Positions 1-64,000 of a stretch of 64,000 nt of DNA are shown here, in pieces. A program made the position numbers and the translations under genes. This DNA is from Woeseiaceae bacterium. Lineage in GTDB: Bacteria; Pseudomonadota; Gammaproteobacteria; Steroidobacterales; Woeseiaceae. Below the pieces are notes generated by a model, which was not told the DNA's origin, made no database searches, and saw only the letters and a list, made by a program, of their open reading frames with translations. Numbering within the stretch: position 1 is the first letter of the stretch; the number at the start of each line of letters is the position of its first letter. The stretch spans positions 1-64,000 of the forward strand of contig JAJFKP010000055.1 of assembly GCA_021773135.1 (NCBI GenBank). The letters are read 5' to 3'.

Positions 1-44
1 GGTCAGCTTCATGCATTATGATTTAGGATTCTTTGACAAAGAGC

Positions 45-67
45 AGGACCGGGTAGAACCCGGTCCT
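45..67. repeat. Perfect 10-bp inverted repeat (hairpin)
   Basis: AGGACCGGGT (45-54) and ACCCGGTCCT (58-67) form a perfect stem around a 3-base loop. No clean T-run follows on either strand, so a classical terminator is not certain. It lies between the tRNA gene and whatever is left of the window. Confidence 0.55.
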
Positions 68-88
68 AATCCCTTCGCCCCGGACAAA

Positions 89-132
89 GTGTTAACTATG
101 TGTCCGGTATAAGGTGTAAACCATGTGGTCGG
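89..132. repeat. Two 19-bp direct repeats, possible insertion-element end
   Basis: GTGTTAACTATGTGTCCGG (89-107) and GTGTAAACCATGTGGTCGG (114-132) match at 15 of 19 positions and sit 25 bp apart. Tandem GTGTwAACyATGTGTCCGG-like motifs resemble, from memory, the multi-site ends of some integrase-type insertion sequences, but no transposase gene is visible. The rest of the element, if any, would lie to the left of the window, or this is a remnant next to the tRNA gene. Confidence 0.4.
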
Positions 133-149
133 AATACACCCAGGGGTAT

Positions 150-224
150 TGGTGGGGCGTGTAGGAGTCGAACCTACGACCAGTCGGTTAAAAGCCGAAT
201 GCTCTACCTCTGAGCTAACGCCCC
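150..224 (-). tRNA. tRNA-Lys (anticodon UUU)
   Basis: Read on the minus strand it begins GGGGCGT and ends ACGCCCC-A-CCA, so the acceptor stem pairs fully and CCA is encoded at 150-152. The D arm GCTC...GAGC, the T arm with GTTCGACTC and an anticodon loop CTTTTAA are all present. The loop gives anticodon TTT (UUU), which reads lysine codons. The length of 75 bases including CCA is normal. It lies downstream of cpoB on the same strand. Confidence 0.96.
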
Positions 225-324
225 ATTCCGGGTCTAATCTGAGATGGCGAAAATGACGGCGGGATGATACCTAACCCCGCATAAATAACAAGAAGTACTG
301 ATTATTCTGGCCTTCCGCCGTGCG

Positions 325-1104
325 TTAACGGCCTTCGTCAAGCATGCGCTTGAGGCGCTGATCGGCAAGCCGGGCCGCGGTCGAATCCGCATATTCATCA
401 CGAACGCGTTGCAGTGCGTCGCGGGCCTCTTCCCAACGCTGCAACTCGTAGTTGCTGTAGCCGATTTTCAGGTAGGCATCCGGCATCTTTCGTGACCTTG
501 GGTAGTCCGACACAACGACCTCAAACTGCTCCAGCGCCACTTCAAACTGGTCCGTAACGTAATAGGATTCGGCGAGCCAATATTGCGCATTATCGGCGAG
601 CTGGCTGGTCGGAAAACTGGCCAGGAACTGCTGGAAAGCCGCACCTGCTTCCGGGTAGCGCTGCTGTTTCAACAATTCGAATGCGGCTTCATAATTTTCT
701 CTGTCTGAGCCACCCGGAACCGGTAGTCCACCGCCCGACGGCGAGACGGCTGCAGTCGAAGCCGGGGTCGACGCTTGCAGATTGCGCTCCAGGTACTGAA
801 TACGGTCGTCCAGGTCACCGTATAAATCGCGTTGGCGACTGAGCGTGCCGTCGGAGTTGTATTCAAGCGATTCGGTGCGCCCACGCAACTCGGAGGTCTG
901 TCGCTGCAGTTCATCCATCTGCACTGTCAGGTCGATAAGGCTGCCGCTTGCGAGGACTCGCTCCAGCGCAACCAGTCGCCTTTCCAGCTCGTTTAGTCTC
1001 ACCGCCATTGGATCCTCAAGAGGCGGTGGCGGGCTTAACAGCTCACAGCCGGCAAGTAGAACGACGGGGGACAGAAAGGCTAATGCATACTTACGAACAG
1101 TCAT
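325..1104 (-). CDS. cpoB: Tol-Pal system protein CpoB (YbgF)
   Basis: CpoB coordinates outer-membrane constriction by Tol-Pal with peptidoglycan synthesis at the division site. The 259-residue product has an N-terminal hydrophobic signal, a coiled-coil trimerisation region (about 35-110), a Pro/Gly/Ser linker and C-terminal TPR repeats (about 135-255, with the YxxA/F...Y.L..A pattern). The signal ends LLAGC, which looks like a lipobox; most CpoB proteins have an ordinary cleaved signal, so this one may be lipid-anchored. The ATG at 1104 is preferred over an in-frame TTG at 1110. It starts 9 bases after pal stops and closes the tol-pal operon. Confidence 0.93.
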   Translation of the reverse strand: MTVRKYALAFLSPVVLLAGCELLSPPPPLEDPMAVRLNELERRLVALERVLASGSLIDLTVQMDELQRQTSELRGRTESLEYNSDGTLSRQRDLYGDLDDRIQYLERNLQASTPASTAAVSPSGGGLPVPGGSDRENYEAAFELLKQQRYPEAGAAFQQFLASFPTSQLADNAQYWLAESYYVTDQFEVALEQFEVVVSDYPRSRKMPDAYLKIGYSNYELQRWEEARDALQRVRDEYADSTAARLADQRLKRMLDEGR

Positions 1105-1113
1105 AAACAATCG

Positions 1114-1641
1114 CTAGTTAATGTATTTGATCTCGACCCGACGATTGAGCTCATAAGATTCCTCGTCGCTACCGAATGCCGCGGGGCGTTCTTCGCCAAA
1201 GCTGACCGTCGAGATCTGATCGGCAGATGCACCCTGAATCAGCAACAAGCTGCGCACAGCCTGTGAGCGACGTTCGCCCAGGCCGATATTGTATTCGCGT
1301 GAGCCCCGCTCGTCCGCATGGCCTTCGAGGCGTATCTGCGCACGGTTGTCGTTGGACAGCGTGGCGGCATGCCGCTGCAGCAGGTCCGAATACTCCGCCC
1401 GGAGAGTCGACTGATCGAAATCAAAATAGATGACCATGGCCAGCTCGTCCATGCCGAAATCATCGGCATCAATGAACTCGCCGTCACCGAGCCCGTCATC
1501 ACCAAAGCTGTCGGTCTGGGTATCAAACGAATCGTCAACCATCGTGCCCGTATCTGCTTCCGGATCCGGCATGGTATTGCCACCACAACCCGTGACCACA
1601 AAAAAGAAAAGTCCCAATGCGATCAATCGATTAAATTTCAT
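1114..1641 (-). CDS. pal: Peptidoglycan-associated lipoprotein Pal
   Basis: Outer-membrane lipoprotein that binds peptidoglycan and is the moving load of the Tol-Pal machine. It has a signal peptide with lipobox VTGC, an acidic Asp/Gly-rich linker (about 20-65) and a C-terminal OmpA-like domain with the diaminopimelate-binding region (EGHADERGSREYN) and the usual GEERP...NRRVEI end. The ATG at 1641 is chosen over 1650 because AGGA lies at proper spacing before it. It is separated from tolB by an AT-rich gap that may hold its own promoter, as pal has in other bacteria. Confidence 0.95.
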   Translation of the reverse strand: MKFNRLIALGLFFFVVTGCGGNTMPDPEADTGTMVDDSFDTQTDSFGDDGLGDGEFIDADDFGMDELAMVIYFDFDQSTLRAEYSDLLQRHAATLSNDNRAQIRLEGHADERGSREYNIGLGERRSQAVRSLLLIQGASADQISTVSFGEERPAAFGSDEESYELNRRVEIKYIN

Positions 1642-1750
1642 TATCTGCATCCTGTTTTGAATATTGCCCTAACGATAAAGACGTTCTGTATAACAAACAA
1701 TAACTTACCATTAGTTATTAAATAAAAACATCAAATAATCTCAGTGTCGT
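1642..1750 (-). promoter_or_regulatory. AT-rich tolB-pal intergenic region with inverted repeat
   Basis: About 100 unusually AT-rich bases separate tolB from pal inside an otherwise tight operon. AATAACT (1699-1705) and AGTTATT (1713-1719) are perfect 7-bp arms. On the minus strand a TTATAC-like -10 box follows. This suggests a weak tolB terminator and/or a pal promoter. The reading is inference from composition and the inverted repeat. Confidence 0.35.
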
Positions 1751-3061
1751 TCAGTAACGCGGAAACGGCGACCATACTGGCTCCCGAACGTCGCCTTGCC
1801 GCGATCCGAGTCGCTGCCTGTAAAGCCCATCCGCGGACACCATTTCCAGCACACCGTTGCGGCCCTCACGGGTTGCGTAAATCAGCGAATCGCTGTTCGG
1901 TGCAAAACTCGGCGATTCATCCTGTTGACCATTGGACACTATAAGAAGCTCCTTATCGTCAAGATCAAGCACACCAATTCGGTAATTTCCCCGATCGAGG
2001 TGTACCAGGGCCAATCTGCTGCCATCCGGCGACAACCTCGGACGTGCATTATAACTGCCTTCAAAGGTTACGCGCTCGGCAGCCCCTCCGTTTGCACTAA
2101 TTCGGTAAACCTGTGGCCCGCCGCTCCTGTCCGACGTGAAATAGATACTCTGACCATCGGGCGACCAGGTTCCTTCTGTGTCAATCGCCCGATTTGTGGT
2201 CAGGCGCGTGAATTGGCGCGTCGCAAGATCAAGAACATTAATATCAAGATTGCCATCGATACCACCCAGTGTGAGCACCAGTTTGCGGCCATCCGGTGAG
2301 AACGAGGGCGCGCCATTAATACCCGCCCGACTGGACGCCTTAATTCGATTGCCGCTGCGCAGGGTCTGAACGTAGATCGTCGACACATCGCCTTCAAAAG
2401 AAACATAAGCAAGCCTGCGGCTGTCCGGCGACCAGGCAGGCGACATGATCGGGTCCCGCGACTCCATTATCGTGAACTGATTCTCGCCGTCCGCATCCGA
2501 CACGACCAGCGTGTACATTCGATCGGCTCCGTCACCCTGCGCCGTCACATAGGCGACTTTTGTGCCAAACACGCCCGGGATGCCGGTCAGTTTCTCGTAA
2601 ATCATGTCAGCGGCACGATGCGCAACCTGGCGCATGTTCCCGAGGCTCGCCGGCATTCGATAACCAATGAGTTGCTCACGCGTGAAAACGTCAAAAGCCT
2701 GGAACTGGACGCTATATGCATTCGCGCCGGTCTGGATAATTTTCCCGATTACAACCGCCTCGACATTGAGAATGCGCCAATCGTCAAAGTCGATATCCAG
2801 CGTGGTGGTCGGCTTCTGCAACATGCCGTCCTCGTCGATAGGCGCGAAGCGGCCGCTGCGGCTCAAGTCCGCTGAGATGATGTCATCGATATCGAACGGC
2901 GCTGTCGCGTCATCGCCTTCCCAACCAAACGGCACGACGGCAACAGGCGCTCTTTTGCCTACATAATCGGTAATGATCACTTCGAGTTGTGCAATGGCGG
3001 CACCTGCGTATGCCAACAGCAACGCAGGGGTGATCAGCCACCGGACAAGCAAATCTTTCAT
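1751..3061 (-). CDS. tolB: Tol-Pal translocation protein TolB
   Basis: Periplasmic protein that shuttles between Pal and TolA and controls Pal mobility. The 436-residue product has a cleavable signal ending near YAGAAIA, an N-terminal TolB_N domain (about 20-160) and a six-bladed WD40-like beta-propeller made of repeats with SPDGRxL/SPDGSxL motifs (about 200-430). The reading frame is open 43 codons further upstream, but that extension overlaps tolA and lacks any family similarity; ATG 3061 gives the normal signal peptide and length. Confidence 0.96.
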   Translation of the reverse strand: MKDLLVRWLITPALLLAYAGAAIAQLEVIITDYVGKRAPVAVVPFGWEGDDATAPFDIDDIISADLSRSGRFAPIDEDGMLQKPTTTLDIDFDDWRILNVEAVVIGKIIQTGANAYSVQFQAFDVFTREQLIGYRMPASLGNMRQVAHRAADMIYEKLTGIPGVFGTKVAYVTAQGDGADRMYTLVVSDADGENQFTIMESRDPIMSPAWSPDSRRLAYVSFEGDVSTIYVQTLRSGNRIKASSRAGINGAPSFSPDGRKLVLTLGGIDGNLDINVLDLATRQFTRLTTNRAIDTEGTWSPDGQSIYFTSDRSGGPQVYRISANGGAAERVTFEGSYNARPRLSPDGSRLALVHLDRGNYRIGVLDLDDKELLIVSNGQQDESPSFAPNSDSLIYATREGRNGVLEMVSADGLYRQRLGSRQGDVREPVWSPFPRY

Positions 3062-3092
3062 GATTTTGGCCCAAGCCTTTCCAGAGGTGCCC

Positions 3093-3950
3093 TTATTGTT
3101 CAGGTTTGAACACGATCTGCAAGTCCCGCTCGAAAATATTGGGGTTATCGGGCGACGGCAATGGCGACGCCTTGTTGACAGCTGCTTCAATTGCGCGCTC
3201 TACGACAGCGTCTCCGTTGCAGCGCCCCACCCTGACATCAACGACCCTGCCGCCGGGTAGCTGTCGCACGTTGACGACACATTCAAGCCCCGTTGCAGGT
3301 GCCGATGCCGGCAGTACAAAATTGCGCGTGATTTTCTGCTGAATCGCATACTGCCAGCGAGTAACGTCGTCGGCCTGCATTCTCGCCAATCTTTGCGCCT
3401 CGGCGTCTATCTCTGCCTGCCGCAGGCGCTGACGTTCCGCCGCTTCGGCCTCTTGCCGCTGCCGCTCATTTTCCAGTCGCTGGCGTTCGAGGTCATCCTG
3501 GCGCTTTTGCTCCGCCAACTGGCGTTCACGTTCGACCTCCGCCTCCGCGCGGTCCCTGCGTTCCTGCTCTTCCTGCTCCCGGCGCTGACGATCACGTTCC
3601 TGCTGTTCCCGAATGCGGTCCTGCTCCGCCTGCAGATCAGCCTGCCGTTTCGCCTCTTCCTGACGCAGCCGGTCCTGTTCGCTCGTATCAGGCTCCGGTT
3701 CAGGCTCAGGTGCGGGCTCCGGCTCAGGTTCTGGTTCTGGCTCCGGCAACTCGGCCGGTAGTTCCTCTGCGATCACCAGTGGCGCCTCTGGCAGCTCATC
3801 CGCCGCGACCAGCGTGGCGTTAATAGCAAGCGGCACGACCGGAAATTCGCGACTGCGAAAATCAAACGCGAAGACGAGACTCGCCGCAACCGCGACGTGG
3901 AAAATCGCGGCCATGGTTACGGGAATAACGTTGTGTTTATCGCGTATCAC
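3093..3950 (-). CDS. tolA: Cell envelope protein TolA
   Basis: Inner-membrane protein that spans the periplasm and links the TolQR proton motor to TolB and Pal. It has one N-terminal transmembrane helix (about 10-30), a Glu-Pro repeat region (about 68-90), a long charged Arg/Glu/Gln-rich helix (about 90-200, domain II) and a C-terminal globular domain (about 205-285) with the conserved Cys pair seen in TolA (ECVV...GRCN). At 285 residues domain II is shorter than in E. coli. Translation starts at a GTG at 3950, 12 bases after tolR ends. Confidence 0.93.
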   Translation of the reverse strand: MIRDKHNVIPVTMAAIFHVAVAASLVFAFDFRSREFPVVPLAINATLVAADELPEAPLVIAEELPAELPEPEPEPEPEPAPEPEPEPDTSEQDRLRQEEAKRQADLQAEQDRIREQQERDRQRREQEEQERRDRAEAEVERERQLAEQKRQDDLERQRLENERQRQEAEAAERQRLRQAEIDAEAQRLARMQADDVTRWQYAIQQKITRNFVLPASAPATGLECVVNVRQLPGGRVVDVRVGRCNGDAVVERAIEAAVNKASPLPSPDNPNIFERDLQIVFKPEQ

Positions 3951-3962
3951 GAAATCTACGAA

Positions 3963-4406
3963 CTATTCCGGAACCGGGTACGTATCCAGCGGATCAGTGA
4001 CGAAGCCAACTGTCTCCGCGCCACCCTGTTGCAACAGAACCATCGCACCGACGACAATGCCGTAGGGCACGGCCCGATCCGCTTTCACCAGGATAGGCGT
4101 GTCTGGACTGGCGTCGAGGACCCGCGCAGTCTGGGCAATGATCTCCTTGCCGCCGACCGGATTTTCCTCGTCATCGCCAACATTCAAATACAGGTTTCCG
4201 GCTGCATCAACGCTCAGCACAAAAGGTACATTGCTGGCACTGTCCTCTATCGGTTCCGCACCCGTCTTGGGCAGCTCCACCTCGATGCCCTGAGTCAGGA
4301 GTGGCGCGGTCACCATGAAAATGATCAAAAGCACGAGCATTACATCGATGTAGGGCACGACGTTGATTTCGCCCATCAATTTTCGTTTTCTCAGGGCCGA
4401 TGCCAT
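3963..4406 (-). CDS. tolR: Tol-Pal motor protein TolR
   Basis: TolR and TolQ form the proton channel that energises TolA. The 147-residue protein has one transmembrane helix with the functional aspartate in YIDVMLVLLIIFMV (about 17-30), followed by a periplasmic ExbD/TolR domain. The gene starts at ATG 4406, one base after the tolQ stop codon, which suggests translational coupling. A longer upstream reading runs into tolQ and is rejected. Confidence 0.95.
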   Translation of the reverse strand: MASALRKRKLMGEINVVPYIDVMLVLLIIFMVTAPLLTQGIEVELPKTGAEPIEDSASNVPFVLSVDAAGNLYLNVGDDEENPVGGKEIIAQTARVLDASPDTPILVKADRAVPYGIVVGAMVLLQQGGAETVGFVTDPLDTYPVPE

Positions 4407-4407
4407 C

Positions 4408-5097
4408 TCAACTTCCCTCCGGACGCCTGCGCGCATGTCGTTGCAGGATGCTGGAAAATTCTTCCGTGAAGCCGTCATAGCGAATTTCCAGACGTACCAC
4501 TTTGTCTGCATAGCGGTTGTAGGCAATCACAGCGGGAATAGCGGCGAACAGTCCCATTGCTGTCGCAATGAGGGCCTCCGAGATCGGTGCCGCGACGACC
4601 GCGAGCGTGACCGTGGGCATGCTGCCGAATTGCATGAACGCATTCATAATTCCCCATACGGTTCCAAACAGGCCAACGTAAGGACTGGTTGAACCGATAG
4701 TGGCCAGTGTTGCGAGACTCTGTTCGAGTCGATCAACTTCGCGCATCTGGGAGACCCGCATTGCACGTCGACACTCGTCGACGATTTTGTCCTGCTGCAC
4801 GTCGCCCTGTTGTGTCAGTCGATTGAATTCACGAAATCCGGCTTCGAAAATACTGGCCATCCCCTGGCTGCCGCCTTTCTGCCTGCTGGCACTGCGAAAC
4901 AGCGTATTGAGGTCACCGCCAGACCAGAACGCTGTTTCGAATTCATCAGAAGCCGCTTTGGTGCGTCGAATCAGTCTTCGTTTCGTGAAAATAATGCTCC
5001 AGGACATGAATGATGCACCGAGTAACAGCAACATCACGAGTTGGACAGGAATGCTGGCATCAAAAATCAGCGCCAGAACGGACGTATCAGTCGTCAT
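4408..5097 (-). CDS. tolQ: Tol-Pal motor protein TolQ
   Basis: Polytopic inner-membrane stator component of the ExbB/TolQ/MotA family. The 229-residue product has three hydrophobic segments (about 15-38, 130-160, 170-195) and the family motif around SPYVGLFGTVWGIMNAF and EALIATAMGLFAAIPAV. ATG 5097 gives the standard N-terminus; the frame is open further upstream into ybgC. Its start overlaps the last 11 bases of ybgC, the usual arrangement of this operon. Confidence 0.96.
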   Translation of the reverse strand: MTTDTSVLALIFDASIPVQLVMLLLLGASFMSWSIIFTKRRLIRRTKAASDEFETAFWSGGDLNTLFRSASRQKGGSQGMASIFEAGFREFNRLTQQGDVQQDKIVDECRRAMRVSQMREVDRLEQSLATLATIGSTSPYVGLFGTVWGIMNAFMQFGSMPTVTLAVVAAPISEALIATAMGLFAAIPAVIAYNRYADKVVRLEIRYDGFTEEFSSILQRHARRRPEGS

Positions 5098-5518
5098 GTT
5101 TTTGGTCCTTAAATATTTGTGCAGGCACCCGAAGCGGTTTCTGCGTGTCGGCGTTGACGTAGGCTGCCTTCGTCTTGCCCCGACACAGCAACTCACCGTC
5201 AAGGCTGTTTCGATAAATATTCTGTTCGATCAGGAAAGTCGCACGAGTTAATTCGACAAGTCGGGCGGTCGCGACGAGCTGATCGTTAAATTTGGCGGGC
5301 CTCAGGAACTCGGCATCGGTCTCGATCACCACAAAATATCTCCGCTCTTCATTAAGCAGTACATCCTGTTCGACACCAAGATCGCGCAACCATTCCGTTC
5401 GGGCGCGCTCCATGAACTTGAAATAGTTCGCAAAATAGACCAGACCCTGAGCATCAGTGTCCTCATAGTAGACTCGTATTGGCCACGCAAACGGCGGATG
5501 ATTTGATTGGTTGCCCAA
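5087..5518 (-). CDS. ybgC: Tol-Pal-associated acyl-CoA thioesterase YbgC
   Basis: Hotdog-fold thioesterase of 143 residues. The YbgC/4-HBA-CoA thioesterase signature is clear: RVYYEDTDAQGLVYFANYFKF, with the catalytic Asp in DTDAxG. YbgC proteins hydrolyse acyl-CoA or acyl-ACP and have been linked to phospholipid metabolism. It begins 17 bases after the ruvB stop and its end overlaps tolQ, so it links the ruv and tol gene groups on one strand. Confidence 0.95.
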   Translation of the reverse strand: MGNQSNHPPFAWPIRVYYEDTDAQGLVYFANYFKFMERARTEWLRDLGVEQDVLLNEERRYFVVIETDAEFLRPAKFNDQLVATARLVELTRATFLIEQNIYRNSLDGELLCRGKTKAAYVNADTQKPLRVPAQIFKDQKHDD

Positions 5519-5535
5519 AATTCGATCCGAGTCAG

Positions 5536-6585
5536 TCAGTTGCCGTCAAACAGCGGCAATTCGGGAGTTGGTTCTCTCGCAGGCGGTGTCAGGCCAAAAT
5601 GCAGGTAAGCGTTGCTGGTAGCAACCCTGCCGCGTGCGGTCCGCATCATGAATCCCTGCTGTATCAGGTAGGGTTCCAGCACATCCTCGATGGTGCCGCG
5701 TTCCTCACCCACCGCCGCGGATAGTGATTCGATACCCACTGGTCCACCGTCAAATTTCTCGATAATAGTCTGCAACAGCCGTCGGTCCATGGAATCGAAG
5801 CCGTTCGGGTCGACATCGAGCATGTCCATCGCACTCACAGCAACGGCTTCGCTCACGATGCCGTCCGCTTCCACTTCGGCATAGTCCCGGACCCTGCGCA
5901 ACAGGCGATTCACTATTCGCGGTGTACCGCGAGCGCGACTGGCAATTTGCCTGGCGCCCTCTTCTTCCACCATCAAATTCAGGATACCGGCCGAGCGATG
6001 CGCAATAGCCCGCAGTTCAATTTCGGAATAAAACTCGAGCCGTTGAACGATGCCAAATCTATCCCGCAGCGGAGATGTCAGTAGTCCTGCCCGGGTCGTT
6101 GCACCAACGAGCGTAAAAGGCGGCAAATCAAGCTTGATCGAGCGTGCGGCCGGGCCTTCGCCGATCATGATATCAAGCTGAAAATCCTCCATCGCCGGAT
6201 ACAGGACCTCCTCAACGACCGGACTGAGTCGATGAATCTCATCCACGAACAGAACATCATTGGGCTCAAGATTCGTGAGAATGGCAGCGAGATCTCCGGG
6301 TCGTTCAAGCACCGGACCAGATGTCTGGCGCAAATTCACACCCATTTCGTTAGCGACAATATGCGCTAATGTCGTCTTGCCCAGACCTGGCGGTCCGAAT
6401 ATCAAAACGTGATCAAGCGCCTCGGTGCGATTCCTGGCCGCAGTAATAAAGATATTCATTTGACGCTTGACGGTGGGCTGCCCTACGTAGTCTGCCAGGC
6501 GCTTGGGGCGAATGGCGCGATCAAATGCCGGCTCATCGTCCCGCGGCTCGCCACTACCGAGACGATCATGTTCGATACGGCTCAT
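5536..6585 (-). CDS. ruvB: Holliday junction branch migration helicase RuvB
   Basis: AAA+ ATPase that drives branch migration with RuvA. Walker A is GPPGLGKTT (about 65-73) and Walker B is DEIHRL; sensor and arginine-finger regions ([18 protein letters not shown]) follow, then a C-terminal winged helix with RTARGRVAT. The 349-residue length is normal. It lies 49 bases after ruvA; ruvC, ruvA and ruvB are colinear and close together. Confidence 0.97.
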
Positions 6586-6634
6586 TAGGCACCCACTTTC
6601 TTATGTAATTTCATGTGTAAGCTCGATTCCCGGC

Positions 6635-7225
6635 CTAGCTGGCGACCTGGCGTAGTGCGAGTCGAATGATGTCCTCAGCCGACTTGTCTTTGATATCGAT
6701 CTGCCCCAGCAGGCGCTGTACTTCTGCAGGTTTGTAGCCCAGTGATACCAGTGCATCCATCGCCTCACTCTTGGCATCGCCTGCCACGTGAAGCTTGCCA
6801 TCAAGTGCCACTTTCGCAGAGTTGTTATCAAGCTTGTCGCGCAATTCTATGATCAGTCGCTCTGCCGTTTTCTTGCCGACACCGGGAATCTTGACCAGTG
6901 TCGCCGTATCTTCGCGCTGAACGCAGCGGGCGAAATCTGCAGCCGTCATTGCCGAAAGAATCGCCAAGCCCATTTTGGCACCGACACCGCTGACTTTTAA
7001 CAACGTGCGAAACAATAGTCGCTCGTCTTCACGCACAAACCCGAACAACAGATGTGCGTCGTCACGCACCAGCAAGTGAGTATGAATAAAAATGTCTTGG
7101 CCAATCGCTGGCAGCTCAAGATAGGTCGACATCGGCGTTTCGACTTCGTAACCAACACCGCCACATTCAACAATCACAATCGGCGCCTGCTTTGCCGCCA
7201 GGCGACCTTGGAGGGAACCGATCAT
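6635..7225 (-). CDS. ruvA: Holliday junction binding protein RuvA
   Basis: Tetrameric protein that holds the four-way junction and loads RuvB. MIGSLQGRL starts an N-terminal OB-fold domain, two helix-hairpin-helix motifs follow (LLKVSGVGAKMGLAIL and LVKIPGVGKKTAERLI), and the C-terminal UBA-like domain III (about 150-196) contacts RuvB. Length is normal at 196 residues. It lies 46 bases after ruvC and before ruvB. Confidence 0.97.
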   Translation of the reverse strand: MIGSLQGRLAAKQAPIVIVECGGVGYEVETPMSTYLELPAIGQDIFIHTHLLVRDDAHLLFGFVREDERLLFRTLLKVSGVGAKMGLAILSAMTAADFARCVQREDTATLVKIPGVGKKTAERLIIELRDKLDNNSAKVALDGKLHVAGDAKSEAMDALVSLGYKPAEVQRLLGQIDIKDKSAEDIIRLALRQVAS

Positions 7226-7271
7226 CTTGCCGCACCACGATTAACAACAAGATCAATCGGCAACCGTGCCA

Positions 7272-7793
7272 TTACTTCAATCCCGCGATGGCAGCTGCAT
7301 TGCCAAGCGCACGCCGCAGCAATCGCTGGTTCGCGTGACACAACGCTGCAGCGAGGGCATCGGCCGCGTCTGGCGAAGGAGCTCCATCGAGCGCCAGCAT
7401 GTGCCTGATCATGTGCTGAATCTGTTCTTTCGTTGCCGCCCCGGATCCAACCACAGCCTGTTTGATTTCACGTGGCGCATACTCGAAAACCTGCACTTCC
7501 TCAGAAAACGTTGCACAGATTGCAGCCGACCGCGCATGCCCGAGTTTCAGGGCACTGCCCGCATTCTTGTGCATGAACACACTTTCGACTGCGACCACAT
7601 CGGGTCGGTATTCGGCAACAATCTCGCCAACCGCCTGAAATATCATTTTCAGGCGATCGGGAAACCCGCCTTCGATGCTGTTAATTGACCCGCTGGCGAC
7701 ATAGCTTGCCTTGTCGCCGTTACAATCAAGTACTCCGAACCCCGTCAATCGCGAGCCGGGATCAATGCCGAGAATCCGCAGGCGATTACTCAA
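7272..7793 (-). CDS. ruvC: Crossover junction endodeoxyribonuclease RuvC
   Basis: Dimeric resolvase that cuts Holliday junctions. The RNase H-like catalytic acids are visible in GIDPGS near the N-terminus, VAVES in the middle and SPDAADALAAALCH near the C-terminus. The 173-residue length is standard. Translation appears to begin at a TTG (7793), since no ATG is better placed before the conserved RILGIDPG. It follows yebC by 8 bases. Confidence 0.96.
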   Translation of the reverse strand: MSNRLRILGIDPGSRLTGFGVLDCNGDKASYVASGSINSIEGGFPDRLKMIFQAVGEIVAEYRPDVVAVESVFMHKNAGSALKLGHARSAAICATFSEEVQVFEYAPREIKQAVVGSGAATKEQIQHMIRHMLALDGAPSPDAADALAAALCHANQRLLRRALGNAAAIAGLK

Positions 7794-7801
7794 GTATCAC
7801 C

Positions 7802-8545
7802 TCAGAGTTCCGCCAGGACCGCATCCGAAATATCAGCGTTGCTATAAACATTCTGCACGTCGTCCAGGTCCTCCAGCATCTCCAGCATCTTGATCATCGA
7901 ACTGGCCGTCTGCAATTCGAGTTCGGTACTGTTCGATGCACGCATCGTCAGCTCCGCATTATCGGGGTCAAACCCGGCCGACCGCATCGCATCCCGAACG
8001 GTCTCAAACTCGGCCGGCTCTGTCAGGACTTCGATGGACTTGTCAGAATCGACCACGACATCCTCAGCGCCCGCGTCAATAGCCGCTTCCATGATCGCGT
8101 CCTCGTCGCTGCCAGCCGGGTAGCTCAGCGTGCCAACGTGCTGGAACATGTATCCAACCGAACCATCGGCGCCAAGATTGCCACCAAATTTTGTAAACGC
8201 GTGGCGAACCTCGGCGACAGTCCGATTCTTGTTGTCTGTCATGCAATCGACCATGACGGCCGTACCGCCAGGACCATAACCTTCGTAGCGAATTTCCATG
8301 AAATCCGCCCCATCGAGATCGCCGCTGCCTTTCTTGATGGCTCGTTCAATATTGTCTTTTGGCATGCTCTTGGCTTTAGCTTTATCGACCGCCAGCCTGA
8401 GGCGCGGATTCGAATCCATATCGCCACCGCCCATTCGCGCAGCCACCGTGATCTCACGAATCAATTTCGTGAATAACTTGCCACGCTTCTTGTCCTGCGC
8501 ACCCTTGCGGTGCTGAATGTTAGCCCACTTGCTGTGTCCCGCCAT
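7802..8545 (-). CDS. yebC: YebC/PmpR family regulator or translation factor
   Basis: 247-residue protein with the invariant N-terminus [23 protein letters not shown] and three-domain organisation of the family. Members have been described both as DNA-binding regulators and as factors that relieve ribosome stalling, so the cellular role is left open. The start at 8545 is fixed by this N-terminus. It is the first gene of the yebC-ruvCAB run, with a divergent promoter region towards relA (8546-8693). Confidence 0.95.
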
Positions 8546-8693
8546 TTGCTGAAATGCCCTGCTTCGTGTGTCACACAACGGGTTACGCAAACGACGCCTA
8601 TGGCGTGCTTCACCAGATTGTCATGTGCGGCCCAAACCCGGAGCGTATGATAACGGTTATGAACTGACTGCACACCACCTATAGCCCTGCCAA

Positions 8694-10826
8694 ATGTCTG
8701 ACAAGCAACGAGAATCTCTGCCGATTGATATCGCCGCGTCGGATGTGGTGGCCTGCGCGCAGCGGCTGCTTGGGGAAATCCCCGACCAACATGCCGCCAG
8801 CGCTGCGATCGTCGAGGGCGAAGACATATGGACCATTCTTGAGCCACTCGGGCTGCCGCCAGTTATGGATGCCGCCGTCAAGCTGTACCCAGCGGTGCGC
8901 GATGGACTAATCAACGCTAAGTCTCTGAAAAAAATAAATATAGCGGAGATCCCCCGGCTGGTGGAGGGACTCATGCACCTGGGTCACTTCACGCTCCATG
9001 AGGACTGGTCGCCAGGCGAAGCGCTGGCGACGCAGCAATCGGAAGCACTGCGCAAAATGTTGCTGGCAGTCGTATCTGACGCCCGCCTCGTTGTTGCTCG
9101 CATCGGTGAGCAGCTGTATCGCCTACGACAGGCCAAGACGGCAGCGCCGGAGAGGCAGCGCACGATCGCCGTCGAGACCCAGGAAATATATGCGCCGCTG
9201 GCGAATCGCCTGGGCATATGGCAACTCAAATGGGAACTCGAGGACCTGGCGTTCCGTTTTCTTGACCCGACCACCTACAAACAGATTGCAACGGCGCTTA
9301 ACGAAAAACGCATCGAGCGAGAAGAGTTTATTGCCGACGTCACGTCGACATTGCAGGAAGAGCTTTGGAACAGTGGCATTCACGCCCAGATAAGCGGCCG
9401 TCCGAAGCACATCTTCAGCATTTGGAGAAAAATGCAGCGCAAAGATAAACAGCTCGAGCAAATATTCGACATACGGGCAGTCCGGGTGCTGGTCGAAGAT
9501 GTCAGCCACTGCTATGCCGCTCTGGGCATCGTTCATAATATCTGGGCGTACCTGCCTGGAGAATTTGATGACTATATCGCCAACCCGAAAGACAATGACT
9601 ACCAGTCGTTACATACCGCGCTGATTGGACCGGAAGGTCAGACGGTAGAAGTACAAATTCGCACTCATGACATGCACAGGCACGCAGAACTCGGCGTCGC
9701 GGCACATTGGCGATACAAGGAAGGCGGAGCCGGCAAAGCCGCATTTGAAAAAAAGATTCGATTGCTCAGGCAGCTATTGGAGCCCACCGACTCCGACGGT
9801 GACCTCCTTGACCAGATTCGTGGAGACGTTTTCGAAGATCGCGTATACGCCGTTAGCCCCAAAGGAGACGTCGTGGAGATGCCGGCACGGTCAACGCCGC
9901 TGGATTTTGCGTATCACGTGCATACCCAGGTCGGTCATCGTTGCCGGGGCGCAAAGGTAAATGGTCGTATTGTGCCCCTGACGTACCAGGTACAGAACGG
10001 TGACAAGATCGAGATAATCACCGGCAAAAACGAACAGCCGAGTCGAGACTGGCTGAGTCCGCAATTAGGCTACCTGGCAGCGACGCGCAGCCGGACCAAG
10101 GTCAGGAACTGGTTTCGCCAGCGTGATCGGGAGCAGAATAAAAGGCACGGCCGCGAAATTCTTGAGCGTGAACTGTCCCGCCTAAGTATTCGCGATGTCG
10201 CGACTGACAGCATTGCAAAGCAATTGAAACTCAAAGATAGCGAATCCTTGTGCATTGCCCTTGGCGCCGGTGACATCACCTCTGCGGCGGTGGCTTCTGC
10301 GCTGCAGAATCTGCGCAAGGACCCCGCTGACAGTGTCATGCCAAAACGGCGCCAAAAGCGGCGCAAGGAAACGACGCCTGGTGCGATAGCGATAAGTGGC
10401 GTCGGCGATCTGCTGTACAACTTTGCACGATGTTGCCGGCCGGTGCCACCGGAAGAAGTCTCAGGTTATATAACACTGGGCCGCGGCGTCAGCATACATC
10501 GCCAGGACTGCGGGAATTTCCTCAGTCTCCAGGCGCGTCACGCCGAGCGCGTAATAGAAGTCGATTGGGGTGGATCGCCTGACGCGGTTTATCCGGTCGA
10601 GCTGTCAGTGCAGGCGTTTGACCGGCATGGACTGTTGCGTGACATCAGCACAGTAATGGCCGATGAAAAGGTCAGCGTCGACAGTGTTCAGACGAATACC
10701 AATAAGAAAACCATGCAGGTTGAAATGTTGCTGGCCGTGTCGATACCGGGCCTGCCTACTTTAAGCCGACTCATCAGCAGGCTTGAACTTCTCCCCAATG
10801 TTACTTCTGTCCGCAGACGCGCTTAG
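8694..10826 (+). CDS. relA: GTP pyrophosphokinase RelA
   Basis: Ribosome-associated (p)ppGpp synthetase of the stringent response. The 710-residue product has a degenerate N-terminal hydrolase-like domain without the HDxxED motif, so it is RelA rather than bifunctional SpoT. The synthetase domain (about 200-360) contains GRPKHIFSIWRKM, FDIRAVRV, the EFDD motif and NDYQSLHT. A TGS domain (about 385-450), a zinc-finger-like CC region (ARCCRPVPPEE) and a C-terminal ACT domain follow. It is divergent from yebC. Confidence 0.96.
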   Translation: MSDKQRESLPIDIAASDVVACAQRLLGEIPDQHAASAAIVEGEDIWTILEPLGLPPVMDAAVKLYPAVRDGLINAKSLKKINIAEIPRLVEGLMHLGHFTLHEDWSPGEALATQQSEALRKMLLAVVSDARLVVARIGEQLYRLRQAKTAAPERQRTIAVETQEIYAPLANRLGIWQLKWELEDLAFRFLDPTTYKQIATALNEKRIEREEFIADVTSTLQEELWNSGIHAQISGRPKHIFSIWRKMQRKDKQLEQIFDIRAVRVLVEDVSHCYAALGIVHNIWAYLPGEFDDYIANPKDNDYQSLHTALIGPEGQTVEVQIRTHDMHRHAELGVAAHWRYKEGGAGKAAFEKKIRLLRQLLEPTDSDGDLLDQIRGDVFEDRVYAVSPKGDVVEMPARSTPLDFAYHVHTQVGHRCRGAKVNGRIVPLTYQVQNGDKIEIITGKNEQPSRDWLSPQLGYLAATRSRTKVRNWFRQRDREQNKRHGREILERELSRLSIRDVATDSIAKQLKLKDSESLCIALGAGDITSAAVASALQNLRKDPADSVMPKRRQKRRKETTPGAIAISGVGDLLYNFARCCRPVPPEEVSGYITLGRGVSIHRQDCGNFLSLQARHAERVIEVDWGGSPDAVYPVELSVQAFDRHGLLRDISTVMADEKVSVDSVQTNTNKKTMQVEMLLAVSIPGLPTLSRLISRLELLPNVTSVRRRA

Positions 10827-10991
10827 CGCCATTATCTCGTGATACACCTGCATATGACCCAGCTCTCAAAACAGAATACGACCGCTCGACAATGTGAGGA
10901 TATTATCGGGGGCCCCGGATTCATCTCTGCGCAGGCAATTTGGTTTGAGCGCAACAAAACCGGCATCTACGTTTAAAGGGACTTACCGCCT

Positions 10992-11387
10992 ATGACAAAT
11001 CACAGTGACGTTACTGTTTTTATTTGTGGCTCCGCTCTGCGTGACCAACCTGACCACGGCAATCTTCAGGATGCCGAATTCATGGGTACCGCCAGCACTA
11101 CGCCCGACTACAGACTACACTCGGTCAAAGACGGATATCACCCCGGTATTTTCAAGGTGCCGTCGGATGGCATCGCAATTACTGGTGAGTTATATCGACT
11201 GACGGCGGAACAATATGCATACCTGGAATCAACTGAACCGCCGGATATGTATCCCGCGGAGGTAACGCTTGCGGGCGGAGGAACGGCTATTGCGATGCTT
11301 TATCCGGAGACGCTAATAGCCAAACATCAGTGGCCCGATATCTCAGAATACGGCGGATGGATTGCTTACAAAGCGCGCAGCGTGTAA
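10992..11387 (+). CDS. Small cyclotransferase-fold protein related to the allophanate hydrolase C-terminal domain
   Basis: 131 residues resembling the gamma-glutamylcyclotransferase/AIG2-like domain found alone or at the end of allophanate hydrolases: FICGSALRDQPDHGNL near the N-terminus, AEFMGTASTTPDYRLHSV, YHPGIF and a short beta-rich end with EYGGWIAYK. The reaction is unknown for stand-alone copies. It stands by itself between relA and the convergent lpdA. The family assignment is from pattern memory and the substrate is not predictable. Confidence 0.65.
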   Translation: MTNHSDVTVFICGSALRDQPDHGNLQDAEFMGTASTTPDYRLHSVKDGYHPGIFKVPSDGIAITGELYRLTAEQYAYLESTEPPDMYPAEVTLAGGGTAIAMLYPETLIAKHQWPDISEYGGWIAYKARSV

Positions 11388-11417
11388 CCGAGCTACCTGG
11401 GCCGCACCCGAAAACAA

Positions 11418-12845
11418 TTATCGATTCGGATAGTTCAGGGCCTTGTTGTCAACAGCCAGGGATGCTTCGTGTATGGCTTCAGCAAGCGTGGGGTGGGCAT
11501 GCACGGTGCGTTGAATGTCTTCAGTGCTGGCCTGGAATTCCATTGCCAGCACAACCTCCGAAATCAATTCGCCCGCCATCGGGCCAACGATATGCACGCC
11601 AAGAATCTGATCGTCATCTTGTGCGGAAATGATTTTCACCATACCGTCAGTTTGCTCCATCGCCTTGGCGCGGCCGCTTGCCGCGAACGGGAAACTGCCG
11701 GTTTTGTAGGCTTTGCCGCTTGCTTTGACCTCTTCTTCCGTCTGACCAACCCAGGCTATTTCAGGCGCTGTGTAAATCACTGAGGGGATTACAGCATAAT
11801 TTACTTCCGTGACCTCTCCCGCTATCAGATCCGCGGCCATGACGCCCTCTTCGGATCCTTTGTGAGCCAGCATCGGACCACGAACGCAATCACCAACGGC
11901 GAACACGCCTTTCGCGCTGCTGCGACATTCGTCGTCGACCACGATGAAGCCGCGTTCGTCTTGCTGCACGCCGCTGTCCGCGGCAAGGAGGCCGTCCGTA
12001 AAAGGCCTTCGCCCTACGGCGACTACCAGCTTGTCAACTTCCAGCTGCTGGTCGCCGTCTTTGTCAGTATATTCAACCTGCACCTTCTGACCACTGACTT
12101 TTGCCGACGTTACGGCGGCGCCCAATCGTATATCGAGCCCCTGACTAACGAATTGCTTGTGCGCATCCCGTGCCAGTTGTTGATCTGCCATGGACAGGAA
12201 TTCGTCCATCGCTTCCAGAATAACAACATCCGAACCAAGCCGGTTCCAGACACTACCCAATTCGAGCCCTATTACTCCGGCGCCCACCACGCCCAGTTTT
12301 TCCGGCGCTGATTCAAACTCGAGCGCGCCCCATGAGTCGACAATTCTCTCGCCGTCGAATGCCGCAATCTTAAGCTCCACCGGTGTCGATCCACTGGCCA
12401 GGACAACGGACCCAGCTGCCAACACTTCAGTCTCTCCGCTGGTCGGTGTGAATTCGACTTTGCGATCACTTAGCAGCTTCCCATGCCCGACCAGACCCTC
12501 AACCTTGGCAGCTTTCAGCAGGCCTGCAATGCCGCCTGTGAGCTGCCTGACGATCTGCGCCTTGCGTTTTTGCATTTTTGCCACGTCGATCGAGACGTCA
12601 CCGGTGGAAATGCCGTGCTTTGAGAATTCATGGGTCGCCCGATGGTATAACTCCGACGACTCAAGCAGTGCTTTGGACGGTATGCAGCCCGCATTCAGGC
12701 AGGTACCGCCGAACGCGTTCTTGCCGTCGCGATTCTGCCACTCATCTATACACGCCACGCTCATGCCATGCTGCGCGGCTCTGATTGCGGCTATATAACC
12801 CGCCGGCCCACCACCGATAACGACTACGTCGAATGCTTTGCTCAT
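11418..12845 (-). CDS. lpdA: Dihydrolipoyl dehydrogenase (E3)
   Basis: Flavoprotein that reoxidises the lipoyl group of E2, passing electrons to NAD+. The FAD-binding GGGPAGYIAAIRAAQ lies at the N-terminus, the redox disulfide in GGTCLNAGCIPSKALL (about 47-62), the NAD-binding VVGAGVIGLELGSVW in the middle, and the catalytic His-Glu in HAHPTLAEAIHE near the end. Normal length, 475 residues. It is last in the sucA-sucB-lpdA operon, 21 bases after sucB, so it probably serves 2-oxoglutarate dehydrogenase. Confidence 0.96.
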   Translation of the reverse strand: MSKAFDVVVIGGGPAGYIAAIRAAQHGMSVACIDEWQNRDGKNAFGGTCLNAGCIPSKALLESSELYHRATHEFSKHGISTGDVSIDVAKMQKRKAQIVRQLTGGIAGLLKAAKVEGLVGHGKLLSDRKVEFTPTSGETEVLAAGSVVLASGSTPVELKIAAFDGERIVDSWGALEFESAPEKLGVVGAGVIGLELGSVWNRLGSDVVILEAMDEFLSMADQQLARDAHKQFVSQGLDIRLGAAVTSAKVSGQKVQVEYTDKDGDQQLEVDKLVVAVGRRPFTDGLLAADSGVQQDERGFIVVDDECRSSAKGVFAVGDCVRGPMLAHKGSEEGVMAADLIAGEVTEVNYAVIPSVIYTAPEIAWVGQTEEEVKASGKAYKTGSFPFAASGRAKAMEQTDGMVKIISAQDDDQILGVHIVGPMAGELISEVVLAMEFQASTEDIQRTVHAHPTLAEAIHEASLAVDNKALNYPNR

Positions 12846-12866
12846 TAGTTTCTCTGAATGTTCGTT

Positions 12867-14081
12867 TTAAACCTGCAGCAGCATGCGGCCCGGGTCTTCC
12901 AGGGAGTTCTTGATGCTGACAAGAAACTGCACGGCTTCCCGGCCGTCAATAATTCGATGGTCGTACGTGAGTGCAAGGTACATCATCGGCCTGATGGCTA
13001 TCTCGCCATCGATTACCACTGCCCTTTCCTGGATGTTGTGCATGCCGAGAATGGCGCTTTGCGGCGGATTCAGGATTGGCGTCGACAACATCGAGCCAAA
13101 AATCCCGCCATTCGTAATCGTAAAGGTTCCGCCTGTCAGATCCTCCATGCTCATCGATCCGTCGCGCGCCTTACCCGCATAAACATTAATGTCCGATTCG
13201 ATTTTGGCAAAACTGGCGTGGTCTACATCCCGTAATACGGGCACCATAAGACCACGCTCGGAGGAGACCGCAATGCCGATATCAACGTAGTCGTGATAGA
13301 CAATATCGTTACCTTCGACCGAGGCATTGACTGCAGGATATTTTTTCAAAGCCTCGACAGCCGCCTTCGCAAAAAAAGACATGAAACCCAGTCGGACGCC
13401 GTGTTCTTTCTCGAATGATTCCTTGTAGCGCTTGCGCAATGACATGACTTTCGTCAAATCGACTTCATTGAACGTTGTGAGCATCGCTGCGGTTTGCTGC
13501 GCCTCGACCATGCGCTCCGCTATACGAGCCCGAAGCCTGGTCATCGGCACGCGCTGCTCAGTCCTGCTGAGGCCAATTGCCGCCGCGGATGCTTCGAGTT
13601 CCGGTGCCGGATCTCCGGGCGCCACGTTTTCATCACTATGCGTCTTCAGGTAACCCATCACGTCAGACTTGGTGATACGACCATCTTTCCCTGAACCAGC
13701 GACGATCGTGGCGTCCAGGTCGTGCTCCTCAAGCAAGCGCCGCACGGCGGGACTCAATTTGGCTGGCCCGCTGTCCGCAGATTCAACGACCGGAGTCTCC
13801 ACTTCTTTAGCCGACGGCGGGGGCGCCTCCGCAGCGGCGGCCTCGCCTTCTTCCAACAGCGCAAGAACATCTCCGGCAACGACTGTGGCGCCGTTCTCGA
13901 CCATGAGCTTGGCGATCGTACCTGAGGCCGGTGCCGGCACCTCCAGCACAACTTTGTCTGTTTCAAGATCGACAAGATTCTCATCACGCGATACCGTCTC
14001 GCCCGCTTTCTTGTGCCAGGTGACAAGTGTCGCATCAGACACTGACTCGGGTAATGGCGGAACTTTTATTTCAATCGTCAT
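12867..14081 (-). CDS. sucB: 2-oxoglutarate dehydrogenase E2, dihydrolipoyl succinyltransferase
   Basis: Core subunit of the 2-oxoglutarate dehydrogenase complex. An N-terminal lipoyl domain carries the lipoylated Lys in [10 protein letters not shown] (about 40-50), an E3/E1-binding domain follows ([14 protein letters not shown], about 110-145), and the C-terminal acyltransferase ends with the catalytic [12 protein letters not shown]. Size is normal at 404 residues. It starts 5 bases after sucA ends. Confidence 0.97.
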
Positions 14082-14086
14082 GTGGT

Positions 14087-16951
14087 TTACCGTTTTTTGG
14101 CGGGCTGTTTCTTGGTCTTGCGGGCCGCTGGCTGAATACTCAGCGCCGCTTCAACCAAGGCTTGCTGTTGCTGAAGATGTAGCTTGAAGATGCCGGATGC
14201 CGGCGCAGCGGCACTCGGTCGTCCGGCGTAAAAAAGTTGCTGTTTATCCGACAGTGCCTCTTGCAGCCGATGCCTTATCTGGTACCACGCACCCTGGTTC
14301 TGCGGTTCCTCCTGGCACCAGACGACATCATCGGCGTTGGGGTAAGACGCCAACACCTCGGCGTATTGATCGATCGGAAACGGGTAGAGTTGTTCGATTC
14401 TCACAATCGCTACGTTCGCCAAGTCGTGAATTTCGCGAGCCTCGTCAAGATCGTAGTAAACTTTGCCACTGCAAAAAACGATGCGTTTGATTCCTGCCGG
14501 ATCAAGTTGTGCGCGATCGGGGATGATTACCTCGAACTGGCCGTCTGACAGATCGCTCAGCGGCGACACGGAAAATTTGTGCCTCAACAGGCTCTTCGGC
14601 GTCATCACAATCAGGGGTTTGCGATAACTACGCATCATCTGCCGCCTGATCATGTGAAACATCTGCGCTGGCGTTGACGGCACACAAACCTGCATATTGT
14701 GTTCGGCGCAAAGCTGCAGGAAACGTTCGAGTCGCGCGGATGAGTGTTCGGGACCCTGCCCTTCGTAGCCATGCGGAAGAAACAATGTAAGGCCGCACAA
14801 TCGTCCCCATTTTGCTTCGCCCGAGCTGATGAACTGATCAATGACGACCTGCGCCCCGTTTGCGAAATCGCCAAACTGGGCCTCCCAGATTACCAGTGTG
14901 CCGGGTTCGGTTGTCGCGTAACCGTACTCGAATGCCATGACCGCCTCTTCAGACAGGAGCGAATCGATCACCCTGAAAGCGCCAGGTTTCGACACAATAT
15001 GCTGCAGCGGAATGTATTCCTGTCGATTGACCTGGTCATGTAAAACGGCGTGACGATGAAAGAAAGTGCCGCGACCGCTGTCCTGGCCGGTCAGTCGGCA
15101 TTCATAGCCGTCATCAAGCAAACCTGCGTACGCCATCGATTCGGCAAATCCCCAGTCCATCTCAATTTCGCCTTTCACCATCCGTTCGCGGTCATCGACA
15201 ATCCGCTGAACGCGCCCGTGCAGACTGAACCCGGCTGGGAGTTCCGTTATTTTCTGCCCAAGCTCTGCCACCTTCGCGGGACTCAGCGTGGTGTCAACTT
15301 CTTCATCCCAGACAGCGTCGAGATACGGATGCCAGTTGACTGTATATTCGTTACCAATCATGCCAAGCGCTGTTTCCGGAACAGGCTCGCCGCGATCGAG
15401 TCGATCACGATATTCTTCCTGCATGCTGCTTGCGGCATCGCCATCAGCCACACCGGCCGCACTCAATCGCTCTGCGTAAATAGCGCGGGTGGTGCTGTGC
15501 TTTTTGATATGTGAATACATAACGGGCTGCGTAGCGCTTGGCTCATCAGCCTCGTTGTGGCCGTGGCGTCGATAGCACACCAGGTCAATTACGACGTCTT
15601 TCCTGAATTTTTGACGATAGGCAAGCGCCAGACGCGTGACGAATATGGCCGCTTCCGGATCGTCACCATTGACGTGAAAGATCGGCGCCTCGATCATTTT
15701 GGCTACGTCACTACAATACGGCGTAGAGCGTGCATCGGAGGGCCGACTCGTGGTGAAGCCAATCTGATTATTGATTACCAGGTGGATACTGCCACCGGTG
15801 CGAAATCCGTTGGTTTGTGACATTTGAAACGTTTCGGTCACAACGCCCTGGCCGGAAAATGCGGCATCTCCGTGAATCAATACAGGGAGAACTTCCTGCC
15901 GTTCCGTATCTCCTCGACGCTGTTGTCTTGCCCTGACGGAACCTTCGACGACAGGGTTAACGATTTCGAGATGCGATGGATTGAATGCAAGCGCAATGTG
16001 CAGGTTACCGCCGGGCGTTTGCATATCGGCCGAGAAACCCTTGTGATACTTGACGTCACCCGACCCCTTCATATCCGCAGGATCGACGTTGCCCTCAAAC
16101 TCGTCGAACAGCTCTTCGGGAGATTTGCCGAGCACGTTGACCAGAACATTAATGCGTCCGCGGTGCGCCATACCGATAACAAGTTCGCGAATACCGGAAG
16201 CGCCGCCGCCCTGGATGAGATCCTCCAACATGGGTATCAGGCTTTCACCACCTTCCAGCGAGAATCTTTTTTGGCCAACAAAGCGGGTATGCAAATATCT
16301 TTCTATACCCTCGGCGGCTGTCAGTTTCTCAAGAAGCCAGAGCCGCTCTTCTTCTTCGAGACCACCCGAAACCATTCCTTGTTCGAAATGCTTGCGCAAC
16401 CAGAGACGTTCGCGAGCACGTGAAACGTGCGCGAACTCCGCGCCGACCTTGCCGCAATAGATTTTCTTGAGCAGGCCGATGATTTCCCGGAGCTTCATAC
16501 GCCGGTCGCCCGTGCCCGCGAGTCCGCCCGTGACGAACTCGGTGTCCATGTCTGCTTCCGTTAATCCCAGGTAGTCCAGCTTCAGGACTCCCGGTACGTG
16601 CCGTTCCATGAGGCCTAAGGGGTCAAGATCGGCAATCTGGTGCCCACGCAGACTGTAGACCTGGATCATGCGGGATACGGCAGCCTGTTTTTCGTTGGCG
16701 GCCACAGTGCCCGTGACCCTGCTGCCTGTGCCGTTACTACGGGTCTTGCGCGCAGCCGCTATCAGGCGCTGTCGGATCGGCGCATGCAATATTTCAGTCT
16801 GATCGCTGCCAAGGGAACGAAAATAGCGCCGCCACCCCTCTGGTACCGAGTCAGGATTAGCGACAAATTGCTCATACAACGCTTCTACAGCAGCTGCATT
16901 GCTGCCGTATAAAGGAGATGTCTTGTAACGGTCTTTTAGAGAGTTGCTCAT
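14087..16951 (-). CDS. sucA: 2-oxoglutarate dehydrogenase E1 component
   Basis: Thiamine diphosphate-dependent decarboxylase of the TCA cycle. The 954-residue product opens with the E2-binding segment [17 protein letters not shown], carries the ThDP motif region ([11 protein letters not shown]...NNQIGFTTS) and the transketolase-like C-terminal half ([32 protein letters not shown]). The C-terminus has a short basic tail KKQPAKKR. First gene of sucA-sucB-lpdA. Confidence 0.97.
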
Positions 16952-17052
16952 CGCGCCGCCCTCGGTTTACGAGAGGCTGCTGCTTAAAAGGGGCGCTAGT
17001 TTATCTCAAGGCCCCGATATAGGGAATGCACAGTTCCCGAATTGCAGGATCG

Positions 17053-17523
17053 CTACGAACGATTGACCAGATTGACAAACTCATAGCAGATCAGAACCGC
17101 GTAGCCACTGAAAAACATCGTCAGTACGAGCCCGGTTCTGATTCGGTCGAGGAATTGAATCCTGGAGAGGTAAACCAGTGAAAGGATGCCAAACCCGGTT
17201 AAGACCATCTTGCTAACCGAGAACGCCAGCACGCTATCGCCAATCACGGCCGACATAATAGGATTTATTTCAATCGCGCCGCGCTCCAGTAACTGGAGGG
17301 TAAAAAACGCGTCTAACGCGCTCATCAGCATGATTCCCACTGACAGGACGAAGAGCCAGGGATGATGCCAGTCAGTGAAAAGTGGCTCAGCTTCGTCTCT
17401 GCGACGCGTGGTACGTCGGCGTGATCTGAAAAATCCATGTAAGACAGTGCGCCAGGAGAACGCACGCCGGTCGATTACGAACCGCGTCTCATCCAGTTCG
17501 TCCGCTTGATAAAGATTGCCCAA
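17053..17523 (-). CDS. DUF5658-like small membrane protein
   Basis: 156 residues: a cytosolic, arginine-rich N-terminus (about 15-45) and three hydrophobic helices (about 54-78, 93-118, 128-150). The sequence SALDAFFTLQLLERGAIEINPIMS is typical of DUF5658 proteins, whose function is unknown. Translation seems to start at TTG 17523, as no ATG is better placed. It stands alone upstream of sucA on the same strand. Confidence 0.7.
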   Translation of the reverse strand: MGNLYQADELDETRFVIDRRAFSWRTVLHGFFRSRRRTTRRRDEAEPLFTDWHHPWLFVLSVGIMLMSALDAFFTLQLLERGAIEINPIMSAVIGDSVLAFSVSKMVLTGFGILSLVYLSRIQFLDRIRTGLVLTMFFSGYAVLICYEFVNLVNRS

Positions 17524-17727
17524 TACGATCCCCCGATCATTTTCTAATTGCGCCGCCCGATTCCCTGATTGCTTACCCTAGGATCGAAGCAAATACCATG
17601 CCAGAACCCCATCAAACTGAATCTAAAAGACTTTTCAGCAAGCTTTACAAAACACGCCTGCTTCTCTGTATAGGATTTCGACGCTGTTAGCTCCTACCCA
17701 ACTGAGATTTGCCGCAATTCAAGGTAT

Positions 17728-17755
17728 TTGCAACAAATTGCCAATCCACCATAAT
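17728..17755 (+). promoter_or_regulatory. Candidate promoter for alkB-rubredoxin
   Basis: TTGCAA (17728-17733) and CATAAT (17750-17755) are spaced by 16 bases and end 29 bases before the alkB start. The region 17524-17784 holds no gene. The boxes are plausible for a sigma-70 promoter but only approximate the consensus. Confidence 0.3.
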
Positions 17756-17784
17756 TTGATGCTCAGCGAAAAGAGTCCGGTCCA

Positions 17785-18978
17785 ATGGTAATGAAGGGTT
17801 ATACGGCGGTATCCGCAGACGGCGAGGCAATACTGTACGAAGATCGCAAACGCTGGTTGTGGGCCTTGTCGTTGCTGTACCCACTGCAACCGCTGTTAGG
17901 CATCTGGCTACATTATCTGACCGGTGTCGAGGCCTGGCTGCTGCTGCCGCTGCTAACCGGATACCTGATTGCGCCGCTAATGGATTGGGTCCTGGGCGAG
18001 GATCAGAATAACCCGCCGGACGCAGTCGTCATACAGCTCGACCGTGATCGTTACTACCGGATACTCACCTACATTGTGGTGCCATTGCATTTCATCGCGC
18101 TGATTGGTGCAGCCTGGTGGGCGGGAACACAGGAATTGAGCGCTTGGGCCCTGGTGGGCCTTGCCATTGTGACCGGCCTTACCAGTGGACTGGGCATCAA
18201 TACGGGACATGAGCTCGGCCACAAAAAGTCCCGATTTGAACGGACGCTTGCCAAGATTGTTCTGGCAGTCCCGGCCTATGGGCATTTCTGGATAGAACAC
18301 AACCGTGGACATCATCGTGACGTATCAACGCCGGAGGATCCAGCGAGTGCCCGTATGGGTGAAAGCATTTACAGATTTGCAACGCGTGAAATACCGGGCG
18401 CGTTCCGGCGCGCCTGGGCGATTGAAAAGGAGCGCCTGACGCGACGCGAAAAACCAACCTGGAGCACGGACAATCAAATTCTGCAATCAATGGCGCTCAC
18501 GTTGATATTGCAATGCACGCTATTGCTCCTGTTCGGCTGGAAGATGATTCCGTTTCTGCTGCTGCACAACGCCTTCGCCTGGTGGCAATTGACCAGCGCC
18601 AATTACGTTGAACATTATGGTCTCCTGCGACGCAAGGACGAAAATGGTCGCTATGAACGTTGCCAGCCACACCATTCATGGAACAGCAATCACATTTACA
18701 GCAACCTGGTCCTGTTTCACCTGCAGCGACACTCGGACCACCATGCGCATCCTCTCAGGCGCTATCAATCGCTGCGTCACTTTGACGACTTGCCCACACT
18801 TCCAAGCGGCTACTTCGGTGTGTATCTGATCGCCTATGTTCCGTGGCTCTGGTTTCGGATCATGGATCCGCGCCTGCTCGCGCTGCCGCATGTTCGCGGT
18901 GACCTCGACAAGGTCAATATCGAGCCCGGCCAGCGCTCAAAGATACTGGAAAAGTACGCCTCTACGGCCAGCGCATGA
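17785..18978 (+). CDS. alkB: Alkane 1-monooxygenase AlkB
   Basis: Integral-membrane di-iron hydroxylase that oxidises the terminal carbon of n-alkanes, with electrons delivered by rubredoxin. All histidine boxes are present: NTGHELGHK, EHNRGHHRDVSTPEDPASA, NYVEHYGLLR and LQRHSDHHAHPLRRYQ. Hydrophobic helices fill the N-terminal half. Length is 397 residues, normal for the family. Its stop codon overlaps the start codon of the rubredoxin gene, so hydroxylase and electron donor are translationally coupled. Confidence 0.96.
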   Translation: MVMKGYTAVSADGEAILYEDRKRWLWALSLLYPLQPLLGIWLHYLTGVEAWLLLPLLTGYLIAPLMDWVLGEDQNNPPDAVVIQLDRDRYYRILTYIVVPLHFIALIGAAWWAGTQELSAWALVGLAIVTGLTSGLGINTGHELGHKKSRFERTLAKIVLAVPAYGHFWIEHNRGHHRDVSTPEDPASARMGESIYRFATREIPGAFRRAWAIEKERLTRREKPTWSTDNQILQSMALTLILQCTLLLLFGWKMIPFLLLHNAFAWWQLTSANYVEHYGLLRRKDENGRYERCQPHHSWNSNHIYSNLVLFHLQRHSDHHAHPLRRYQSLRHFDDLPTLPSGYFGVYLIAYVPWLWFRIMDPRLLALPHVRGDLDKVNIEPGQRSKILEKYASTASA

Positions 18979-19136
18979 GCGTCTTTCAATGCCCCGAATG
19001 TGGCTATCGATTTGATGAGGAAGTGGGTGACACTCATGAGGGTTATAAACCGGGTACAAAATTCCACACTCTACCCGATGACTTCGCATGTCCCGATTGC
19101 GCTGTGCGCTTTAAAGAAGATTTTGTTGAGGCCTGA
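18975..19136 (+). CDS. Rubredoxin (AlkB electron donor)
   Basis: 53-residue iron-sulfur protein starting MSVFQCPECGYRFDEEVGD and continuing with TLPDDFACPDC. The two CxxC knuckles that hold the single Fe are at residues 6-9 and 39-42, and the aromatic/hydrophobic core spacing is that of AlkG-type rubredoxins. The ATG overlaps the alkB stop as ATGA (18975-18978). It is complete, ending in TGA at 19134-19136. Its role as donor to AlkB is inferred from the overlap; no rubredoxin reductase gene is in the window. Confidence 0.95.
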   Translation: MSVFQCPECGYRFDEEVGDTHEGYKPGTKFHTLPDDFACPDCAVRFKEDFVEA

Positions 19137-19234
19137 GTGGTACAGCGCAAAACTGGAGGATCTGCCGCAAAAGCCGCAGCCTAAAACAACCGTCAGCAAA
19201 CTAATCTGGCTTTTCCGTTTCGCCGGGTTTCGGT

Positions 19235-20107
19235 ATGGCTGTCTGTCCTCGAAGCAGATCACCACGAATTCGTGTGTCGATTGCGCTCGTGCTGCTTTTC
19301 CAGGTGTCTGCTCTTTTCTTGCGCAGCGTTTCAGAATTGTGGTTGTCGCGGCACGGAACTGACCCGGTCGCTGCGAAGTATTTTGGCGCACTGCTTGGCA
19401 TCGTGGCGCTCGGGATTTTCCTGACGCCGGTTATTTGCAGTATCTGGCCGGCGTTTTCGCAGCAGTTCAGGCACAGCGGCAGTCGACTCCGACTTATCGC
19501 TGCCTCAATGACTCTCGGTGTAGCACTCTGGGTAGCAAACGCCCAACTGCTGCTATTGCTTAGCGCGCTCGACTGGCTCACTGTCGTCGAGCACTCGCAC
19601 AGTGCAAGACTCATTTACCAATTTGAATGCTCGAGGGACGTGATGCTGCTGCTGGCCATCCCGGTCATGGCAATGGCTACGCCCGCGATTGAAGAGATTT
19701 GCAATCGCGGCTTGATCCTGCAAGCGCTGCTACCGAAGGGGCGTTTCTGTGCGATCCTGATTTCGAGCGCAATGTTTGCCCTGCTGCACAAACCCGGAAC
19801 CTACGCAACGGCGTTCGTGTTCGGGTTGTTTGTGTCTGTGCTGGCGTTGAATTGGCGCTCCTTGTGGGGCCCAATTATTGCACACGGTACTTTTAATTTA
19901 CTGGTCGAACTCGACCGCACCTGCCTAAGCGCCTATTGGCTCCCCGGACGACTTCAATGGCAGGCCGGCAATGCATTAGTGCATTCGATATCGTTGCTGA
20001 TCGTTTGTTTGTGTACAGCGTGCCTGCTCGTCTCGATCCGAAGGCCGGGTGCGACCTGTAAAAGCATCGCCCCAACCGCTTGGACTGACTTTTCTAAAAA
20101 GAAGTAG
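19235..20107 (+). CDS. CPBP family intramembrane metalloprotease, possible bacteriocin immunity protein
   Basis: 290 residues with about seven hydrophobic segments. All three CPBP/Abi motifs are intact: EEICNR (EExxxR, near residue 151), FALLH (FxxxH) and HGTFN (HxxxN). The family includes CAAX-processing proteases and, in Gram-positive bacteriocin loci, self-immunity proteins such as those of the plantaricin and sakacin clusters. Here its 3' end overlaps by 14 bases, tail to tail, the gene for a double-glycine-leader peptide, so an immunity or processing role is a reasonable but unproven inference. Confidence 0.85.
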   Translation: MAVCPRSRSPRIRVSIALVLLFQVSALFLRSVSELWLSRHGTDPVAAKYFGALLGIVALGIFLTPVICSIWPAFSQQFRHSGSRLRLIAASMTLGVALWVANAQLLLLLSALDWLTVVEHSHSARLIYQFECSRDVMLLLAIPVMAMATPAIEEICNRGLILQALLPKGRFCAILISSAMFALLHKPGTYATAFVFGLFVSVLALNWRSLWGPIIAHGTFNLLVELDRTCLSAYWLPGRLQWQAGNALVHSISLLIVCLCTACLLVSIRRPGATCKSIAPTAWTDFSKKK

Positions 20108-20273
20108 CCACCCTTTCAATCATATGCGACGTCGCCGCAACCAGCCCTTCATAGATATTGATCAGGTCCTGCCCGACGCTGCTGCCGTCCGTGATCCCAT
20201 AGTAACTGTTAGCCGGTGTGCACTGCAGTCCGCCTGCAACCGAACCAAGTTCTTCATTTTTTAGTTCTCGCAT
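20094..20273 (-). CDS. Double-glycine-leader peptide, microcin V-like precursor
   Basis: 59 residues. The leader MRELKNEELGSVAGG (1-15) has the ELxxVxGG pattern cleaved by C39-peptidase ABC exporters and closely matches the microcin V leader (MRTLTLNELDSVSGG). The predicted core is 44 residues, starts LQCTPANSYYG, has one Cys, and contains an amphipathic helix-like centre (GQDLINIYEGLVAATSHMIERV). Start choice: GGAGG lies 8 bases before ATG 20273; the ATG at 20288 lacks such a site. No peptidase-exporter is in the window, so export would need genes elsewhere. A Nif11-like or other secreted peptide is the alternative. Confidence 0.75.
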   Translation of the reverse strand: MRELKNEELGSVAGGLQCTPANSYYGITDGSSVGQDLINIYEGLVAATSHMIERVATSF

Positions 20274-20540
20274 ATCATCAACCTCCATGTTGATTTTCGT
20301 AGTATGACGCAGCAACACGCTGTCGCCGTTTATCGCTCTGTGCGATTTCACACCATATGCTGCCGCAGCCGTGCTGACAGCGCCGAAAACGGGACGAAAC
20401 ACACAAAAACAGCATAATCCGGCACAATGGGGGCGCTTTGGTTGCCGCCGTGTGATGTACCGCACAGTCCCGACCGGCACTCATTATTAGTGTTCAAGAC
20501 TGGCGAGATTTCGCACATTGGACGATTGAGGAGTATGGAC

Positions 20541-21206
20541 ATGGAATTCCTGCGACAGAAAATCATAGTAGCGCTCGGCATGCTTTTGCTCGGCGCCACG
20601 GCGACAGCAAACGATGATATTTGGTTTGGCATTAAAGCCGGCACATTGGGCTTCGGCGCCGAAGCGGCATGGCGACCGCTGGAGTGGCTGGACGTCCGCG
20701 CGGGCGCGAACTTCTACGATTACGACGATTCCGGCTCACAGGCCGGCATCAATTACAACGCGACGCTGGCACTGGACACATATTACGTAACAGGAAATTT
20801 ACACTTCCCGCTGAGCCCGTTCCGCTTAACGGCAGGCGCTTTTGCCAACAACAACGAAGTGCAATTGGCGAGCGTTGATACGGCGAGTTTCCTGATCGGG
20901 GACAACCCGGTTCCTTACACTGCGGCCGAAGTTGGCACACTGCGAAGTGTTGCCAGTTTCGATAGTTTTGCACCGTATGTAGGCGCGGGTTTCGATTTCG
21001 ATGTGATGGATCGATTCGGGCTGTCATTGGATTTCGGCGTGCTTTTGCAGGGCGACCCAACGATTGTGACGACAGCGGATGGTACGCTGAGTCAGAATCA
21101 GGCTTTTCTTGACGACATCAATGCCGAGACCCAGGAACTCCTCAATGAAATTGATGACATTAAAGTCTATCCGGTAGTCAGCCTCGGATTTAATTTCAAC
21201 TTCTGA
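20541..21206 (+). CDS. Small outer-membrane beta-barrel-like protein
   Basis: 221 residues with a signal peptide (MEFLRQKIIVALGMLLLGATATA) and alternating hydrophobic strands ending in the aromatic VVSLGFNFNF, a typical Omp C-terminus. Strands such as WLDVRAGANFYDYDDSG and PYVGAGFDFDV suggest an eight-stranded OmpW/OmpA-type barrel. GAGGAG is 7 bases before ATG 20541, which decides against ATG 20535. It is followed at once by a strong terminator and is likely monocistronic. Function unknown. Confidence 0.75.
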   Translation: MEFLRQKIIVALGMLLLGATATANDDIWFGIKAGTLGFGAEAAWRPLEWLDVRAGANFYDYDDSGSQAGINYNATLALDTYYVTGNLHFPLSPFRLTAGAFANNNEVQLASVDTASFLIGDNPVPYTAAEVGTLRSVASFDSFAPYVGAGFDFDVMDRFGLSLDFGVLLQGDPTIVTTADGTLSQNQAFLDDINAETQELLNEIDDIKVYPVVSLGFNFNF

Positions 21207-21229
21207 TAATCAACCCGATCTCGACATAC

Positions 21230-21264
21230 GGCCGGCGCTGACAGTGAGCGTCGGCCTTTTTTTT
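21230..21264 (+). terminator. Rho-independent terminator
   Basis: GGCCGGCGCT (21230-21239) pairs with AGCGTCGGCC (21247-21256), with one G-T wobble, and is followed by eight T. It ends the outer-membrane protein gene, before the convergent flavoprotein gene. Confidence 0.9.
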
Positions 21265-21282
21265 GCCGCCTCATCAATATTC

Positions 21283-22623
21283 CTAATCAAACATCTCCGA
21301 TAGTTGTCGCAGCGCGATCGCGCCCTGGGCATATGCAAGCCGCAACGACGGTAGCGGGAATCTGGCCGGCATACCCTGCACAATTGCCGGCAGTGACGCC
21401 GGGGGAACAGCTGAATCCAGTTTGTTCGTAGCCAGCCAGTCAGCCACCTGCTTGCCTGACCAGGTGGCAGTATTCACTCCATTGCCATGGTAGCCGAAAG
21501 CGAAATAGACTGACCTGTCGTTTTCAAACTGGCCGATTGACGGGGTCCGCTTTCGAGTCATGCAAACCAGGCCCTGCCAGCGGTAGTCAATCCGGACATC
21601 GCGCCACAACGGAAAGAGCTCGTGCATTCTGGCTATCAGTCTGACGTAATTTCTCTCTGTACCTGCAGCATCGCCGCTTGCGCCGCCCCTGCCACCGAAC
21701 ATGAACCGGCCATCTGGCAACAGGCGAAAGTAGTTGAGCAGGCTTAAGGATGTTATCGCTGGACACTCCGTTCGCCATCGATGCGCCGCCAGTTCATCGG
21801 TGTTCAGCGGCCGCGTCACAACTATCGAGCTGATCATCGGCAGCACACGACCTCGCAATACGCGGTGCAGATGTTCGGGTGCGAAACCGTTGGTTGCTAC
21901 GATGACTCGTGCAGCACGAATTGTTCCTGCTTTCGTGGTCAAAATATGCCGCCCATCCTGACGCGACCAGGCAACTACCTCGCTGTGCGCATGAATTCTT
22001 GCCCCGCGTCTTTCTGCCGCTGCCGCCAGCCCCCGAACGTAACGTAACGGATGCAGTCCGAACGTGGGTTTCAGGACTGCCCCACCCTGTTGCAGGGGGC
22101 TATCGAAAAAATGCTCACGAAATTCTGCTGCCTCCAGAACCTGTGAATCCAGGCCGAGCACCCGAAACTGAAACTCTGCATGTTTTTTCAGCTGCACGAA
22201 GCCACGCGCGGACACCGCAATGGCTACTTCAGCATCACCCTGGCGCGGGGAGTCGATCCCTTCGTCGATAATAAGGTCACGAACCAGTCCGACGGCCTCT
22301 ACCTGACCCGCGTAATATGAGCGAGCGCAGTCCAGGCCGAATTTGTCGACCATTTTCTCGGCACCGAGCACTTCGGCGCCGATAGAGCAAAAGCCGCCAT
22401 TGCGCCCTGATGCCCCCCACCCGATATGACCGGCCTCAAGCACACGTACATCCAGTTGATAGTCGCGGCACAAATGATAGGCGGCCGACAGGCCGGTATA
22501 GCCACCACCGATGATGGCTACGTCGCATTGTTCATCGCCGCACAATGGCTCTGCTGCAGGAAGCCCTGCACCAACGCTGGTTGCTTCCCAGTAGGATGGG
22601 GCAGGCTGATCGAAGCGGTACAT
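21283..22623 (-). CDS. FAD-dependent amine/amino-acid oxidase (PuuB/DAO family)
   Basis: 446-residue flavoprotein of the D-amino-acid oxidase superfamily. The dinucleotide-binding motif is VAIIGGGYTGLSAAYHL (about 35-51), followed by GASGRNGGFCS, typical of gamma-glutamylputrescine oxidase-like enzymes; the C-terminal region has YRWQGLVCMTRKRTPSIGQ and FGYHGNGVNTATWSGK. Such enzymes oxidatively deaminate amines or small amino acids. It lies 39 bases after the MFS gene on the same strand, so the pair may import and oxidise an amine. The substrate cannot be told. Confidence 0.85.
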   Translation of the reverse strand: MYRFDQPAPSYWEATSVGAGLPAAEPLCGDEQCDVAIIGGGYTGLSAAYHLCRDYQLDVRVLEAGHIGWGASGRNGGFCSIGAEVLGAEKMVDKFGLDCARSYYAGQVEAVGLVRDLIIDEGIDSPRQGDAEVAIAVSARGFVQLKKHAEFQFRVLGLDSQVLEAAEFREHFFDSPLQQGGAVLKPTFGLHPLRYVRGLAAAAERRGARIHAHSEVVAWSRQDGRHILTTKAGTIRAARVIVATNGFAPEHLHRVLRGRVLPMISSIVVTRPLNTDELAAHRWRTECPAITSLSLLNYFRLLPDGRFMFGGRGGASGDAAGTERNYVRLIARMHELFPLWRDVRIDYRWQGLVCMTRKRTPSIGQFENDRSVYFAFGYHGNGVNTATWSGKQVADWLATNKLDSAVPPASLPAIVQGMPARFPLPSLRLAYAQGAIALRQLSEMFD

Positions 22624-22662
22624 TGCTTCGTTGTAAAGCCAGTTGCTCAGAGCGCTCTCCTG

Positions 22663-23859
22663 CTAAGCGGCGCTCGGCTGCAGCCTTGCAACCAACGGAT
22701 CCTTGCGCACGAAGAAAAGTCCGAAAACGACGACCGCGAGCAGGGGCAATGGCACCAGGATCAGTGTTAGCCACCCGTAGGCGTGAATTATGGTGCCAGC
22801 AAGCAACGACGCGAGCGCCGATGTCCCGAATACGCAAAATTCATTCATGCCTTGCGCCCGGAATCGTTCGGCAGTCGCATAAGTTCGCGTGACCATTGTC
22901 GTGCCACCGACGTAGAGAAAATTCCAACCAACGCCCAGGAGCACTAGTGCGCCGAAATAGTGCATATATTCCTGACCCTGTAGCCCGATAAGGCACGCAC
23001 CGACCAAGCCAATTGCACCAATGATCATCATCCGTACCATGCCGACTTTTTCGATCAGAATGCCTGATACCAACGACGGAACATACATTGCGAGAACGTG
23101 AGCACGAATAACCTGTGCAGTATCGTCAAGAGAAAAACCATCGTGCACATGCATGCTGAGCGGGGTCGCAGTCATGATAAAGGTCATCACACCATAAGCG
23201 ACAGCGCCGCCTAAAACGGCCACGATAAAAACAGGTTGCGCCGCAATTTCCCGCAAGGGTCTTTGCGGTTCTGCTTCAACTGTGGTGGCTCCCTCGCCGC
23301 GAAATGGATCCAGCGTGAGGTGGAGTAAGCTCTGTAGCACGTAAAGCCCTGACAACGCGATCAGCGTGCCCAGATACTGCACCGAGGGAATCGCATATTG
23401 GCCATATTTAACGAGTTCGGGGCCAACGATTGCGCCACCAATGGCACCCAGTAATACAAAGGAGATAGCGCGTGGCGAATACCGTGGCTCAACGCTCTCA
23501 GCCGCGGCATAGCGATATTGCAGTGTAAAGGCCATGTTCAGGCCAAATGCCGCACCAGCGATGACGAAAATCGCAAAGCTTTCGAGATATAGTGCGAGAC
23601 CGGCAAGCGCCATCGCAACGACGGAACTGACCGATGCCAGGGCAAAGCCGAACTTGCGCCCTATTCTTCTCATCAGCATAGTTGCCGGAATTGCTGTCGC
23701 CGCGCCGAACAACACCATGATGGAAACCGGCAGCGTTGCGATGGTTGGATCACTGGAAAGCTTGGTGCCGATAATGCCACCGAGCGTTACCATGATAATC
23801 GCGCCCGTCGCGGATATAAGCTGGCAACTGGTTAATATGATGATGTTTTTTAGGTGCAT
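22663..23859 (-). CDS. MFS transporter
   Basis: 398 residues with twelve predicted hydrophobic helices and the loop motif MLMRRIGRKFGF between helices 2 and 3, characteristic of the major facilitator superfamily. ATG 23859 is chosen because the 57 codons open upstream are Cys/Arg-rich, unlike a transporter N-terminus. The gene precedes the amine-oxidase-like flavoprotein and probably shares its transcript. Substrate unknown. Confidence 0.85.
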   Translation of the reverse strand: MHLKNIIILTSCQLISATGAIIMVTLGGIIGTKLSSDPTIATLPVSIMVLFGAATAIPATMLMRRIGRKFGFALASVSSVVAMALAGLALYLESFAIFVIAGAAFGLNMAFTLQYRYAAAESVEPRYSPRAISFVLLGAIGGAIVGPELVKYGQYAIPSVQYLGTLIALSGLYVLQSLLHLTLDPFRGEGATTVEAEPQRPLREIAAQPVFIVAVLGGAVAYGVMTFIMTATPLSMHVHDGFSLDDTAQVIRAHVLAMYVPSLVSGILIEKVGMVRMMIIGAIGLVGACLIGLQGQEYMHYFGALVLLGVGWNFLYVGGTTMVTRTYATAERFRAQGMNEFCVFGTSALASLLAGTIIHAYGWLTLILVPLPLLAVVVFGLFFVRKDPLVARLQPSAA

Positions 23860-23977
23860 GCGCTCAAGTTCTGATAATCGTCTCGGCCGCCGAAGCCGCG
23901 CATTCTCACATATTCTGCAGCATGAGTACGATTTACCTGCATAGCTGCAGGCTGCTTGGCGACATTCGAAAACCCCT

Positions 23978-24394
23978 GTGCTGCAAATCACTGAACAAAT
24001 CGCAATACCGGATGCGGAAATCGAACTCACTGCGATTCGATCGCAGGGCCCGGGCGGTCAAAATGTCAATAAAGTTGCAACAGCAATACATCTTCGATTC
24101 AACATCCAGGCATCTGCTGCGTTACCAGCAGAGGTGAAAGCGCGTCTCATCTGCTTGAGAGATCGTCGCATAACCGCAGACGGGATCGTGAACATTAAAG
24201 CGCAGCGATCGCGCAGCCAGGACAAGAATCGCGTCGATGCCCGGAAACGCTTGGCAGACCTGATTCGCAAGGGATTGGCCAAACCCAGGTCCAGAAAGAA
24301 AACCAGGCCGGGGAAAAAAGCACGGGAGAAACGCCTTGCCGACAAGGCACATCGCTCAAAAGTAAAAAAGACCAGGGGAAAAGTGTCCGATTAA
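23978..24394 (+). CDS. arfB: Alternative ribosome-rescue factor ArfB (YaeJ)
   Basis: 138-residue peptidyl-tRNA hydrolase that frees stalled ribosomes. The release-factor motif GGQ sits in SQGPGGQNVNKV (about 23-34) and the C-terminus is the highly basic tail (KPRSRKKTRPGKKAREKR...) that enters the empty mRNA channel. It starts at GTG 23978, divergent from the MFS gene. Confidence 0.95.
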   Translation: MLQITEQIAIPDAEIELTAIRSQGPGGQNVNKVATAIHLRFNIQASAALPAEVKARLICLRDRRITADGIVNIKAQRSRSQDKNRVDARKRLADLIRKGLAKPRSRKKTRPGKKAREKRLADKAHRSKVKKTRGKVSD

Positions 24395-24724
24395 TCGTCA
24401 GTTGGGCCGAACCCGGGTCGCATTACAGCGGCTCGTCTTGTGCTGCCGGTAAATCCGATGATCCGGGCCGCAATCCTCATCGATAGCCGCTGCCTGATCT
24501 CGAGCTTCGGGGCAGCTTGTCCGTTGCGAAATGCAGCGCCGACCTGACTGTCAAGCACTCGCATCGCAGGCAGCCTAGCAGGTCGCCGCCCGCCGCTGAA
24601 TGCTCGCGCTGGATCCGTTTCCGGCGCGGCGGCATGCAGACCCCCTCTTTCTGGTCGTTTCCGCAGCTCGGCTTGCCGCGACGGTTGTTCAAACCCCGCA
24701 CCTGCAGGGCGTTGAGGCGCAGGT
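24395..24724. other. Intergenic region without a recognised gene
   Basis: About 330 bases after arfB. Short open frames exist on both strands but none has a convincing start site or family pattern. No terminator with a T-run, tRNA or repeat array was seen. Confidence 0.5.
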
Positions 24725-24753
24725 TTTACTGCCGCCGACGGTGGTGTTATAAT
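24725..24753 (+). promoter_or_regulatory. Sigma-70-type promoter
   Basis: TTTACT (24725-24730), a 17-base spacer and a perfect TATAAT (24748-24753) lie 40 bases before the start of the small two-gene operon at 24794. It is the best-matching -10 box seen in the window. Confidence 0.6.
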
Positions 24754-24793
24754 GTTACCAAAATACCTTTTTATACCCTACAGGCAGGCGAGC

Positions 24794-25048
24794 ATGACGC
24801 GAAAATTAGTGGAACGAACCCAAACCGGCGTGCGGCTCGAAAAGTCGCTACTCAAAGTGCTCAAAGGGTTGGCCGAATATTGCGACCTGAGCCTGGGGGA
24901 TCTATTGGAGGGCATCGTCCTGCACACTTTTGAGGGGAAGACGCCATTTTCGGCCGAGACCCAGGCGAAGATTGCGGATCTGAAGAAGGTTTACGGGTGC
25001 GAGCTGACGGCGGCGGACAGCCACCGGCTCAGGGAGACGTCAGAATGA
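24794..25048 (+). CDS. Small conserved protein, possibly ribbon-helix-helix-like
   Basis: 84 residues: MTRKLVERTQTGVRLEKSL followed by LKGLAEYCDLSLGDLLEGIVLHTFEGKTPFS and a helical end. The VRLEK strand followed by two helices resembles the ribbon-helix-helix DNA-binding fold, though the match is loose. Similar small proteins are common as unnamed conserved genes in Proteobacteria. The start at 24794 is preferred to 24752, which precedes the promoter-proximal leader. It overlaps the next gene by ATGA. Confidence 0.65.
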   Translation: MTRKLVERTQTGVRLEKSLLKVLKGLAEYCDLSLGDLLEGIVLHTFEGKTPFSAETQAKIADLKKVYGCELTAADSHRLRETSE

Positions 25049-25470
25049 CGCGGCAAACGTTTCAACGTTGCGAGTTGACAGAACCCGGGCCGACCATAGA
25101 GGAGTTCGAAGCGCTGGCGATCGACGCGAAGCGATTTAACCACCAATGCCATATCTTTGTTGCCTGGTCGTATCTTCGGGACCACGACCTGCTCGTAAGC
25201 ATCGCGCGATTCCGAAACACGCTCAAACGATTCACGCTCAAGCTCGGAGAACCCGGCAAGTATCACGAGACCATCACCTGGTTCTTCATAGCTATCGTTG
25301 CCGAGCGTATCGACCGTGACCCCGGCGCGGACTGGCACGAATTCGTCGAGCAAAATCAGGATTTATTCACGCCACCGCCCGGAATACTGGGAAAATACTA
25401 CTCGAGCCACCGGCTCGATTCAGTCACTGCGCGGCGGCAGTTCCTGCTGCCCGACTTGTTGACGCACTGA
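25045..25470 (+). CDS. Conserved protein of unknown function
   Basis: 141 residues, mostly helical. Two conserved-looking signatures stand out: KRFNHQCHIFVAWSYLRDHDLLVSIARF and GKYHETITWFFIAIVAERI, with histidines that could bind a metal. I recall a widespread unnamed family with the same FNHxxH...AWxYL and YHETIT patterns. It is translationally coupled to the small upstream gene (ATGA overlap), with GGAG before its ATG. Function unknown. Confidence 0.7.
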   Translation: MTRQTFQRCELTEPGPTIEEFEALAIDAKRFNHQCHIFVAWSYLRDHDLLVSIARFRNTLKRFTLKLGEPGKYHETITWFFIAIVAERIDRDPGADWHEFVEQNQDLFTPPPGILGKYYSSHRLDSVTARRQFLLPDLLTH

Positions 25471-25687
25471 CCGATACGCGGGTCGGCACAGGCTGTGCTT
25501 CAGAGCCAGCAAACGGTTCGTATTTGACATAACCCGATGCTCCCAGCTCGTACCGGCGCCGGAAAAGGTGCATAGATAACCCGTAACATACGGTTTTTAA
25601 ATTAAATTATCGACAATTCAAGCATGGTCGTCGTGACTGGGACCGAATCACTCCTAAACCTTGCCGAATCGACCTATACTCTCTCAC
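25471..25687. other. Intergenic region before the Fic operator array
   Basis: Non-coding by my reading. It becomes AT-rich near 25595-25612 and contains one isolated TCGACA (25610-25615), the same hexamer as in the array that follows. The Fic reading frame is open through part of it but without a plausible start. Confidence 0.4.
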
Positions 25688-25834
25688 ATGTCGAAAAAGC
25701 GCCTGTTTTTCGACATATACTGGAATCCTGTCGATCATATCGACACCACGACTGTATATGTCGACAAAAATGCCTTTTATCGACATATTCTCTCGAAGAG
25801 TCGATGCTGTCGACACATCGGCAAGACCTGTCGA
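25688..25834. promoter_or_regulatory. Array of TGTCGA/TCGACA inverted repeats upstream of fic
   Basis: Three clear inverted repeats: ATGTCGAAAAA/TTTTTCGACAT (25688-25698, 25706-25716), TGTCGAT/ATCGACA (25729-25735, 25739-25745) and ATATGTCGACAAAA/TTTTATCGACATAT with one mismatch (25756-25769, 25775-25788). A perfect TGTCGACA (25808-25815) and a TGTCGA (25829-25834) follow. Half-sites recur 21 bp apart (25689/25710, 25759/25780, 25808/25829), two helical turns. This looks like a multi-site operator. The binding protein is unknown; the Fic protein's own C-terminal domain is one candidate. Confidence 0.65.
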
Positions 25835-25863
25835 ATAACGACCAGCCAGCGGAGCGCAACGAC

Positions 25864-27015
25864 ATGCCTGATTTCGATCCAAATATTCCGTTCAACGCGC
25901 TCCGGCCGCTGCCGCCGCCTGGTGAGCAGATCGAATCGACGGAAATTCTTAAGAAATGCATCAAAGCACGGGTAGCACTCGCCGAACTAAAACAGGCCGC
26001 CGAACTCATTCCCAATGCCGCTGTGCTGGTCAACGCCCTGCCCTTGCTGGAGGCACGGGCAAGCTCCGAAATAGAGAACATCGTGACCACGACCGACAAA
26101 CTTTTTGAGTTCGTCGATATGGCTGAAGGCAAAGCAGATGCAGCAACCAAGGAAGCGTTGCGCTATCGAACCGCGCTGTTCGAGGGTGCAAAGATGGTCC
26201 AACGCCAGCTGTTGAGTGTAGATATGGCTATCCATATATGCAGTACAATCAAAGATTTAGAGCTTGATATTCGAGCTGATTCTGGCACTAGACTCAGTAA
26301 TCGCAACACCGGCGAGGTCATCTATACGCCGCCTGTTGGACAGAAACTCCTGCTGGAGAAATTGCAAAACTGGTCTGATTTCATGCACGAGGAGACGGAC
26401 ATCGATCCGTTGATTCGTATGGCCATCCAGCATTATCAGTTTGAAGCGATACACCCGTTCACGGACGGTAACGGTCGCACCGGTCGAATCATCAATATTC
26501 TTTTCCTGGTACAGCAGGGCCTGCTCACCTCCCCCATTCTTTACCTGAGCCGCCACATCATTCGCAACAAGGGCGAGTACTACCGGTACCTGAACGAGGT
26601 CACCAGTCGCCAGGCATGGGGTCCATGGATCCTGTATATGCTAAACGGCGTCGAAGAAACCTGCATCTGGACCACTGACAAGATCAAAGCCATTCGTGAA
26701 CTAATGCAACACACGAGCCAGTTCGTACATAAAAAGCTGCCCAAAATTTATTCATGGGAGTTAGTTGAGGCACTCTTCAAACAGCCCTATTGCCGAATAA
26801 ACAACCTGGTCACAGCCGAGGTCGCGAAACGACAAACGGCCTCGGTATACCTGAAACAACTGTGTGACATCGGCGTATTGAAGGAATACAAGTCAGGCCG
26901 GGAGACTCTTTTCGTGCATCCCAAATACATAGAATTATTGACTGGCGAGGAGAATGTCTGGGTCTATTACGCTGGCGTCGAAACCGAAGCCGCCGCGGAA
27001 GCAACTTCCTGTTAA
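25864..27015 (+). CDS. Fic family protein AMP-transferase
   Basis: 383 residues. A Fic N-terminal domain (about 10-110) includes SSEIEN, matching the inhibitory motif [S/T]xxxE[G/N] of class II Fic proteins; the catalytic Fic motif HPFTDGNGRTGR is near residue 197; a C-terminal winged-helix-like region (about 290-370, with NLVTAEVAKRQTASVYLKQLCDIGVLKE) follows. Such proteins transfer AMP to protein hydroxyls and are held inactive by the N-terminal glutamate. ATG 25864 follows GGAG and the repeat array; the frame is open to 25624, but that part is made of the repeats. Confidence 0.88.
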   Translation: MPDFDPNIPFNALRPLPPPGEQIESTEILKKCIKARVALAELKQAAELIPNAAVLVNALPLLEARASSEIENIVTTTDKLFEFVDMAEGKADAATKEALRYRTALFEGAKMVQRQLLSVDMAIHICSTIKDLELDIRADSGTRLSNRNTGEVIYTPPVGQKLLLEKLQNWSDFMHEETDIDPLIRMAIQHYQFEAIHPFTDGNGRTGRIINILFLVQQGLLTSPILYLSRHIIRNKGEYYRYLNEVTSRQAWGPWILYMLNGVEETCIWTTDKIKAIRELMQHTSQFVHKKLPKIYSWELVEALFKQPYCRINNLVTAEVAKRQTASVYLKQLCDIGVLKEYKSGRETLFVHPKYIELLTGEENVWVYYAGVETEAAAEATSC

Positions 27016-27020
27016 CCTGA

Positions 27021-27767
27021 TCAGGTATTGGTGATGACCTCATCATTGAGCTCATCCGGCGTGTGATCCAGCATGCGCCGATAGAGCAGCCCGAAGGCGC
27101 TTTGCATCAATGTCTCCTCGATGATTCCGTCGACGTCGCAATTCCGAGCCAGATGTCGCAGGCGCTCGAAAGTACGTATGTAATTGCGGGTGTGCCTGGC
27201 CCGGATCTCCGTGCCAAAAAACATATCCGCAAGGTTATCTTTGTCAATCATGCTTCTGCCAAGAAACATCCTGGCGAAAACCTCGCAGTCGCCATCCGCG
27301 ATACGTTTGAAATTCGCGTCAGTCTCTTCGCGGGTCATCTCGCCACTGCCGACCGTGCCCATCGACGACGAGTACAACATCCCTGAAATGCCGCCAAGCT
27401 GATGATCAACGTTCTCTTTTATTTTGAAAAAGGTCTCTTGCCGGGCATTCATTTCCGTCGCCGCGATAGCTGCGGTCTGCTTTTCGGATTGTTTCGACGC
27501 TTTTCTGATTGCTTTCGAATTGTTTGCGAGCTCGCGTTGCTGAATAAACAGGCCGATGACCAGCCACAGGAAGGCTAGCGGTGCGAAGGCCCCCTCGAGG
27601 AAGCTGCCAAGCGCCTCGGGCGACAGCCGATCGCCGGGCTCAGCGCGCATTACGCCAAAAACATACCAGCCGCCAGCGCCGACCCAGATAATCGTGATCA
27701 CGATGCCGAACCAGATCCGCCAGTCCCGTTTGCGTGTCTTGTGTTTTGTGCTGCCCGCAGCCGTCAT
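27021..27767 (-). CDS. Membrane-anchored coiled-coil protein of unknown function
   Basis: 248 residues: two transmembrane helices (about 17-40 and 55-75), a charged coiled coil (IQQRELANNSKAIRKASKQSEKQTAAIAATEMNARQ, about 75-110) and a soluble helical C-terminal domain starting ETFFKIKENVDHQLG. The architecture recalls proteins annotated as putative phage abortive-infection membrane proteins, but I see no diagnostic motif. It converges with fic, 5 bases apart. The start at 27767 has no clear ribosome-binding site and is uncertain. Confidence 0.6.
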   Translation of the reverse strand: MTAAGSTKHKTRKRDWRIWFGIVITIIWVGAGGWYVFGVMRAEPGDRLSPEALGSFLEGAFAPLAFLWLVIGLFIQQRELANNSKAIRKASKQSEKQTAAIAATEMNARQETFFKIKENVDHQLGGISGMLYSSSMGTVGSGEMTREETDANFKRIADGDCEVFARMFLGRSMIDKDNLADMFFGTEIRARHTRNYIRTFERLRHLARNCDVDGIIEETLMQSAFGLLYRRMLDHTPDELNDEVITNT

Positions 27768-28071
27768 AGGATCACTGTAGACGCTGCCGCCCAATATTGG
27801 CAATGCCCGACGCGACTGCATTAATGTCGTCGCGCAACTGTGCTCCCGGCAAACAACTAACGCAGGCTGCGAGGGATCAAACGGCCGCACCGCATTGCGC
27901 CCGGGAGCCGGCTGTCTGTGATCACGAAAACTACGCTAGAAAAACCATTATTTCATATAGTTACGGGGGTTCTGCGAGGTTCGAGAAGCAACCGGATAGC
28001 GGCGCGGTTATAGCCTAATTTACCCTTTGCTGGCACACTAAAGAATCGTCCAGTGATGAGCCGCGCGCGCA
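27768..28071. other. Intergenic region without a recognised gene
   Basis: Divergent spacer of 304 bases between the coiled-coil membrane protein and the unnamed membrane protein at 28072. It probably carries both promoters, but I found no box pair or repeat convincing enough to mark. Confidence 0.4.
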
Positions 28072-28917
28072 TTGATCATCGACCGCAGTCGACTGTTCCA
28101 GTTTTTCAAGTACACCGTTTATGCGCTGCTGACGGTGAACATCTACCTGTTTTTTGCCGAAGAATGGGCAGCAGCCGCCCACAGGTTTACGGATGGGGTC
28201 GCATTCGGCGCCATCATCGAGGGCTTTGCAGCCAGCATTGATACGACGGCCTGGGTGGTACTTCTGCTCATGTTTGAGCTGGAGACCTTTGTACTCGATG
28301 ACAAACAATTTACGCCGCGGGTGACATGGACTCTGCACGGGCTGCGGGCGATCTGCTACACATTTATCGTTTACGCATTTTACGGCTATGTGACCAAACT
28401 GGTTTTCCTGCTTGGCGCTGTCCCGCTTCCCGGGCTGATTGACCTGTGTACGATGGTAGATGGTCAATGGGCCTACGCAATCGATCTGGATGAATACGAA
28501 GTCCTGACGACGGAAAACTGCCAGACCCTCACGGGCAGCCGGGAATTCCTGCAATTCCCTGGGCTCACGGCAATTGTCGATCCCGCAGGCTACAAGGACA
28601 TTCTGCGCCTCGCCTGGGTTGACGTCATCAATGCTGCCGTCTGGCTGCTGGTCGTCGTCATCCTCGAGATTGAAGTGCGCCTGCAGGAGCGTGAGTTGCT
28701 ATCCGGGCTCGCTCGCAGGATAAGCGGTGTAAGCAAGTTATTCCTGTATACGGCGCTGCTATTCGCGGCCGTCTATTGGGCTATTAAAGGCGACTTCAAG
28801 GATTTCTGGGACGCTTTTCTCTGGATCGTCGCGTTCGTCTTCATTGAATTGAACGTATTCGAGTGGCGGCATGAGTCTGAGGAGGCCCAAAAAACCGGCG
28901 GAGCGCCAGTAATCTAG
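28072..28917 (+). CDS. Polytopic membrane protein, copy 1 of a family also at 41980
   Basis: 281 residues with about six hydrophobic helices. Conserved blocks shared with the 41980 protein include VYxLLxVN, ASIDTTAWVVLLLMFELET, LRAICYTF, a loop with cysteines (LIDLCTMVDGQ...TTENCQTL), WLLVVVILEIEVRLQERE and DAFLWIVAFVFIELNVFEWR. Charged residues inside helices (E in FELET, E in ILEIE) hint at a transport or sensing role. It starts at TTG 28072, since a stop codon precedes and no early ATG exists. Function unknown. Confidence 0.7.
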   Translation: MIIDRSRLFQFFKYTVYALLTVNIYLFFAEEWAAAAHRFTDGVAFGAIIEGFAASIDTTAWVVLLLMFELETFVLDDKQFTPRVTWTLHGLRAICYTFIVYAFYGYVTKLVFLLGAVPLPGLIDLCTMVDGQWAYAIDLDEYEVLTTENCQTLTGSREFLQFPGLTAIVDPAGYKDILRLAWVDVINAAVWLLVVVILEIEVRLQERELLSGLARRISGVSKLFLYTALLFAAVYWAIKGDFKDFWDAFLWIVAFVFIELNVFEWRHESEEAQKTGGAPVI

Positions 28918-28996
28918 CCCTTCCGCTGGAAATTCTGTATAAACTCGGCATGGTTCGAGACAATACATCCGTATTACAACAAAAAAAGAGTGCACT

Positions 28997-29431
28997 ATGG
29001 CAATTGCAGACTTAAGCAACGTTTTGAAAATATTCTCTGGCTCCAATCTGGATTCAGCGACCCAGAAAGAGCTGTACCAGGAAGTACTGCTCATGGTGCT
29101 GGCGCGTGCCTCGAGCTCTGACGCGAATATTCATGAAGTCGAAGTCGAATCAATCCAGAAAATCGTGCAACGGGAGACCGGCAAGGAAATAAGCGCACAG
29201 GACATCCGCAAGGCGGCGCGAACCGAGCTTTACGAAACGACGCCACTTTCCAAGTATCTTGGCAGTGCGAGTCGTGACCTCGCTGACGAGGACCGGGTCC
29301 GGGTCATTCAGTGCCTGGGTGAAGTCATCAAGAGTGATACCGAGGTAAGCGTGCTGGAGATCGATTTTTTTAACATGGTCGCTGCAGCGCTACGGGTAAC
29401 GCCTGCGGAGGTCGCAGGGCTAACTGATTAG
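28997..29431 (+). CDS. TerB-like (tellurite resistance TerB fold) protein
   Basis: 144 residues, all-helical. ELYQEVLLMVLARASSSDANIHEVEVESIQKIV followed later by RVRVIQCLGEVIKSDTEVSVLEIDFFNMVAAALRVTPAEV shows the two-fold repeat with acidic residues of TerB-like domains, proposed to bind metal ions. Despite the family name, a role in tellurite resistance is not implied. It overlaps the convergent neighbour by 4 bases at the stop codons. Confidence 0.75.
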   Translation: MAIADLSNVLKIFSGSNLDSATQKELYQEVLLMVLARASSSDANIHEVEVESIQKIVQRETGKEISAQDIRKAARTELYETTPLSKYLGSASRDLADEDRVRVIQCLGEVIKSDTEVSVLEIDFFNMVAAALRVTPAEVAGLTD

Positions 29432-29811
29432 CGAGACCGGCTGCGGTCGTTCGGCGTGAAGTGAGGAATTTTTTCGTCGCCATATGACCTCACGACTTCC
29501 GACACGACGATGTGGTAGCCGTCATACCACCTCGAGTATTGTTGCTTCGCTTCAAGATGATGCGGATTGCGTGAGAATTCGCCAAGGGCATCCAGCGAGT
29601 CCCAGTAATAGGTCGCATTCAGTATCGTGCCATCCTTCGAATACCAGGTCTCGGCACCCAGAAACCCATCGTTAGATTGTGCCGCCTGATCAATCAGGTC
29701 GTTCAAGCGGTGAAATTCGTCGTCATATTTCCCCGGCTTGAAAATGAATGCTGCGCTGTACACAAATAGCTCCCCCGCTTGATAGAGTCCGGCTGAATTC
29801 CCGGCTACCAT
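29428..29811 (-). CDS. ABM-like dimeric alpha-beta barrel protein
   Basis: 127 residues. VYSAAFIFKPGKYDDEFHRLNDLIDQAAQSNDGFLGAETWYSKDG...TYYWDSLDALGEF...HHLEAKQQY has the ferredoxin-like pattern of antibiotic biosynthesis monooxygenase (ABM) domains, including a W/Y-rich second strand and the late histidines. Members range from cofactor-free monooxygenases to haem-degrading enzymes, so the activity is open. The first 15 residues may not be translated; the start is uncertain. Confidence 0.65.
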   Translation of the reverse strand: MVAGNSAGLYQAGELFVYSAAFIFKPGKYDDEFHRLNDLIDQAAQSNDGFLGAETWYSKDGTILNATYYWDSLDALGEFSRNPHHLEAKQQYSRWYDGYHIVVSEVVRSYGDEKIPHFTPNDRSRSR

Positions 29812-29845
29812 AGCACCAGTCTTTCAGATTTCGGGAAAACCTGTG

Positions 29846-30646
29846 ATGCGACTCTTTACCCTGTTATTTTCTTTGCTAACGATTTGGACGGTTTCGGCGC
29901 CCGCGGCTGAGAGCGTCTATTTTGACGCTGACGGAACCACGCTGCACTACGTCACCGCTGGCGCCGGTGAGACGGTCGTTCTATTGCATGGTTTCAGTGG
30001 CTCCGCACAGGGATTATACGTCGAGCCAGGCACATTCGATGCCCTGGTCGATGCAGGCTATCGAGTGGTCGCACTCGACCAGGTCGGTCACGGCAAGAGT
30101 GATAAACCGTACGACCCGAATCGCTACGGGATGCAGATGGTTGAAGATATTCGACGACTTATGCAACACCTTGAGGTCGACAAAATACACCTGGCCGGCT
30201 ATTCGATGGGCGCCAAAGTCGCCAATACCTTTCGCAGTGTGTATCCGAGTCGCCTGCACTCGATTGTATTGGGCGGCTATGGCTGGCCCTGGCGGTCAAG
30301 GTCGATGACCTACGCCGAAGCCGAAACAGCAATGGCCACTCGAACTCTGCTTCCGGGGAACGATACGAAGGCGCTCGCTGCCGTGAGTGTCGGCATGCAT
30401 GACCTGACATCGAGTGAAGATAGCTTACGCGCCAATTCCGTACCGGCTTTCGGCATCATAGGTGACAAGGACGAAGTGGTTTCCGGTGACGATTTTCGAA
30501 CCTTCACGGAGACGATGGCAGGACTCGAATTCACGGTGATTCCGGGTACCCATGCAGGACCGGATGGCGCGCCCTACAAACCTCGGTATGCGCAGGAAAT
30601 ACTTCGATTCCTGGCGCAACACCAGGCGCCTGAAACGCCCGACTGA
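29846..30646 (+). CDS. Secreted alpha/beta hydrolase
   Basis: 266 residues with an N-terminal signal peptide (MRLFTLLFSLLTIWTVSAPAAE). The oxyanion loop LLHGFSGS, the nucleophile elbow AGYSMGAKV (Ser), an acid in IIGDKDEVV and the catalytic His in IPGTHAGPD make a complete triad. It resembles haloperoxidase/esterase-type hydrolases acting in the periplasm or outside. ATG 29846 is preferred to the GTG at 29843. It converges with the ABC permease gene. Substrate unknown. Confidence 0.85.
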   Translation: MRLFTLLFSLLTIWTVSAPAAESVYFDADGTTLHYVTAGAGETVVLLHGFSGSAQGLYVEPGTFDALVDAGYRVVALDQVGHGKSDKPYDPNRYGMQMVEDIRRLMQHLEVDKIHLAGYSMGAKVANTFRSVYPSRLHSIVLGGYGWPWRSRSMTYAEAETAMATRTLLPGNDTKALAAVSVGMHDLTSSEDSLRANSVPAFGIIGDKDEVVSGDDFRTFTETMAGLEFTVIPGTHAGPDGAPYKPRYAQEILRFLAQHQAPETPD

Positions 30647-30661
30647 CGGCGCCGTTTGCAA

Positions 30662-31873
30662 CTAAATCGATCTTGTCGCCGTTGCCGGGGAGACCTGGCT
30701 GGCTCGTCGCGCCGGACCCAGCACAGCCAGCTGACCTACTATCCACAGAGCCAGCATCGCAACCGGTACGACGTACCAGGCAATCGGCGTCAGCGCAAAG
30801 ATTTGCACCATCCAAATGTTAATTGCCACCGCCAGAACCGCTCCGCCCAAGACTCCAACCGTGCTGATCAGAAAGTTTTCCAGCATGAAATAACGCAGTA
30901 TCGACCGCCGCGTTGCACCAAGCGCGCGACGTGTACCGATCTGTTTGGTGCGCCTGGCAACACTGAAACTGGCGAGGCCAACGATACCCAGACTCGTGAT
31001 GGCGGTTAGCAGGCTTACAATGAACACTAACAGCTTGATCATCGCGGAATCTTCAAGATAGGCTGCCGCGCGAACGTCATTCATTGTTTGCGCACCGTCG
31101 ATTATTCGTCCTGTATCACGATCCGCCAGAGCCTTTTCGATCTGCGGAATCACCTCGTCCCGGTATCCGGTTTCTGTGCGAACGACGTAGCGTGCAAAGT
31201 CGTCACCTCGCTTCATCGGCACCAGCATTGATCGCTCTACGCCACTCCACTCTTTCCACGGTGCCTGCATGCGATCAATGATGCCAATAATCGTGACCGG
31301 CAGATTGTTTTCGATATAGGCAACCCTGCCTATAACTTCCGCAGCCGTCGATTCCGGGAATAACGCCATCGCCATTGCGTTGGAGAGAATTATTGTCTCT
31401 GGCCATCTCGGCCCTCCGTCCGGATCAAACCAGCGCACATCGGTTGGCAGGAAATTTCGCCCCGCAATCAGGTCAATACCAAATGTGCCGACTCCGTGTT
31501 CATCGACAAAATAAATCGCGACACCGACGGCATCGCTATTGTCGCCGGGCGCGATTGCAAGACCTTGCGACCAACCTCCCTGGCGTAGCGGCATGGAATT
31601 CGTCAATACCGCATCAACCACGCCAGGGTGATTGCGGATAAGATCCAGATCGGCCGCAACCATCGACTGATATTCGAGATCAGGATCGAAGCTGCTGCTG
31701 TAAATCTGAAAAATGTTCTCCTCGTCAACGCCACTTGGCCGCCCCATCAGCCTGGACCTTTCCTGGATAATCGCAATGGCGTTGACCATCAGGGCCATTG
31801 TTAAGGCAATCTGCAGTGCGATAAGCACATAGCTGCTCTTGTTGCGTAATAACGCTCGCCAAATTGGTCCCAT
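30662..31873 (-). CDS. MacB-like ABC transporter permease (second permease)
   Basis: 403 residues: one N-terminal helix, a large periplasmic MacB_PCD domain (about 45-270) and a C-terminal FtsX core with three helices (about 280-390), including ARRTKQIGTRRALGATRRSI. It lacks the ATPase domain that is fused in E. coli MacB. Last gene of the six-gene exporter operon. It is a diverged paralogue of the adjacent permease, so the two probably form a heterodimer. Confidence 0.85.
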   Translation of the reverse strand: MGPIWRALLRNKSSYVLIALQIALTMALMVNAIAIIQERSRLMGRPSGVDEENIFQIYSSSFDPDLEYQSMVAADLDLIRNHPGVVDAVLTNSMPLRQGGWSQGLAIAPGDNSDAVGVAIYFVDEHGVGTFGIDLIAGRNFLPTDVRWFDPDGGPRWPETIILSNAMAMALFPESTAAEVIGRVAYIENNLPVTIIGIIDRMQAPWKEWSGVERSMLVPMKRGDDFARYVVRTETGYRDEVIPQIEKALADRDTGRIIDGAQTMNDVRAAAYLEDSAMIKLLVFIVSLLTAITSLGIVGLASFSVARRTKQIGTRRALGATRRSILRYFMLENFLISTVGVLGGAVLAVAINIWMVQIFALTPIAWYVVPVAMLALWIVGQLAVLGPARRASQVSPATATRSI

Positions 31874-31917
31874 GTCCGTTTGTCCCCTGACACAACCGCG
31901 CTGGCGCGGAAATCAGC

Positions 31918-33237
31918 TCAAAGTGAATTTAACTGGCTCGCTGGCTGAATCTTGCAAGCTCGCCAGGTCGGGTACAGCGCCGCGCCCAGTGCAGCTACAA
32001 CGGCAAGGCCAACTGCCGCGAGCACCATTACCCAGTCCATGCTCACCAGCCGTTCCAGGAAACCCGAGTTGCCGTAAAGCCCCCTGATGCCCTGCAAGCC
32101 CGCCCAGGTCAATGCAACCCCGAACAATCCGCCGGTGAGGCCAATCAGCCCCGCCTCGACGATATATTGGGAGAAAATTGCTGACCGGGATGCACCAAGC
32201 GCACGCCGCAACGAAATATCGCCGCAACGTCGCATGATTTTCGCAAGCAGCAGCCCTATCGTGTTCAGGAGGCAAACGATCAGAAACAGAACAGCCAGGC
32301 CGAGTAAAACCTGGATATCGTCATCTACGACTTCCTCGACTGCCATCCACTGCATGACATTGCTCAGGCGATTATTGATGGGTCGCGCGAACCTGCCCAG
32401 GGCTTTTTGTGTTTCCGCATAGGCGTCGAGAAAAAGCATGTACGCTTCTTTTTCTTCAACGCTATGCAGCTCAACCCAAAACTGCAGCCAGACGCACTCG
32501 GAATTAAGAAACGCCTGGTAGCTATTCTCGCCGACGGGCTTCCAGCAATTCGTGTTGCCGTCACTGCTAATCTCTTTGGCAATGCTCACGCTAAGTGGAA
32601 AATACACTTCCTCAGCATCGCCGAATGATTGATTGTTAACGTCATAAAATTTTGGCGTTGGCGCCCACGAATTCATTACACCGGATATACGATAACTGTC
32701 GCCGTTCATCACAATAAATCGACCAACCGAATTCCTTCCGCCAAACAGACGCTCGTTAATTTCTTTGGTGATGACAGCGACATGCTCTTGACCTTCGTCC
32801 GCCGATGCGCCCCACCCTGCGCCATATAAGAACGGAGTATCGAACATGGTGAAGAAGTCGGCCGAAGTACTGCGTCCATTGACCATGAAAGGCAATTGAT
32901 CGCGTTCAGCGGGCTCGACCACGCGGGAAGATCGGTAACTCAAAACCTGCCGACGTGCCTCGGCTGCCGCCAGCAACGCCGTTCCGTCCCGGTAGGTCAC
33001 CTGTGAGGGCGGAAAATCAGGTTCGCGAGCGGCTTCGAGCGGGTCCCAGCTGTCCAACTGCACGTGGTACAGCACCTTTGATTTGTGCGGTATCGGATCC
33101 CCGCCCATCACGTAGTTGATATTGACGATTGTCATGCAGGCACCGATACCGGTGGCAATTGCAGCGACCATCAGCGCGCTCAAAATTGAGTTTCTGCGAA
33201 TACTGAGTGCACCGAGTTTCACGTAATAACGAAGCAT
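31918..33237 (-). CDS. MacB-like ABC transporter permease (first permease)
   Basis: 439 residues with the same layout as its downstream partner: N-terminal helix (SILSALMVAAIATGIGACM), periplasmic domain (about 45-310), and FtsX core (ILLGLAVLFLIVCLLNTIGLL, MRRCGDISLRRALGASRSAI). It begins 19 bases after the ATPase gene. In MacB-type pumps the periplasmic domain couples ATP hydrolysis to pushing substrates through a TolC channel; no TolC homologue is encoded here. Confidence 0.87.
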   Translation of the reverse strand: MLRYYVKLGALSIRRNSILSALMVAAIATGIGACMTIVNINYVMGGDPIPHKSKVLYHVQLDSWDPLEAAREPDFPPSQVTYRDGTALLAAAEARRQVLSYRSSRVVEPAERDQLPFMVNGRSTSADFFTMFDTPFLYGAGWGASADEGQEHVAVITKEINERLFGGRNSVGRFIVMNGDSYRISGVMNSWAPTPKFYDVNNQSFGDAEEVYFPLSVSIAKEISSDGNTNCWKPVGENSYQAFLNSECVWLQFWVELHSVEEKEAYMLFLDAYAETQKALGRFARPINNRLSNVMQWMAVEEVVDDDIQVLLGLAVLFLIVCLLNTIGLLLAKIMRRCGDISLRRALGASRSAIFSQYIVEAGLIGLTGGLFGVALTWAGLQGIRGLYGNSGFLERLVSMDWVMVLAAVGLAVVAALGAALYPTWRACKIQPASQLNSL

Positions 33238-33256
33238 GGTCTTCCTTCTGGCTCCG

Positions 33257-33952
33257 TCAGGAGCCGATTGCCACCTTCAACCCGGCATCTTCAACCGAGA
33301 GCTGACCATCACGCACAAATATATTTCGCCTGGCACGCGCTGCCAGGGACGGCTCGTGCGTCACCATGATGATCGTCGTGCCTTTCGAATTGATGTCTTC
33401 GAGCAATTCCATAACGCTGTCCGCCATAGCAGAATCAAGATTGCCGGTCGGCTCATCGGCTAACAGAAAACGTGGTTCGCCCGCTAGTGCTCGCGCGATT
33501 GCTACACGCTGCTGCTGGCCACCCGATAGCTGCGACGGCAAATGTTTTTTCCGAGACGCCAGCCCGACCATGTCCAGCACCGAATCGATGCGCCTTCTGC
33601 GCTCCGCCGAATCGAAGCCGCGATAGCGCAATGGCACGTCAACGTTGTCGAATATGTCGAGTTCAGGAATGAGGTTAAAACTCTGAAAAATGAAACCGAT
33701 TTTTTCATTGCGCAAGCGGGATCGGGACGCGTCGTCAAGTTGGGTTGTATCTTTGCCGTCCAGCGAATAACGACCACTGGTAAACCCCTCAAGCAGTCCG
33801 GCTATGTTCAGGAAGGTTGTCTTTCCGGAACCTGACGGTCCGGTTACGGAAACGAACTCGCCCTCTTCAACGTCAAGCGAAAAATCACGCAATGCGTGCG
33901 TCTCTACGGTTTCTGTCCGATACACCATCGATATGTTTTGCATGCTTAGCAT
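33257..33952 (-). CDS. ABC transporter ATP-binding protein (MacB/LolD type)
   Basis: 231 residues with Walker A GPSGSGKTT, Q-loop FIFQSFNLI, signature LSGGQQQR, Walker B FLLADEPTG and H-loop VTHEP. Closest in type to the LolD/MacB/FtsE group of mechanotransmission ABC proteins. It lies 18 bases after the adaptor gene and 19 before the permease, so the three products form one complex. Confidence 0.93.
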   Translation of the reverse strand: MLSMQNISMVYRTETVETHALRDFSLDVEEGEFVSVTGPSGSGKTTFLNIAGLLEGFTSGRYSLDGKDTTQLDDASRSRLRNEKIGFIFQSFNLIPELDIFDNVDVPLRYRGFDSAERRRRIDSVLDMVGLASRKKHLPSQLSGGQQQRVAIARALAGEPRFLLADEPTGNLDSAMADSVMELLEDINSKGTTIIMVTHEPSLAARARRNIFVRDGQLSVEDAGLKVAIGS

Positions 33953-33970
33953 GGCCTTTCCCTCCTGCTA

Positions 33971-35383
33971 CTATTGATCGGTAATCAGCACCGCTTCGGC
34001 GCCAGCAAATTGATCAGTACTCGAAATCACGACTCGGTCGCCTTCGACCAATCCATCCTGAATCTCAACCGCACCCAGACTGCGAGCGCCAACTACGATT
34101 GATTTTCGAATTGCCTGGCGGTTGCCATCCAGTACATACGCCACCCGGCCCGCGCCGGATTCCAGAAATTGGCCACGCTGCAAGGTCAGCACATTCGGTT
34201 TTTCCTCGATCAGGATTCGCGTTGTCAGTCGTTGGTTCTGACGAATATTCCTTGGCATGTTGTCGACAAACCGGATGCGACTTGCAACCTGGTTATTGAT
34301 GATCTCCGGTGATACGGCAACGAGCTGTCCGGCGTACCTTTCGGTACCGACCAGCACTTCTGCCTGCATGCCTAAACCGAGATCGTCGGCGTAACTCTCA
34401 GGAACCTGGGCATCGATCTCGAATCTCGACAAATCGACTACCGCCATCACCGGTGTGTCACGGGATACCGCTGCTTTTTGGTCAACCAGGAGGTCACCAA
34501 CTATCCCGTTAACGGGCGACTCGATCGATAGTGCGTCGACCTGTCGTTGCAGATTAGCGACCAGCAGTTCCTGTCCGCGGAGATCAATTTCACTTGCTTT
34601 TAGTTCGAATGCGAGGCGCTCATCAAACAAATCCGCGTCGGCAACGGCATGTGCGTAGGCCAGCTCGGCATTGCGCAGATCGTCCTGTGCTTTTTCAAAA
34701 TCGATGACTGAAATTACGGCAACTTTGTTGGCCTCATCAGCCCGTCGCTTCTCTCTTTTCGCGGCAACCAGTGCGACGTCAGCCAGGTCGGCCTCTTTGC
34801 GTTTTTCGAGAGCCTGTTGCCGCGACTCTATCCGCTGGCGTTGCAACTGGACTGCGGAACGCTCCAGTGCCCCCTGTGCCTGGCGCAACTGGCTGGTCAA
34901 TTCAGGGCTGTCTACGCGCGCCAGAGGCTGGCCCTGTTTGACGCTTGCGCCGGCCTCGACCAGTAGCGTGATCGTGCCCTGAGCCGGTGCATACAGTGTC
35001 GGGCTCACCGCGGCAATGACACGGCCCTCGACGGAAACGTCACGAACCAGGTCTGCACGGGTAACGGTCGCGATACGCAAGCGGTCCATCGAGACCGTCA
35101 CACTGGCTGTCGCCCAGCGATTCACGGCCGGCGCGATCGCCCAGCCCATGACCAGCAGCACGACGAACCCGATGCCGACCATAAGCGTGCGATATCTGGA
35201 ACTCTTCGGTGCCAGTTCCACATCCTGGCCAGATGTATCCGCTATTTTCAGTGTACTTCCCCGGGCGGCATCCTCCAGCACAACAGCACTGGCTCGTATT
35301 GCTTGGATGCACCGCGAGCGAGAATGGTTTACCGAAAACGCATATTTTTGGCGCCGGGAGTTGCGCCAGAATCGCGGCAACAA
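33971..35383 (-). CDS. MacA/HlyD-type periplasmic adaptor
   Basis: Membrane-fusion protein linking the ABC motor to an outer-membrane channel. A transmembrane anchor (LMVGIGFVVLLVMGWAIAP, about 67-85) is followed by a biotinyl-lipoyl-like domain (PAQGTITLLVEAGASVKQGQPLARVDS), a long coiled-coil hairpin (about 155-275) and the returning beta domains. The true start is uncertain: the frame opens at TTG 35383, but the first 34 residues look atypical and a GTG at 35281 would give a more usual N-terminus. Confidence 0.85.
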   Translation of the reverse strand: MLPRFWRNSRRQKYAFSVNHSRSRCIQAIRASAVVLEDAARGSTLKIADTSGQDVELAPKSSRYRTLMVGIGFVVLLVMGWAIAPAVNRWATASVTVSMDRLRIATVTRADLVRDVSVEGRVIAAVSPTLYAPAQGTITLLVEAGASVKQGQPLARVDSPELTSQLRQAQGALERSAVQLQRQRIESRQQALEKRKEADLADVALVAAKREKRRADEANKVAVISVIDFEKAQDDLRNAELAYAHAVADADLFDERLAFELKASEIDLRGQELLVANLQRQVDALSIESPVNGIVGDLLVDQKAAVSRDTPVMAVVDLSRFEIDAQVPESYADDLGLGMQAEVLVGTERYAGQLVAVSPEIINNQVASRIRFVDNMPRNIRQNQRLTTRILIEEKPNVLTLQRGQFLESGAGRVAYVLDGNRQAIRKSIVVGARSLGAVEIQDGLVEGDRVVISSTDQFAGAEAVLITDQ

Positions 35384-35406
35384 TTTATGTGCCGGCTAGA
35401 GGGCGT

Positions 35407-35811
35407 CTATTCGGATACCGAAATTCGTGGCTCCCGGCCTGCCAGGTCCGGATCATCGTCGTTAACGCGCAAATTGACTAGCCTGGCCTCTGCGTCCAGT
35501 GTCATAAGAAAGTCATGCCAAGTCTGTTCTTCCTGTCTGCGGTAGTGTCCCGATACTTCCCACCCCGTCTCAGTGGGAAAAATATAGACTTTGCCCGCCG
35601 CACGAATTCTCTCAAGTGGGTCCGAAATTTCAATGTCGGCAGCGCCGACGGATTCGCGCAGTATTTCCCGGGCCGCAAGGACGACACCCTCTTCTGCCGT
35701 CCGGCGCGAAGAGCGCTCCGTGTCCGTTATCCACAGGTATGAGCCGAGTGCAGCCAGCAGGCCGACGGCGAATGCCACGACAAGTCGCAAAATGCGGTGA
35801 TTCAAGGTCAT
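35407..35811 (-). CDS. Small membrane-anchored periplasmic protein in the exporter operon
   Basis: 134 residues with one N-terminal helix (ILRLVVAFAVGLLAALGSYLW) and a compact periplasmic domain (GWEVSGHYRRQEEQTWHDFLMTLDAEARLVNLRV). I do not recognise the family. It stands 23 bases before the adaptor gene and 51 after the zinc-ribbon gene, so it is probably co-transcribed with the ABC exporter and may assist it. Confidence 0.6.
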   Translation of the reverse strand: MTLNHRILRLVVAFAVGLLAALGSYLWITDTERSSRRTAEEGVVLAAREILRESVGAADIEISDPLERIRAAGKVYIFPTETGWEVSGHYRRQEEQTWHDFLMTLDAEARLVNLRVNDDDPDLAGREPRISVSE

Positions 35812-35862
35812 CTGGAAACTATCGTCCGATTCCGGTAACAGCGAAAGCGGTGATGATATAGA

Positions 35863-36222
35863 TTATTTGAACAAATCGTCAGCAGCCGCAATCCTGGGAT
35901 CATCGGCCGTCTCGGTGTCCGCCCCGTCACCAAACAACTCCTCTAGCGCGTTCTTCGACCTTGCCGCGTGTGCCGCGCCAATCGAATCAAAAACGCCGTA
36001 AGCCGGTTTGAACCATTCGCAAAAATTCACTTTCTCCTTGTCCATCACCTCTTCGGCGTCATCTTCTGTGCACTGTTTCGTGACATTCTTGTCGAAATAC
36101 ACGCACATTCGGCAGACATGCACAGGTGCTCGGCAGGCGCGACACTCATCTCTTCTGGATAAAGGCAGGCTCAGGTGCGCAAGCGAACCGCCACAGCGAA
36201 AACAGGTGATTTGTTGAGTCAT
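35863..36222 (-). CDS. Zinc-ribbon-like protein of unknown function
   Basis: 119 residues. Cysteine pairs ITCFRCGG, DECRAC and VCRMC, followed by single cysteines in KQCTED and NFCEWF, suggest one or two zinc sites in the N-terminal 75 residues; the C-terminus is an acidic tail. Similar unnamed proteins occur in gammaproteobacteria. First gene of the run leading into the ABC exporter, which may or may not be functionally linked. Confidence 0.6.
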   Translation of the reverse strand: MTQQITCFRCGGSLAHLSLPLSRRDECRACRAPVHVCRMCVYFDKNVTKQCTEDDAEEVMDKEKVNFCEWFKPAYGVFDSIGAAHAARSKNALEELFGDGADTETADDPRIAAADDLFK

Positions 36223-36327
36223 ACTAATGCCCGCAATTGCTACCTGACCGTAATGGATTCAGACTTGCGCCAAGAATATAAAGCTTTATGCGGCGGGTAA
36301 ACGATTTAGCCACGGGAGAGATTCGCT

Positions 36328-36765
36328 ATGCAGCAATTACCACATCACTATTCGGTTTCAGCAAGCGCCGATTCTACTAGTAATGTCACCCTGGCTGCGG
36401 ATGGGCTGGACAAGCTTGTATCCGCGGCACCCGCAGAATTCGGAGGACCCGGGGACCAATGGTCGCCGGAATCACTACTGGTTGCAGCCGTCGCCGATTG
36501 TTTTGTTCTGTCGTTCAAAGCAATTGCCCGGGCGTCGCATTTTGACTGGTTAAACCTTACGTGCAATGCGAAAGGCATACTCGACCGTACAGACGGCGGG
36601 ATGCGCTTCACAGAATTCGAAATTCACGCCCATCTGGAAATAACGTCGGCAGATCAGCGTGACAAGGCGGAGCTTCTACTGCAAAAGGCCGAGAAGACCT
36701 GCCTCATCACCAATTCACTGATTGCAGAATCTCATCTGACCACGAAGATCGATACCACGGAATAG
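36328..36765 (+). CDS. OsmC family peroxiredoxin-like protein
   Basis: 145 residues with the OsmC fold: PAEFGGPGDQWSPESLLVAAVADCFVLSFKAIA carries the first conserved Cys after a helix, and KAEKTCLITNSL the second. OsmC/Ohr proteins reduce organic hydroperoxides with these two thiols, and some act on other electrophiles. ATG 36328 follows GGGAGAG. It is monocistronic as far as can be seen. Confidence 0.87.
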   Translation: MQQLPHHYSVSASADSTSNVTLAADGLDKLVSAAPAEFGGPGDQWSPESLLVAAVADCFVLSFKAIARASHFDWLNLTCNAKGILDRTDGGMRFTEFEIHAHLEITSADQRDKAELLLQKAEKTCLITNSLIAESHLTTKIDTTE

Positions 36766-36790
36766 AATACAGTTTAACTAGTATTTATAT

Positions 36791-37444
36791 ATGTTTATTT
36801 TTAATACAGTTTTTCTATACTTTCGTCGCCGCATTGTTATTTCTATCGCGATCTCAGGCTGCCTGGCCGCTTGTGCCACGCAGAGCACCTGGCTGAACAG
36901 CGACCGCATCGTGCGAATATTTGGCAATTACGGGGTCGACGTTCTCCGGGCAGACAACCGGCGTCGCGTATCCAGCCTGTACAGTTCGGTGCAACAGTCG
37001 AAAACAACGCGTACCTATGCCGTTGTCGACTTCGCGGGTGCGCCACAATCGCCGTTCGAGCGCGAACACACACTCATCGTTGACGGCGCCTCTATTGGCG
37101 CCACCTTCAGAAGCGGCGGTTGGCAAATCGACAAGCAGCATTTGTTTATCGGCGAACTCGAGATTCCGGAAACCTATGTGGAGATTGGCACGCTGATGCG
37201 GCTCCCGTTGCCCAAAACGCTGGCGACGCACGTTTACCTGCTCAATATCGGCAAGGACGACCAAACTTATCTGTACGCAACCATTACTGAAATCCACCAC
37301 CCGGACTATCTTTCGGTAGACGAGCTGCAGCGAATCTACGGAGAAATCATATTCGATGACTCAAACCGTGACGCTATTCACGATTTTATCGGCCCCCCTT
37401 TTGCCGCAAATGATATACAGGTCCGGATTCGCTCTTTTTATTGA
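36791..37444 (+). CDS. Putative lipoprotein of unknown function
   Basis: 217 residues with a hydrophobic N-terminus ending in the lipobox LAAC (about residue 28), then a soluble beta-rich domain (IVRIFGNYGVDVLRADNRRRVSSLYS...). No family recognised. The gene follows osmC by 25 bases across an AT-rich stretch, and precedes another secreted protein gene. Confidence 0.6.
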   Translation: MFIFNTVFLYFRRRIVISIAISGCLAACATQSTWLNSDRIVRIFGNYGVDVLRADNRRRVSSLYSSVQQSKTTRTYAVVDFAGAPQSPFEREHTLIVDGASIGATFRSGGWQIDKQHLFIGELEIPETYVEIGTLMRLPLPKTLATHVYLLNIGKDDQTYLYATITEIHHPDYLSVDELQRIYGEIIFDDSNRDAIHDFIGPPFAANDIQVRIRSFY

Positions 37445-37468
37445 GTGTAGACTTTCTAAATCGTTTAA

Positions 37469-37960
37469 ATGCAACGACTTAGAGGTTTCGGGGCGATGCC
37501 ACGACAAATTGGATTACTGGCGGTAATCATCTCGGTCCTGCTGTTGCACAGCAGCTTCGCCAATGCGCAGGACAACGTCGACGATCAGGCTGAGGTTTGG
37601 GCAACCGTCGAAGCAATCTGGGATGCACAGGAACAGGGCGACAACGGCTGGGTCGATGCGATGCTGTCTGCGGATTTTGTGGGCTGGCCGAACGGGTCAC
37701 CGGCACCTCGAAGCAAAGCATCAACACGCATGTGGGCACGATTCGATGCCGGCCAGAGCAAGGGTCTGGCGCATGAACTCTACCCGCTTTCCATCGTTGT
37801 TCATGGCGACGTAGCGATCGTTCACTATCTGTTCACGTCATTCACGCAGTTGAAGGACAAGAGCACCCAGTCCCACAATGGACGTTTTACTGACATTCTC
37901 GTTCGAGACGGCGACAGCTGGAAGTTTATTTCCTGGCACGGCGGGTCCGACGCGAGTTAG
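37469..37960 (+). CDS. Secreted SnoaL/NTF2-like protein (DUF4440 type)
   Basis: 163 residues with a signal peptide ending SFANAQ. EVWATVEAIWDAQEQGDNGWVDAMLSADFVGW...VAIVHYLFTSFTQLKDKSTQSHNGRFTDILVRDGDSWKFISWHGG follows the cone-shaped NTF2-like fold used for small-ligand binding or catalysis. The ATG at 37496 (MPRQIG) is an alternative start with a more compact signal. Function unknown. Confidence 0.7.
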   Translation: MQRLRGFGAMPRQIGLLAVIISVLLLHSSFANAQDNVDDQAEVWATVEAIWDAQEQGDNGWVDAMLSADFVGWPNGSPAPRSKASTRMWARFDAGQSKGLAHELYPLSIVVHGDVAIVHYLFTSFTQLKDKSTQSHNGRFTDILVRDGDSWKFISWHGGSDAS

Positions 37961-38454
37961 CAACAACAGACCTGCGGCTATGCTGTAGATTCCGACAACG
38001 GCCCTCCCCCCTTTCGCAGCCCTTGCTTGTCTCCGGACAAGCCACCGCGGCAGATGCCGGAGGTCCCTAACGGACATCGTCCGGTCTGACCGCCGAAGCT
38101 TATGCCTGCTTCGGCCCCGGCAACATCCGATGACAAGAATGCATCACGCCTATTCGCCCCACGAATTCGGCAGGTTATAGGGCGCCAGTTGCGACAGATT
38201 CCACGGCAAGTACCACATTCCCGGCCCTGGCTCCTGTGCCGTTCGATTCCAAACGCGCAAAAGCGCACGCCAATTCCACCCCACAGCATTACAAGATTAC
38301 TTAAGTACCGAAATAACTCATTGTTTTTATTGTCTTCTAAGCTTTTTTCGTCGGCTGGCGCGGATTAAGCGGCCATTCAGGTAGATTGCGCTATTCTTAC
38401 GCTCAACATCAGTAAGTGGACGCAGAACGCACACGTTCTTGCCAGGAGGCATCA
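37961..38454. other. Intergenic region without a recognised gene
   Basis: Nearly 500 bases with no supportable coding frame. It contains a perfect hairpin, GCCGAAGC/GCTTCGGC (38092-38099, 38108-38115), without a following T-run, and an AT-rich stretch near 38290-38350 that may belong to the promoter of the DUF3300 gene. Confidence 0.45.
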
Positions 38455-40344
38455 ATGTACGGCCAATCGACAACGCCAAGATCACAATCCAGGGTGTACT
38501 TGCCTGGACTTATACTGTGCCTCATCACAGGTCTAGCCGTCGCTCAGGTGCCCGTGGACGAAGACGGCAATCCACTTGCCTATTCCGAAGAACAGGCAGC
38601 CGCGGAGAACGCGGCAGAGTCGCCCGACACGACCATGACATCAGGCGAACTACAGGATCTTGTCGGCCCTATCGCCCTTTATCCCGACGACCTTCTTGCG
38701 ATCGTTTTGCCGGCATCCACCTATCCGCTGGAGATCGTTCAGGCCGCCAGATTTCTGGAGCTGTTGGAAGCTGACAGCAGCCTGGAACCGGACGAGGAAT
38801 GGGACGAGGCAGTGATCGCTCTCCTGAACTACCCGGACGTCGTCAGAATGATGAATGACGAAATTGACTGGACCTGGAGACTCGGCGATGCCGTCATCAG
38901 CCAACAGGCCGAAGTGATCGCCGCGGTCGAGCTTTTTCGCGACCGAGCATATGCAGCGGGCAATCTTAAGTCCGATGATAATCAGACTGTCTCCGTTGAC
39001 GACGGTGTAATAGAAATTGTGCCGGTCAACGAAGAAATAATTTATGTGCCGTATTACGAACCAGCCGAGGTCGTGGTCTACCAGCCTCGTCCTGTCTACC
39101 ATTATTACCCGGACCCTTATCCGATTTACTACTACCCGTACCCGGCCGGGTACCGTTTTCGTTCCGGGTATTTCTGGGGCGTAACCACGGCATTCTCGAT
39201 CGGCTGGTCGAATCACTATCTGAATGTCTATCACCCGACCTACCTGGGCCACCCGTACTACGGGCGCAGCTACTACAGTCATTACTATCGTCGACCCAGT
39301 ATCAACGTCTACAACACGTGGTATGTGAATAACAATCGTTATTCGTCGTCCAATCGCTACCGGGATGGCGATCATTGGCGGCCGCGTAACCGTGCCGGAG
39401 CACGTCCCGCCGAGCCGCGGGTGCGCAACTACCATTACCCGCCAGGCGGAGATCAGCGGCGTCGTGAAAACACAGCCGGTCGTTCGCGACTCGAATCGCG
39501 CGATAATGGTCGTATCGACCTTAACCTGCGGCAACGCAGCGAAGCCGATCGGAGGCGCGTAGCGGCGAGCAGCAATACCAGCTCAAATCGCCAGAATCGG
39601 GTTCGCACCGGCGCACCGAACAGCGGGCGCGCGGCAGTATCGAGTCGTGGTAACAACGAGACCGGCGCTCGCTCTACCTCGCGCAGCAATAATCGCAGAG
39701 CGGCCAATGTCGAGGCGGGGGCAAATAGCCGCACCCGCGTTGCCGCTGGCAATGCGCCGCGCTCGCAGGATCGTGCGCAGACCGATTCGAATGCTGCTAT
39801 TCAGTTCAGGAATCGCAGCAATGATACTCGGCGTGCGAATTCGCAGAATGCGAACAGGCGGGCAACTAACAGCACCAACAGACGTCAAGTCAACGCCGAT
39901 TCGCCGGTATCAAACCAGCTTAATCAACGCAACCCCCAGAATCAGGCCCGTGCCGTAACGCGCCAACGCCAGGCGACAAATCGCAGCCCCTTGGACCGAA
40001 CGGCTGCTGCCAGCAATCGCTCGACAGGTGAGCGAAGGTCTGCGGTGCGTTCCCCCCAACCGCGGGCGGCCACTCCCCAGGCGCAGAGGCGCAGCACGAC
40101 GTCACGATCGACCGCACCTAGATCACAGGCTGCGACAAGGTCAAGTGCACCGCGGACAGTCGCTCCGGTCCGTAGCGCACCGCCGCGGTCTGCAGCGCCC
40201 ACGCGCAGCTCGGCACCGCGCCAATCTGCTCCCGCTGCGTCGGGACCGGCCAACAGCAGTCGCGGAACGTCCAGTGCGCCCAGGAACAGCTCGCGAGCCA
40301 GTCAGTCACGACGTGGGTCGTCGCGACCTCGCAACGGAAACTAG
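38455..40344 (+). CDS. DUF3300 exported protein with a long Arg/Ser/Asn-rich tail
   Basis: 629 residues: signal peptide, DUF3300 domain (about 60-215: LVGPIALYPDDLLAIVLPASTYPLEIVQAARFLE...YPDVVRMMNDEIDWTWRLGDAV), a Tyr/Pro-rich stretch (about 205-260), then about 300 residues of low-complexity Arg, Ser, Asn, Ala and Pro with repeated RSxAPRS-like units. The tail is strongly basic and likely unstructured, suited to binding polyanions at the envelope; that is inference. AGGAGG five bases before ATG 38455 fixes the start. Confidence 0.85.
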   Translation: MYGQSTTPRSQSRVYLPGLILCLITGLAVAQVPVDEDGNPLAYSEEQAAAENAAESPDTTMTSGELQDLVGPIALYPDDLLAIVLPASTYPLEIVQAARFLELLEADSSLEPDEEWDEAVIALLNYPDVVRMMNDEIDWTWRLGDAVISQQAEVIAAVELFRDRAYAAGNLKSDDNQTVSVDDGVIEIVPVNEEIIYVPYYEPAEVVVYQPRPVYHYYPDPYPIYYYPYPAGYRFRSGYFWGVTTAFSIGWSNHYLNVYHPTYLGHPYYGRSYYSHYYRRPSINVYNTWYVNNNRYSSSNRYRDGDHWRPRNRAGARPAEPRVRNYHYPPGGDQRRRENTAGRSRLESRDNGRIDLNLRQRSEADRRRVAASSNTSSNRQNRVRTGAPNSGRAAVSSRGNNETGARSTSRSNNRRAANVEAGANSRTRVAAGNAPRSQDRAQTDSNAAIQFRNRSNDTRRANSQNANRRATNSTNRRQVNADSPVSNQLNQRNPQNQARAVTRQRQATNRSPLDRTAAASNRSTGERRSAVRSPQPRAATPQAQRRSTTSRSTAPRSQAATRSSAPRTVAPVRSAPPRSAAPTRSSAPRQSAPAASGPANSSRGTSSAPRNSSRASQSRRGSSRPRNGN

Positions 40345-40417
40345 CGCAAACCAGTCGATACGTTTGAGCTGATTCAGCAGCAAGAATTGACGTCTCGGAG
40401 CCGGTGGCTCCGACCGG

Positions 40418-40463
40418 GAACAGGGTAAATCTTACGACTCTTCAGATTTGCCCTGTTCTTTTT
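40418..40463 (+). terminator. Rho-independent terminator with a 15-bp stem
   Basis: GAACAGGGTAAATCT (40418-40432) pairs with AGATTTGCCCTGTTC (40444-40458), one G-T wobble, and five T follow. It ends the DUF3300 transcript. The 3' arm also encodes the last codons of the convergent 56-residue gene. Confidence 0.88.
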
Positions 40464-40602
40464 CGTTCTTCGCAGCGGCTTCTTTCTTCGCAGCGGCCTG
40501 CCCGCTTTCAAAATCGCCGGAAGAAAATTCCCAGGCAACGTAAAAGACGCAGCCAGCAACAATCAGTGCCATTGCCACAAGTATGAGGGATAAAAGATTC
40601 AT
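40432..40602 (-). CDS. Short single-span membrane protein
   Basis: 56 residues: MNLLSLILVAMALIVAGCVFYVAWEF forms one membrane helix with a possible lipobox (VAGC), followed by a charged tail with two AAAK-type repeats (QAAAKKEAAAKNEKEQGKSEES). The frame is clean from ATG 40602 to TAA at 40432. No strong ribosome-binding site is visible, and no family is recognised. It lies just downstream of the SPFH/ribbon-helix-helix genes on the same strand and may be their third member. Confidence 0.55.
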   Translation of the reverse strand: MNLLSLILVAMALIVAGCVFYVAWEFSSGDFESGQAAAKKEAAAKNEKEQGKSEES

Positions 40603-40646
40603 CGGACGATCATAGCCCGAATCGAGCAGTGATATCGCGGAAGCTG

Positions 40647-40817
40647 TTATTTTCGACTGCGATCACCCTCTTTCAGCCGACCGGCCTTACGCAGCGCTTC
40701 CCGCAATACGAATTCGATCTGCGCGTTCAGGCTGCGCAGATCATCCTCGGCCCAACGGTGCATTGCTTTCATCGTCTTCTCGTCGATGCGCAATGCGAAT
40801 GCTTTGCGTGAACTCAT
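40647..40817 (-). CDS. Arc-type ribbon-helix-helix protein
   Basis: 56 residues: SSRKAFALRIDEKTMKAMHRWAEDDLRSLNAQIEFVLREALRKAGR. The strand FALRIDEK, helix, LRSLNAQIEFVLREAL helix pattern is the Arc/MetJ fold that binds operator DNA as a dimer of dimers. ATG 40817 is preferred; the frame opens to 40922, inside the SPFH gene. It follows the SPFH gene by 50 bases and may repress the pair through the direct repeats at 41762-41783. Confidence 0.78.
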   Translation of the reverse strand: MSSRKAFALRIDEKTMKAMHRWAEDDLRSLNAQIEFVLREALRKAGRLKEGDRSRK

Positions 40818-40867
40818 GTGATTCTCTGTTTGCGAGTCGGTTCCCGATGGCGGCGGTGTTGGCCTGC

Positions 40868-41737
40868 CTAGGTGTAGAGCGAACCCGTATTCAGGACAGG
40901 TTTCGCGCCCTCTTCGCTGCATAACACGGTCAGGAGGTTGCCAACCATCGTCGCCTTTCTTTCCTCATCGAGTTCGACAATATTGTTTGCGCTCAATTGT
41001 TCAAGCGCCATCTGGACCATGCCAACAGCGCCGGCCACGATCTGCGTGCGGGCGGCGATTACGGCAGAAGCCTGCTGGCGGCGCAACATCGCATTGGCAA
41101 TTTCGGGCGCATAGGCGAGATGGCTGATACGTGCCTCGATCACATTGACGCCCGCCTCTTCCAGCCTGTCCTGAATTTCTTCGCGGAGCGCCTGCGCAAT
41201 CTCAGCCGGATTGCTCCGCAACGCCAGTGTTTGATTCTCATGCGGTTCGTAAGGATAGGTTGTCGTGAGGTTGCGCAGCGCGGATTCGCTTTGGATCGTC
41301 ACGAATTGTTCGTAATCGTCAACTTCAAATATTGCCTCCGCAGTATCGATAACGCGCCATACCACAACCGCCGCAATCTCGATCGGACTACCCTGTGAAT
41401 CATTGACTTTCAGTTTGCCGCTTTCGAAGTTTCGCACGCGCAGTGAAACCGCCTTTTTGGTGTAAAAAGGATTTGCCCAGCGCAACCCCGGCTGACGCGC
41501 CGTTCCGGAGTAGGCGCCAAAAAGTTGCAGCACCCGTGCCTCGTTGGGCTGAACCATGAAAAAGCCGAACCAAAACACGATGCCGAGCAGTAGCGCGATA
41601 GCCGACGAAATGATGCCGACAAGCGAATAGGCCTGCAGCGCATTAACGAACCAAAAGATGAGCCCGGCCTGTACAAGCAGCAAGACGACCAGCATCAGGT
41701 ATCCCGATGGGACTTTCCTATCAATCTCTCGGTTCAT
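40868..41737 (-). CDS. SPFH/Band 7 domain membrane protein
   Basis: 289 residues: two N-terminal hydrophobic segments (about 13-60), then the SPFH domain (about 62-210: [35 protein letters not shown]...[41 protein letters not shown]) and a helical C-terminus. SPFH proteins build oligomeric membrane microdomain scaffolds. In many genomes a similar protein is paired with an Arc-type regulator, as here. Confidence 0.88.
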
Positions 41738-41761
41738 GGCTTTTCTCCTGCATTGTAGATA

Positions 41762-41783
41762 GATATCATTTTGATATCATTTT
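41762..41783. promoter_or_regulatory. Tandem 11-bp repeats upstream of the SPFH gene, possible operator
   Basis: GATATCATTTT occurs twice head-to-tail (41762-41772, 41773-41783), 25 bases upstream of the SPFH start codon. The 11-bp period places both copies on one face of DNA, which suits adjacent ribbon-helix-helix dimers. The 56-residue Arc-type protein of the same operon is the natural candidate to bind it. Inference only. Confidence 0.5.
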
Positions 41784-41979
41784 GCTAGCATGTCAATAAC
41801 GGCAGTGCGACCAGGTTATGTTAAGCAATCGCGTTACAGGAGACCCTGCAAGCGCCTGGTCACAAAGAAACGCAACCTCATGCGCCCGGCCTGTAAAACT
41901 TAAAATGACCTGTTGGCCATTGTTTGTTATATATTTTTTCTCAACACGACTAGTGCCCTAGGCAACCGGCTTCGTCCGC

Positions 41980-42879
41980 ATGCAAAATGCGCGGGATGCC
42001 AGGACTGCAGGCGGAGAATCTTCCATCGAGAACAGTATCGAATCGACGCAGCGATCCGGCCGTCCCGAAGCGACCCGGCAGACTATCAAGTGGGTCGTCT
42101 ACTCCCTGTTAGTCGTCAACTGGGGTTACTACATTTTTGATGACTGGCGAGTTGCGCAACACACGCTGTCGGCCGGCGATGGACTTCTCGAATACCTGAA
42201 CGCCTATGCCACGTCACTCGACGAGCTTGCCTGGTTCGCAATGCTGTTTCTTTTCGAAGCGGAGACCTATTGGCTTTCAGATGATCAGATGTCACGCTTC
42301 CTGCGCTTTAGCTTCGTTGGACTTCGATTCACCTGCTACGCCTTCCTGGCGCACACTGTCTATGCTTATGTTTTCAACTATTTCGAACTCGTCAATGCCC
42401 CGCTTCTGCATCACGTTGCTTCGGTCTGCGATCTCTCCGATCAGGCTTTCTCGTTTGTTCGCAACCTTGCTTATACGTCGATCGATACAGCCAATTGCGG
42501 TTCCTTAAGCAACGCCGGAGCACTTTTTCAGATTGGTGGAGACTCGGTGGTCAGTGACGCTGCCGGCGTTGCAGAGCTTAAGTTTCTGTACGCTGTCGAC
42601 ATAGAAGATGCCCTGGTCTGGCTGTCAGTCGTATTGACTATCGAGTTCGTTGTTCTGCTTCAGGAGCGTGGCATATCAGAAGGACCATTGATTAATGCCT
42701 GCAACTACCTGACTTTCGGCCTCTATGGTGTCCTGGTATGCAACGCATTAATCTGGTTCTGGAAAGGCCACTACGTCTATGGCTGGGACCAGTTACTCTG
42801 GATCGGCGGCTTTGCCGCTATCGAGATGAACCTGTCAGAGTGGCGTGACGAACTCAACGAGGAAGCTGCCGCAGCCTGA
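41980..42879 (+). CDS. Polytopic membrane protein, copy 2 of the family at 28072
   Basis: 299 residues with a polar N-terminal extension of about 35 residues, then about six helices. Blocks matching copy 1: VVYSLLVVNWGYYIFDDW, TSLDELAWFAMLFLFEAETYWLSDDQ, LRFTCYAF, cysteine loop (SVCDLSDQ...DTANCGSL), VWLSVVLTIEFVVLLQERG and DQLLWIGGFAAIEMNLSEWRDE. The two cysteines probably face one side in the same loop and could form a disulfide. No named family recognised. The start at 41980 lacks a strong ribosome-binding site. Confidence 0.7.
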   Translation: MQNARDARTAGGESSIENSIESTQRSGRPEATRQTIKWVVYSLLVVNWGYYIFDDWRVAQHTLSAGDGLLEYLNAYATSLDELAWFAMLFLFEAETYWLSDDQMSRFLRFSFVGLRFTCYAFLAHTVYAYVFNYFELVNAPLLHHVASVCDLSDQAFSFVRNLAYTSIDTANCGSLSNAGALFQIGGDSVVSDAAGVAELKFLYAVDIEDALVWLSVVLTIEFVVLLQERGISEGPLINACNYLTFGLYGVLVCNALIWFWKGHYVYGWDQLLWIGGFAAIEMNLSEWRDELNEEAAAA

Positions 42880-42944
42880 CTTTTTGCCTATACTCGTAAG
42901 TCTGTCATCTGCAAGATCTCATTAAAATAGCTAGGGGAAAAACA

Positions 42945-44189
42945 ATGGTTGTTCGATTTATCGCGTTTCTGGCGAGCCTGCTTTTCATTGCTGCCTGCGG
43001 ACCTGCCGAACAGGCTGCGCCACCTGAACCGTCGGCCGCAGCGACTGAGACAACACTCGACAACGCTGCCCGAGCTGCGGAGATTGCAAAGAACGCCATC
43101 ATTATCGATACACATATCGACGTCCCCTATCGCCTGGTCGACGCCTGGGAGGACGTTTCGGAGTCAACTGATGGTGGCGACTTTGACTATCCGCGGGCTG
43201 TCGCAGGCGGCCTGAATGCGCCATTCATGTCGATATATACGCCGGCAGGACTGGAGGCTGAGGGACGCTCGAAGGAAGTGGCCGAGTCACTCATCGACCT
43301 GGTCAATAAAATCGTTTCGGAATCTCCCGACAAGTTTGCGATTGCCCTGTCACCTGCCGATGTCGAGGCACAATTCGCCGCGGGTCTCATTTCCTTACCG
43401 ATGGGAATGGAGAACGGCTCACCCATCGAAGGCAATATCGCAAACGTGCAGCATTTTTTCGATCGTGGCATTCGCTACATCACTCTGGCACACGGACTGT
43501 CGAACCACATCTCTGACTCATCGTACGACGAAAATAAACAGTGGGATGGACTGAGCGAATTTGGTATGGAAGTCGTCAGTGAAATGAATCGCGTGGGCAT
43601 CATGGTTGACATCAGCCACGTATCTGATGGTGCGTTCTGGGATGTAATGGAAATTACAAGCGCCCCCGCTATTGCCTCACACTCGTCCGCGCGGCATTTC
43701 ACACCTGACTGGGAACGAAACATAGCTGATGACATGATTGTCCGGCTTGCGGAGAATGGCGGCGTTGTCATGATCAACTATGGATCTGCATTCCTGGTGC
43801 AACGGGCTCAGGATTACAGCAATGCAAAACGTGAGGCCATGCGGGCCTATCTTGAAATGAATGACATTGAGGCATCTGACGAAGCATCGGCCGCCTTCGA
43901 TCTTGTCTATGAGGCCGAGCATGGTGGATACCCCTACGCCACGCTCGAAGAAACGCTGGACCACTTCGACCACATCGTCAATCTGGTTGGCGTCGAGCAT
44001 GTAGGCATAGGATCTGATTACGACGGTGTCGGTGACAGTCTGCCGATTGGTCTGAAGGACGTATCGACGTATCCCAATCTGGTCGAAGGACTACTCGACC
44101 GGGGATACAGCGAGTCTGATATTGAGAAAATTCTTGGTGGAAATTTGCTGCGCGTCTGGCGAGCCGTTGCGGCAGCGGCAGAAATTTAG
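42945..44189 (+). CDS. Membrane dipeptidase (peptidase M19), lipoprotein
   Basis: 414 residues with a lipobox (FIAAC, about residue 19). The renal dipeptidase zinc motifs are all visible: IDTHIDVPYRL, GMENGSPIEGN, HSSARHFTPD, and the C-terminal VGIGSDYDGVGD. M19 enzymes cleave dipeptides, including those with D-residues. AGGGG precedes the ATG. It is followed after 38 bases by a D-aminoacylase-like gene, suggesting joint use of D-amino acid-containing peptides. Confidence 0.92.
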   Translation: MVVRFIAFLASLLFIAACGPAEQAAPPEPSAAATETTLDNAARAAEIAKNAIIIDTHIDVPYRLVDAWEDVSESTDGGDFDYPRAVAGGLNAPFMSIYTPAGLEAEGRSKEVAESLIDLVNKIVSESPDKFAIALSPADVEAQFAAGLISLPMGMENGSPIEGNIANVQHFFDRGIRYITLAHGLSNHISDSSYDENKQWDGLSEFGMEVVSEMNRVGIMVDISHVSDGAFWDVMEITSAPAIASHSSARHFTPDWERNIADDMIVRLAENGGVVMINYGSAFLVQRAQDYSNAKREAMRAYLEMNDIEASDEASAAFDLVYEAEHGGYPYATLEETLDHFDHIVNLVGVEHVGIGSDYDGVGDSLPIGLKDVSTYPNLVEGLLDRGYSESDIEKILGGNLLRVWRAVAAAAEI

Positions 44190-44227
44190 CCCGGCTGCAA
44201 ATGTGATTTTCTCGAGAGGTTGAGATC

Positions 44228-45925
44228 ATGCACGCATACCAGCGCATTGTAGTGCGCGTCATACTGTTGCTCACGTGCCTGGCCATGGCGGGCTGCAGTT
44301 CCGCCCCCGGCGACTATGACGTCATTCTTCGCGGCGGCACAGTTTACGACGGCCTGGGCGGTGCGCCGATAACTGCGGATGTCGCTATCAGCGGCGATCA
44401 GATTGCAAAAATTGGCGACCTGCGTGATTTTCGGGGCACCGACGAGTTCGACGTGAGTGGTCTCGCGGTGGCGCCTGGTTTTATCAACATGCTGTCGTGG
44501 GCAAACGAAACGCTGATCGAAGACGGACGTGGCATGAGCGACATCATGCAAGGCGTTACGCTTGAGATCATGGGTGAAGGCTCATCGATGGGCCCGCTCA
44601 ATGAAACGATGAAAGCGCAGCTCCTGAACCGGCAGGGTGATATCAGATACCCGGTCGAGTGGACCACACTCGGCGAGTATCTGGAGTTCCTTGTGCGCAA
44701 GGGCATATCGCCCAACGTGGCCTCGTTTGTCGGTGCAACTACGCTGCGCGTGCATGAAGTCGGCTACGACGATCGAGCGGCAACTGCAGAAGAACTGACC
44801 CGGATGCAGGATCTCGTGCGGCAGGCAATGCGCGAAGGTGCGCTTGGTGTTGGTTCATCACTGATCTATGCGCCTGCAAATTTCGCCGACACTGACGAAC
44901 TTATCGCTCTGGTTCGCGCGGCGGCTGAATATGACGGGACATACATTTCTCATATTCGATCGGAGGGAAATCGGCTCGAGGAAGGCATCCAGGAGCTGAT
45001 CAAGATCGCCAGCCTGACCGGCGCGCCAGCTGAAATTTATCATCTCAAGGCATCGGGCAAGGAAAACTGGCACAAACTGTCAAACGTGTTCGATATGATC
45101 GAAGACGCGCGTAAAGCCGGACTATTCATTACTGCGGACATGTACACATACACGGCCGGCTCCACCGGGCTGAACGCGACCATGCCTCTTTGGGTACAGG
45201 AAGGCGGACACGCCGCCTGGGTCGAGCGGCTGCAGAACCCTGCCATCCGGGAGCGGGTCGTCAGTGAAATGAAGCAACCCACTAATGAATGGGAGAACTT
45301 CTACCGAGCCGCAGGGCCGGAAAACATCCTGCTGGTCGGATTCAGGAATGCCGCATTGCGGCCATTGGTTGGCAGAACGTTGCAGGAAGTGGCCGATGAG
45401 CGCGGCGAAGATCCCGCAGTTACAGCAATGGACCTGGTCATTGAAGACGATAGCCGGGTCGACGCAGTGTACTTCCTGATGTCCGAAGAAAACATCCGGC
45501 GAAAAATCGTGAAAGACTGGATTAGTTTTGGATCAGACGCTGGCGCACCTGCCGCCGAAGGGCTGTTTCTGGAATCCGGTCGCCACCCCAGAACCTACGG
45601 CAATTTTGCAAGGCTGCTCGGCCGTTATGTCAGGGACGAAGAGCTTATCTCGCTCGAAGAAGCGATTCGGCGCCTGACATCGCAACCTGCTGCTAATGTT
45701 GGAATACTGGATCGCGGCGAACTGCGGGAAGGATTCTTTGCGGACATCGTCGTTTTCGATCCCGACAGGATTGCGGACAACGCAAGCTTTGAAGAACCAC
45801 ATCAATACGCCACCGGCGTTCGGCACGTATTCGTAAACGGCGAGCAGGTATTGGAAAACGGCAGGCACACGGGTGCAACGCCCGGGCGCATTGTTCGTGG
45901 CCCTGGTTGGGACGGTTGGCTTTGA
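44228..45925 (+). CDS. D-aminoacylase-like amidohydrolase lipoprotein
   Basis: 565 residues with lipobox MAGC. It has the composite amidohydrolase fold of N-acyl-D-amino-acid deacylases: VAPGFINMLSWANETLIEDGRGMSDIMQGVTLEIMGEGSS, SHIRSEG, IYHLKASG, FGSDAG. The usual HxH after PGF is replaced by MLSWA, while the later histidines and aspartate remain. I recall a large subfamily with this same PGFINMLSW pattern, so it is likely a functional variant. GAGAGG precedes ATG 44228. Substrate unproven. Confidence 0.82.
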   Translation: MHAYQRIVVRVILLLTCLAMAGCSSAPGDYDVILRGGTVYDGLGGAPITADVAISGDQIAKIGDLRDFRGTDEFDVSGLAVAPGFINMLSWANETLIEDGRGMSDIMQGVTLEIMGEGSSMGPLNETMKAQLLNRQGDIRYPVEWTTLGEYLEFLVRKGISPNVASFVGATTLRVHEVGYDDRAATAEELTRMQDLVRQAMREGALGVGSSLIYAPANFADTDELIALVRAAAEYDGTYISHIRSEGNRLEEGIQELIKIASLTGAPAEIYHLKASGKENWHKLSNVFDMIEDARKAGLFITADMYTYTAGSTGLNATMPLWVQEGGHAAWVERLQNPAIRERVVSEMKQPTNEWENFYRAAGPENILLVGFRNAALRPLVGRTLQEVADERGEDPAVTAMDLVIEDDSRVDAVYFLMSEENIRRKIVKDWISFGSDAGAPAAEGLFLESGRHPRTYGNFARLLGRYVRDEELISLEEAIRRLTSQPAANVGILDRGELREGFFADIVVFDPDRIADNASFEEPHQYATGVRHVFVNGEQVLENGRHTGATPGRIVRGPGWDGWL

Positions 45926-46154
45926 GCAGCGGGCCAGGAAACCTGCTTTAAACGCGAACACTGTCGGTTTAATGGCGGAAAGCGCAACACCCGGCAGGAT
46001 AGGCGCTGCCGGCCAGGCCTATTCACAAATTGTGATTACGACTTCGACAAACACCATGCTTCAATCGGATATGGCAATGGTTCTCGGCGAATCGGTCGCT
46101 ATTTTGGAATTCGCAAAGTTACGTTAAGGATTAGCCACGGCTTGATCGGCAGGA

Positions 46155-46562
46155 TCAGCCGTCGACCGGCAGGTACCGTGCTCGCATTTCGTCATGCCGC
46201 GAAGGCGGAAACTCCTCGTGAATTACCCGTCGCACGTGATTGGTCGTGACCAGCACTTTGTCAGCCGCTATCTTTTCCAGCGCCTGTGCATCCCGCAAAG
46301 TTGCTTGCGCTTCTTCAAGTATGCGCGGTTTGACCTGATCGGCCCTGCCGACAAGATTTTCCACATAGCGTTCTGCTTTGGCTCGATTCACACGCGCGCC
46401 GTCGAGCGATTTCAGCGCGCTGCGGTGGTTCGCCAACATGCTGCGCAATTGTCCAGGGGCACTTCGTGCCACAATCGCACGAGTTACTGCTGTTGCGACA
46501 ACGAGTGCAGGCACCGCAGCGAACAGCAGGGCCCAGTTTTGGGAGAAAAATTCCACGTTCAT
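46155..46562 (-). CDS. Small membrane-anchored helical protein of unknown function
   Basis: 135 residues: one N-terminal helix (WALLFAAVPALVVATAVTRAIV) and a long charged alpha-helical region (about 35-115) with heptad-like spacing. Family not recognised. It stands alone on the minus strand downstream of the convergent deacylase gene. Confidence 0.55.
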   Translation of the reverse strand: MNVEFFSQNWALLFAAVPALVVATAVTRAIVARSAPGQLRSMLANHRSALKSLDGARVNRAKAERYVENLVGRADQVKPRILEEAQATLRDAQALEKIAADKVLVTTNHVRRVIHEEFPPSRHDEMRARYLPVDG

Positions 46563-46719
46563 CGTGACCGAATATAGCAGCGGGCACGTGGTCCCTGGTA
46601 AGACACTGGTCTCAAACAGGCTTTTACGACAATTATTTACCTAACAATGCGGCGGCCGGCCCAGCAAGGGAATGATTGCCCTTAAGTGCGCAGCGAGCCA
46701 GGGGCCGCTGCGGGCAAGG

Positions 46720-47100
46720 CTAGCTGGTCGCGACTTCCTCTGGCAGCTCCCGCTGCGGCAACTCGGTTGGCCAATCGGCGTCAAACGGGAATGGCCGGGT
46801 TTCCGAATTAAATGTCACGTAGTTAACAACTTCGTAAGAGTAAATCGCGAGAGAATGTCCCCAGCTCTTAAGCTGTTGATTCGGCTTGCCGGTAATTAGG
46901 GCCGTGAAAAATTGAATCACAACGACCGCGGCCGTAACCACTCGCGACACAGCCAGTAGTGCCAGGCTGATGAGCATAAAAACCAGGCGCATCCAGGTCG
47001 AGCGTGACTTGACGTTCTTTTCCAGGTCGCTGGGGCCGGAAATTGTTTCAGATTCCGCGTGTGGCGGAACGTGATCCATTGGTTGATCACTGCTAGTCAT
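46720..47100 (-). CDS. DUF4389 membrane protein
   Basis: 126 residues with a polar N-terminus, one or two hydrophobic segments (MRLVFMLISLALLAVSRVVTAAVVVIQFFTALITGK) and the conserved LKSWGHSLAIYSYEVVNYVTFNSETRPFPFDAD, diagnostic of DUF4389. Function unknown. Nothing in the neighbourhood gives a hint. Confidence 0.82.
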   Translation of the reverse strand: MTSSDQPMDHVPPHAESETISGPSDLEKNVKSRSTWMRLVFMLISLALLAVSRVVTAAVVVIQFFTALITGKPNQQLKSWGHSLAIYSYEVVNYVTFNSETRPFPFDADWPTELPQRELPEEVATS

Positions 47101-47286
47101 CGTAGGTCCTCTTGTTTCAGGCCAGTCCTGCTACCTATATTATACGCCTAGAGAATTCGACCGTTAACCCGAAGCCAAAGTTCAAAACGCAATACAGGCT
47201 TGCGAGGTAAAGCGTAGCGAAGCCGCGAAATCGCTTGCCCGATGATTGGTGGGTTATTGACGGAACTGCTGCGGCACGAACGCCTG

Positions 47287-47565
47287 TCAGCCCTGGTAGA
47301 AATACCAGGCAGCAACAGCCATTAGCATCAGACCCAGCAATTTGGCGAGACCGCTGACGCCTGCCGGTTGATCAGCAAAATTCGGGACCGGCTTTTTTGG
47401 ACCAAGCGTTTGGGATGCCCGGTCGACGAGAACCTTGGCATTAGCGAGTCCAAGACCGGTTGCCTCTCTTAATCGCTTGATGGCCTCGATCTTATGACCT
47501 TGTTGAATGGCCTCGATTACATCTTTTGGCAACTCGTTATCAGTAATCACGACTTCGGAACTCAT
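47287..47565 (-). CDS. Ribosomal L7/L12 C-terminal-like domain fused to a membrane helix
   Basis: 92 residues. LPKDVIEAIQQGHKIEAIKRLREATGLGLANAKVLVDRA matches the L7/L12 C-terminal domain (the KIEAIKxxRExTGLGLxEAK pattern), and the C-terminus is a membrane helix (GLAKLLGLMLMAVAAWYFY). Such tail-anchored proteins are common but unexplained; the domain normally contacts translation GTPases. Confidence 0.82.
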   Translation of the reverse strand: MSSEVVITDNELPKDVIEAIQQGHKIEAIKRLREATGLGLANAKVLVDRASQTLGPKKPVPNFADQPAGVSGLAKLLGLMLMAVAAWYFYQG

Positions 47566-47664
47566 GCTTCGGTCTGCTCTCAGTTTAGTCCTGAAAATGC
47601 TAGCGAATTCAGTACCTGCAGGTCGATGTCACAGTTCTCAAAACTGCAAAATACAGGTCCGCCG

Positions 47665-48189
47665 CTAGTCCCTGGGTGGGTAAGCCCACACGAAATTGTC
47701 CCGGTTAGGCATGACAACCTCTGGCAGAGTTTGCGCACTCATGACGGCATTTTCCTCAATAATGTCATTCACGAACAGGAGGTATGCCGTTACCGAATAA
47801 AGCTCGTCGTTCGACAGAACGCCGGGTGTCTGATAGGGCATTGCACGTCGAACATAGTCGAATACCGTGGTGGCGTAGGGCCAGAAACTGCCCACGGTTT
47901 TCACCGGCGTCGACGTGGTCAGTGAGCCATGCCCGCCTGACAGGCGATCGTTGACGCCTTCCTGGCCTTCCGGTCCATGGCACGCCAGGCAATGGGACTG
48001 ATAGACCAACGCGCCTTGCATCGCTGTTCCTGATCCATCAGGCAACCCGTCGCCGTCAGGCTGAATTGTAAAGTCGAGCGCTTCAATTTCGGCCGCAGTC
48101 ACCGGCCGTCCCAGCCCGGGAGATTCCTGTGCGGCGGCGCTAATGCTCACCAGTAGTGCGACGGCGATAGTGATGTTAAGCGTAGACAT
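47665..48189 (-). CDS. c-type cytochrome, SoxC partner
   Basis: 174 residues with a signal peptide (about 1-20) and one haem c site CLACHG (about residue 73). VNDRLSGGHGSLTTSTPVKTVGSFWPYATTVFDYVRRAMP provides the distal-side region, typical of the cytochromes that accompany SoxC/SorA. It should take electrons from the molybdenum subunit into the respiratory chain. ATG 48189 overlaps the end of the soxC gene by 14 bases, so the two are coupled. Confidence 0.87.
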   Translation of the reverse strand: MSTLNITIAVALLVSISAAAQESPGLGRPVTAAEIEALDFTIQPDGDGLPDGSGTAMQGALVYQSHCLACHGPEGQEGVNDRLSGGHGSLTTSTPVKTVGSFWPYATTVFDYVRRAMPYQTPGVLSNDELYSVTAYLLFVNDIIEENAVMSAQTLPEVVMPNRDNFVWAYPPRD

Positions 48190-49429
48190 TGTTGATCTCC
48201 CCGTCTTCGCCGACGGCCCAGGCCTGGATGCCGTTATAGTGATAAAAGGCTGCGGATGAACGTCCCGTAAGCACGGCTTCACGAGAGGGCTGCACCCGCC
48301 CATCCTCGTCAGTCGCCCTGCTCAGAATAACGGCCGGACCACCACTCCATTTCCAGGCACTGCGAAAACGCGTGAGACTTTTCGGCAGGACATGCTCATC
48401 GAGTGCCGCATCGGCCCACGATTGGCCACGATCGGCGGAAATTTCCACCCGTCGAATCCTGCCTGTTCCCGACCATGCGATGCCGGAGATCTGGTATATG
48501 CCCGCACCCTGCATGGAAAGTCCGGGTGACGGGCTGGTGATGACAGACTTCACCCCCATCGGGAAACTGAACAATTTCGCAACGCCATCGTCCTGCAAGT
48601 CAGAATATTTGGAGGTTTCGTCTTTTGTCATCGCCGGTTGATCAAGCACCTTGATTGTACGCAGCCACTTCACGCAGGCATTGCCTTCCCAGCCGGGTAA
48701 AAACAAGCGCATTGGGTATCCGTTCGAGGGGCGTAAACGCTCGCCATTCTGATATAACGCCACAATCGCGTCGTCCATGATTTTGTCCATTGGCACGCTG
48801 CGACTCATCATTGCCGCATCGGCACCATCGGCAACGATCCATTTGCCCGCCGGATTGACCCCACACTCGTCGAGCAGAACCGATAACGGCACGCCACCCC
48901 ACTCGCTGGCGGCCACCAGGCCATGCAGCTGAGCGCAATTGCCTTGCACCGGTTCCGGGGCCAGCGCTGCGCCACTATTGCCCGAACATTCGAGAAACTG
49001 GATTCGCGATACGGTCGGATAGCGGGCCAACGCGTCGACGTCAAACGATAACGGTCGGTCAACGAGCCCATGAATCGTGAGCTTGTGCTGCGCCGGGTCA
49101 ATATCCGGGATGCCACTGTGATGCCGTTCGAAATGCAGACGACTTGGCGTAATGATGCCGTCGAGGAATTGCAGGGGCGACCTCGAGGCGCCGGAACCCG
49201 TAGTTCCGCGCTGCGATCCAATCGGCGCGCGTACCAGGTGCGATTCGTGTGCGGACGGAGCGCCACTTTCGCTCATACCTTCACCGGGATTCTTCATCCA
49301 GGCTGCACGTTCCACCGCGGACGCTTTGGCTGTCATCAAAGCGGCACCGCCTAAAAAGCCTGCGCGCAGAAAAACACGCCGGTCAAGGAGGCCATTGCCG
49401 GCCGCTGGAAGCTCGTCTGTATCAATCAT
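48176..49429 (-). CDS. soxC: Sulfite/sulfane dehydrogenase molybdenum subunit (SoxC/SorA type)
   Basis: 417 residues with a Tat signal (DRRVFLRAGFLGGAAL), a sulfite-oxidase molybdopterin domain whose Mo-ligand Cys lies in FLECSGNSG, and a C-terminal Mo-cofactor dimerisation domain (about 290-400). It oxidises sulfite or the sulfane sulfur held by SoxYZ. The ATG at 49429 has GGAG five bases before it; the GTG at 49432 is rejected. No other sox genes are near, so free sulfite oxidation is as likely as a Sox-complex role. Confidence 0.88.
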   Translation of the reverse strand: MIDTDELPAAGNGLLDRRVFLRAGFLGGAALMTAKASAVERAAWMKNPGEGMSESGAPSAHESHLVRAPIGSQRGTTGSGASRSPLQFLDGIITPSRLHFERHHSGIPDIDPAQHKLTIHGLVDRPLSFDVDALARYPTVSRIQFLECSGNSGAALAPEPVQGNCAQLHGLVAASEWGGVPLSVLLDECGVNPAGKWIVADGADAAMMSRSVPMDKIMDDAIVALYQNGERLRPSNGYPMRLFLPGWEGNACVKWLRTIKVLDQPAMTKDETSKYSDLQDDGVAKLFSFPMGVKSVITSPSPGLSMQGAGIYQISGIAWSGTGRIRRVEISADRGQSWADAALDEHVLPKSLTRFRSAWKWSGGPAVILSRATDEDGRVQPSREAVLTGRSSAAFYHYNGIQAWAVGEDGEINNVYA

Positions 49430-49624
49430 CACAACTCCGTTCGAATGCTACTGCTGTTCAATAGTAATACGAACTGCCTCTGCAATGCCTGTTCGGCACC
49501 GGTGCCTGCCTGGTAGCGAGCCTAAACCCCTACATGTTGACCCAGCTGCGGCCAGAATGAACCTTCTGCTATTCTTCATTGTACCGACCCGTATCATTAC
49601 TCAATGCGACGCTCAGGAGAGACG

Positions 49625-50995
49625 ATGAAAAACCTGTCCCCCCTAATACTCTTGCTACCTGCATTCCTCGCAATGTCGGCCTGCGAGTCCGGCACCCAAC
49701 AGGATGGGCCCGAGGCTTACCCCAGCCGTTATGAAGCTCTGCCTTCGGCCACGACAATCCTGCAGAATGCTACCGTCCTGACCGGAACGGGCGATCGTCT
49801 CGACGACGCTGATGTGCTGATGCAGGACGGCAAGATAGTGGCCGTCGGTTCCGACCTCGCTGCTGGCGAAGCCACTGTAATCGACGCGACCGGTATGTGG
49901 ATTACACCCGGGGTTATCGATGTACATTCTCATCTTGGCAACTATCCGTCACCAGGTGTCGACGCGCATTCAGACGGCAATGAAGCCACTGATCCAAATA
50001 CGGCAGAAGTCTGGGCAGAACACAGCGTATGGCCGCAGGATCCGGGATTCGTCACGGCACTTGCTGGTGGCGTGACGTCGCTGCAAATCCTGCCCGGTTC
50101 GGCGAACCTGTTCGGCGGTCGCGGCGTCACGCTGAAAAATATTCCCAATCGCTCGGTGCTCGACATGAAATTTCCCGGTGCCCCGCATGGCTTGAAAATG
50201 GCCTGTGGCGAAAATCCGAAGCGGTTTTATGGCAACCAGGGACGTGCCCCATCGACGCGCATGGGCAATGTAGCCGGCTACCGAACGGCCTGGATCGCGG
50301 CCGCAGATTACCGTGACAAGATGGCGGCCGCTGAAAACGGCCTGGGGGAGGCACCGCTGCGCGACCTGAAGCTCGAGACCCTTGCCGGCGTTCTGAACGG
50401 CGAGATCCTGGTACACAACCATTGCTACCGGGCCGATGAGATGGCGGTCATGCTGGAGATCGCCAAAGAATTTGACTACAAAGTTACGGCGTTTCATCAC
50501 GGCGTCGAGGCTTACAAGATCGCTGACCTGCTGCGTGAGAGTGACACATGCGCCGCGATCTGGGCCGACTGGTACGGCTTTAAAATGGAAGCGTTTGATG
50601 GCATTCGTGAGAATGCCGCAATCCTCGACCGGGCGAATGCCTGTACCGTGATGCACTCCGACGATGACCTGGGTATCCAGCGCCTGAATCAGGAAAGCGC
50701 AAAAGTCATTGGCGCAGCGGCGCGGGTGGGAATTGATATTCCACCAGAACGGGCAATCCGCTGGATTTCCTCCAATGCGGCAAAAGCGCTCGGTATCGCA
50801 GACGTCACCGGCTCGCTTGAGCCCGGTAAAATGGCCGACGTCACCCTGTGGGATCGCAATCCGTTCAGCGTCTATGCGCAGGCACAGAAAGTATTCATCG
50901 ATGGCGCCCTCGTCTATGACCGTAACGATGCATCAGTCAATCCAGTGACCGATTTCACCCTGGGTACATCTGCTCAGCACGGGGGTGCACAATGA
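49625..50995 (+). CDS. Amidohydrolase lipoprotein, metal site intact
   Basis: 456 residues with lipobox MSAC. Composite amidohydrolase domain: VIDVHSHLG (HxH), LVHNHC, FHHGVEAY and MHSDDD supply the metal ligands and catalytic Asp; the C-terminal ITSNAAKALG-like region reads ISSNAAKALGIADVTGSLEPGKMADVTLWD. Related secreted proteins act on cyclic amides, prolidase substrates or similar. AGGAGA precedes ATG 49625. It overlaps the next amidohydrolase gene by 4 bases, so the products probably act together. Confidence 0.88.
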   Translation: MKNLSPLILLLPAFLAMSACESGTQQDGPEAYPSRYEALPSATTILQNATVLTGTGDRLDDADVLMQDGKIVAVGSDLAAGEATVIDATGMWITPGVIDVHSHLGNYPSPGVDAHSDGNEATDPNTAEVWAEHSVWPQDPGFVTALAGGVTSLQILPGSANLFGGRGVTLKNIPNRSVLDMKFPGAPHGLKMACGENPKRFYGNQGRAPSTRMGNVAGYRTAWIAAADYRDKMAAAENGLGEAPLRDLKLETLAGVLNGEILVHNHCYRADEMAVMLEIAKEFDYKVTAFHHGVEAYKIADLLRESDTCAAIWADWYGFKMEAFDGIRENAAILDRANACTVMHSDDDLGIQRLNQESAKVIGAAARVGIDIPPERAIRWISSNAAKALGIADVTGSLEPGKMADVTLWDRNPFSVYAQAQKVFIDGALVYDRNDASVNPVTDFTLGTSAQHGGAQ

Positions 50996-52293
50996 ACATT
51001 GCGCACAAACTCGTCGTCATATCCGTCACGCTGACCTGTACCGCCGCCATCGCGCAGACAACCGCCTTTAGCGGTGCGACCGTGCACACGGCAGGGCCGC
51101 AAGGAACACTCGAGAACGCCACCGTCATTATCGAAGGCGGACGCATCACTGCTGTTGGCACGGAGATAGAGATTCCAGCCGACGCTACTCGAATTGATGC
51201 CAGCGGCAAGATTATTACTCCCGGACTTTTCTCTCCGCTTGGGCAGATCGGCCTAAGCGAGGTTGGTGCGGTCGCCGGAACCAACGATGCGACGCAGCGC
51301 GGCAATGAATTTTCGGCCAGCTTCGATGTCGCACAGGCCTACAATCCGCGCTCAATTCTGGTGGCGATAAGTCGTATCGATGGTGTGACGAGGGCCGCCA
51401 TCACGCCACGTGCCGGCGGTCCGGATGATGCGGGTAACTCGAGCCACGTGTTGTCAGGTTTAGGTTCGGTCGTCCACCTTGGCGACAGTCCGGAACACTT
51501 CGTCAGGCACGGCGCCGTGGTGGTCGCCAATTTTGGAGAAAGCGGCAGCGTTGTGGCGGCCGGCTCCCGAGCGGCAGCGGTCCAGATTCTGCGTAACGCG
51601 CTGAATGATGCCGCCGAGTATGCGGAAAACAGGGCCGCCTTCGAACAGGCCGAATGGCGCGATTTATCGGTCAGTCGGAATGACCTGGAAGTATTGCAGT
51701 CCGTGCTCGACCGCAGCACAGCCATGCTGTTTAACGTCAATCGAGCCAGTGACCTGATGGTCGTCATTAACCTTGCCGAGGAATACAACATACGGGCAAT
51801 TATCGCGGGCGGCGCCGAGGCGTGGATGGTCGCCGACCATCTGTCTGCAGCAAATATCCCGGTTATTCTCAATGGAATGAACAACCTCCCGGGAGATTTC
51901 GATCACATCAACGCGCGCCTGGATTCTGCCGACCTACTGCTGGACGCCGGCGTAAAGATAGCCTTTGGCGCCGGCGCACAGACACAGAGCGCCAGGTTGC
52001 TGACTCAGGCCGCGGGAATTTCTGTCGCCAACGGGTTGACCTGGGATCAGGCCCTGGCGGCGATTACCCTCGCGCCAGCGCAAATTTTCGGCGTCGACGA
52101 CACGGTTGGCAGCATTGAACCCGGCAAAGATGCGGACCTGGTCATCTGGTCAGCCGATCCGCTTGAGCTGACGAGCTATCCGGATCAGGTTTACGTTCAG
52201 GGAGCCGCAGTGTCGATGCAGAGTCGACAGACCCTGTTGCGGGATCGTTACCTCCAGTCGGCGGGTGACAGACCGCCTGCCTTCAGAAAATAG
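50992..52293 (+). CDS. Amidohydrolase-fold protein lacking all metal ligands
   Basis: 433 residues, signal peptide ending AAIAQ. The fold is that of its upstream partner (VIIEGGRITAVGTEIE...TPGLFSPLGQIGL...SIEPGKDADLVIWSADPLELTSYPDQVYVQG), but HSH is replaced by SPLGQ, VHNHC by LFNVNRA, FHHGVEAY by IAGGAEAW and HSDDD by GAGAQT. It should be catalytically dead and may be a structural or regulatory subunit of the active enzyme. Coupled to it by an ATGA overlap. Confidence 0.87.
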   Translation: MNIAHKLVVISVTLTCTAAIAQTTAFSGATVHTAGPQGTLENATVIIEGGRITAVGTEIEIPADATRIDASGKIITPGLFSPLGQIGLSEVGAVAGTNDATQRGNEFSASFDVAQAYNPRSILVAISRIDGVTRAAITPRAGGPDDAGNSSHVLSGLGSVVHLGDSPEHFVRHGAVVVANFGESGSVVAAGSRAAAVQILRNALNDAAEYAENRAAFEQAEWRDLSVSRNDLEVLQSVLDRSTAMLFNVNRASDLMVVINLAEEYNIRAIIAGGAEAWMVADHLSAANIPVILNGMNNLPGDFDHINARLDSADLLLDAGVKIAFGAGAQTQSARLLTQAAGISVANGLTWDQALAAITLAPAQIFGVDDTVGSIEPGKDADLVIWSADPLELTSYPDQVYVQGAAVSMQSRQTLLRDRYLQSAGDRPPAFRK

Positions 52294-52317
52294 CCGGAAC
52301 CGGCCAAGCCACCGGCA

Positions 52318-52349
52318 GCCCCGATCAACAATGATCGGGGCATTTTTTT
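52318..52349 (+). terminator. Rho-independent terminator
   Basis: GCCCCGATCA (52318-52327) pairs perfectly with TGATCGGGGC (52332-52341) around a 4-base loop, and seven T follow. It closes the two-gene amidohydrolase operon. Confidence 0.93.
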
Positions 52350-52400
52350 GGACTGAATACCGCCAAGTGCTTTGATCCGTAAATCTCCACGGTTGCCGGT

Positions 52401-52430
52401 TAACGCAAAGTGCGTTACATTAACTATACT
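52401..52430 (+). promoter_or_regulatory. Palindromic operator overlapping a promoter
   Basis: TAACGCA (52401-52407) and TGCGTTA (52411-52417) are perfect arms with a 3-base spacer. TATACT (52425-52430) fits a -10 box, and the expected -35 position falls inside the palindrome, 20 bases before the ribbon-helix-helix gene. Binding there would block transcription, as in autoregulated antitoxin operons. The regulator is inferred to be the product of the next gene. Confidence 0.6.
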
Positions 52431-52449
52431 TTCGCTACACAATGTATCA

Positions 52450-52644
52450 ATGCCACGCACCAAGATCGCAACGCTGAATCTGAGAATCGACCCCAGCATC
52501 AAGGATGCCGTGCGCGAGGCTGCGGATATGGAGCACCGGAGCGTGGCGAACATGGTCGAGATGTTGATACGGCGGTACTGCGACGAGGCAGGAATCGTTA
52601 TACCTGAACAAAACGAAATGTTCGCGAGGAAGCAAAATGGATGA
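52450..52644 (+). CDS. Ribbon-helix-helix DNA-binding protein
   Basis: 64 residues: PRTKIATLNLRIDPSIKDAVREAADMEHRSVANMVEMLIRRYCDEAG. The NLRIDPSIKDAVREAA strand-helix and the RSVANMVEMLIRRY helix match CopG/Arc-type folds. ATG 52450 is preferred to 52372, which lies upstream of the promoter boxes. Its last 8 bases overlap the next gene, and a palindrome sits over its promoter, so autoregulation is likely. Confidence 0.8.
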   Translation: MPRTKIATLNLRIDPSIKDAVREAADMEHRSVANMVEMLIRRYCDEAGIVIPEQNEMFARKQNG

Positions 52645-52891
52645 AAAGATGATCAGGGCGATGGTCACTGCCGGGGCTATCAAGAAAATCAATATCATAG
52701 GCAACGGTGCCCGGTTTCATATCGAGGCCAATACGCCCAATGGGTCAGTCACGGCGGAAACCAAAAAGGGCAAGATCAAGACCTGGGTAACCCTCGATGC
52801 TGCAGCCAAATGGGTCCGCTCGATCGGCATCGGCACCGCCAATATCAATCTCTCGCGCTGGCAGCCCGGGCAACGCGAACTCCAGATCTGA
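52637..52891 (+). CDS. Small conserved protein partnered with the ribbon-helix-helix gene
   Basis: 84 residues: DEKMIRAMVTAGAIKKINIIGNGARFHIEANTPNGSVTAETKKGKIKTWVTLDAAAKWVRSIGIGTANINLSRWQPGQ. The pattern (beta strands, KxKTWxxLDAAAKWVRSxGIG, SRW) matches, from memory, a widespread family sometimes annotated as ParC-like partition-associated proteins. The activity is not known to me. It overlaps the upstream regulator by 8 bases, an arrangement common in toxin-antitoxin and plasmid-stability modules, though toxicity is unproven. Confidence 0.72.
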   Translation: MDEKMIRAMVTAGAIKKINIIGNGARFHIEANTPNGSVTAETKKGKIKTWVTLDAAAKWVRSIGIGTANINLSRWQPGQRELQI

Positions 52892-53055
52892 AGCGCTAGC
52901 ACCTCAATATGTTTGTTTTCTCATGATTTTCAGCGACGCAGCCGAATGCAGGAATCGCTTCCGCAGCGCGTGGTCTCCGGCGCCCGCCTGACCTCTTTTG
53001 TCGTGTTTCCCGCCGTCACGGGCCTAAATGCGGATCGACTACGGTACGGGTTCCC

Positions 53056-53610
53056 GTGGCAACGCAAACTTCCTGTAGAATTCGACTCGTGCGTCCCATT
53101 GGAATTGTTGCTGTGATTAGAATTTGCGCGTTGTTAACAACTCTCGCCTTAGCGCCATTGGCTTTCTGTGACGAACAGGAAACTTCGCACGATGGACATG
53201 AGGCCCTGCACGTTGAAATTCACAAGAATCCCGGCTGCGCCTGCTGCGACGTCTGGGCGGATCATTTGCGTTCTTTTGGCTTCTCGGTGGCGTCGACAGA
53301 AGATCCGGCAATTCTCGGATTCAAGGCGAAGCACGGCATTCCGGACCCGCTCATGTCATGTCACACCGCTGTCATCGACGGTTATTTCATCGAGGGTCAC
53401 GTGCCGGCGCGGGACATACTTCGCCTGCTGAAAGAAAAACCTGAGGCCGTAACCGGCATCGCCGTTCCCGGCATGCCTCTCGGCTCACCTGGCATGGAAC
53501 ACGACCGCCCGCAGGATTTCAACACGATTGCGCTGCTTTCTGACGGTTCAGCGTATGTATTCGAGTCGCATCAGGCCGGCGACGATTTTTCAAAGGACGA
53601 AGAGGACTAG
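53056..53610 (+). CDS. DUF411 metal-binding-type periplasmic protein
   Basis: 184 residues with a hydrophobic N-terminus. HVEIHKNPGCACCDVWADHLRSFGFSV, GIPDPLMSCHTAVIDGYFIEGHVPARDILRLL and GIAVPGMPLGSPGME are the DUF411 signature, with CACC and SCH as likely copper-binding thiols. Such proteins are often linked to copper handling. The frame opens at GTG 53056; GTG 53113 gives a more ordinary signal peptide and may be the true start. Its stop overlaps the convergent PLP-enzyme gene. Confidence 0.85.
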   Translation: MATQTSCRIRLVRPIGIVAVIRICALLTTLALAPLAFCDEQETSHDGHEALHVEIHKNPGCACCDVWADHLRSFGFSVASTEDPAILGFKAKHGIPDPLMSCHTAVIDGYFIEGHVPARDILRLLKEKPEAVTGIAVPGMPLGSPGMEHDRPQDFNTIALLSDGSAYVFESHQAGDDFSKDEED

Positions 53611-54755
53611 CTCGCCAGAGCTTGCTCAAGATCCGCGATCAAATCATCAACCCGCTCTGCGCCCACCGAGATCCTTACCAGGTTGGGCGGGATCGGGCTG
53701 TTTGGCCCTTCAATAGAATAGCGATGCTCGATTAGACTCTCGACGCCACCCAGTGACGTTGCCCGAATAAAAACATTGCAGCGCTTAATCATCTCAAGCG
53801 CAGCGGCTTCTCCACCGGCGATGCACAGTGACAGCATGCCACCATATCCGCCCAGCATTTGTTTCTTTGCGACCTCATGCCCTGGGTGACTTTCGAGGCC
53901 CGGGTATCTGACTGTTTCGATGCCGTTGTAATGGTCAAAATGTTCGGCAATAGCCAAAGCCGTCGCGGAAGCCTGCCGAACTCGCATGAACAGGGTACGC
54001 ATACCCCGCTGCAACAGCCAGGCCTCGAATGAACCCAGAATAGCGCCGGCCTCGGCGCGAACCGCCGCCACTTTTTCCCAGCACTCATCGTTCTTCGCGG
54101 TAATCAAGGCGCCCGCAACGACATCCCCATGCCCGTTAAGATACTTGGTCGCGGAATGCATGACGATGTCCGCGCCGAAATCAATCGGCCGGGTTAGCAC
54201 GGGCGTTGGCACCGTCGAATCGACCGCCAGCACCGCGCCTGCGCCGTGTGCAATTTCAGCCGCGGTTTCGATATCAATAATATCCCAAGTTGGGTTGGTC
54301 GGCGTTTCGATCCAGATTAGTGAAGTCGTGCCTGCTTTCACTTTGTCAGCCAGATCGTCGGGGTCTGCAGAATCAAACTGGTCGAGCTCAATCCCCCAGC
54401 GCGCACAAAATGCAACCATCCACTTGCGCAACCCCCAGTACATAACAGACGGAATGACGATATGTGATCCGGGTTCGAGCGATTGCACAACTGCCGTCGC
54501 CGCAGCCATTCCGGAACTAAACAACATCGCATCGCTGCCGCCCTCCATGCGCATCAGCATTTTTTCCGCAGTCTGGTAGCTCGGATTTTCATCTCTGCCG
54601 TAACTGTGATCGGGTGATACGAGCGCATAGTTTTCATCACGCGCAAAGGTGGTCGAAGGCACGATCGGAGGAACGACGCTGCCGGTCAACGTGTCGACAT
54701 AGTGCATGCCTTGAGCAACGTCAGTTTCGATAGATGAATTGTGGCATTTGCTCAT
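53607..54755 (-). CDS. Cys/Met metabolism PLP-dependent enzyme
   Basis: 382 residues of the cystathionine gamma-synthase/lyase (MetB/MetC) family. SYGRDENPSYQTAEKMLMRMEGGSDAMLFSSGMAA binds the PLP phosphate, and the Schiff-base lysine is in HSATKYLNGHGD. SLGGVESLIEHR is the usual C-terminal substrate loop. Synthase, beta-lyase and gamma-lyase activities cannot be separated by eye. It starts 6 bases after the S10 carboxypeptidase ends, so the two may be co-transcribed. Confidence 0.9.
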   Translation of the reverse strand: MSKCHNSSIETDVAQGMHYVDTLTGSVVPPIVPSTTFARDENYALVSPDHSYGRDENPSYQTAEKMLMRMEGGSDAMLFSSGMAAATAVVQSLEPGSHIVIPSVMYWGLRKWMVAFCARWGIELDQFDSADPDDLADKVKAGTTSLIWIETPTNPTWDIIDIETAAEIAHGAGAVLAVDSTVPTPVLTRPIDFGADIVMHSATKYLNGHGDVVAGALITAKNDECWEKVAAVRAEAGAILGSFEAWLLQRGMRTLFMRVRQASATALAIAEHFDHYNGIETVRYPGLESHPGHEVAKKQMLGGYGGMLSLCIAGGEAAALEMIKRCNVFIRATSLGGVESLIEHRYSIEGPNSPIPPNLVRISVGAERVDDLIADLEQALAS

Positions 54756-54761
54756 GCGTAA

Positions 54762-56300
54762 TTACTCGACTAACTGTTCGAGAATGAAAGTTCTTGTGTC
54801 ATCAAGAAGCTGTGTACGCGACGGTTCATTCACATACATCATATGGCCGCCACCGTAGTAGGTATAGCGGACCTGCTCGGCAAGAATATCGTGCCGGTTC
54901 AGCGTGTATTCAGCGTCAAAAAATGGCGTAACCAGGTCGTAGTAGCCGGATGCCACCAAAACTTTGAGTGAAGGATTGTTACGTAGCGCTTCCGCCAGGT
55001 CACGGGCTGTGTTAACGAACATGGGCTCATAGGATTGATCGTCAGGCGTTGTGCGATAACGCCACAGTTTGCTCAGTTTGTCATCACCCGGCGCCAGGTA
55101 CGTTCTGCTCCACCGCACCCCTAGATCCTCGTGCATGTAGTCCATCAGCGCCGCCTTGAAGGCGCTCGATATGGCATGATCGCTCGCATCTCCCGCAGGA
55201 TCGGCATCGAGATCATCGACATCGTTCGTCGTGTAGCGCGCATCGAGCAGGCCAATTGCCAATCCTTCCTGGCGCAGCAGTTCCTTGGCGAAGCGCCGCC
55301 CCTGCACTCTGAGATTCGCGCGCTCCACGTACTCCGGACTGAGTCCTGTGAAATACGCCAGTCGGTCGCGCACTCGTGTCCGGACATCGGCATCCAGTGC
55401 GTTTCCCTTAAACAGTGCCGGCAATAATTCATCTGTTGCAAAAGCACGTGATTCCGCCAAGAAGCCCTCAAGGTTTGCGGGCCTGGGGGACACCTTGCCG
55501 TGATACCAGGCCGCGGCGGACATCGTAGGCAGGAAGGTGATGTGCGCGACGATGTTGTCGCGAATGTAGGGGGTTGAGCCCTGGTAGTCGAGCGCCTGCG
55601 AGACAAAGATGATGCCGTTCAGGCTCATCATGAAGTCACCTTCCATGATCTTGGCGACGGCCGCACCCCGGGTAGTGCCATAGCTCTCGCCGAGGAGGAA
55701 GCGGGGTGAGTTCCAGCGACCATTTTCGGTCACCCAGGTACGAATGAATTCGGCCATCGACTGCGCATCTTCGCCAAGTCCCCAGAATTCTGCGCCCTCG
55801 TGCACACCGAGCGGACGCGAAAACCCGGTGCCGACCGGATCGACGAACACCAGGTCAGTTACGTCGAGGATCGTTTCAGAGGCATCCAGCAACGGATACG
55901 GCGGTGCGCCCGCATGCCCGGCATCGCTCGGCACCGACACGCGCTTCGGCCCGAAAGTACCCATATGCAGCCACAGAGATGCCGAGCCGGGTCCACCATT
56001 CCAGATAAAGGTAACCGGCCGGATTTCATCCTCGCGTAAATTCCGTTTCGTGTAGGCGAAAGTGAACAAGCTCGCCTTGGGTTCGCCGTCGTTATCACGG
56101 ACATAGGTTTCGCCGGCAGTCGCCGTGTAGTCAATCGTCTGCCCGTTGAACTGCGCCCGCTGTTCCGTGACGAACCGGGTCGGTTCCGGAATGGGAATAT
56201 CAACCTCGTCCGCACTAACAGCGTGCTCGTCGGCACCGGCAAGCTGCGTGATCAGCAGCACTGACACCAGAAACATTCGTCGAATCGCTTTTACTGGCAT
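54762..56300 (-). CDS. Serine carboxypeptidase (peptidase S10)
   Basis: 512 residues with a signal peptide ending near LAGADE. S10 features: TFIWNGGPGSASLW (oxyanion region), nucleophile in LLGESYGTTRGA, Asp in VASGYYDLVTP and His in YYGGGHMMYVNEPS. It releases C-terminal amino acids from peptides in the periplasm or outside. AGGGGG lies six bases before ATG 56300, which is chosen over 56306. Divergent from the M20 peptidase gene. Confidence 0.93.
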   Translation of the reverse strand: MPVKAIRRMFLVSVLLITQLAGADEHAVSADEVDIPIPEPTRFVTEQRAQFNGQTIDYTATAGETYVRDNDGEPKASLFTFAYTKRNLREDEIRPVTFIWNGGPGSASLWLHMGTFGPKRVSVPSDAGHAGAPPYPLLDASETILDVTDLVFVDPVGTGFSRPLGVHEGAEFWGLGEDAQSMAEFIRTWVTENGRWNSPRFLLGESYGTTRGAAVAKIMEGDFMMSLNGIIFVSQALDYQGSTPYIRDNIVAHITFLPTMSAAAWYHGKVSPRPANLEGFLAESRAFATDELLPALFKGNALDADVRTRVRDRLAYFTGLSPEYVERANLRVQGRRFAKELLRQEGLAIGLLDARYTTNDVDDLDADPAGDASDHAISSAFKAALMDYMHEDLGVRWSRTYLAPGDDKLSKLWRYRTTPDDQSYEPMFVNTARDLAEALRNNPSLKVLVASGYYDLVTPFFDAEYTLNRHDILAEQVRYTYYGGGHMMYVNEPSRTQLLDDTRTFILEQLVE

Positions 56301-56423
56301 GACCATCCCCCTGTCTTATTGCCCGCAAGACTAGCACTTGTGCAGCGGTTTTAGACCGTTCAATCGTTCAACTCGAATCATGTAAACTAAGAGCACCCCC
56401 CTGACAGCCAGCCGGAGTCGACC

Positions 56424-57827
56424 ATGCATAAGATTCTTACCCTCATTTTCCTGCTAACGCCAGTTGCCGCAATGGCGCAGGACCGCTACCTCGTGGACTG
56501 GGAAGAGGTTGGCGAGGAGTCGATCAATCACCTGATTGACCTGGTAAGAATTGACACTTCGAATCCGCCCGGCAACGAAACAGAGGCCGCCAACTACGTC
56601 AAGGCCGCGCTGGCGGCTGATGGCATCGAGTCGGAGATGTTCGCGCTCGACCCTGATCGTGCCAACCTGGTCGCTCGCATCAAGGGAAATGGTTCGAAAC
56701 GGCCGATACTGATCATGGGTCATACCGATGTCGTCGGCGTCCAGGCAGAACGCTGGGCTGAGGCGCCGTTTGGCGGGTTGCGTAAGGATGGCTGGATATA
56801 CGGGCGCGGGACTTTGGATGACAAGGACAACGTTACCGCTGGGCTGATGCTGATGAAGATGCTGAAACGCTATGGAGTAGACCTTGATCGCGACATTATT
56901 TTTCTAGCCGAATCCGGCGAGGAAGGTACCCCGGAAGTCGGCATCAACTACATGGTCGAGCACCACTGGGACAAGATAGAGGCAGAATTCTGCCTCGCAG
57001 AGGGCGGCAGCAATATTCTCGAGGAATTCGGCGTATCAGTCGTCGGCATTCAATCGACAGAAAAGAAACCTCGACGCGCCACGTTGATCGCGCGCGGCAC
57101 AGCAGGACATGGCTCCGTTCCGCGCCTCGACAACGCAGTCACCGCACTGGCCAAGGCAGTCGCCAAAGCCGGCAGCTGGCAAACGGAGATGCGACTGAAC
57201 CCGGTGACGCGTGCATATTTCGAACGCCTGGCCACTATCGCTGAACCCGAGGATGCGTGGCGCTACCGCAACGTTGAAAATCCGGAAGAGACAGAAGCCA
57301 TCCAGCAGCATTTCCTGGAAAATTATCCGTACCACTACTCGGTACTGCGTACATCGGTGGTTCCGACTGTGATCGATGGCGGTTTCCGCAGGAACGTTAT
57401 TCCGTCGGAAGCGTCTGCAATACTCGATATTCGTATGTTGCCGGATGAAGATGTCGATGCCTTTTACGAACAGCTCCGGGTCCTTATCGATGATCCGAAT
57501 GTCGAAGTGAGTCCCGAACCAATCTATCGTCCGGAAGCGCCACCCTCACCTATCGACACAGAGATGTTTCAGTCGCTGGAAAAGGTTGCCAACCGTATGT
57601 ATCCGGAAGCATTAGTGCTCCCAAGTATGGCAACCGGCGCAACTGACATGGCGCAGGTGCGTGCTAAAGGCGTGGCGTCATACGGAATAGGGGCGACCCG
57701 ATCCGTTGAGGAAATAAACAGCGGCAACGGCGCGCATGGCGACAATGAACGTGTATCCGAGGACTCAGTGAAACAGCTGGTTCAGTTTCTCTGGTATACG
57801 ATCATTGATATCGCGGCCACGAAATAG
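56424..57827 (+). CDS. M20 family metallopeptidase
   Basis: 467 residues with a signal peptide ending AMAQ. Zinc-site motifs: MGHTDVVGV, GRGTLDDKDN, ESGEEGTPEVG and, in the C-terminal part, NGAHGDNERV. The central dimerisation domain starts near GHGSVPRLDNAVTAL. Exported M20 enzymes release amino acids from peptides or N-acyl amino acids. It converges with the M61 gene, 7 bases apart. Confidence 0.93.
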   Translation: MHKILTLIFLLTPVAAMAQDRYLVDWEEVGEESINHLIDLVRIDTSNPPGNETEAANYVKAALAADGIESEMFALDPDRANLVARIKGNGSKRPILIMGHTDVVGVQAERWAEAPFGGLRKDGWIYGRGTLDDKDNVTAGLMLMKMLKRYGVDLDRDIIFLAESGEEGTPEVGINYMVEHHWDKIEAEFCLAEGGSNILEEFGVSVVGIQSTEKKPRRATLIARGTAGHGSVPRLDNAVTALAKAVAKAGSWQTEMRLNPVTRAYFERLATIAEPEDAWRYRNVENPEETEAIQQHFLENYPYHYSVLRTSVVPTVIDGGFRRNVIPSEASAILDIRMLPDEDVDAFYEQLRVLIDDPNVEVSPEPIYRPEAPPSPIDTEMFQSLEKVANRMYPEALVLPSMATGATDMAQVRAKGVASYGIGATRSVEEINSGNGAHGDNERVSEDSVKQLVQFLWYTIIDIAATK

Positions 57828-57834
57828 GAAGCCC

Positions 57835-59655
57835 TCAGATATCGTTATCGCCGCCGAGCCATTTAGTTCGAAAGCGCAGTTGTTCCTCGGAAACGTCCAT
57901 GTCCGCTGCTTCATAAGTCATAACTTCCAGTTGCGGATTTTCGATGAATTCGACCTCGGAGGATCGAGGAACACCACGCTGGATGTAACTGATCGTTGCA
58001 GTATCACCCGGCGCGTATCTGCGCAACGCGTTGTCCCATCGTGCCTGGCCGCGAATTTTGAGGCGATCAATCGCAACTACGGTATCGCCACGATCAAGCC
58101 CGGCTTCGTATAACGGGCTGCCGATGATTGTATTGTCCGAAATGATCGCGTCATTCCCCTGGAATTCGAGCGACACCGGTCCGGCATAGGCGCCGCTGCT
58201 CTTTTTTTGCCGCACGAGAACGCCTGCATTTGACAGCAGGGATTTGTAGTCCGGCAGGTCCTGGCCAAGAATGAACTTGGCAAAAAACTCGGTTGCAAAG
58301 CGCTCGCTGCCGGTCACCTCTGCTAGCCGATCACGCAAATCATCATTGGTGTAGGGTAATTCAGTCGTGCCATGAATCTGCCAAATGTGTCGCATGAGCG
58401 TGTCAAGCGTGATGTCATCAAATTGCTCCCGCAACGTGAGATCAAGCGCCAGCCCCAGCGCCGCGCCGTACGTGTAGTAAGAGATATAGGTATTCACAAA
58501 GTTGGTCGGATCAATTGCTGATGCTGCATCGACGAATGGCGCCTGCATACTCATTTCGGGCGCAGAAGCGAAGGTCCGGCCAGGCGAGTGGGACACAGTA
58601 TTGATCGAATTGGCAAGTGCCCCCAGGTAGTCGGCCATGGTCGACTCATCGGCGCGGCGAATCGCCAGGGGGCCATAGTAGGATGTGAAACCCTCTGCGA
58701 ACCACAGGTTTGCTGACATGTTAGCCCGCTCGAAATCGAATGGCTCCAAGCTCGCAGGTCGAATTCTCTCGACGTTCCATGCGTGAATGAATTCATGCGA
58801 GAGCGTCCCTAACTGGCCAAAATCGTTGTCCAGAAGAGATTGGGTACTTGCCAGGATGGTCGAGTTCCTGTGCTCCATACCATCGCCGGAAACGTATGGC
58901 AGGTAGTCCGCTATGAAAGTATAGGTTCCATAATCGAACGACGGCAGCTCTCCGAATATTTCTACCTGCGCTGCCACCACCTTTTTCGCCATCGTAAGGA
59001 ACCGGTCAACATCCTCTTCACTGCCGTCGTGATGTACGGCGAGTTTAAACGTTGCAGATTCACCATTTGCACGTACCGTCCAGGCACGTTCGGAGAAGTT
59101 GCTGAGTTCTGTCGGGCTGTCCAGAAAGTACTGCAAGTCTGGCGCCGAAAATACAAATTCATCATTCGTCGGCGCGAGCTGTGTCGCGACACGCCAGTCA
59201 TCGACTGCCGGGCTGAAAGTGACGTTAATCGGGCGCTCATCAAATCCTCGAGCCCACATGAAAGTTGCCGGCATATTCAGGTGGGCGTGCGTCAGGTCGA
59301 TTCCTGAATACGTTCCCCCGGCTCTGTCTGCATACAGGGTATAGGTCACCGAAACCGTGCCGTCGTGCCCCGACACATCCCACTGGTAGGGATCCGGGCG
59401 CGTAAAGGTCAGCGGGTTTCCGGCACCATCAACCACCCATACCTGGTACACATTCTTTGCAAACTCGTGGAGAGCATAGCGACCGGGCGACGAGCGGCTC
59501 ATACGCACCTGTAGTGGCGCATCACCAATATCTGTCCACGTGACCGTGATTCGCGCTTCATGATGGGCGGCGTTCTCGAAAGACACGTCATATTCGATCG
59601 GCGCCTGCCCAAAAACGGGCAGCGGCAGACACAGCAGAAACAGGGCTTTACGCAT
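57835..59655 (-). CDS. M61 family glycyl aminopeptidase-like protein with PDZ domain
   Basis: 606 residues with a signal peptide (MRKALFLLCLPLPVFGQ). An N-terminal beta domain (about 20-190) precedes the thermolysin-like catalytic domain with zinc motif LSHEFIHAWNVERIRP and WFAEGFTSYYGPLA, and a C-terminal PDZ domain (about 480-580, GSPLYEAGLDRGDTVVAIDRLKIRG). M61 enzymes prefer Gly/Ala-rich peptides. The start at 59655 is favoured over 59715, which would place the signal peptide internally. Confidence 0.93.
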   Translation of the reverse strand: MRKALFLLCLPLPVFGQAPIEYDVSFENAAHHEARITVTWTDIGDAPLQVRMSRSSPGRYALHEFAKNVYQVWVVDGAGNPLTFTRPDPYQWDVSGHDGTVSVTYTLYADRAGGTYSGIDLTHAHLNMPATFMWARGFDERPINVTFSPAVDDWRVATQLAPTNDEFVFSAPDLQYFLDSPTELSNFSERAWTVRANGESATFKLAVHHDGSEEDVDRFLTMAKKVVAAQVEIFGELPSFDYGTYTFIADYLPYVSGDGMEHRNSTILASTQSLLDNDFGQLGTLSHEFIHAWNVERIRPASLEPFDFERANMSANLWFAEGFTSYYGPLAIRRADESTMADYLGALANSINTVSHSPGRTFASAPEMSMQAPFVDAASAIDPTNFVNTYISYYTYGAALGLALDLTLREQFDDITLDTLMRHIWQIHGTTELPYTNDDLRDRLAEVTGSERFATEFFAKFILGQDLPDYKSLLSNAGVLVRQKKSSGAYAGPVSLEFQGNDAIISDNTIIGSPLYEAGLDRGDTVVAIDRLKIRGQARWDNALRRYAPGDTATISYIQRGVPRSSEVEFIENPQLEVMTYEAADMDVSEEQLRFRTKWLGGDNDI

Positions 59656-59751
59656 TACAGACTCGCAGAAGTGGTCAGAACTCGCTGCAGTCTGCCATCG
59701 ATAAAAGTCATGCACAAAAAGTGCTCCAATTGCCGAGCACTTTCTTCAGGC

Positions 59752-59780
59752 AAAAAGAAAGGGCCGTCCCTGGCCCTTTC
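59752..59780 (-). terminator. Rho-independent terminator
   Basis: On the minus strand GAAAGGGCC (59780-59772) pairs with GGCCCTTTC (59765-59757), followed by five T. It ends the small gene 59811-60044. Confidence 0.88.
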
Positions 59781-59810
59781 CGTCCCTTCCCGATTACTTT
59801 GGAGTAGTGC

Positions 59811-60044
59811 TCAGGAATTTACTACGTCAACCAATACATAGCGCAGCAACACCTCGTAGCTGCTTTGCTCAAGCGCCATGCCCTGCGGCAACTCGAGCGT
59901 ATGAATGGGTTGATCATCTATGTCGCGAATCTCCTGGAAGACCCGCGATCCTTCTTTGTAGATCTTGTATCGAACGCCACGCGACGTGCCATATTTCAGC
60001 GGTACTTCGGAGCTGGTCCAGTCCTGGATCAATTCTGTGCTCAT
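59811..60044 (-). CDS. Small hypothetical protein
   Basis: 77 residues: MSTELIQDWTSSEVPLKYGTSRGVRYKIYKEG...ELPQGMALEQSSYEVLLRYVLVDVVNS. Soluble, mixed strand and helix, no signal and no motif I recognise. GGAG lies 9 bases before ATG 60044 and a terminator follows, so it is a complete single-gene unit and likely real. Confidence 0.65.
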   Translation of the reverse strand: MSTELIQDWTSSEVPLKYGTSRGVRYKIYKEGSRVFQEIRDIDDQPIHTLELPQGMALEQSSYEVLLRYVLVDVVNS

Positions 60045-60387
60045 TGTTGTGAATCTCCGTGTCTATGCACTTCGCTGTTTGCACAGCGTCTACAAGGATA
60101 GGGTGCAAGCCTCGTGCCAGAATCGAACGGAGGCCCCGAAAGCTCTGTAATCGTCTGTATTTATAGTGGTTATAGGCCAAATGACGCTCCTCGAACTGGC
60201 CCGACGCGGTGCAAAAAACTGTCAGTTTCTGACCTAGTCGTCAGGCGTTTTGCGACAAACGTTTTACATATTCGTGGTGCATCGGGACCAGTTACGCAAC
60301 TGATTGCGTCGACTCCTGCAAGTCTGCGGGCACAGGACAAGATCCTCACTTCTTATTGAGAAAGAAATCATAAATAATTGAACTTAC
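60045..60387. other. Intergenic region without a recognised gene
   Basis: 343 bases between the small hypothetical gene and the SDR gene, both on the minus strand. It should contain the promoter of the small gene. A short hairpin CGTTT/AAACG with four T lies at 60246-60265 but is weak. No coding frame is convincing. Confidence 0.4.
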
Positions 60388-61152
60388 TTAGGTTCTTAGG
60401 TAAGACGCGCCGTTGATATCGATAATGGCGCCGGTCAGGAATTGCGCTTCAGTTGCAGCAAGGAATCTTACGGTCTCCGCAATTTCGTCGGGTCGGGCAA
60501 CCCGATTCAACGGGCTCTGGCCACGTATGGCAACACCCGATTCACCGTCGAGCAGTGCACTCGCCATATCGGTCTCGACGAAGCCTGGCGCCACGGCAAC
60601 TACCTGTATGTTGTGTGGCGCCAATGCGACGGCCAGGGACTGGCTCAAAGAATGTAACCCTGCCTTGCTGGCACCATAAGCAGGGCCATCGGGCTCGCCG
60701 CGGAATGCACCACGCGACCCGATATTGATAATGCGACCACCGCCCTGCGCGACCATGCATGCGGCGGCCGATTGGCACAGCGCCGCTGGTCCAAACAGGT
60801 TGACTTCGAGCACCTCGCGCCATCGTTTCATCCACTCACCCGCATCGACATTCAGCAGGGAGTGGGCGCGATAAATGCCGGCATTGTTAACCAGCACATC
60901 CAGCCGCCCCATGGATTGGACCACTCGATCAACCAGGTCCGGGGCCAGGTCCGCGTCTGAGAAATCGGCCGCAAATAACGCATGACCGGTCCCGGGCAGA
61001 TCCGCAGCAACCTTTTCCGCAGCCTGTTGATCACTGCCATAGTGAATCCCGACGCTGGCTCCATCCGCAGCGAGCGCTGCAGCAATGGCGGCGCCAATGC
61101 CACGCGAGGCCCCGGTAACCAGACAAACCTTGTTTTGCAAAGCGCCGCTCAT
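60388..61152 (-). CDS. SDR family oxidoreductase (FabG-like)
   Basis: 254 residues. Cofactor motif TGASRGIGAA, structural NNAGIYR, catalytic Ser in NIGSRGAF and YGASKAG (Tyr-Lys), and the C-terminal TGAIIDINGASYLRT typical of FabG-like ketoreductases. NADP(H) use is likely. Its ATG overlaps the cupin stop codon (61149-61152), so the two are translationally coupled. Substrate unknown; primary fatty-acid synthesis is not implied by context. Confidence 0.88.
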   Translation of the reverse strand: MSGALQNKVCLVTGASRGIGAAIAAALAADGASVGIHYGSDQQAAEKVAADLPGTGHALFAADFSDADLAPDLVDRVVQSMGRLDVLVNNAGIYRAHSLLNVDAGEWMKRWREVLEVNLFGPAALCQSAAACMVAQGGGRIINIGSRGAFRGEPDGPAYGASKAGLHSLSQSLAVALAPHNIQVVAVAPGFVETDMASALLDGESGVAIRGQSPLNRVARPDEIAETVRFLAATEAQFLTGAIIDINGASYLRT

Positions 61153-61691
61153 TTGAGTGCGACGAGCCGCTCCGGATCGACCCGGACCACCATGTAGGTT
61201 ATCGCCTCGTCAATCTGGCTGAAACCATGCGCAACGCCGGCCGGAATGATGATGACATCGCCCGCCTTGATTGGCTGGCTGTTGTCAATATCGTCAATTA
61301 CGCCACGGTCGCTCGGACCCGTCAGGTTGCGCACAATGTTGCCGTCGGGATCGATCGCAACGACCTCACTCATCGATGTGCTCGTTACCAGCACACCGGA
61401 TCCGGCCATAACGCGATAAACCTCGGATTGCTTGTGATGCATGATCGCCGCGACGGGACCGCCGGGCGCTATGACCGGGCGATGTACTACCCCTATACCA
61501 AGTCGGCCTTCTGCCGACTCGACATGACTAATGGGTTGATCACTTACGCTGTCGGCTGGTGCCCCCGCCTGGGCCATCGCAAGCTTCTCTGCCGAAATCA
61601 CCGTTGCCACTTTGAAGTCGGAATTGTCGGCATGCACGATCGAAATGACCGCAGCCAGGAATATCGGCATCAGCCGAATAGAAGTTTTCAT
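61149..61691 (-). CDS. Exported cupin-domain protein
   Basis: 180 residues with a signal peptide (MKTSIRLMPIFLAAVISIVHA). The cupin core shows IMHHKQSEVYRVMAGSGVLV (His-His-Glu metal ligands) and GDVIIIPAGVAHGFSQ (His). A periplasmic metal-dependent sugar- or acid-binding or isomerase role is possible. ATG 61691 is chosen because the upstream part of the frame overlaps the transporter gene. Lies between an SLC13 transporter and an SDR, likely one operon. Confidence 0.8.
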   Translation of the reverse strand: MKTSIRLMPIFLAAVISIVHADNSDFKVATVISAEKLAMAQAGAPADSVSDQPISHVESAEGRLGIGVVHRPVIAPGGPVAAIMHHKQSEVYRVMAGSGVLVTSTSMSEVVAIDPDGNIVRNLTGPSDRGVIDDIDNSQPIKAGDVIIIPAGVAHGFSQIDEAITYMVVRVDPERLVALK

Positions 61692-61710
61692 TGTTCGTTG
61701 CCCCTGATTG

Positions 61711-63483
61711 CTAGAGTGGCCAGACAACGAGAATCGTCGGCACGGCCACCGCAATAATGATAATTTCAAGTGGTAAACCCATCCGCCAGTAGTCTCCGAA
61801 ACGATAGCCACCGGGCCCCATAACCAGTGTGTTGTTCTTGTGCCCGATCGGCGTCAGGAAGGCGCTGGACGCGGCAACAGCGACACCCATCAGGAATGGA
61901 TCCGGGTTTACATTCAGGATGCCGGCAATTTCCATCGCGATCGGTGCCGCGATCACCGCCGTTGCAGTATTGTTCATAACATCAGACAGCGTCATTGTGA
62001 CGATAATCAACAGCGTGAGGACGACCACCGGTGAAAACCCTGCAGAAACATTAACGATGCCTTCCGCTATCAGGGTCGTACTGCCGGTTGACTGCATGGC
62101 AGTCCCGATAGGAATCATCCCGGCCAACAGTACTATCACGGGCCATTCGACGGAATCATACATTTCCCGTACCGGCACAATATTGAGCATCACGTAGGCA
62201 CCCGCAACACACCCCAGCGCAATAGGCAGGTATACGATACCGATGCTGGCCGCCAGTATGGCTGCGGCAAATATGGAAACTGCCCACCAGGCCTTGTTAC
62301 GCTGAATCACGCGCTGGCCGCGATCGACCAGCGGTAGCAAACCCAGCCGGTTTACTACATCGCCAAGCCGGTCCTCAGCCCCAAGTAAAAGTAAAACATC
62401 GCCTGCCCTGGTTTCGACCTTGCGTACGTGTTCCCTGAAGCGTCGGCCCTGTCGTGATATGCCAACCAGCGCGACGCGATACCGGTATAGCAGGCGGAAC
62501 GACATGGCAGATCGCCCGGCAAGATCCGAAGATTCGGGAACGATGACCTCACTAAGAACAAGATCGTCTTTATGTAACACGCCCTCACCTGTGCCGACAT
62601 ACTCCAGGCCGAGGCCACCAACGGCATCTTCAATGCTTTCAGGATCACCTTCCACGACAAGCAAATCGCCGGCAATGATTTCAACTCTGCGGGCAAGTCC
62701 CGGCATCCGCTTGCCGCGTCGCACCAGTCCTATGATTTCGACATCGCTTTTTTCGGCCTGGCTATCGAGATCTCTCACATAGGAGCCGATCACGGTGGCG
62801 CCTTCCGGCACCTTGAGCTCGGCGATGTAGTCAGCAAGCTCGAAAAGATCTTTGCCGGAATCGGCTTCCCGCCGCTCGGCAGGGAGTAGCCGCCAGCCGA
62901 TGAAGGCGACATAGGCTACGCCAACAACCGCGCAGGTAAGGCCAACGGGAGCGAAATCAAACATCTTATACGGCGCGCCGAGCGCGCTATTGCGAAACTC
63001 GGCAATGACGATATTCGGCGGCGTTCCAATGAGCGTTATCATGCCGCCCAGGATCGACGCGAACGACAATGGCATCAACGACAGCGCAGGGCTCCGCCCG
63101 GCCTTGTTGGCCGCCTGAATATCCACAGGCATCAACAATGCGAGTGCGGCGACATTATTCATCATGGCCGACAGGACTGCCGCGAGTGACGACATGATGC
63201 TGACGTGGGCTGCCAGAGTTCTGCTGCCCGACACAACCACCCGCGCCAGAAGCTCGATCGCGCCGGAGTTCGACAGGCCACGACTCACGATCAGCACCAA
63301 CGCAATGATCACGACGGCAGGATGGCCGAAGCCTGAAAATGCCTCCGCCGTGGGCACAATGCCGGTGAGCACCCCGACAAGCAATGCACCGAAAGCAACG
63401 AGGTCGTAGCGCCATCGGCCCCAGATCAGGAATACGAAAACAAAAAAGAGCAGTGCAAATAGCGTAATTTGTTCGGGGGTCAA
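61711..63483 (-). CDS. SLC13/DASS family transporter with two RCK_C domains
   Basis: 590 residues: hydrophobic helices at both ends, SLC13-type motifs (MMNNVAALALLMPV, LIGTPPNIVIAEF, SDVMNNTATAVIAAPIA, LTPIGHKNNTLV), and two TrkA-C/RCK_C domains in the central cytosolic loop (about 215-380). Such proteins move sulfate, dicarboxylates or similar anions with Na+. Translation seems to start at TTG 63483. First gene of the transporter-cupin-SDR operon, 19 bases before the cupin gene. Confidence 0.9.
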   Translation of the reverse strand: MTPEQITLFALLFFVFVFLIWGRWRYDLVAFGALLVGVLTGIVPTAEAFSGFGHPAVVIIALVLIVSRGLSNSGAIELLARVVVSGSRTLAAHVSIMSSLAAVLSAMMNNVAALALLMPVDIQAANKAGRSPALSLMPLSFASILGGMITLIGTPPNIVIAEFRNSALGAPYKMFDFAPVGLTCAVVGVAYVAFIGWRLLPAERREADSGKDLFELADYIAELKVPEGATVIGSYVRDLDSQAEKSDVEIIGLVRRGKRMPGLARRVEIIAGDLLVVEGDPESIEDAVGGLGLEYVGTGEGVLHKDDLVLSEVIVPESSDLAGRSAMSFRLLYRYRVALVGISRQGRRFREHVRKVETRAGDVLLLLGAEDRLGDVVNRLGLLPLVDRGQRVIQRNKAWWAVSIFAAAILAASIGIVYLPIALGCVAGAYVMLNIVPVREMYDSVEWPVIVLLAGMIPIGTAMQSTGSTTLIAEGIVNVSAGFSPVVVLTLLIIVTMTLSDVMNNTATAVIAAPIAMEIAGILNVNPDPFLMGVAVAASSAFLTPIGHKNNTLVMGPGGYRFGDYWRMGLPLEIIIIAVAVPTILVVWPL

Positions 63484-63659
63484 TTCGGCTTGATTCCGTT
63501 TTTATTGATTGTTGCGGCCAGCTACAGTGTAACAACAATCGCGTGTCGACAACCTGTGCATTGACAGCACGCCCGGCGGCATCCAGCTGAATTTTCTCAA
63601 TGAATGTCTATCTCACTGTTGGCTTTCCGGCAGTCATGACGAAGCCGCAATTCCCAGGC

Positions 63660-64000
63660 TCAGTGCGAGCCAGCGGTCCGCGCGTTCAGTGACCAGTCAT
63701 AGTCTTCGTAAACAACCTCGAACGTGTCGGCAGCCAACAGTCGGGCGCGGCGATCATGCGGCGAAACGTCAAGGATATAATCCACAACGCCGCGGTCGGA
63801 TGGCAAGCCACGCCGTCGTAGGTCGTTCACGAAATCATTGCGATACCATTTGAAAATAGTGGAGAGGATGACCTGCCGATTTTCTTGATCGACGCGAACG
63901 TTGCGGGGGTCAGAAACAAATTCAACAGTCGCCTCGCGCAGCAGATTCTCCAAATCGTCTCCGGTCGGCAGCTCGGGACGGAGAACCGGGCAACTTTCGC
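63660..64000 (-). CDS. DUF547 protein, truncated by the window end
   Basis: The frame stays open to the edge, so only the C-terminal 112 or so residues are seen. ESCPVLRPELPTGDDLENL followed by EATVEFVSDPRNVRVDQ, ILSTIFKWYRNDFV and DYILDVSPHD are characteristic of DUF547, a family of exported proteins with an unassigned, possibly thiol-protease-like fold. The N-terminus lies outside the window. Confidence 0.85.
   Translation of the reverse strand, partial: ESCPVLRPELPTGDDLENLLREATVEFVSDPRNVRVDQENRQVILSTIFKWYRNDFVNDLRRRGLPSDRGVVDYILDVSPHDRRARLLAADTFEVVYEDYDWSLNARTAGSH

Follow-up and report, generated by a model that had tools for sequence, protein, structure and literature searches.

A conserved ribbon-helix-helix gene pair in Woeseiaceae, with an 11-bp half-site array and a ParC-like partner: a probable autorepressed regulator-effector unit

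Introduction

The closest described relatives of the locus treated here are relBE and other type II toxin-antitoxin modules with ribbon-helix-helix (RHH) antitoxins, and the ParR/parC and Omega type RHH systems. In Escherichia coli RelBE, as reported in PMC2812701, the RHH protein RelB binds its operator better together with RelE, which stabilises the RHH dimers at neighbouring half-sites; this is the nearest experimental model. ParR of plasmid R1 needs two of its 11-bp repeats, according to PMC9426499.

How does a small gene pair from a Woeseiaceae bacterium compare? The pair lies in a DNA stretch of 64,000 nucleotides, termed the window. It shares with the type II modules two overlapping small genes, an RHH protein, half-sites that recur ahead of the start codon and a likely co-regulation by the second protein, but here the second protein is outside the toxin families and matches an antitoxin domain. 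With ParR/parC and Omega it has in common an RHH protein and phased repeats at its own promoter region; it differs in having no NTPase and a single short array. The parts are known in kind, and the combination is new. In the literature searched, Woeseiaceae and ribbon-helix-helix were not found together, nor was there mention of 'ParC family', 'partition-associated protein' or NF041544, a protein family that the partner matches below its cut-off.

The gene pair and its setting

A preliminary description of the locus gave a 64-residue RHH protein whose gene overlaps that of an 84-residue partner by 8 bases, and a palindrome, TAACGCA-AAG-TGCGTTA. Coordinates and lengths are exact, and the palindrome is present, without mismatch, at 52401-52417. 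The features are as follows.

52318-52351, + strand: intrinsic terminator of the upstream amidohydrolase gene, with a 10-bp stem, 7 G-C pairs and a T tail
52401-52407, - strand: left arm of the palindrome, the inverted site at lattice position -11, which varies among relatives
52411-52421, + strand: conserved operator box TGCGTTACATT (lattice position 0), 39 bases 5' of the RHH start codon
52422-52451, + strand: lattice positions +11, +22 and +33, degenerate and weak in the window but strong in relatives
52450-52644, + strand: RHH gene, 64 aa, ribbon TLNLR, single copy in the genome
52637-52644, + strand: 8-base overlap ATGGATGA, containing the partner start and the RHH stop, a sign of translational coupling
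52637-52891, + strand: partner gene, 84 aa, ParC-like domain, a distant relative of NF041544 and of the RelB-type antitoxin N-terminal domain

The terminator closes the amidohydrolase gene that precedes the pair, which therefore looks like a unit of its own. By family scan, the five neighbouring proteins are two amidohydrolases, a DUF411 protein, a Cys/Met PLP enzyme and a carboxypeptidase; there is no mobile-element gene, partition ATPase/NTPase, toxin or defence gene among these five, and PADLOC gave no match of note. The DUF411 gene (53056-53610) is the next gene 3' of the pair, and members of the same family are found near the pair in loci L003 and L006.

Conservation of the pair

The partner had been thought common on chromosomes, and it is indeed chromosomal and widespread: it is found in 30 of 41 Woeseiaceae genomes, one copy each, and in 20 of the 23 better assemblies. 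Contigs of named genomes hold 21 partner loci, 11 of them labelled Woeseiaceae or Woeseia; the other 10 carry labels of Gammaproteobacteria, Pseudomonadales or Proteobacteria only. Outside Woeseiaceae the partner is sparse, with matches in 11 of 59 genomes in an order-level search (six of these from Woeseiaceae) and in 7 of 274 in a class-level search (two from Woeseiaceae, two weak).

The RHH gene lies directly 5' of the partner in 32 of the 33 loci read, and 29 of these 32 retain the 8-base overlap; a short gap separates the genes in L004, L008 and L051. The RHH gene is likewise present in the distant members L067, L068, L069, L076, L077 and L078. L021 and L075 have the partner but lack the RHH gene, and at the class level 17 of 22 genomes with an RHH match have no partner match, so neither gene strictly needs the other. 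Flanking genes are common within groups of related loci and different between groups and genera.

Both genes are evidently under strong purifying selection, with synonymous sites near saturation and proteins hardly altered. For the partner the median dN/dS is about 0.09, with 18 of 31 comparisons unsaturated; for the RHH core it is about 0.08 (15 of 31 unsaturated, one of which, L002, is misaligned and not meaningful). Set A1 omits L018 and L020, and in the comparison of upstream regions the L002 row was taken from a wrong start. To judge by this conservation, the pair is a real, conserved unit, better defined than at first description.

Could the pair be a type II toxin-antitoxin module, with the partner as an undescribed toxin and the RHH protein as antitoxin and autorepressor? 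Such modules have the same gene order, gene sizes, overlap and operator design. However, a gene that 30 of 41 family genomes keep in single copy, with a dN/dS of about 0.09, is unlike a patchy addiction module, and the occurrence of the partner without the RHH gene also speaks against this reading, which is taken up again below with the partner protein.

The operator region

Nine perfect 7-bp inverted repeats with a 3-bp spacer occur in the 64-kb window; with such repeats so common, the palindrome alone proves little. For counts of box and palindrome, 37 loci were aligned on the conserved box. The perfect palindrome, which the preliminary description took for the operator, is present in only three of them (the window, L010 and L050), whereas its right half, TGCGTTAC, is exact in 36, and the 11-mer TGCGTTACATT, i.e. 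TGCGTTAC followed by ATT, in 31. The box lies about 40 bases before the RHH start codon across loci, and it is this conservation in place that raises it above chance. The conserved operator is an array of half-sites at 11-bp spacing and not the perfect palindrome. The palindrome was also said to sit over the promoter, but a sigma-70 scan found no promoter on the coding strand and only a weak one on the opposite strand.

The evidence for an array comes from the spacing of second half-sites. Of the 21 that match at 7 or all 8 of 8 positions, 20 are separated from the main box by a multiple of 11 bp, which is true of only 9 of the 86 offsets tested; L077, with an exact box that is inverted, was left out of this count. 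Mean half-site scores peak at -11 (inverted), at +11 and +22 (direct) and at +33 (inverted), with z-scores that ignore the kinship of the loci. In the window itself only the -11 site reaches 7 of 8, and in L068, which is from another family, there are two exact boxes 11 bp apart. The placement of second sites on multiples of 11 bp points to a helically phased array as the operator, with the palindrome as its -11/0 pair.

The exact 11-mer occurs twice in the 4.5-Mb genome, here (the sole intergenic copy) and inside a long open frame; the full palindrome, at up to one mismatch, occurs once. The RHH gene has no paralogue in this genome. With a box that is essentially unique and an RHH gene in single copy, a regulon is unlikely and local autoregulation likely.

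The combination of an RHH protein with direct repeats of 11 bp is reminiscent of ParR from plasmid R1, and the partner matches a family named 'partition-associated'. Might the array be a centromere and the pair a segregation adaptor, similar to ParR or ParG? There is one intergenic site in 4.5 Mb, the array is short and lies close against its own start codon, and no ATPase, as would be expected of a ParABS or ParMRC system, is found among the five neighbours scanned. The ParC named in plasmid NAH7, considered as a namesake of the partner, is a different protein, and it is described in PMC12421886 as dispensable there. A role in partition is therefore very improbable.

The ribbon and the box

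The RHH protein matches Pfam TacA1 with 22.1 bits (cut-off 21), and its scores for RHH_1 and RHH_5 are just under their cut-offs; a search of its profile against solved structures, by sequence, gave no match. On the profile match and the alternating polar strand, it is assigned to the ribbon-helix-helix proteins. The ribbon, TLNLR, is invariant in 17 aligned rows; its middle residue is Asn10 in the protein of the window. Asn and other polar ribbon residues are established as base contacts in RHH proteins (PMC10853773).

The set of RHH relatives comes from 274 class genomes, 22 of which have a match at 1e-6, and from plasmids; the ribbon table is without L108-L111, whose frames are fragmentary or interrupted. 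Relatives outside Woeseiaceae with Asn at the middle ribbon position (TLNLR) have the exact TGCGTTAC in 7 of 11 loci, and those with Thr or Ser in 0 of 13 (Fisher p 0.001, a guide value, as loci are treated as independent). Conversely, GCAGTACATT is found at 9 or 10 of 10 matches in 9 of the 13 Thr/Ser loci vs none of the 11 Asn loci (p 0.0006, likewise a guide, as GCAGTACATT was in addition chosen from the loci on which it was tested). The 11-mers TGCGTTACATT and TGCAGTACATT differ solely at two adjacent bases.

The box thus changes together with a DNA-contacting ribbon residue, which argues that the RHH protein reads the TGCGTTAC box. The protein may bind a repeated half-site at its own promoter, as conservation and covariation suggest. 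The relatives would constitute a group with an apparent two-base, one-residue specificity switch, GCAGTACATT-type boxes going with Thr/Ser and TGCGTTAC with Asn.

Two further observations concern the RHH relatives. One genome (G180) has two TLNLR paralogues without a partner (L097 and L114), one of them with a perfect inverted box, TGCGTTACAATGTAACGCA. The PEQxxLF tail was considered as a mark of contact with the partner and rejected, as it is also present in the partner-less L097, L105 and L114 and is lost in part of Woeseiaceae.

RHH relatives before restriction-modification genes

Where are the RHH relatives that have no partner? Ten proteins encoded 3' of them were scanned: seven match HsdR, HsdM, N6-methylase and DUF499 families, and those downstream in L097, L098 and L099 gave no family match. 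On plasmids of Thauera, Sphingobium, Citrobacter and E. coli, RHH relatives precede genes annotated as methyltransferase or helicase. In all, RHH relatives directly 5' of restriction-modification or DUF499 genes are represented by L098-L107, L112 and L113 and by the plasmid loci L023-L026 and L092, where L026 is an E. coli IncF plasmid. This placement suggests a group of RHH regulators of such operons, from which the Woeseiaceae protein may have been derived. Within the limited literature searched, RHH regulators of restriction-modification were not recognised in print. The likeness to the pair extends to the RHH family, the position and an 11-bp box with two bases changed; the differences are that restriction or methylase genes replace the partner and that the ribbon has Thr/Ser for Asn.

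The pair might then be a switch for defence or anti-restriction, with a captured restriction-modification regulator as its RHH protein and a restriction-related effector or sensor as its partner. The like box in the same position before restriction and methylase genes, and the RHH relatives before such genes on plasmids, are consistent with this, but beside the pair there is neither a defence gene nor a PADLOC match of note, and the neighbours differ between genera. Such a switch is improbable, if less so than a toxin-antitoxin module.

The partner protein

No toxin motif had been recognised in the partner, and this stands: Pfam, NCBIfam and PADLOC gave no toxin match for either protein, and Pfam yielded nothing convincing for the partner. 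NCBIfam NF041544, 'ParC family partition-associated protein', gives a near full-length match below threshold in all 31 partners (best E 3.4e-5). The window protein matches over residues 5-77 with 15.2 bits, where the curated cut-off is 95, and so is outside the family as defined; there are also no par genes around the pair. No protein scores above that cut-off in 274 genomes or in 398.

The partner is also related to RelB-type antitoxins that have a ParC-like N-terminus, known from plasmids of Variovorax, Pseudomonas, Xanthomonas, Burkholderia and Rhizobium. Profile comparison of the 31 partners with seven of these gives an hhalign E of 7e-13 over residues 1-80; alignments that add stand-alone plasmid ParC-like proteins give 7e-13 and 2.5e-9, and a control against the RHH profile gives 0.21. 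The antitoxins continue into a RelB-like C-terminal part and are accompanied by a toxin gene, whereas the partner stops after the domain. By full-length profile homology, the partner is placed in a ParC-like domain group wider than NF041544.

The ParC-like domain is found in two other settings. On plasmids, e.g. pIPO2 and pTer331, it makes up a whole protein by itself. It is also the N-terminal half of proteins some 150 aa long, whose C-terminal half mostly (not in L083) matches RelB-type antitoxins and whose gene is followed by one for a RelE/ParE toxin. This antitoxin half, for which there is no Pfam model, is present in L062, L063, L081-L084, L089, L115, L116, L119, L121 and L122, on many plasmids as well as some chromosomes, with RelE/ParE-like toxins beside it. 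On a small plasmid of Aeromonas caviae (L091:3019-3822), a stand-alone ParC-like gene comes before a TraY-domain RelB-like antitoxin and a RelE/ParE toxin, possibly a three-part module. The plasmid link that the preliminary description raised holds in its indirect form, by way of distant ParC-like relatives; no direct plasmid homologue of the window partner was found, and the connection runs through more distant chromosomal relatives.

Since the profile match is with an antitoxin N-terminal domain, the partner is related to an antitoxin domain and not to a toxin. The earlier suggestion of a toxin is thus not supported: the ParC-like domain does accompany RelE/ParE toxins on plasmids, but in those operons it belongs to the antitoxin, and the operon here has no toxin family match, although the reading requires a toxin gene. 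A toxin-antitoxin module is therefore a poor explanation of the pair. On present evidence from comparative sequence data, the pair is neither a toxin-antitoxin nor a partition module.

Structure comparison gives a hint of another kind. Searches of the partner against solved structures by sequence returned chance-level matches only. A second structure model (mean pLDDT 89), used with its fold search in place of the first (pLDDT 64), predicts an alpha-beta-beta-beta-alpha-beta arrangement. Its best PDB likeness is a small protein of the eukaryotic large ribosomal subunit, which we take to be eL38 (VIA-align Z 7.4, 2.5 A, 67 residues; a Z under 8 may reflect only a common arrangement and is too weak for a functional claim). 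Other folds, e.g. the FtsH periplasmic domain (VIA Z 5.1), were set aside as tied background. A phage or viral origin was likewise rejected, with no relative in viral_contigs or phage records and PHROG matches that are weak and of unknown function.

The ribosomal likeness and an operator unique in the genome are in keeping with an ordinary small operon, in which the RHH protein merely keeps the partner low and the partner is a nucleic-acid-binding protein with a function unrelated to it. Against this, the Z value may reflect no more than a common arrangement, and Foldseek found no match to the model at E 0.001 or better. An ordinary operon is about as doubtful as a toxin-antitoxin module.

Proposed mechanism

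The autoregulated two-gene RHH module of the preliminary description is upheld as a prediction by the co-conserved genes, the overlap, the box (36 of 37 loci) and the lattice (20 of 21 second sites). The explanation that we favour, and consider somewhat probable, is an autorepressed regulator-effector pair, in which the RHH protein is a self-repressor on the array and the non-toxin ParC-like partner a co-regulator or effector. RHH dimers would bind TGCGTTAC half-sites on one helix face, every 11 bp, just 5' of their own start codon, as the covariation suggests, and the bound dimers would shut down the operon. The second gene would be translated in step with the first via the overlapping stop and start codons, a coupling suggested by the conserved overlap. 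The partner appears to be a stand-alone copy of the ParC-like domain that is seen in other settings as the N-terminal half of RelB-type antitoxins. Its most likely role is to bind the RHH protein and adjust array occupancy as a co-repressor; alternatively, it may be an effector whose level the RHH protein sets.

As part of the same explanation, and at the same strength, the locus, on the chromosome and inherited vertically, would descend from components in circulation among plasmid maintenance and restriction-modification operons. A bolder version, which we hold to be rather unlikely, is that of a domesticated, toxin-free relic of both kinds of control, now a chromosomal switch across the family. 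In it an antitoxin ParC-like domain would have lost its toxin and been remade into an RHH co-regulator, and the DNA code of the RHH protein, with 11-bp boxes read through one ribbon residue, would be shared with the seemingly undescribed RHH regulators of restriction-modification.

Significance

The analysis offers a hypothesis for a gene pair present in most genomes of one bacterial family. It links RHH autorepressors, ParC-like plasmid and antitoxin proteins and the control of restriction-modification, which are usually handled apart. The correspondence between ribbon residue and box, if true, would allow operators to be predicted from protein sequence.
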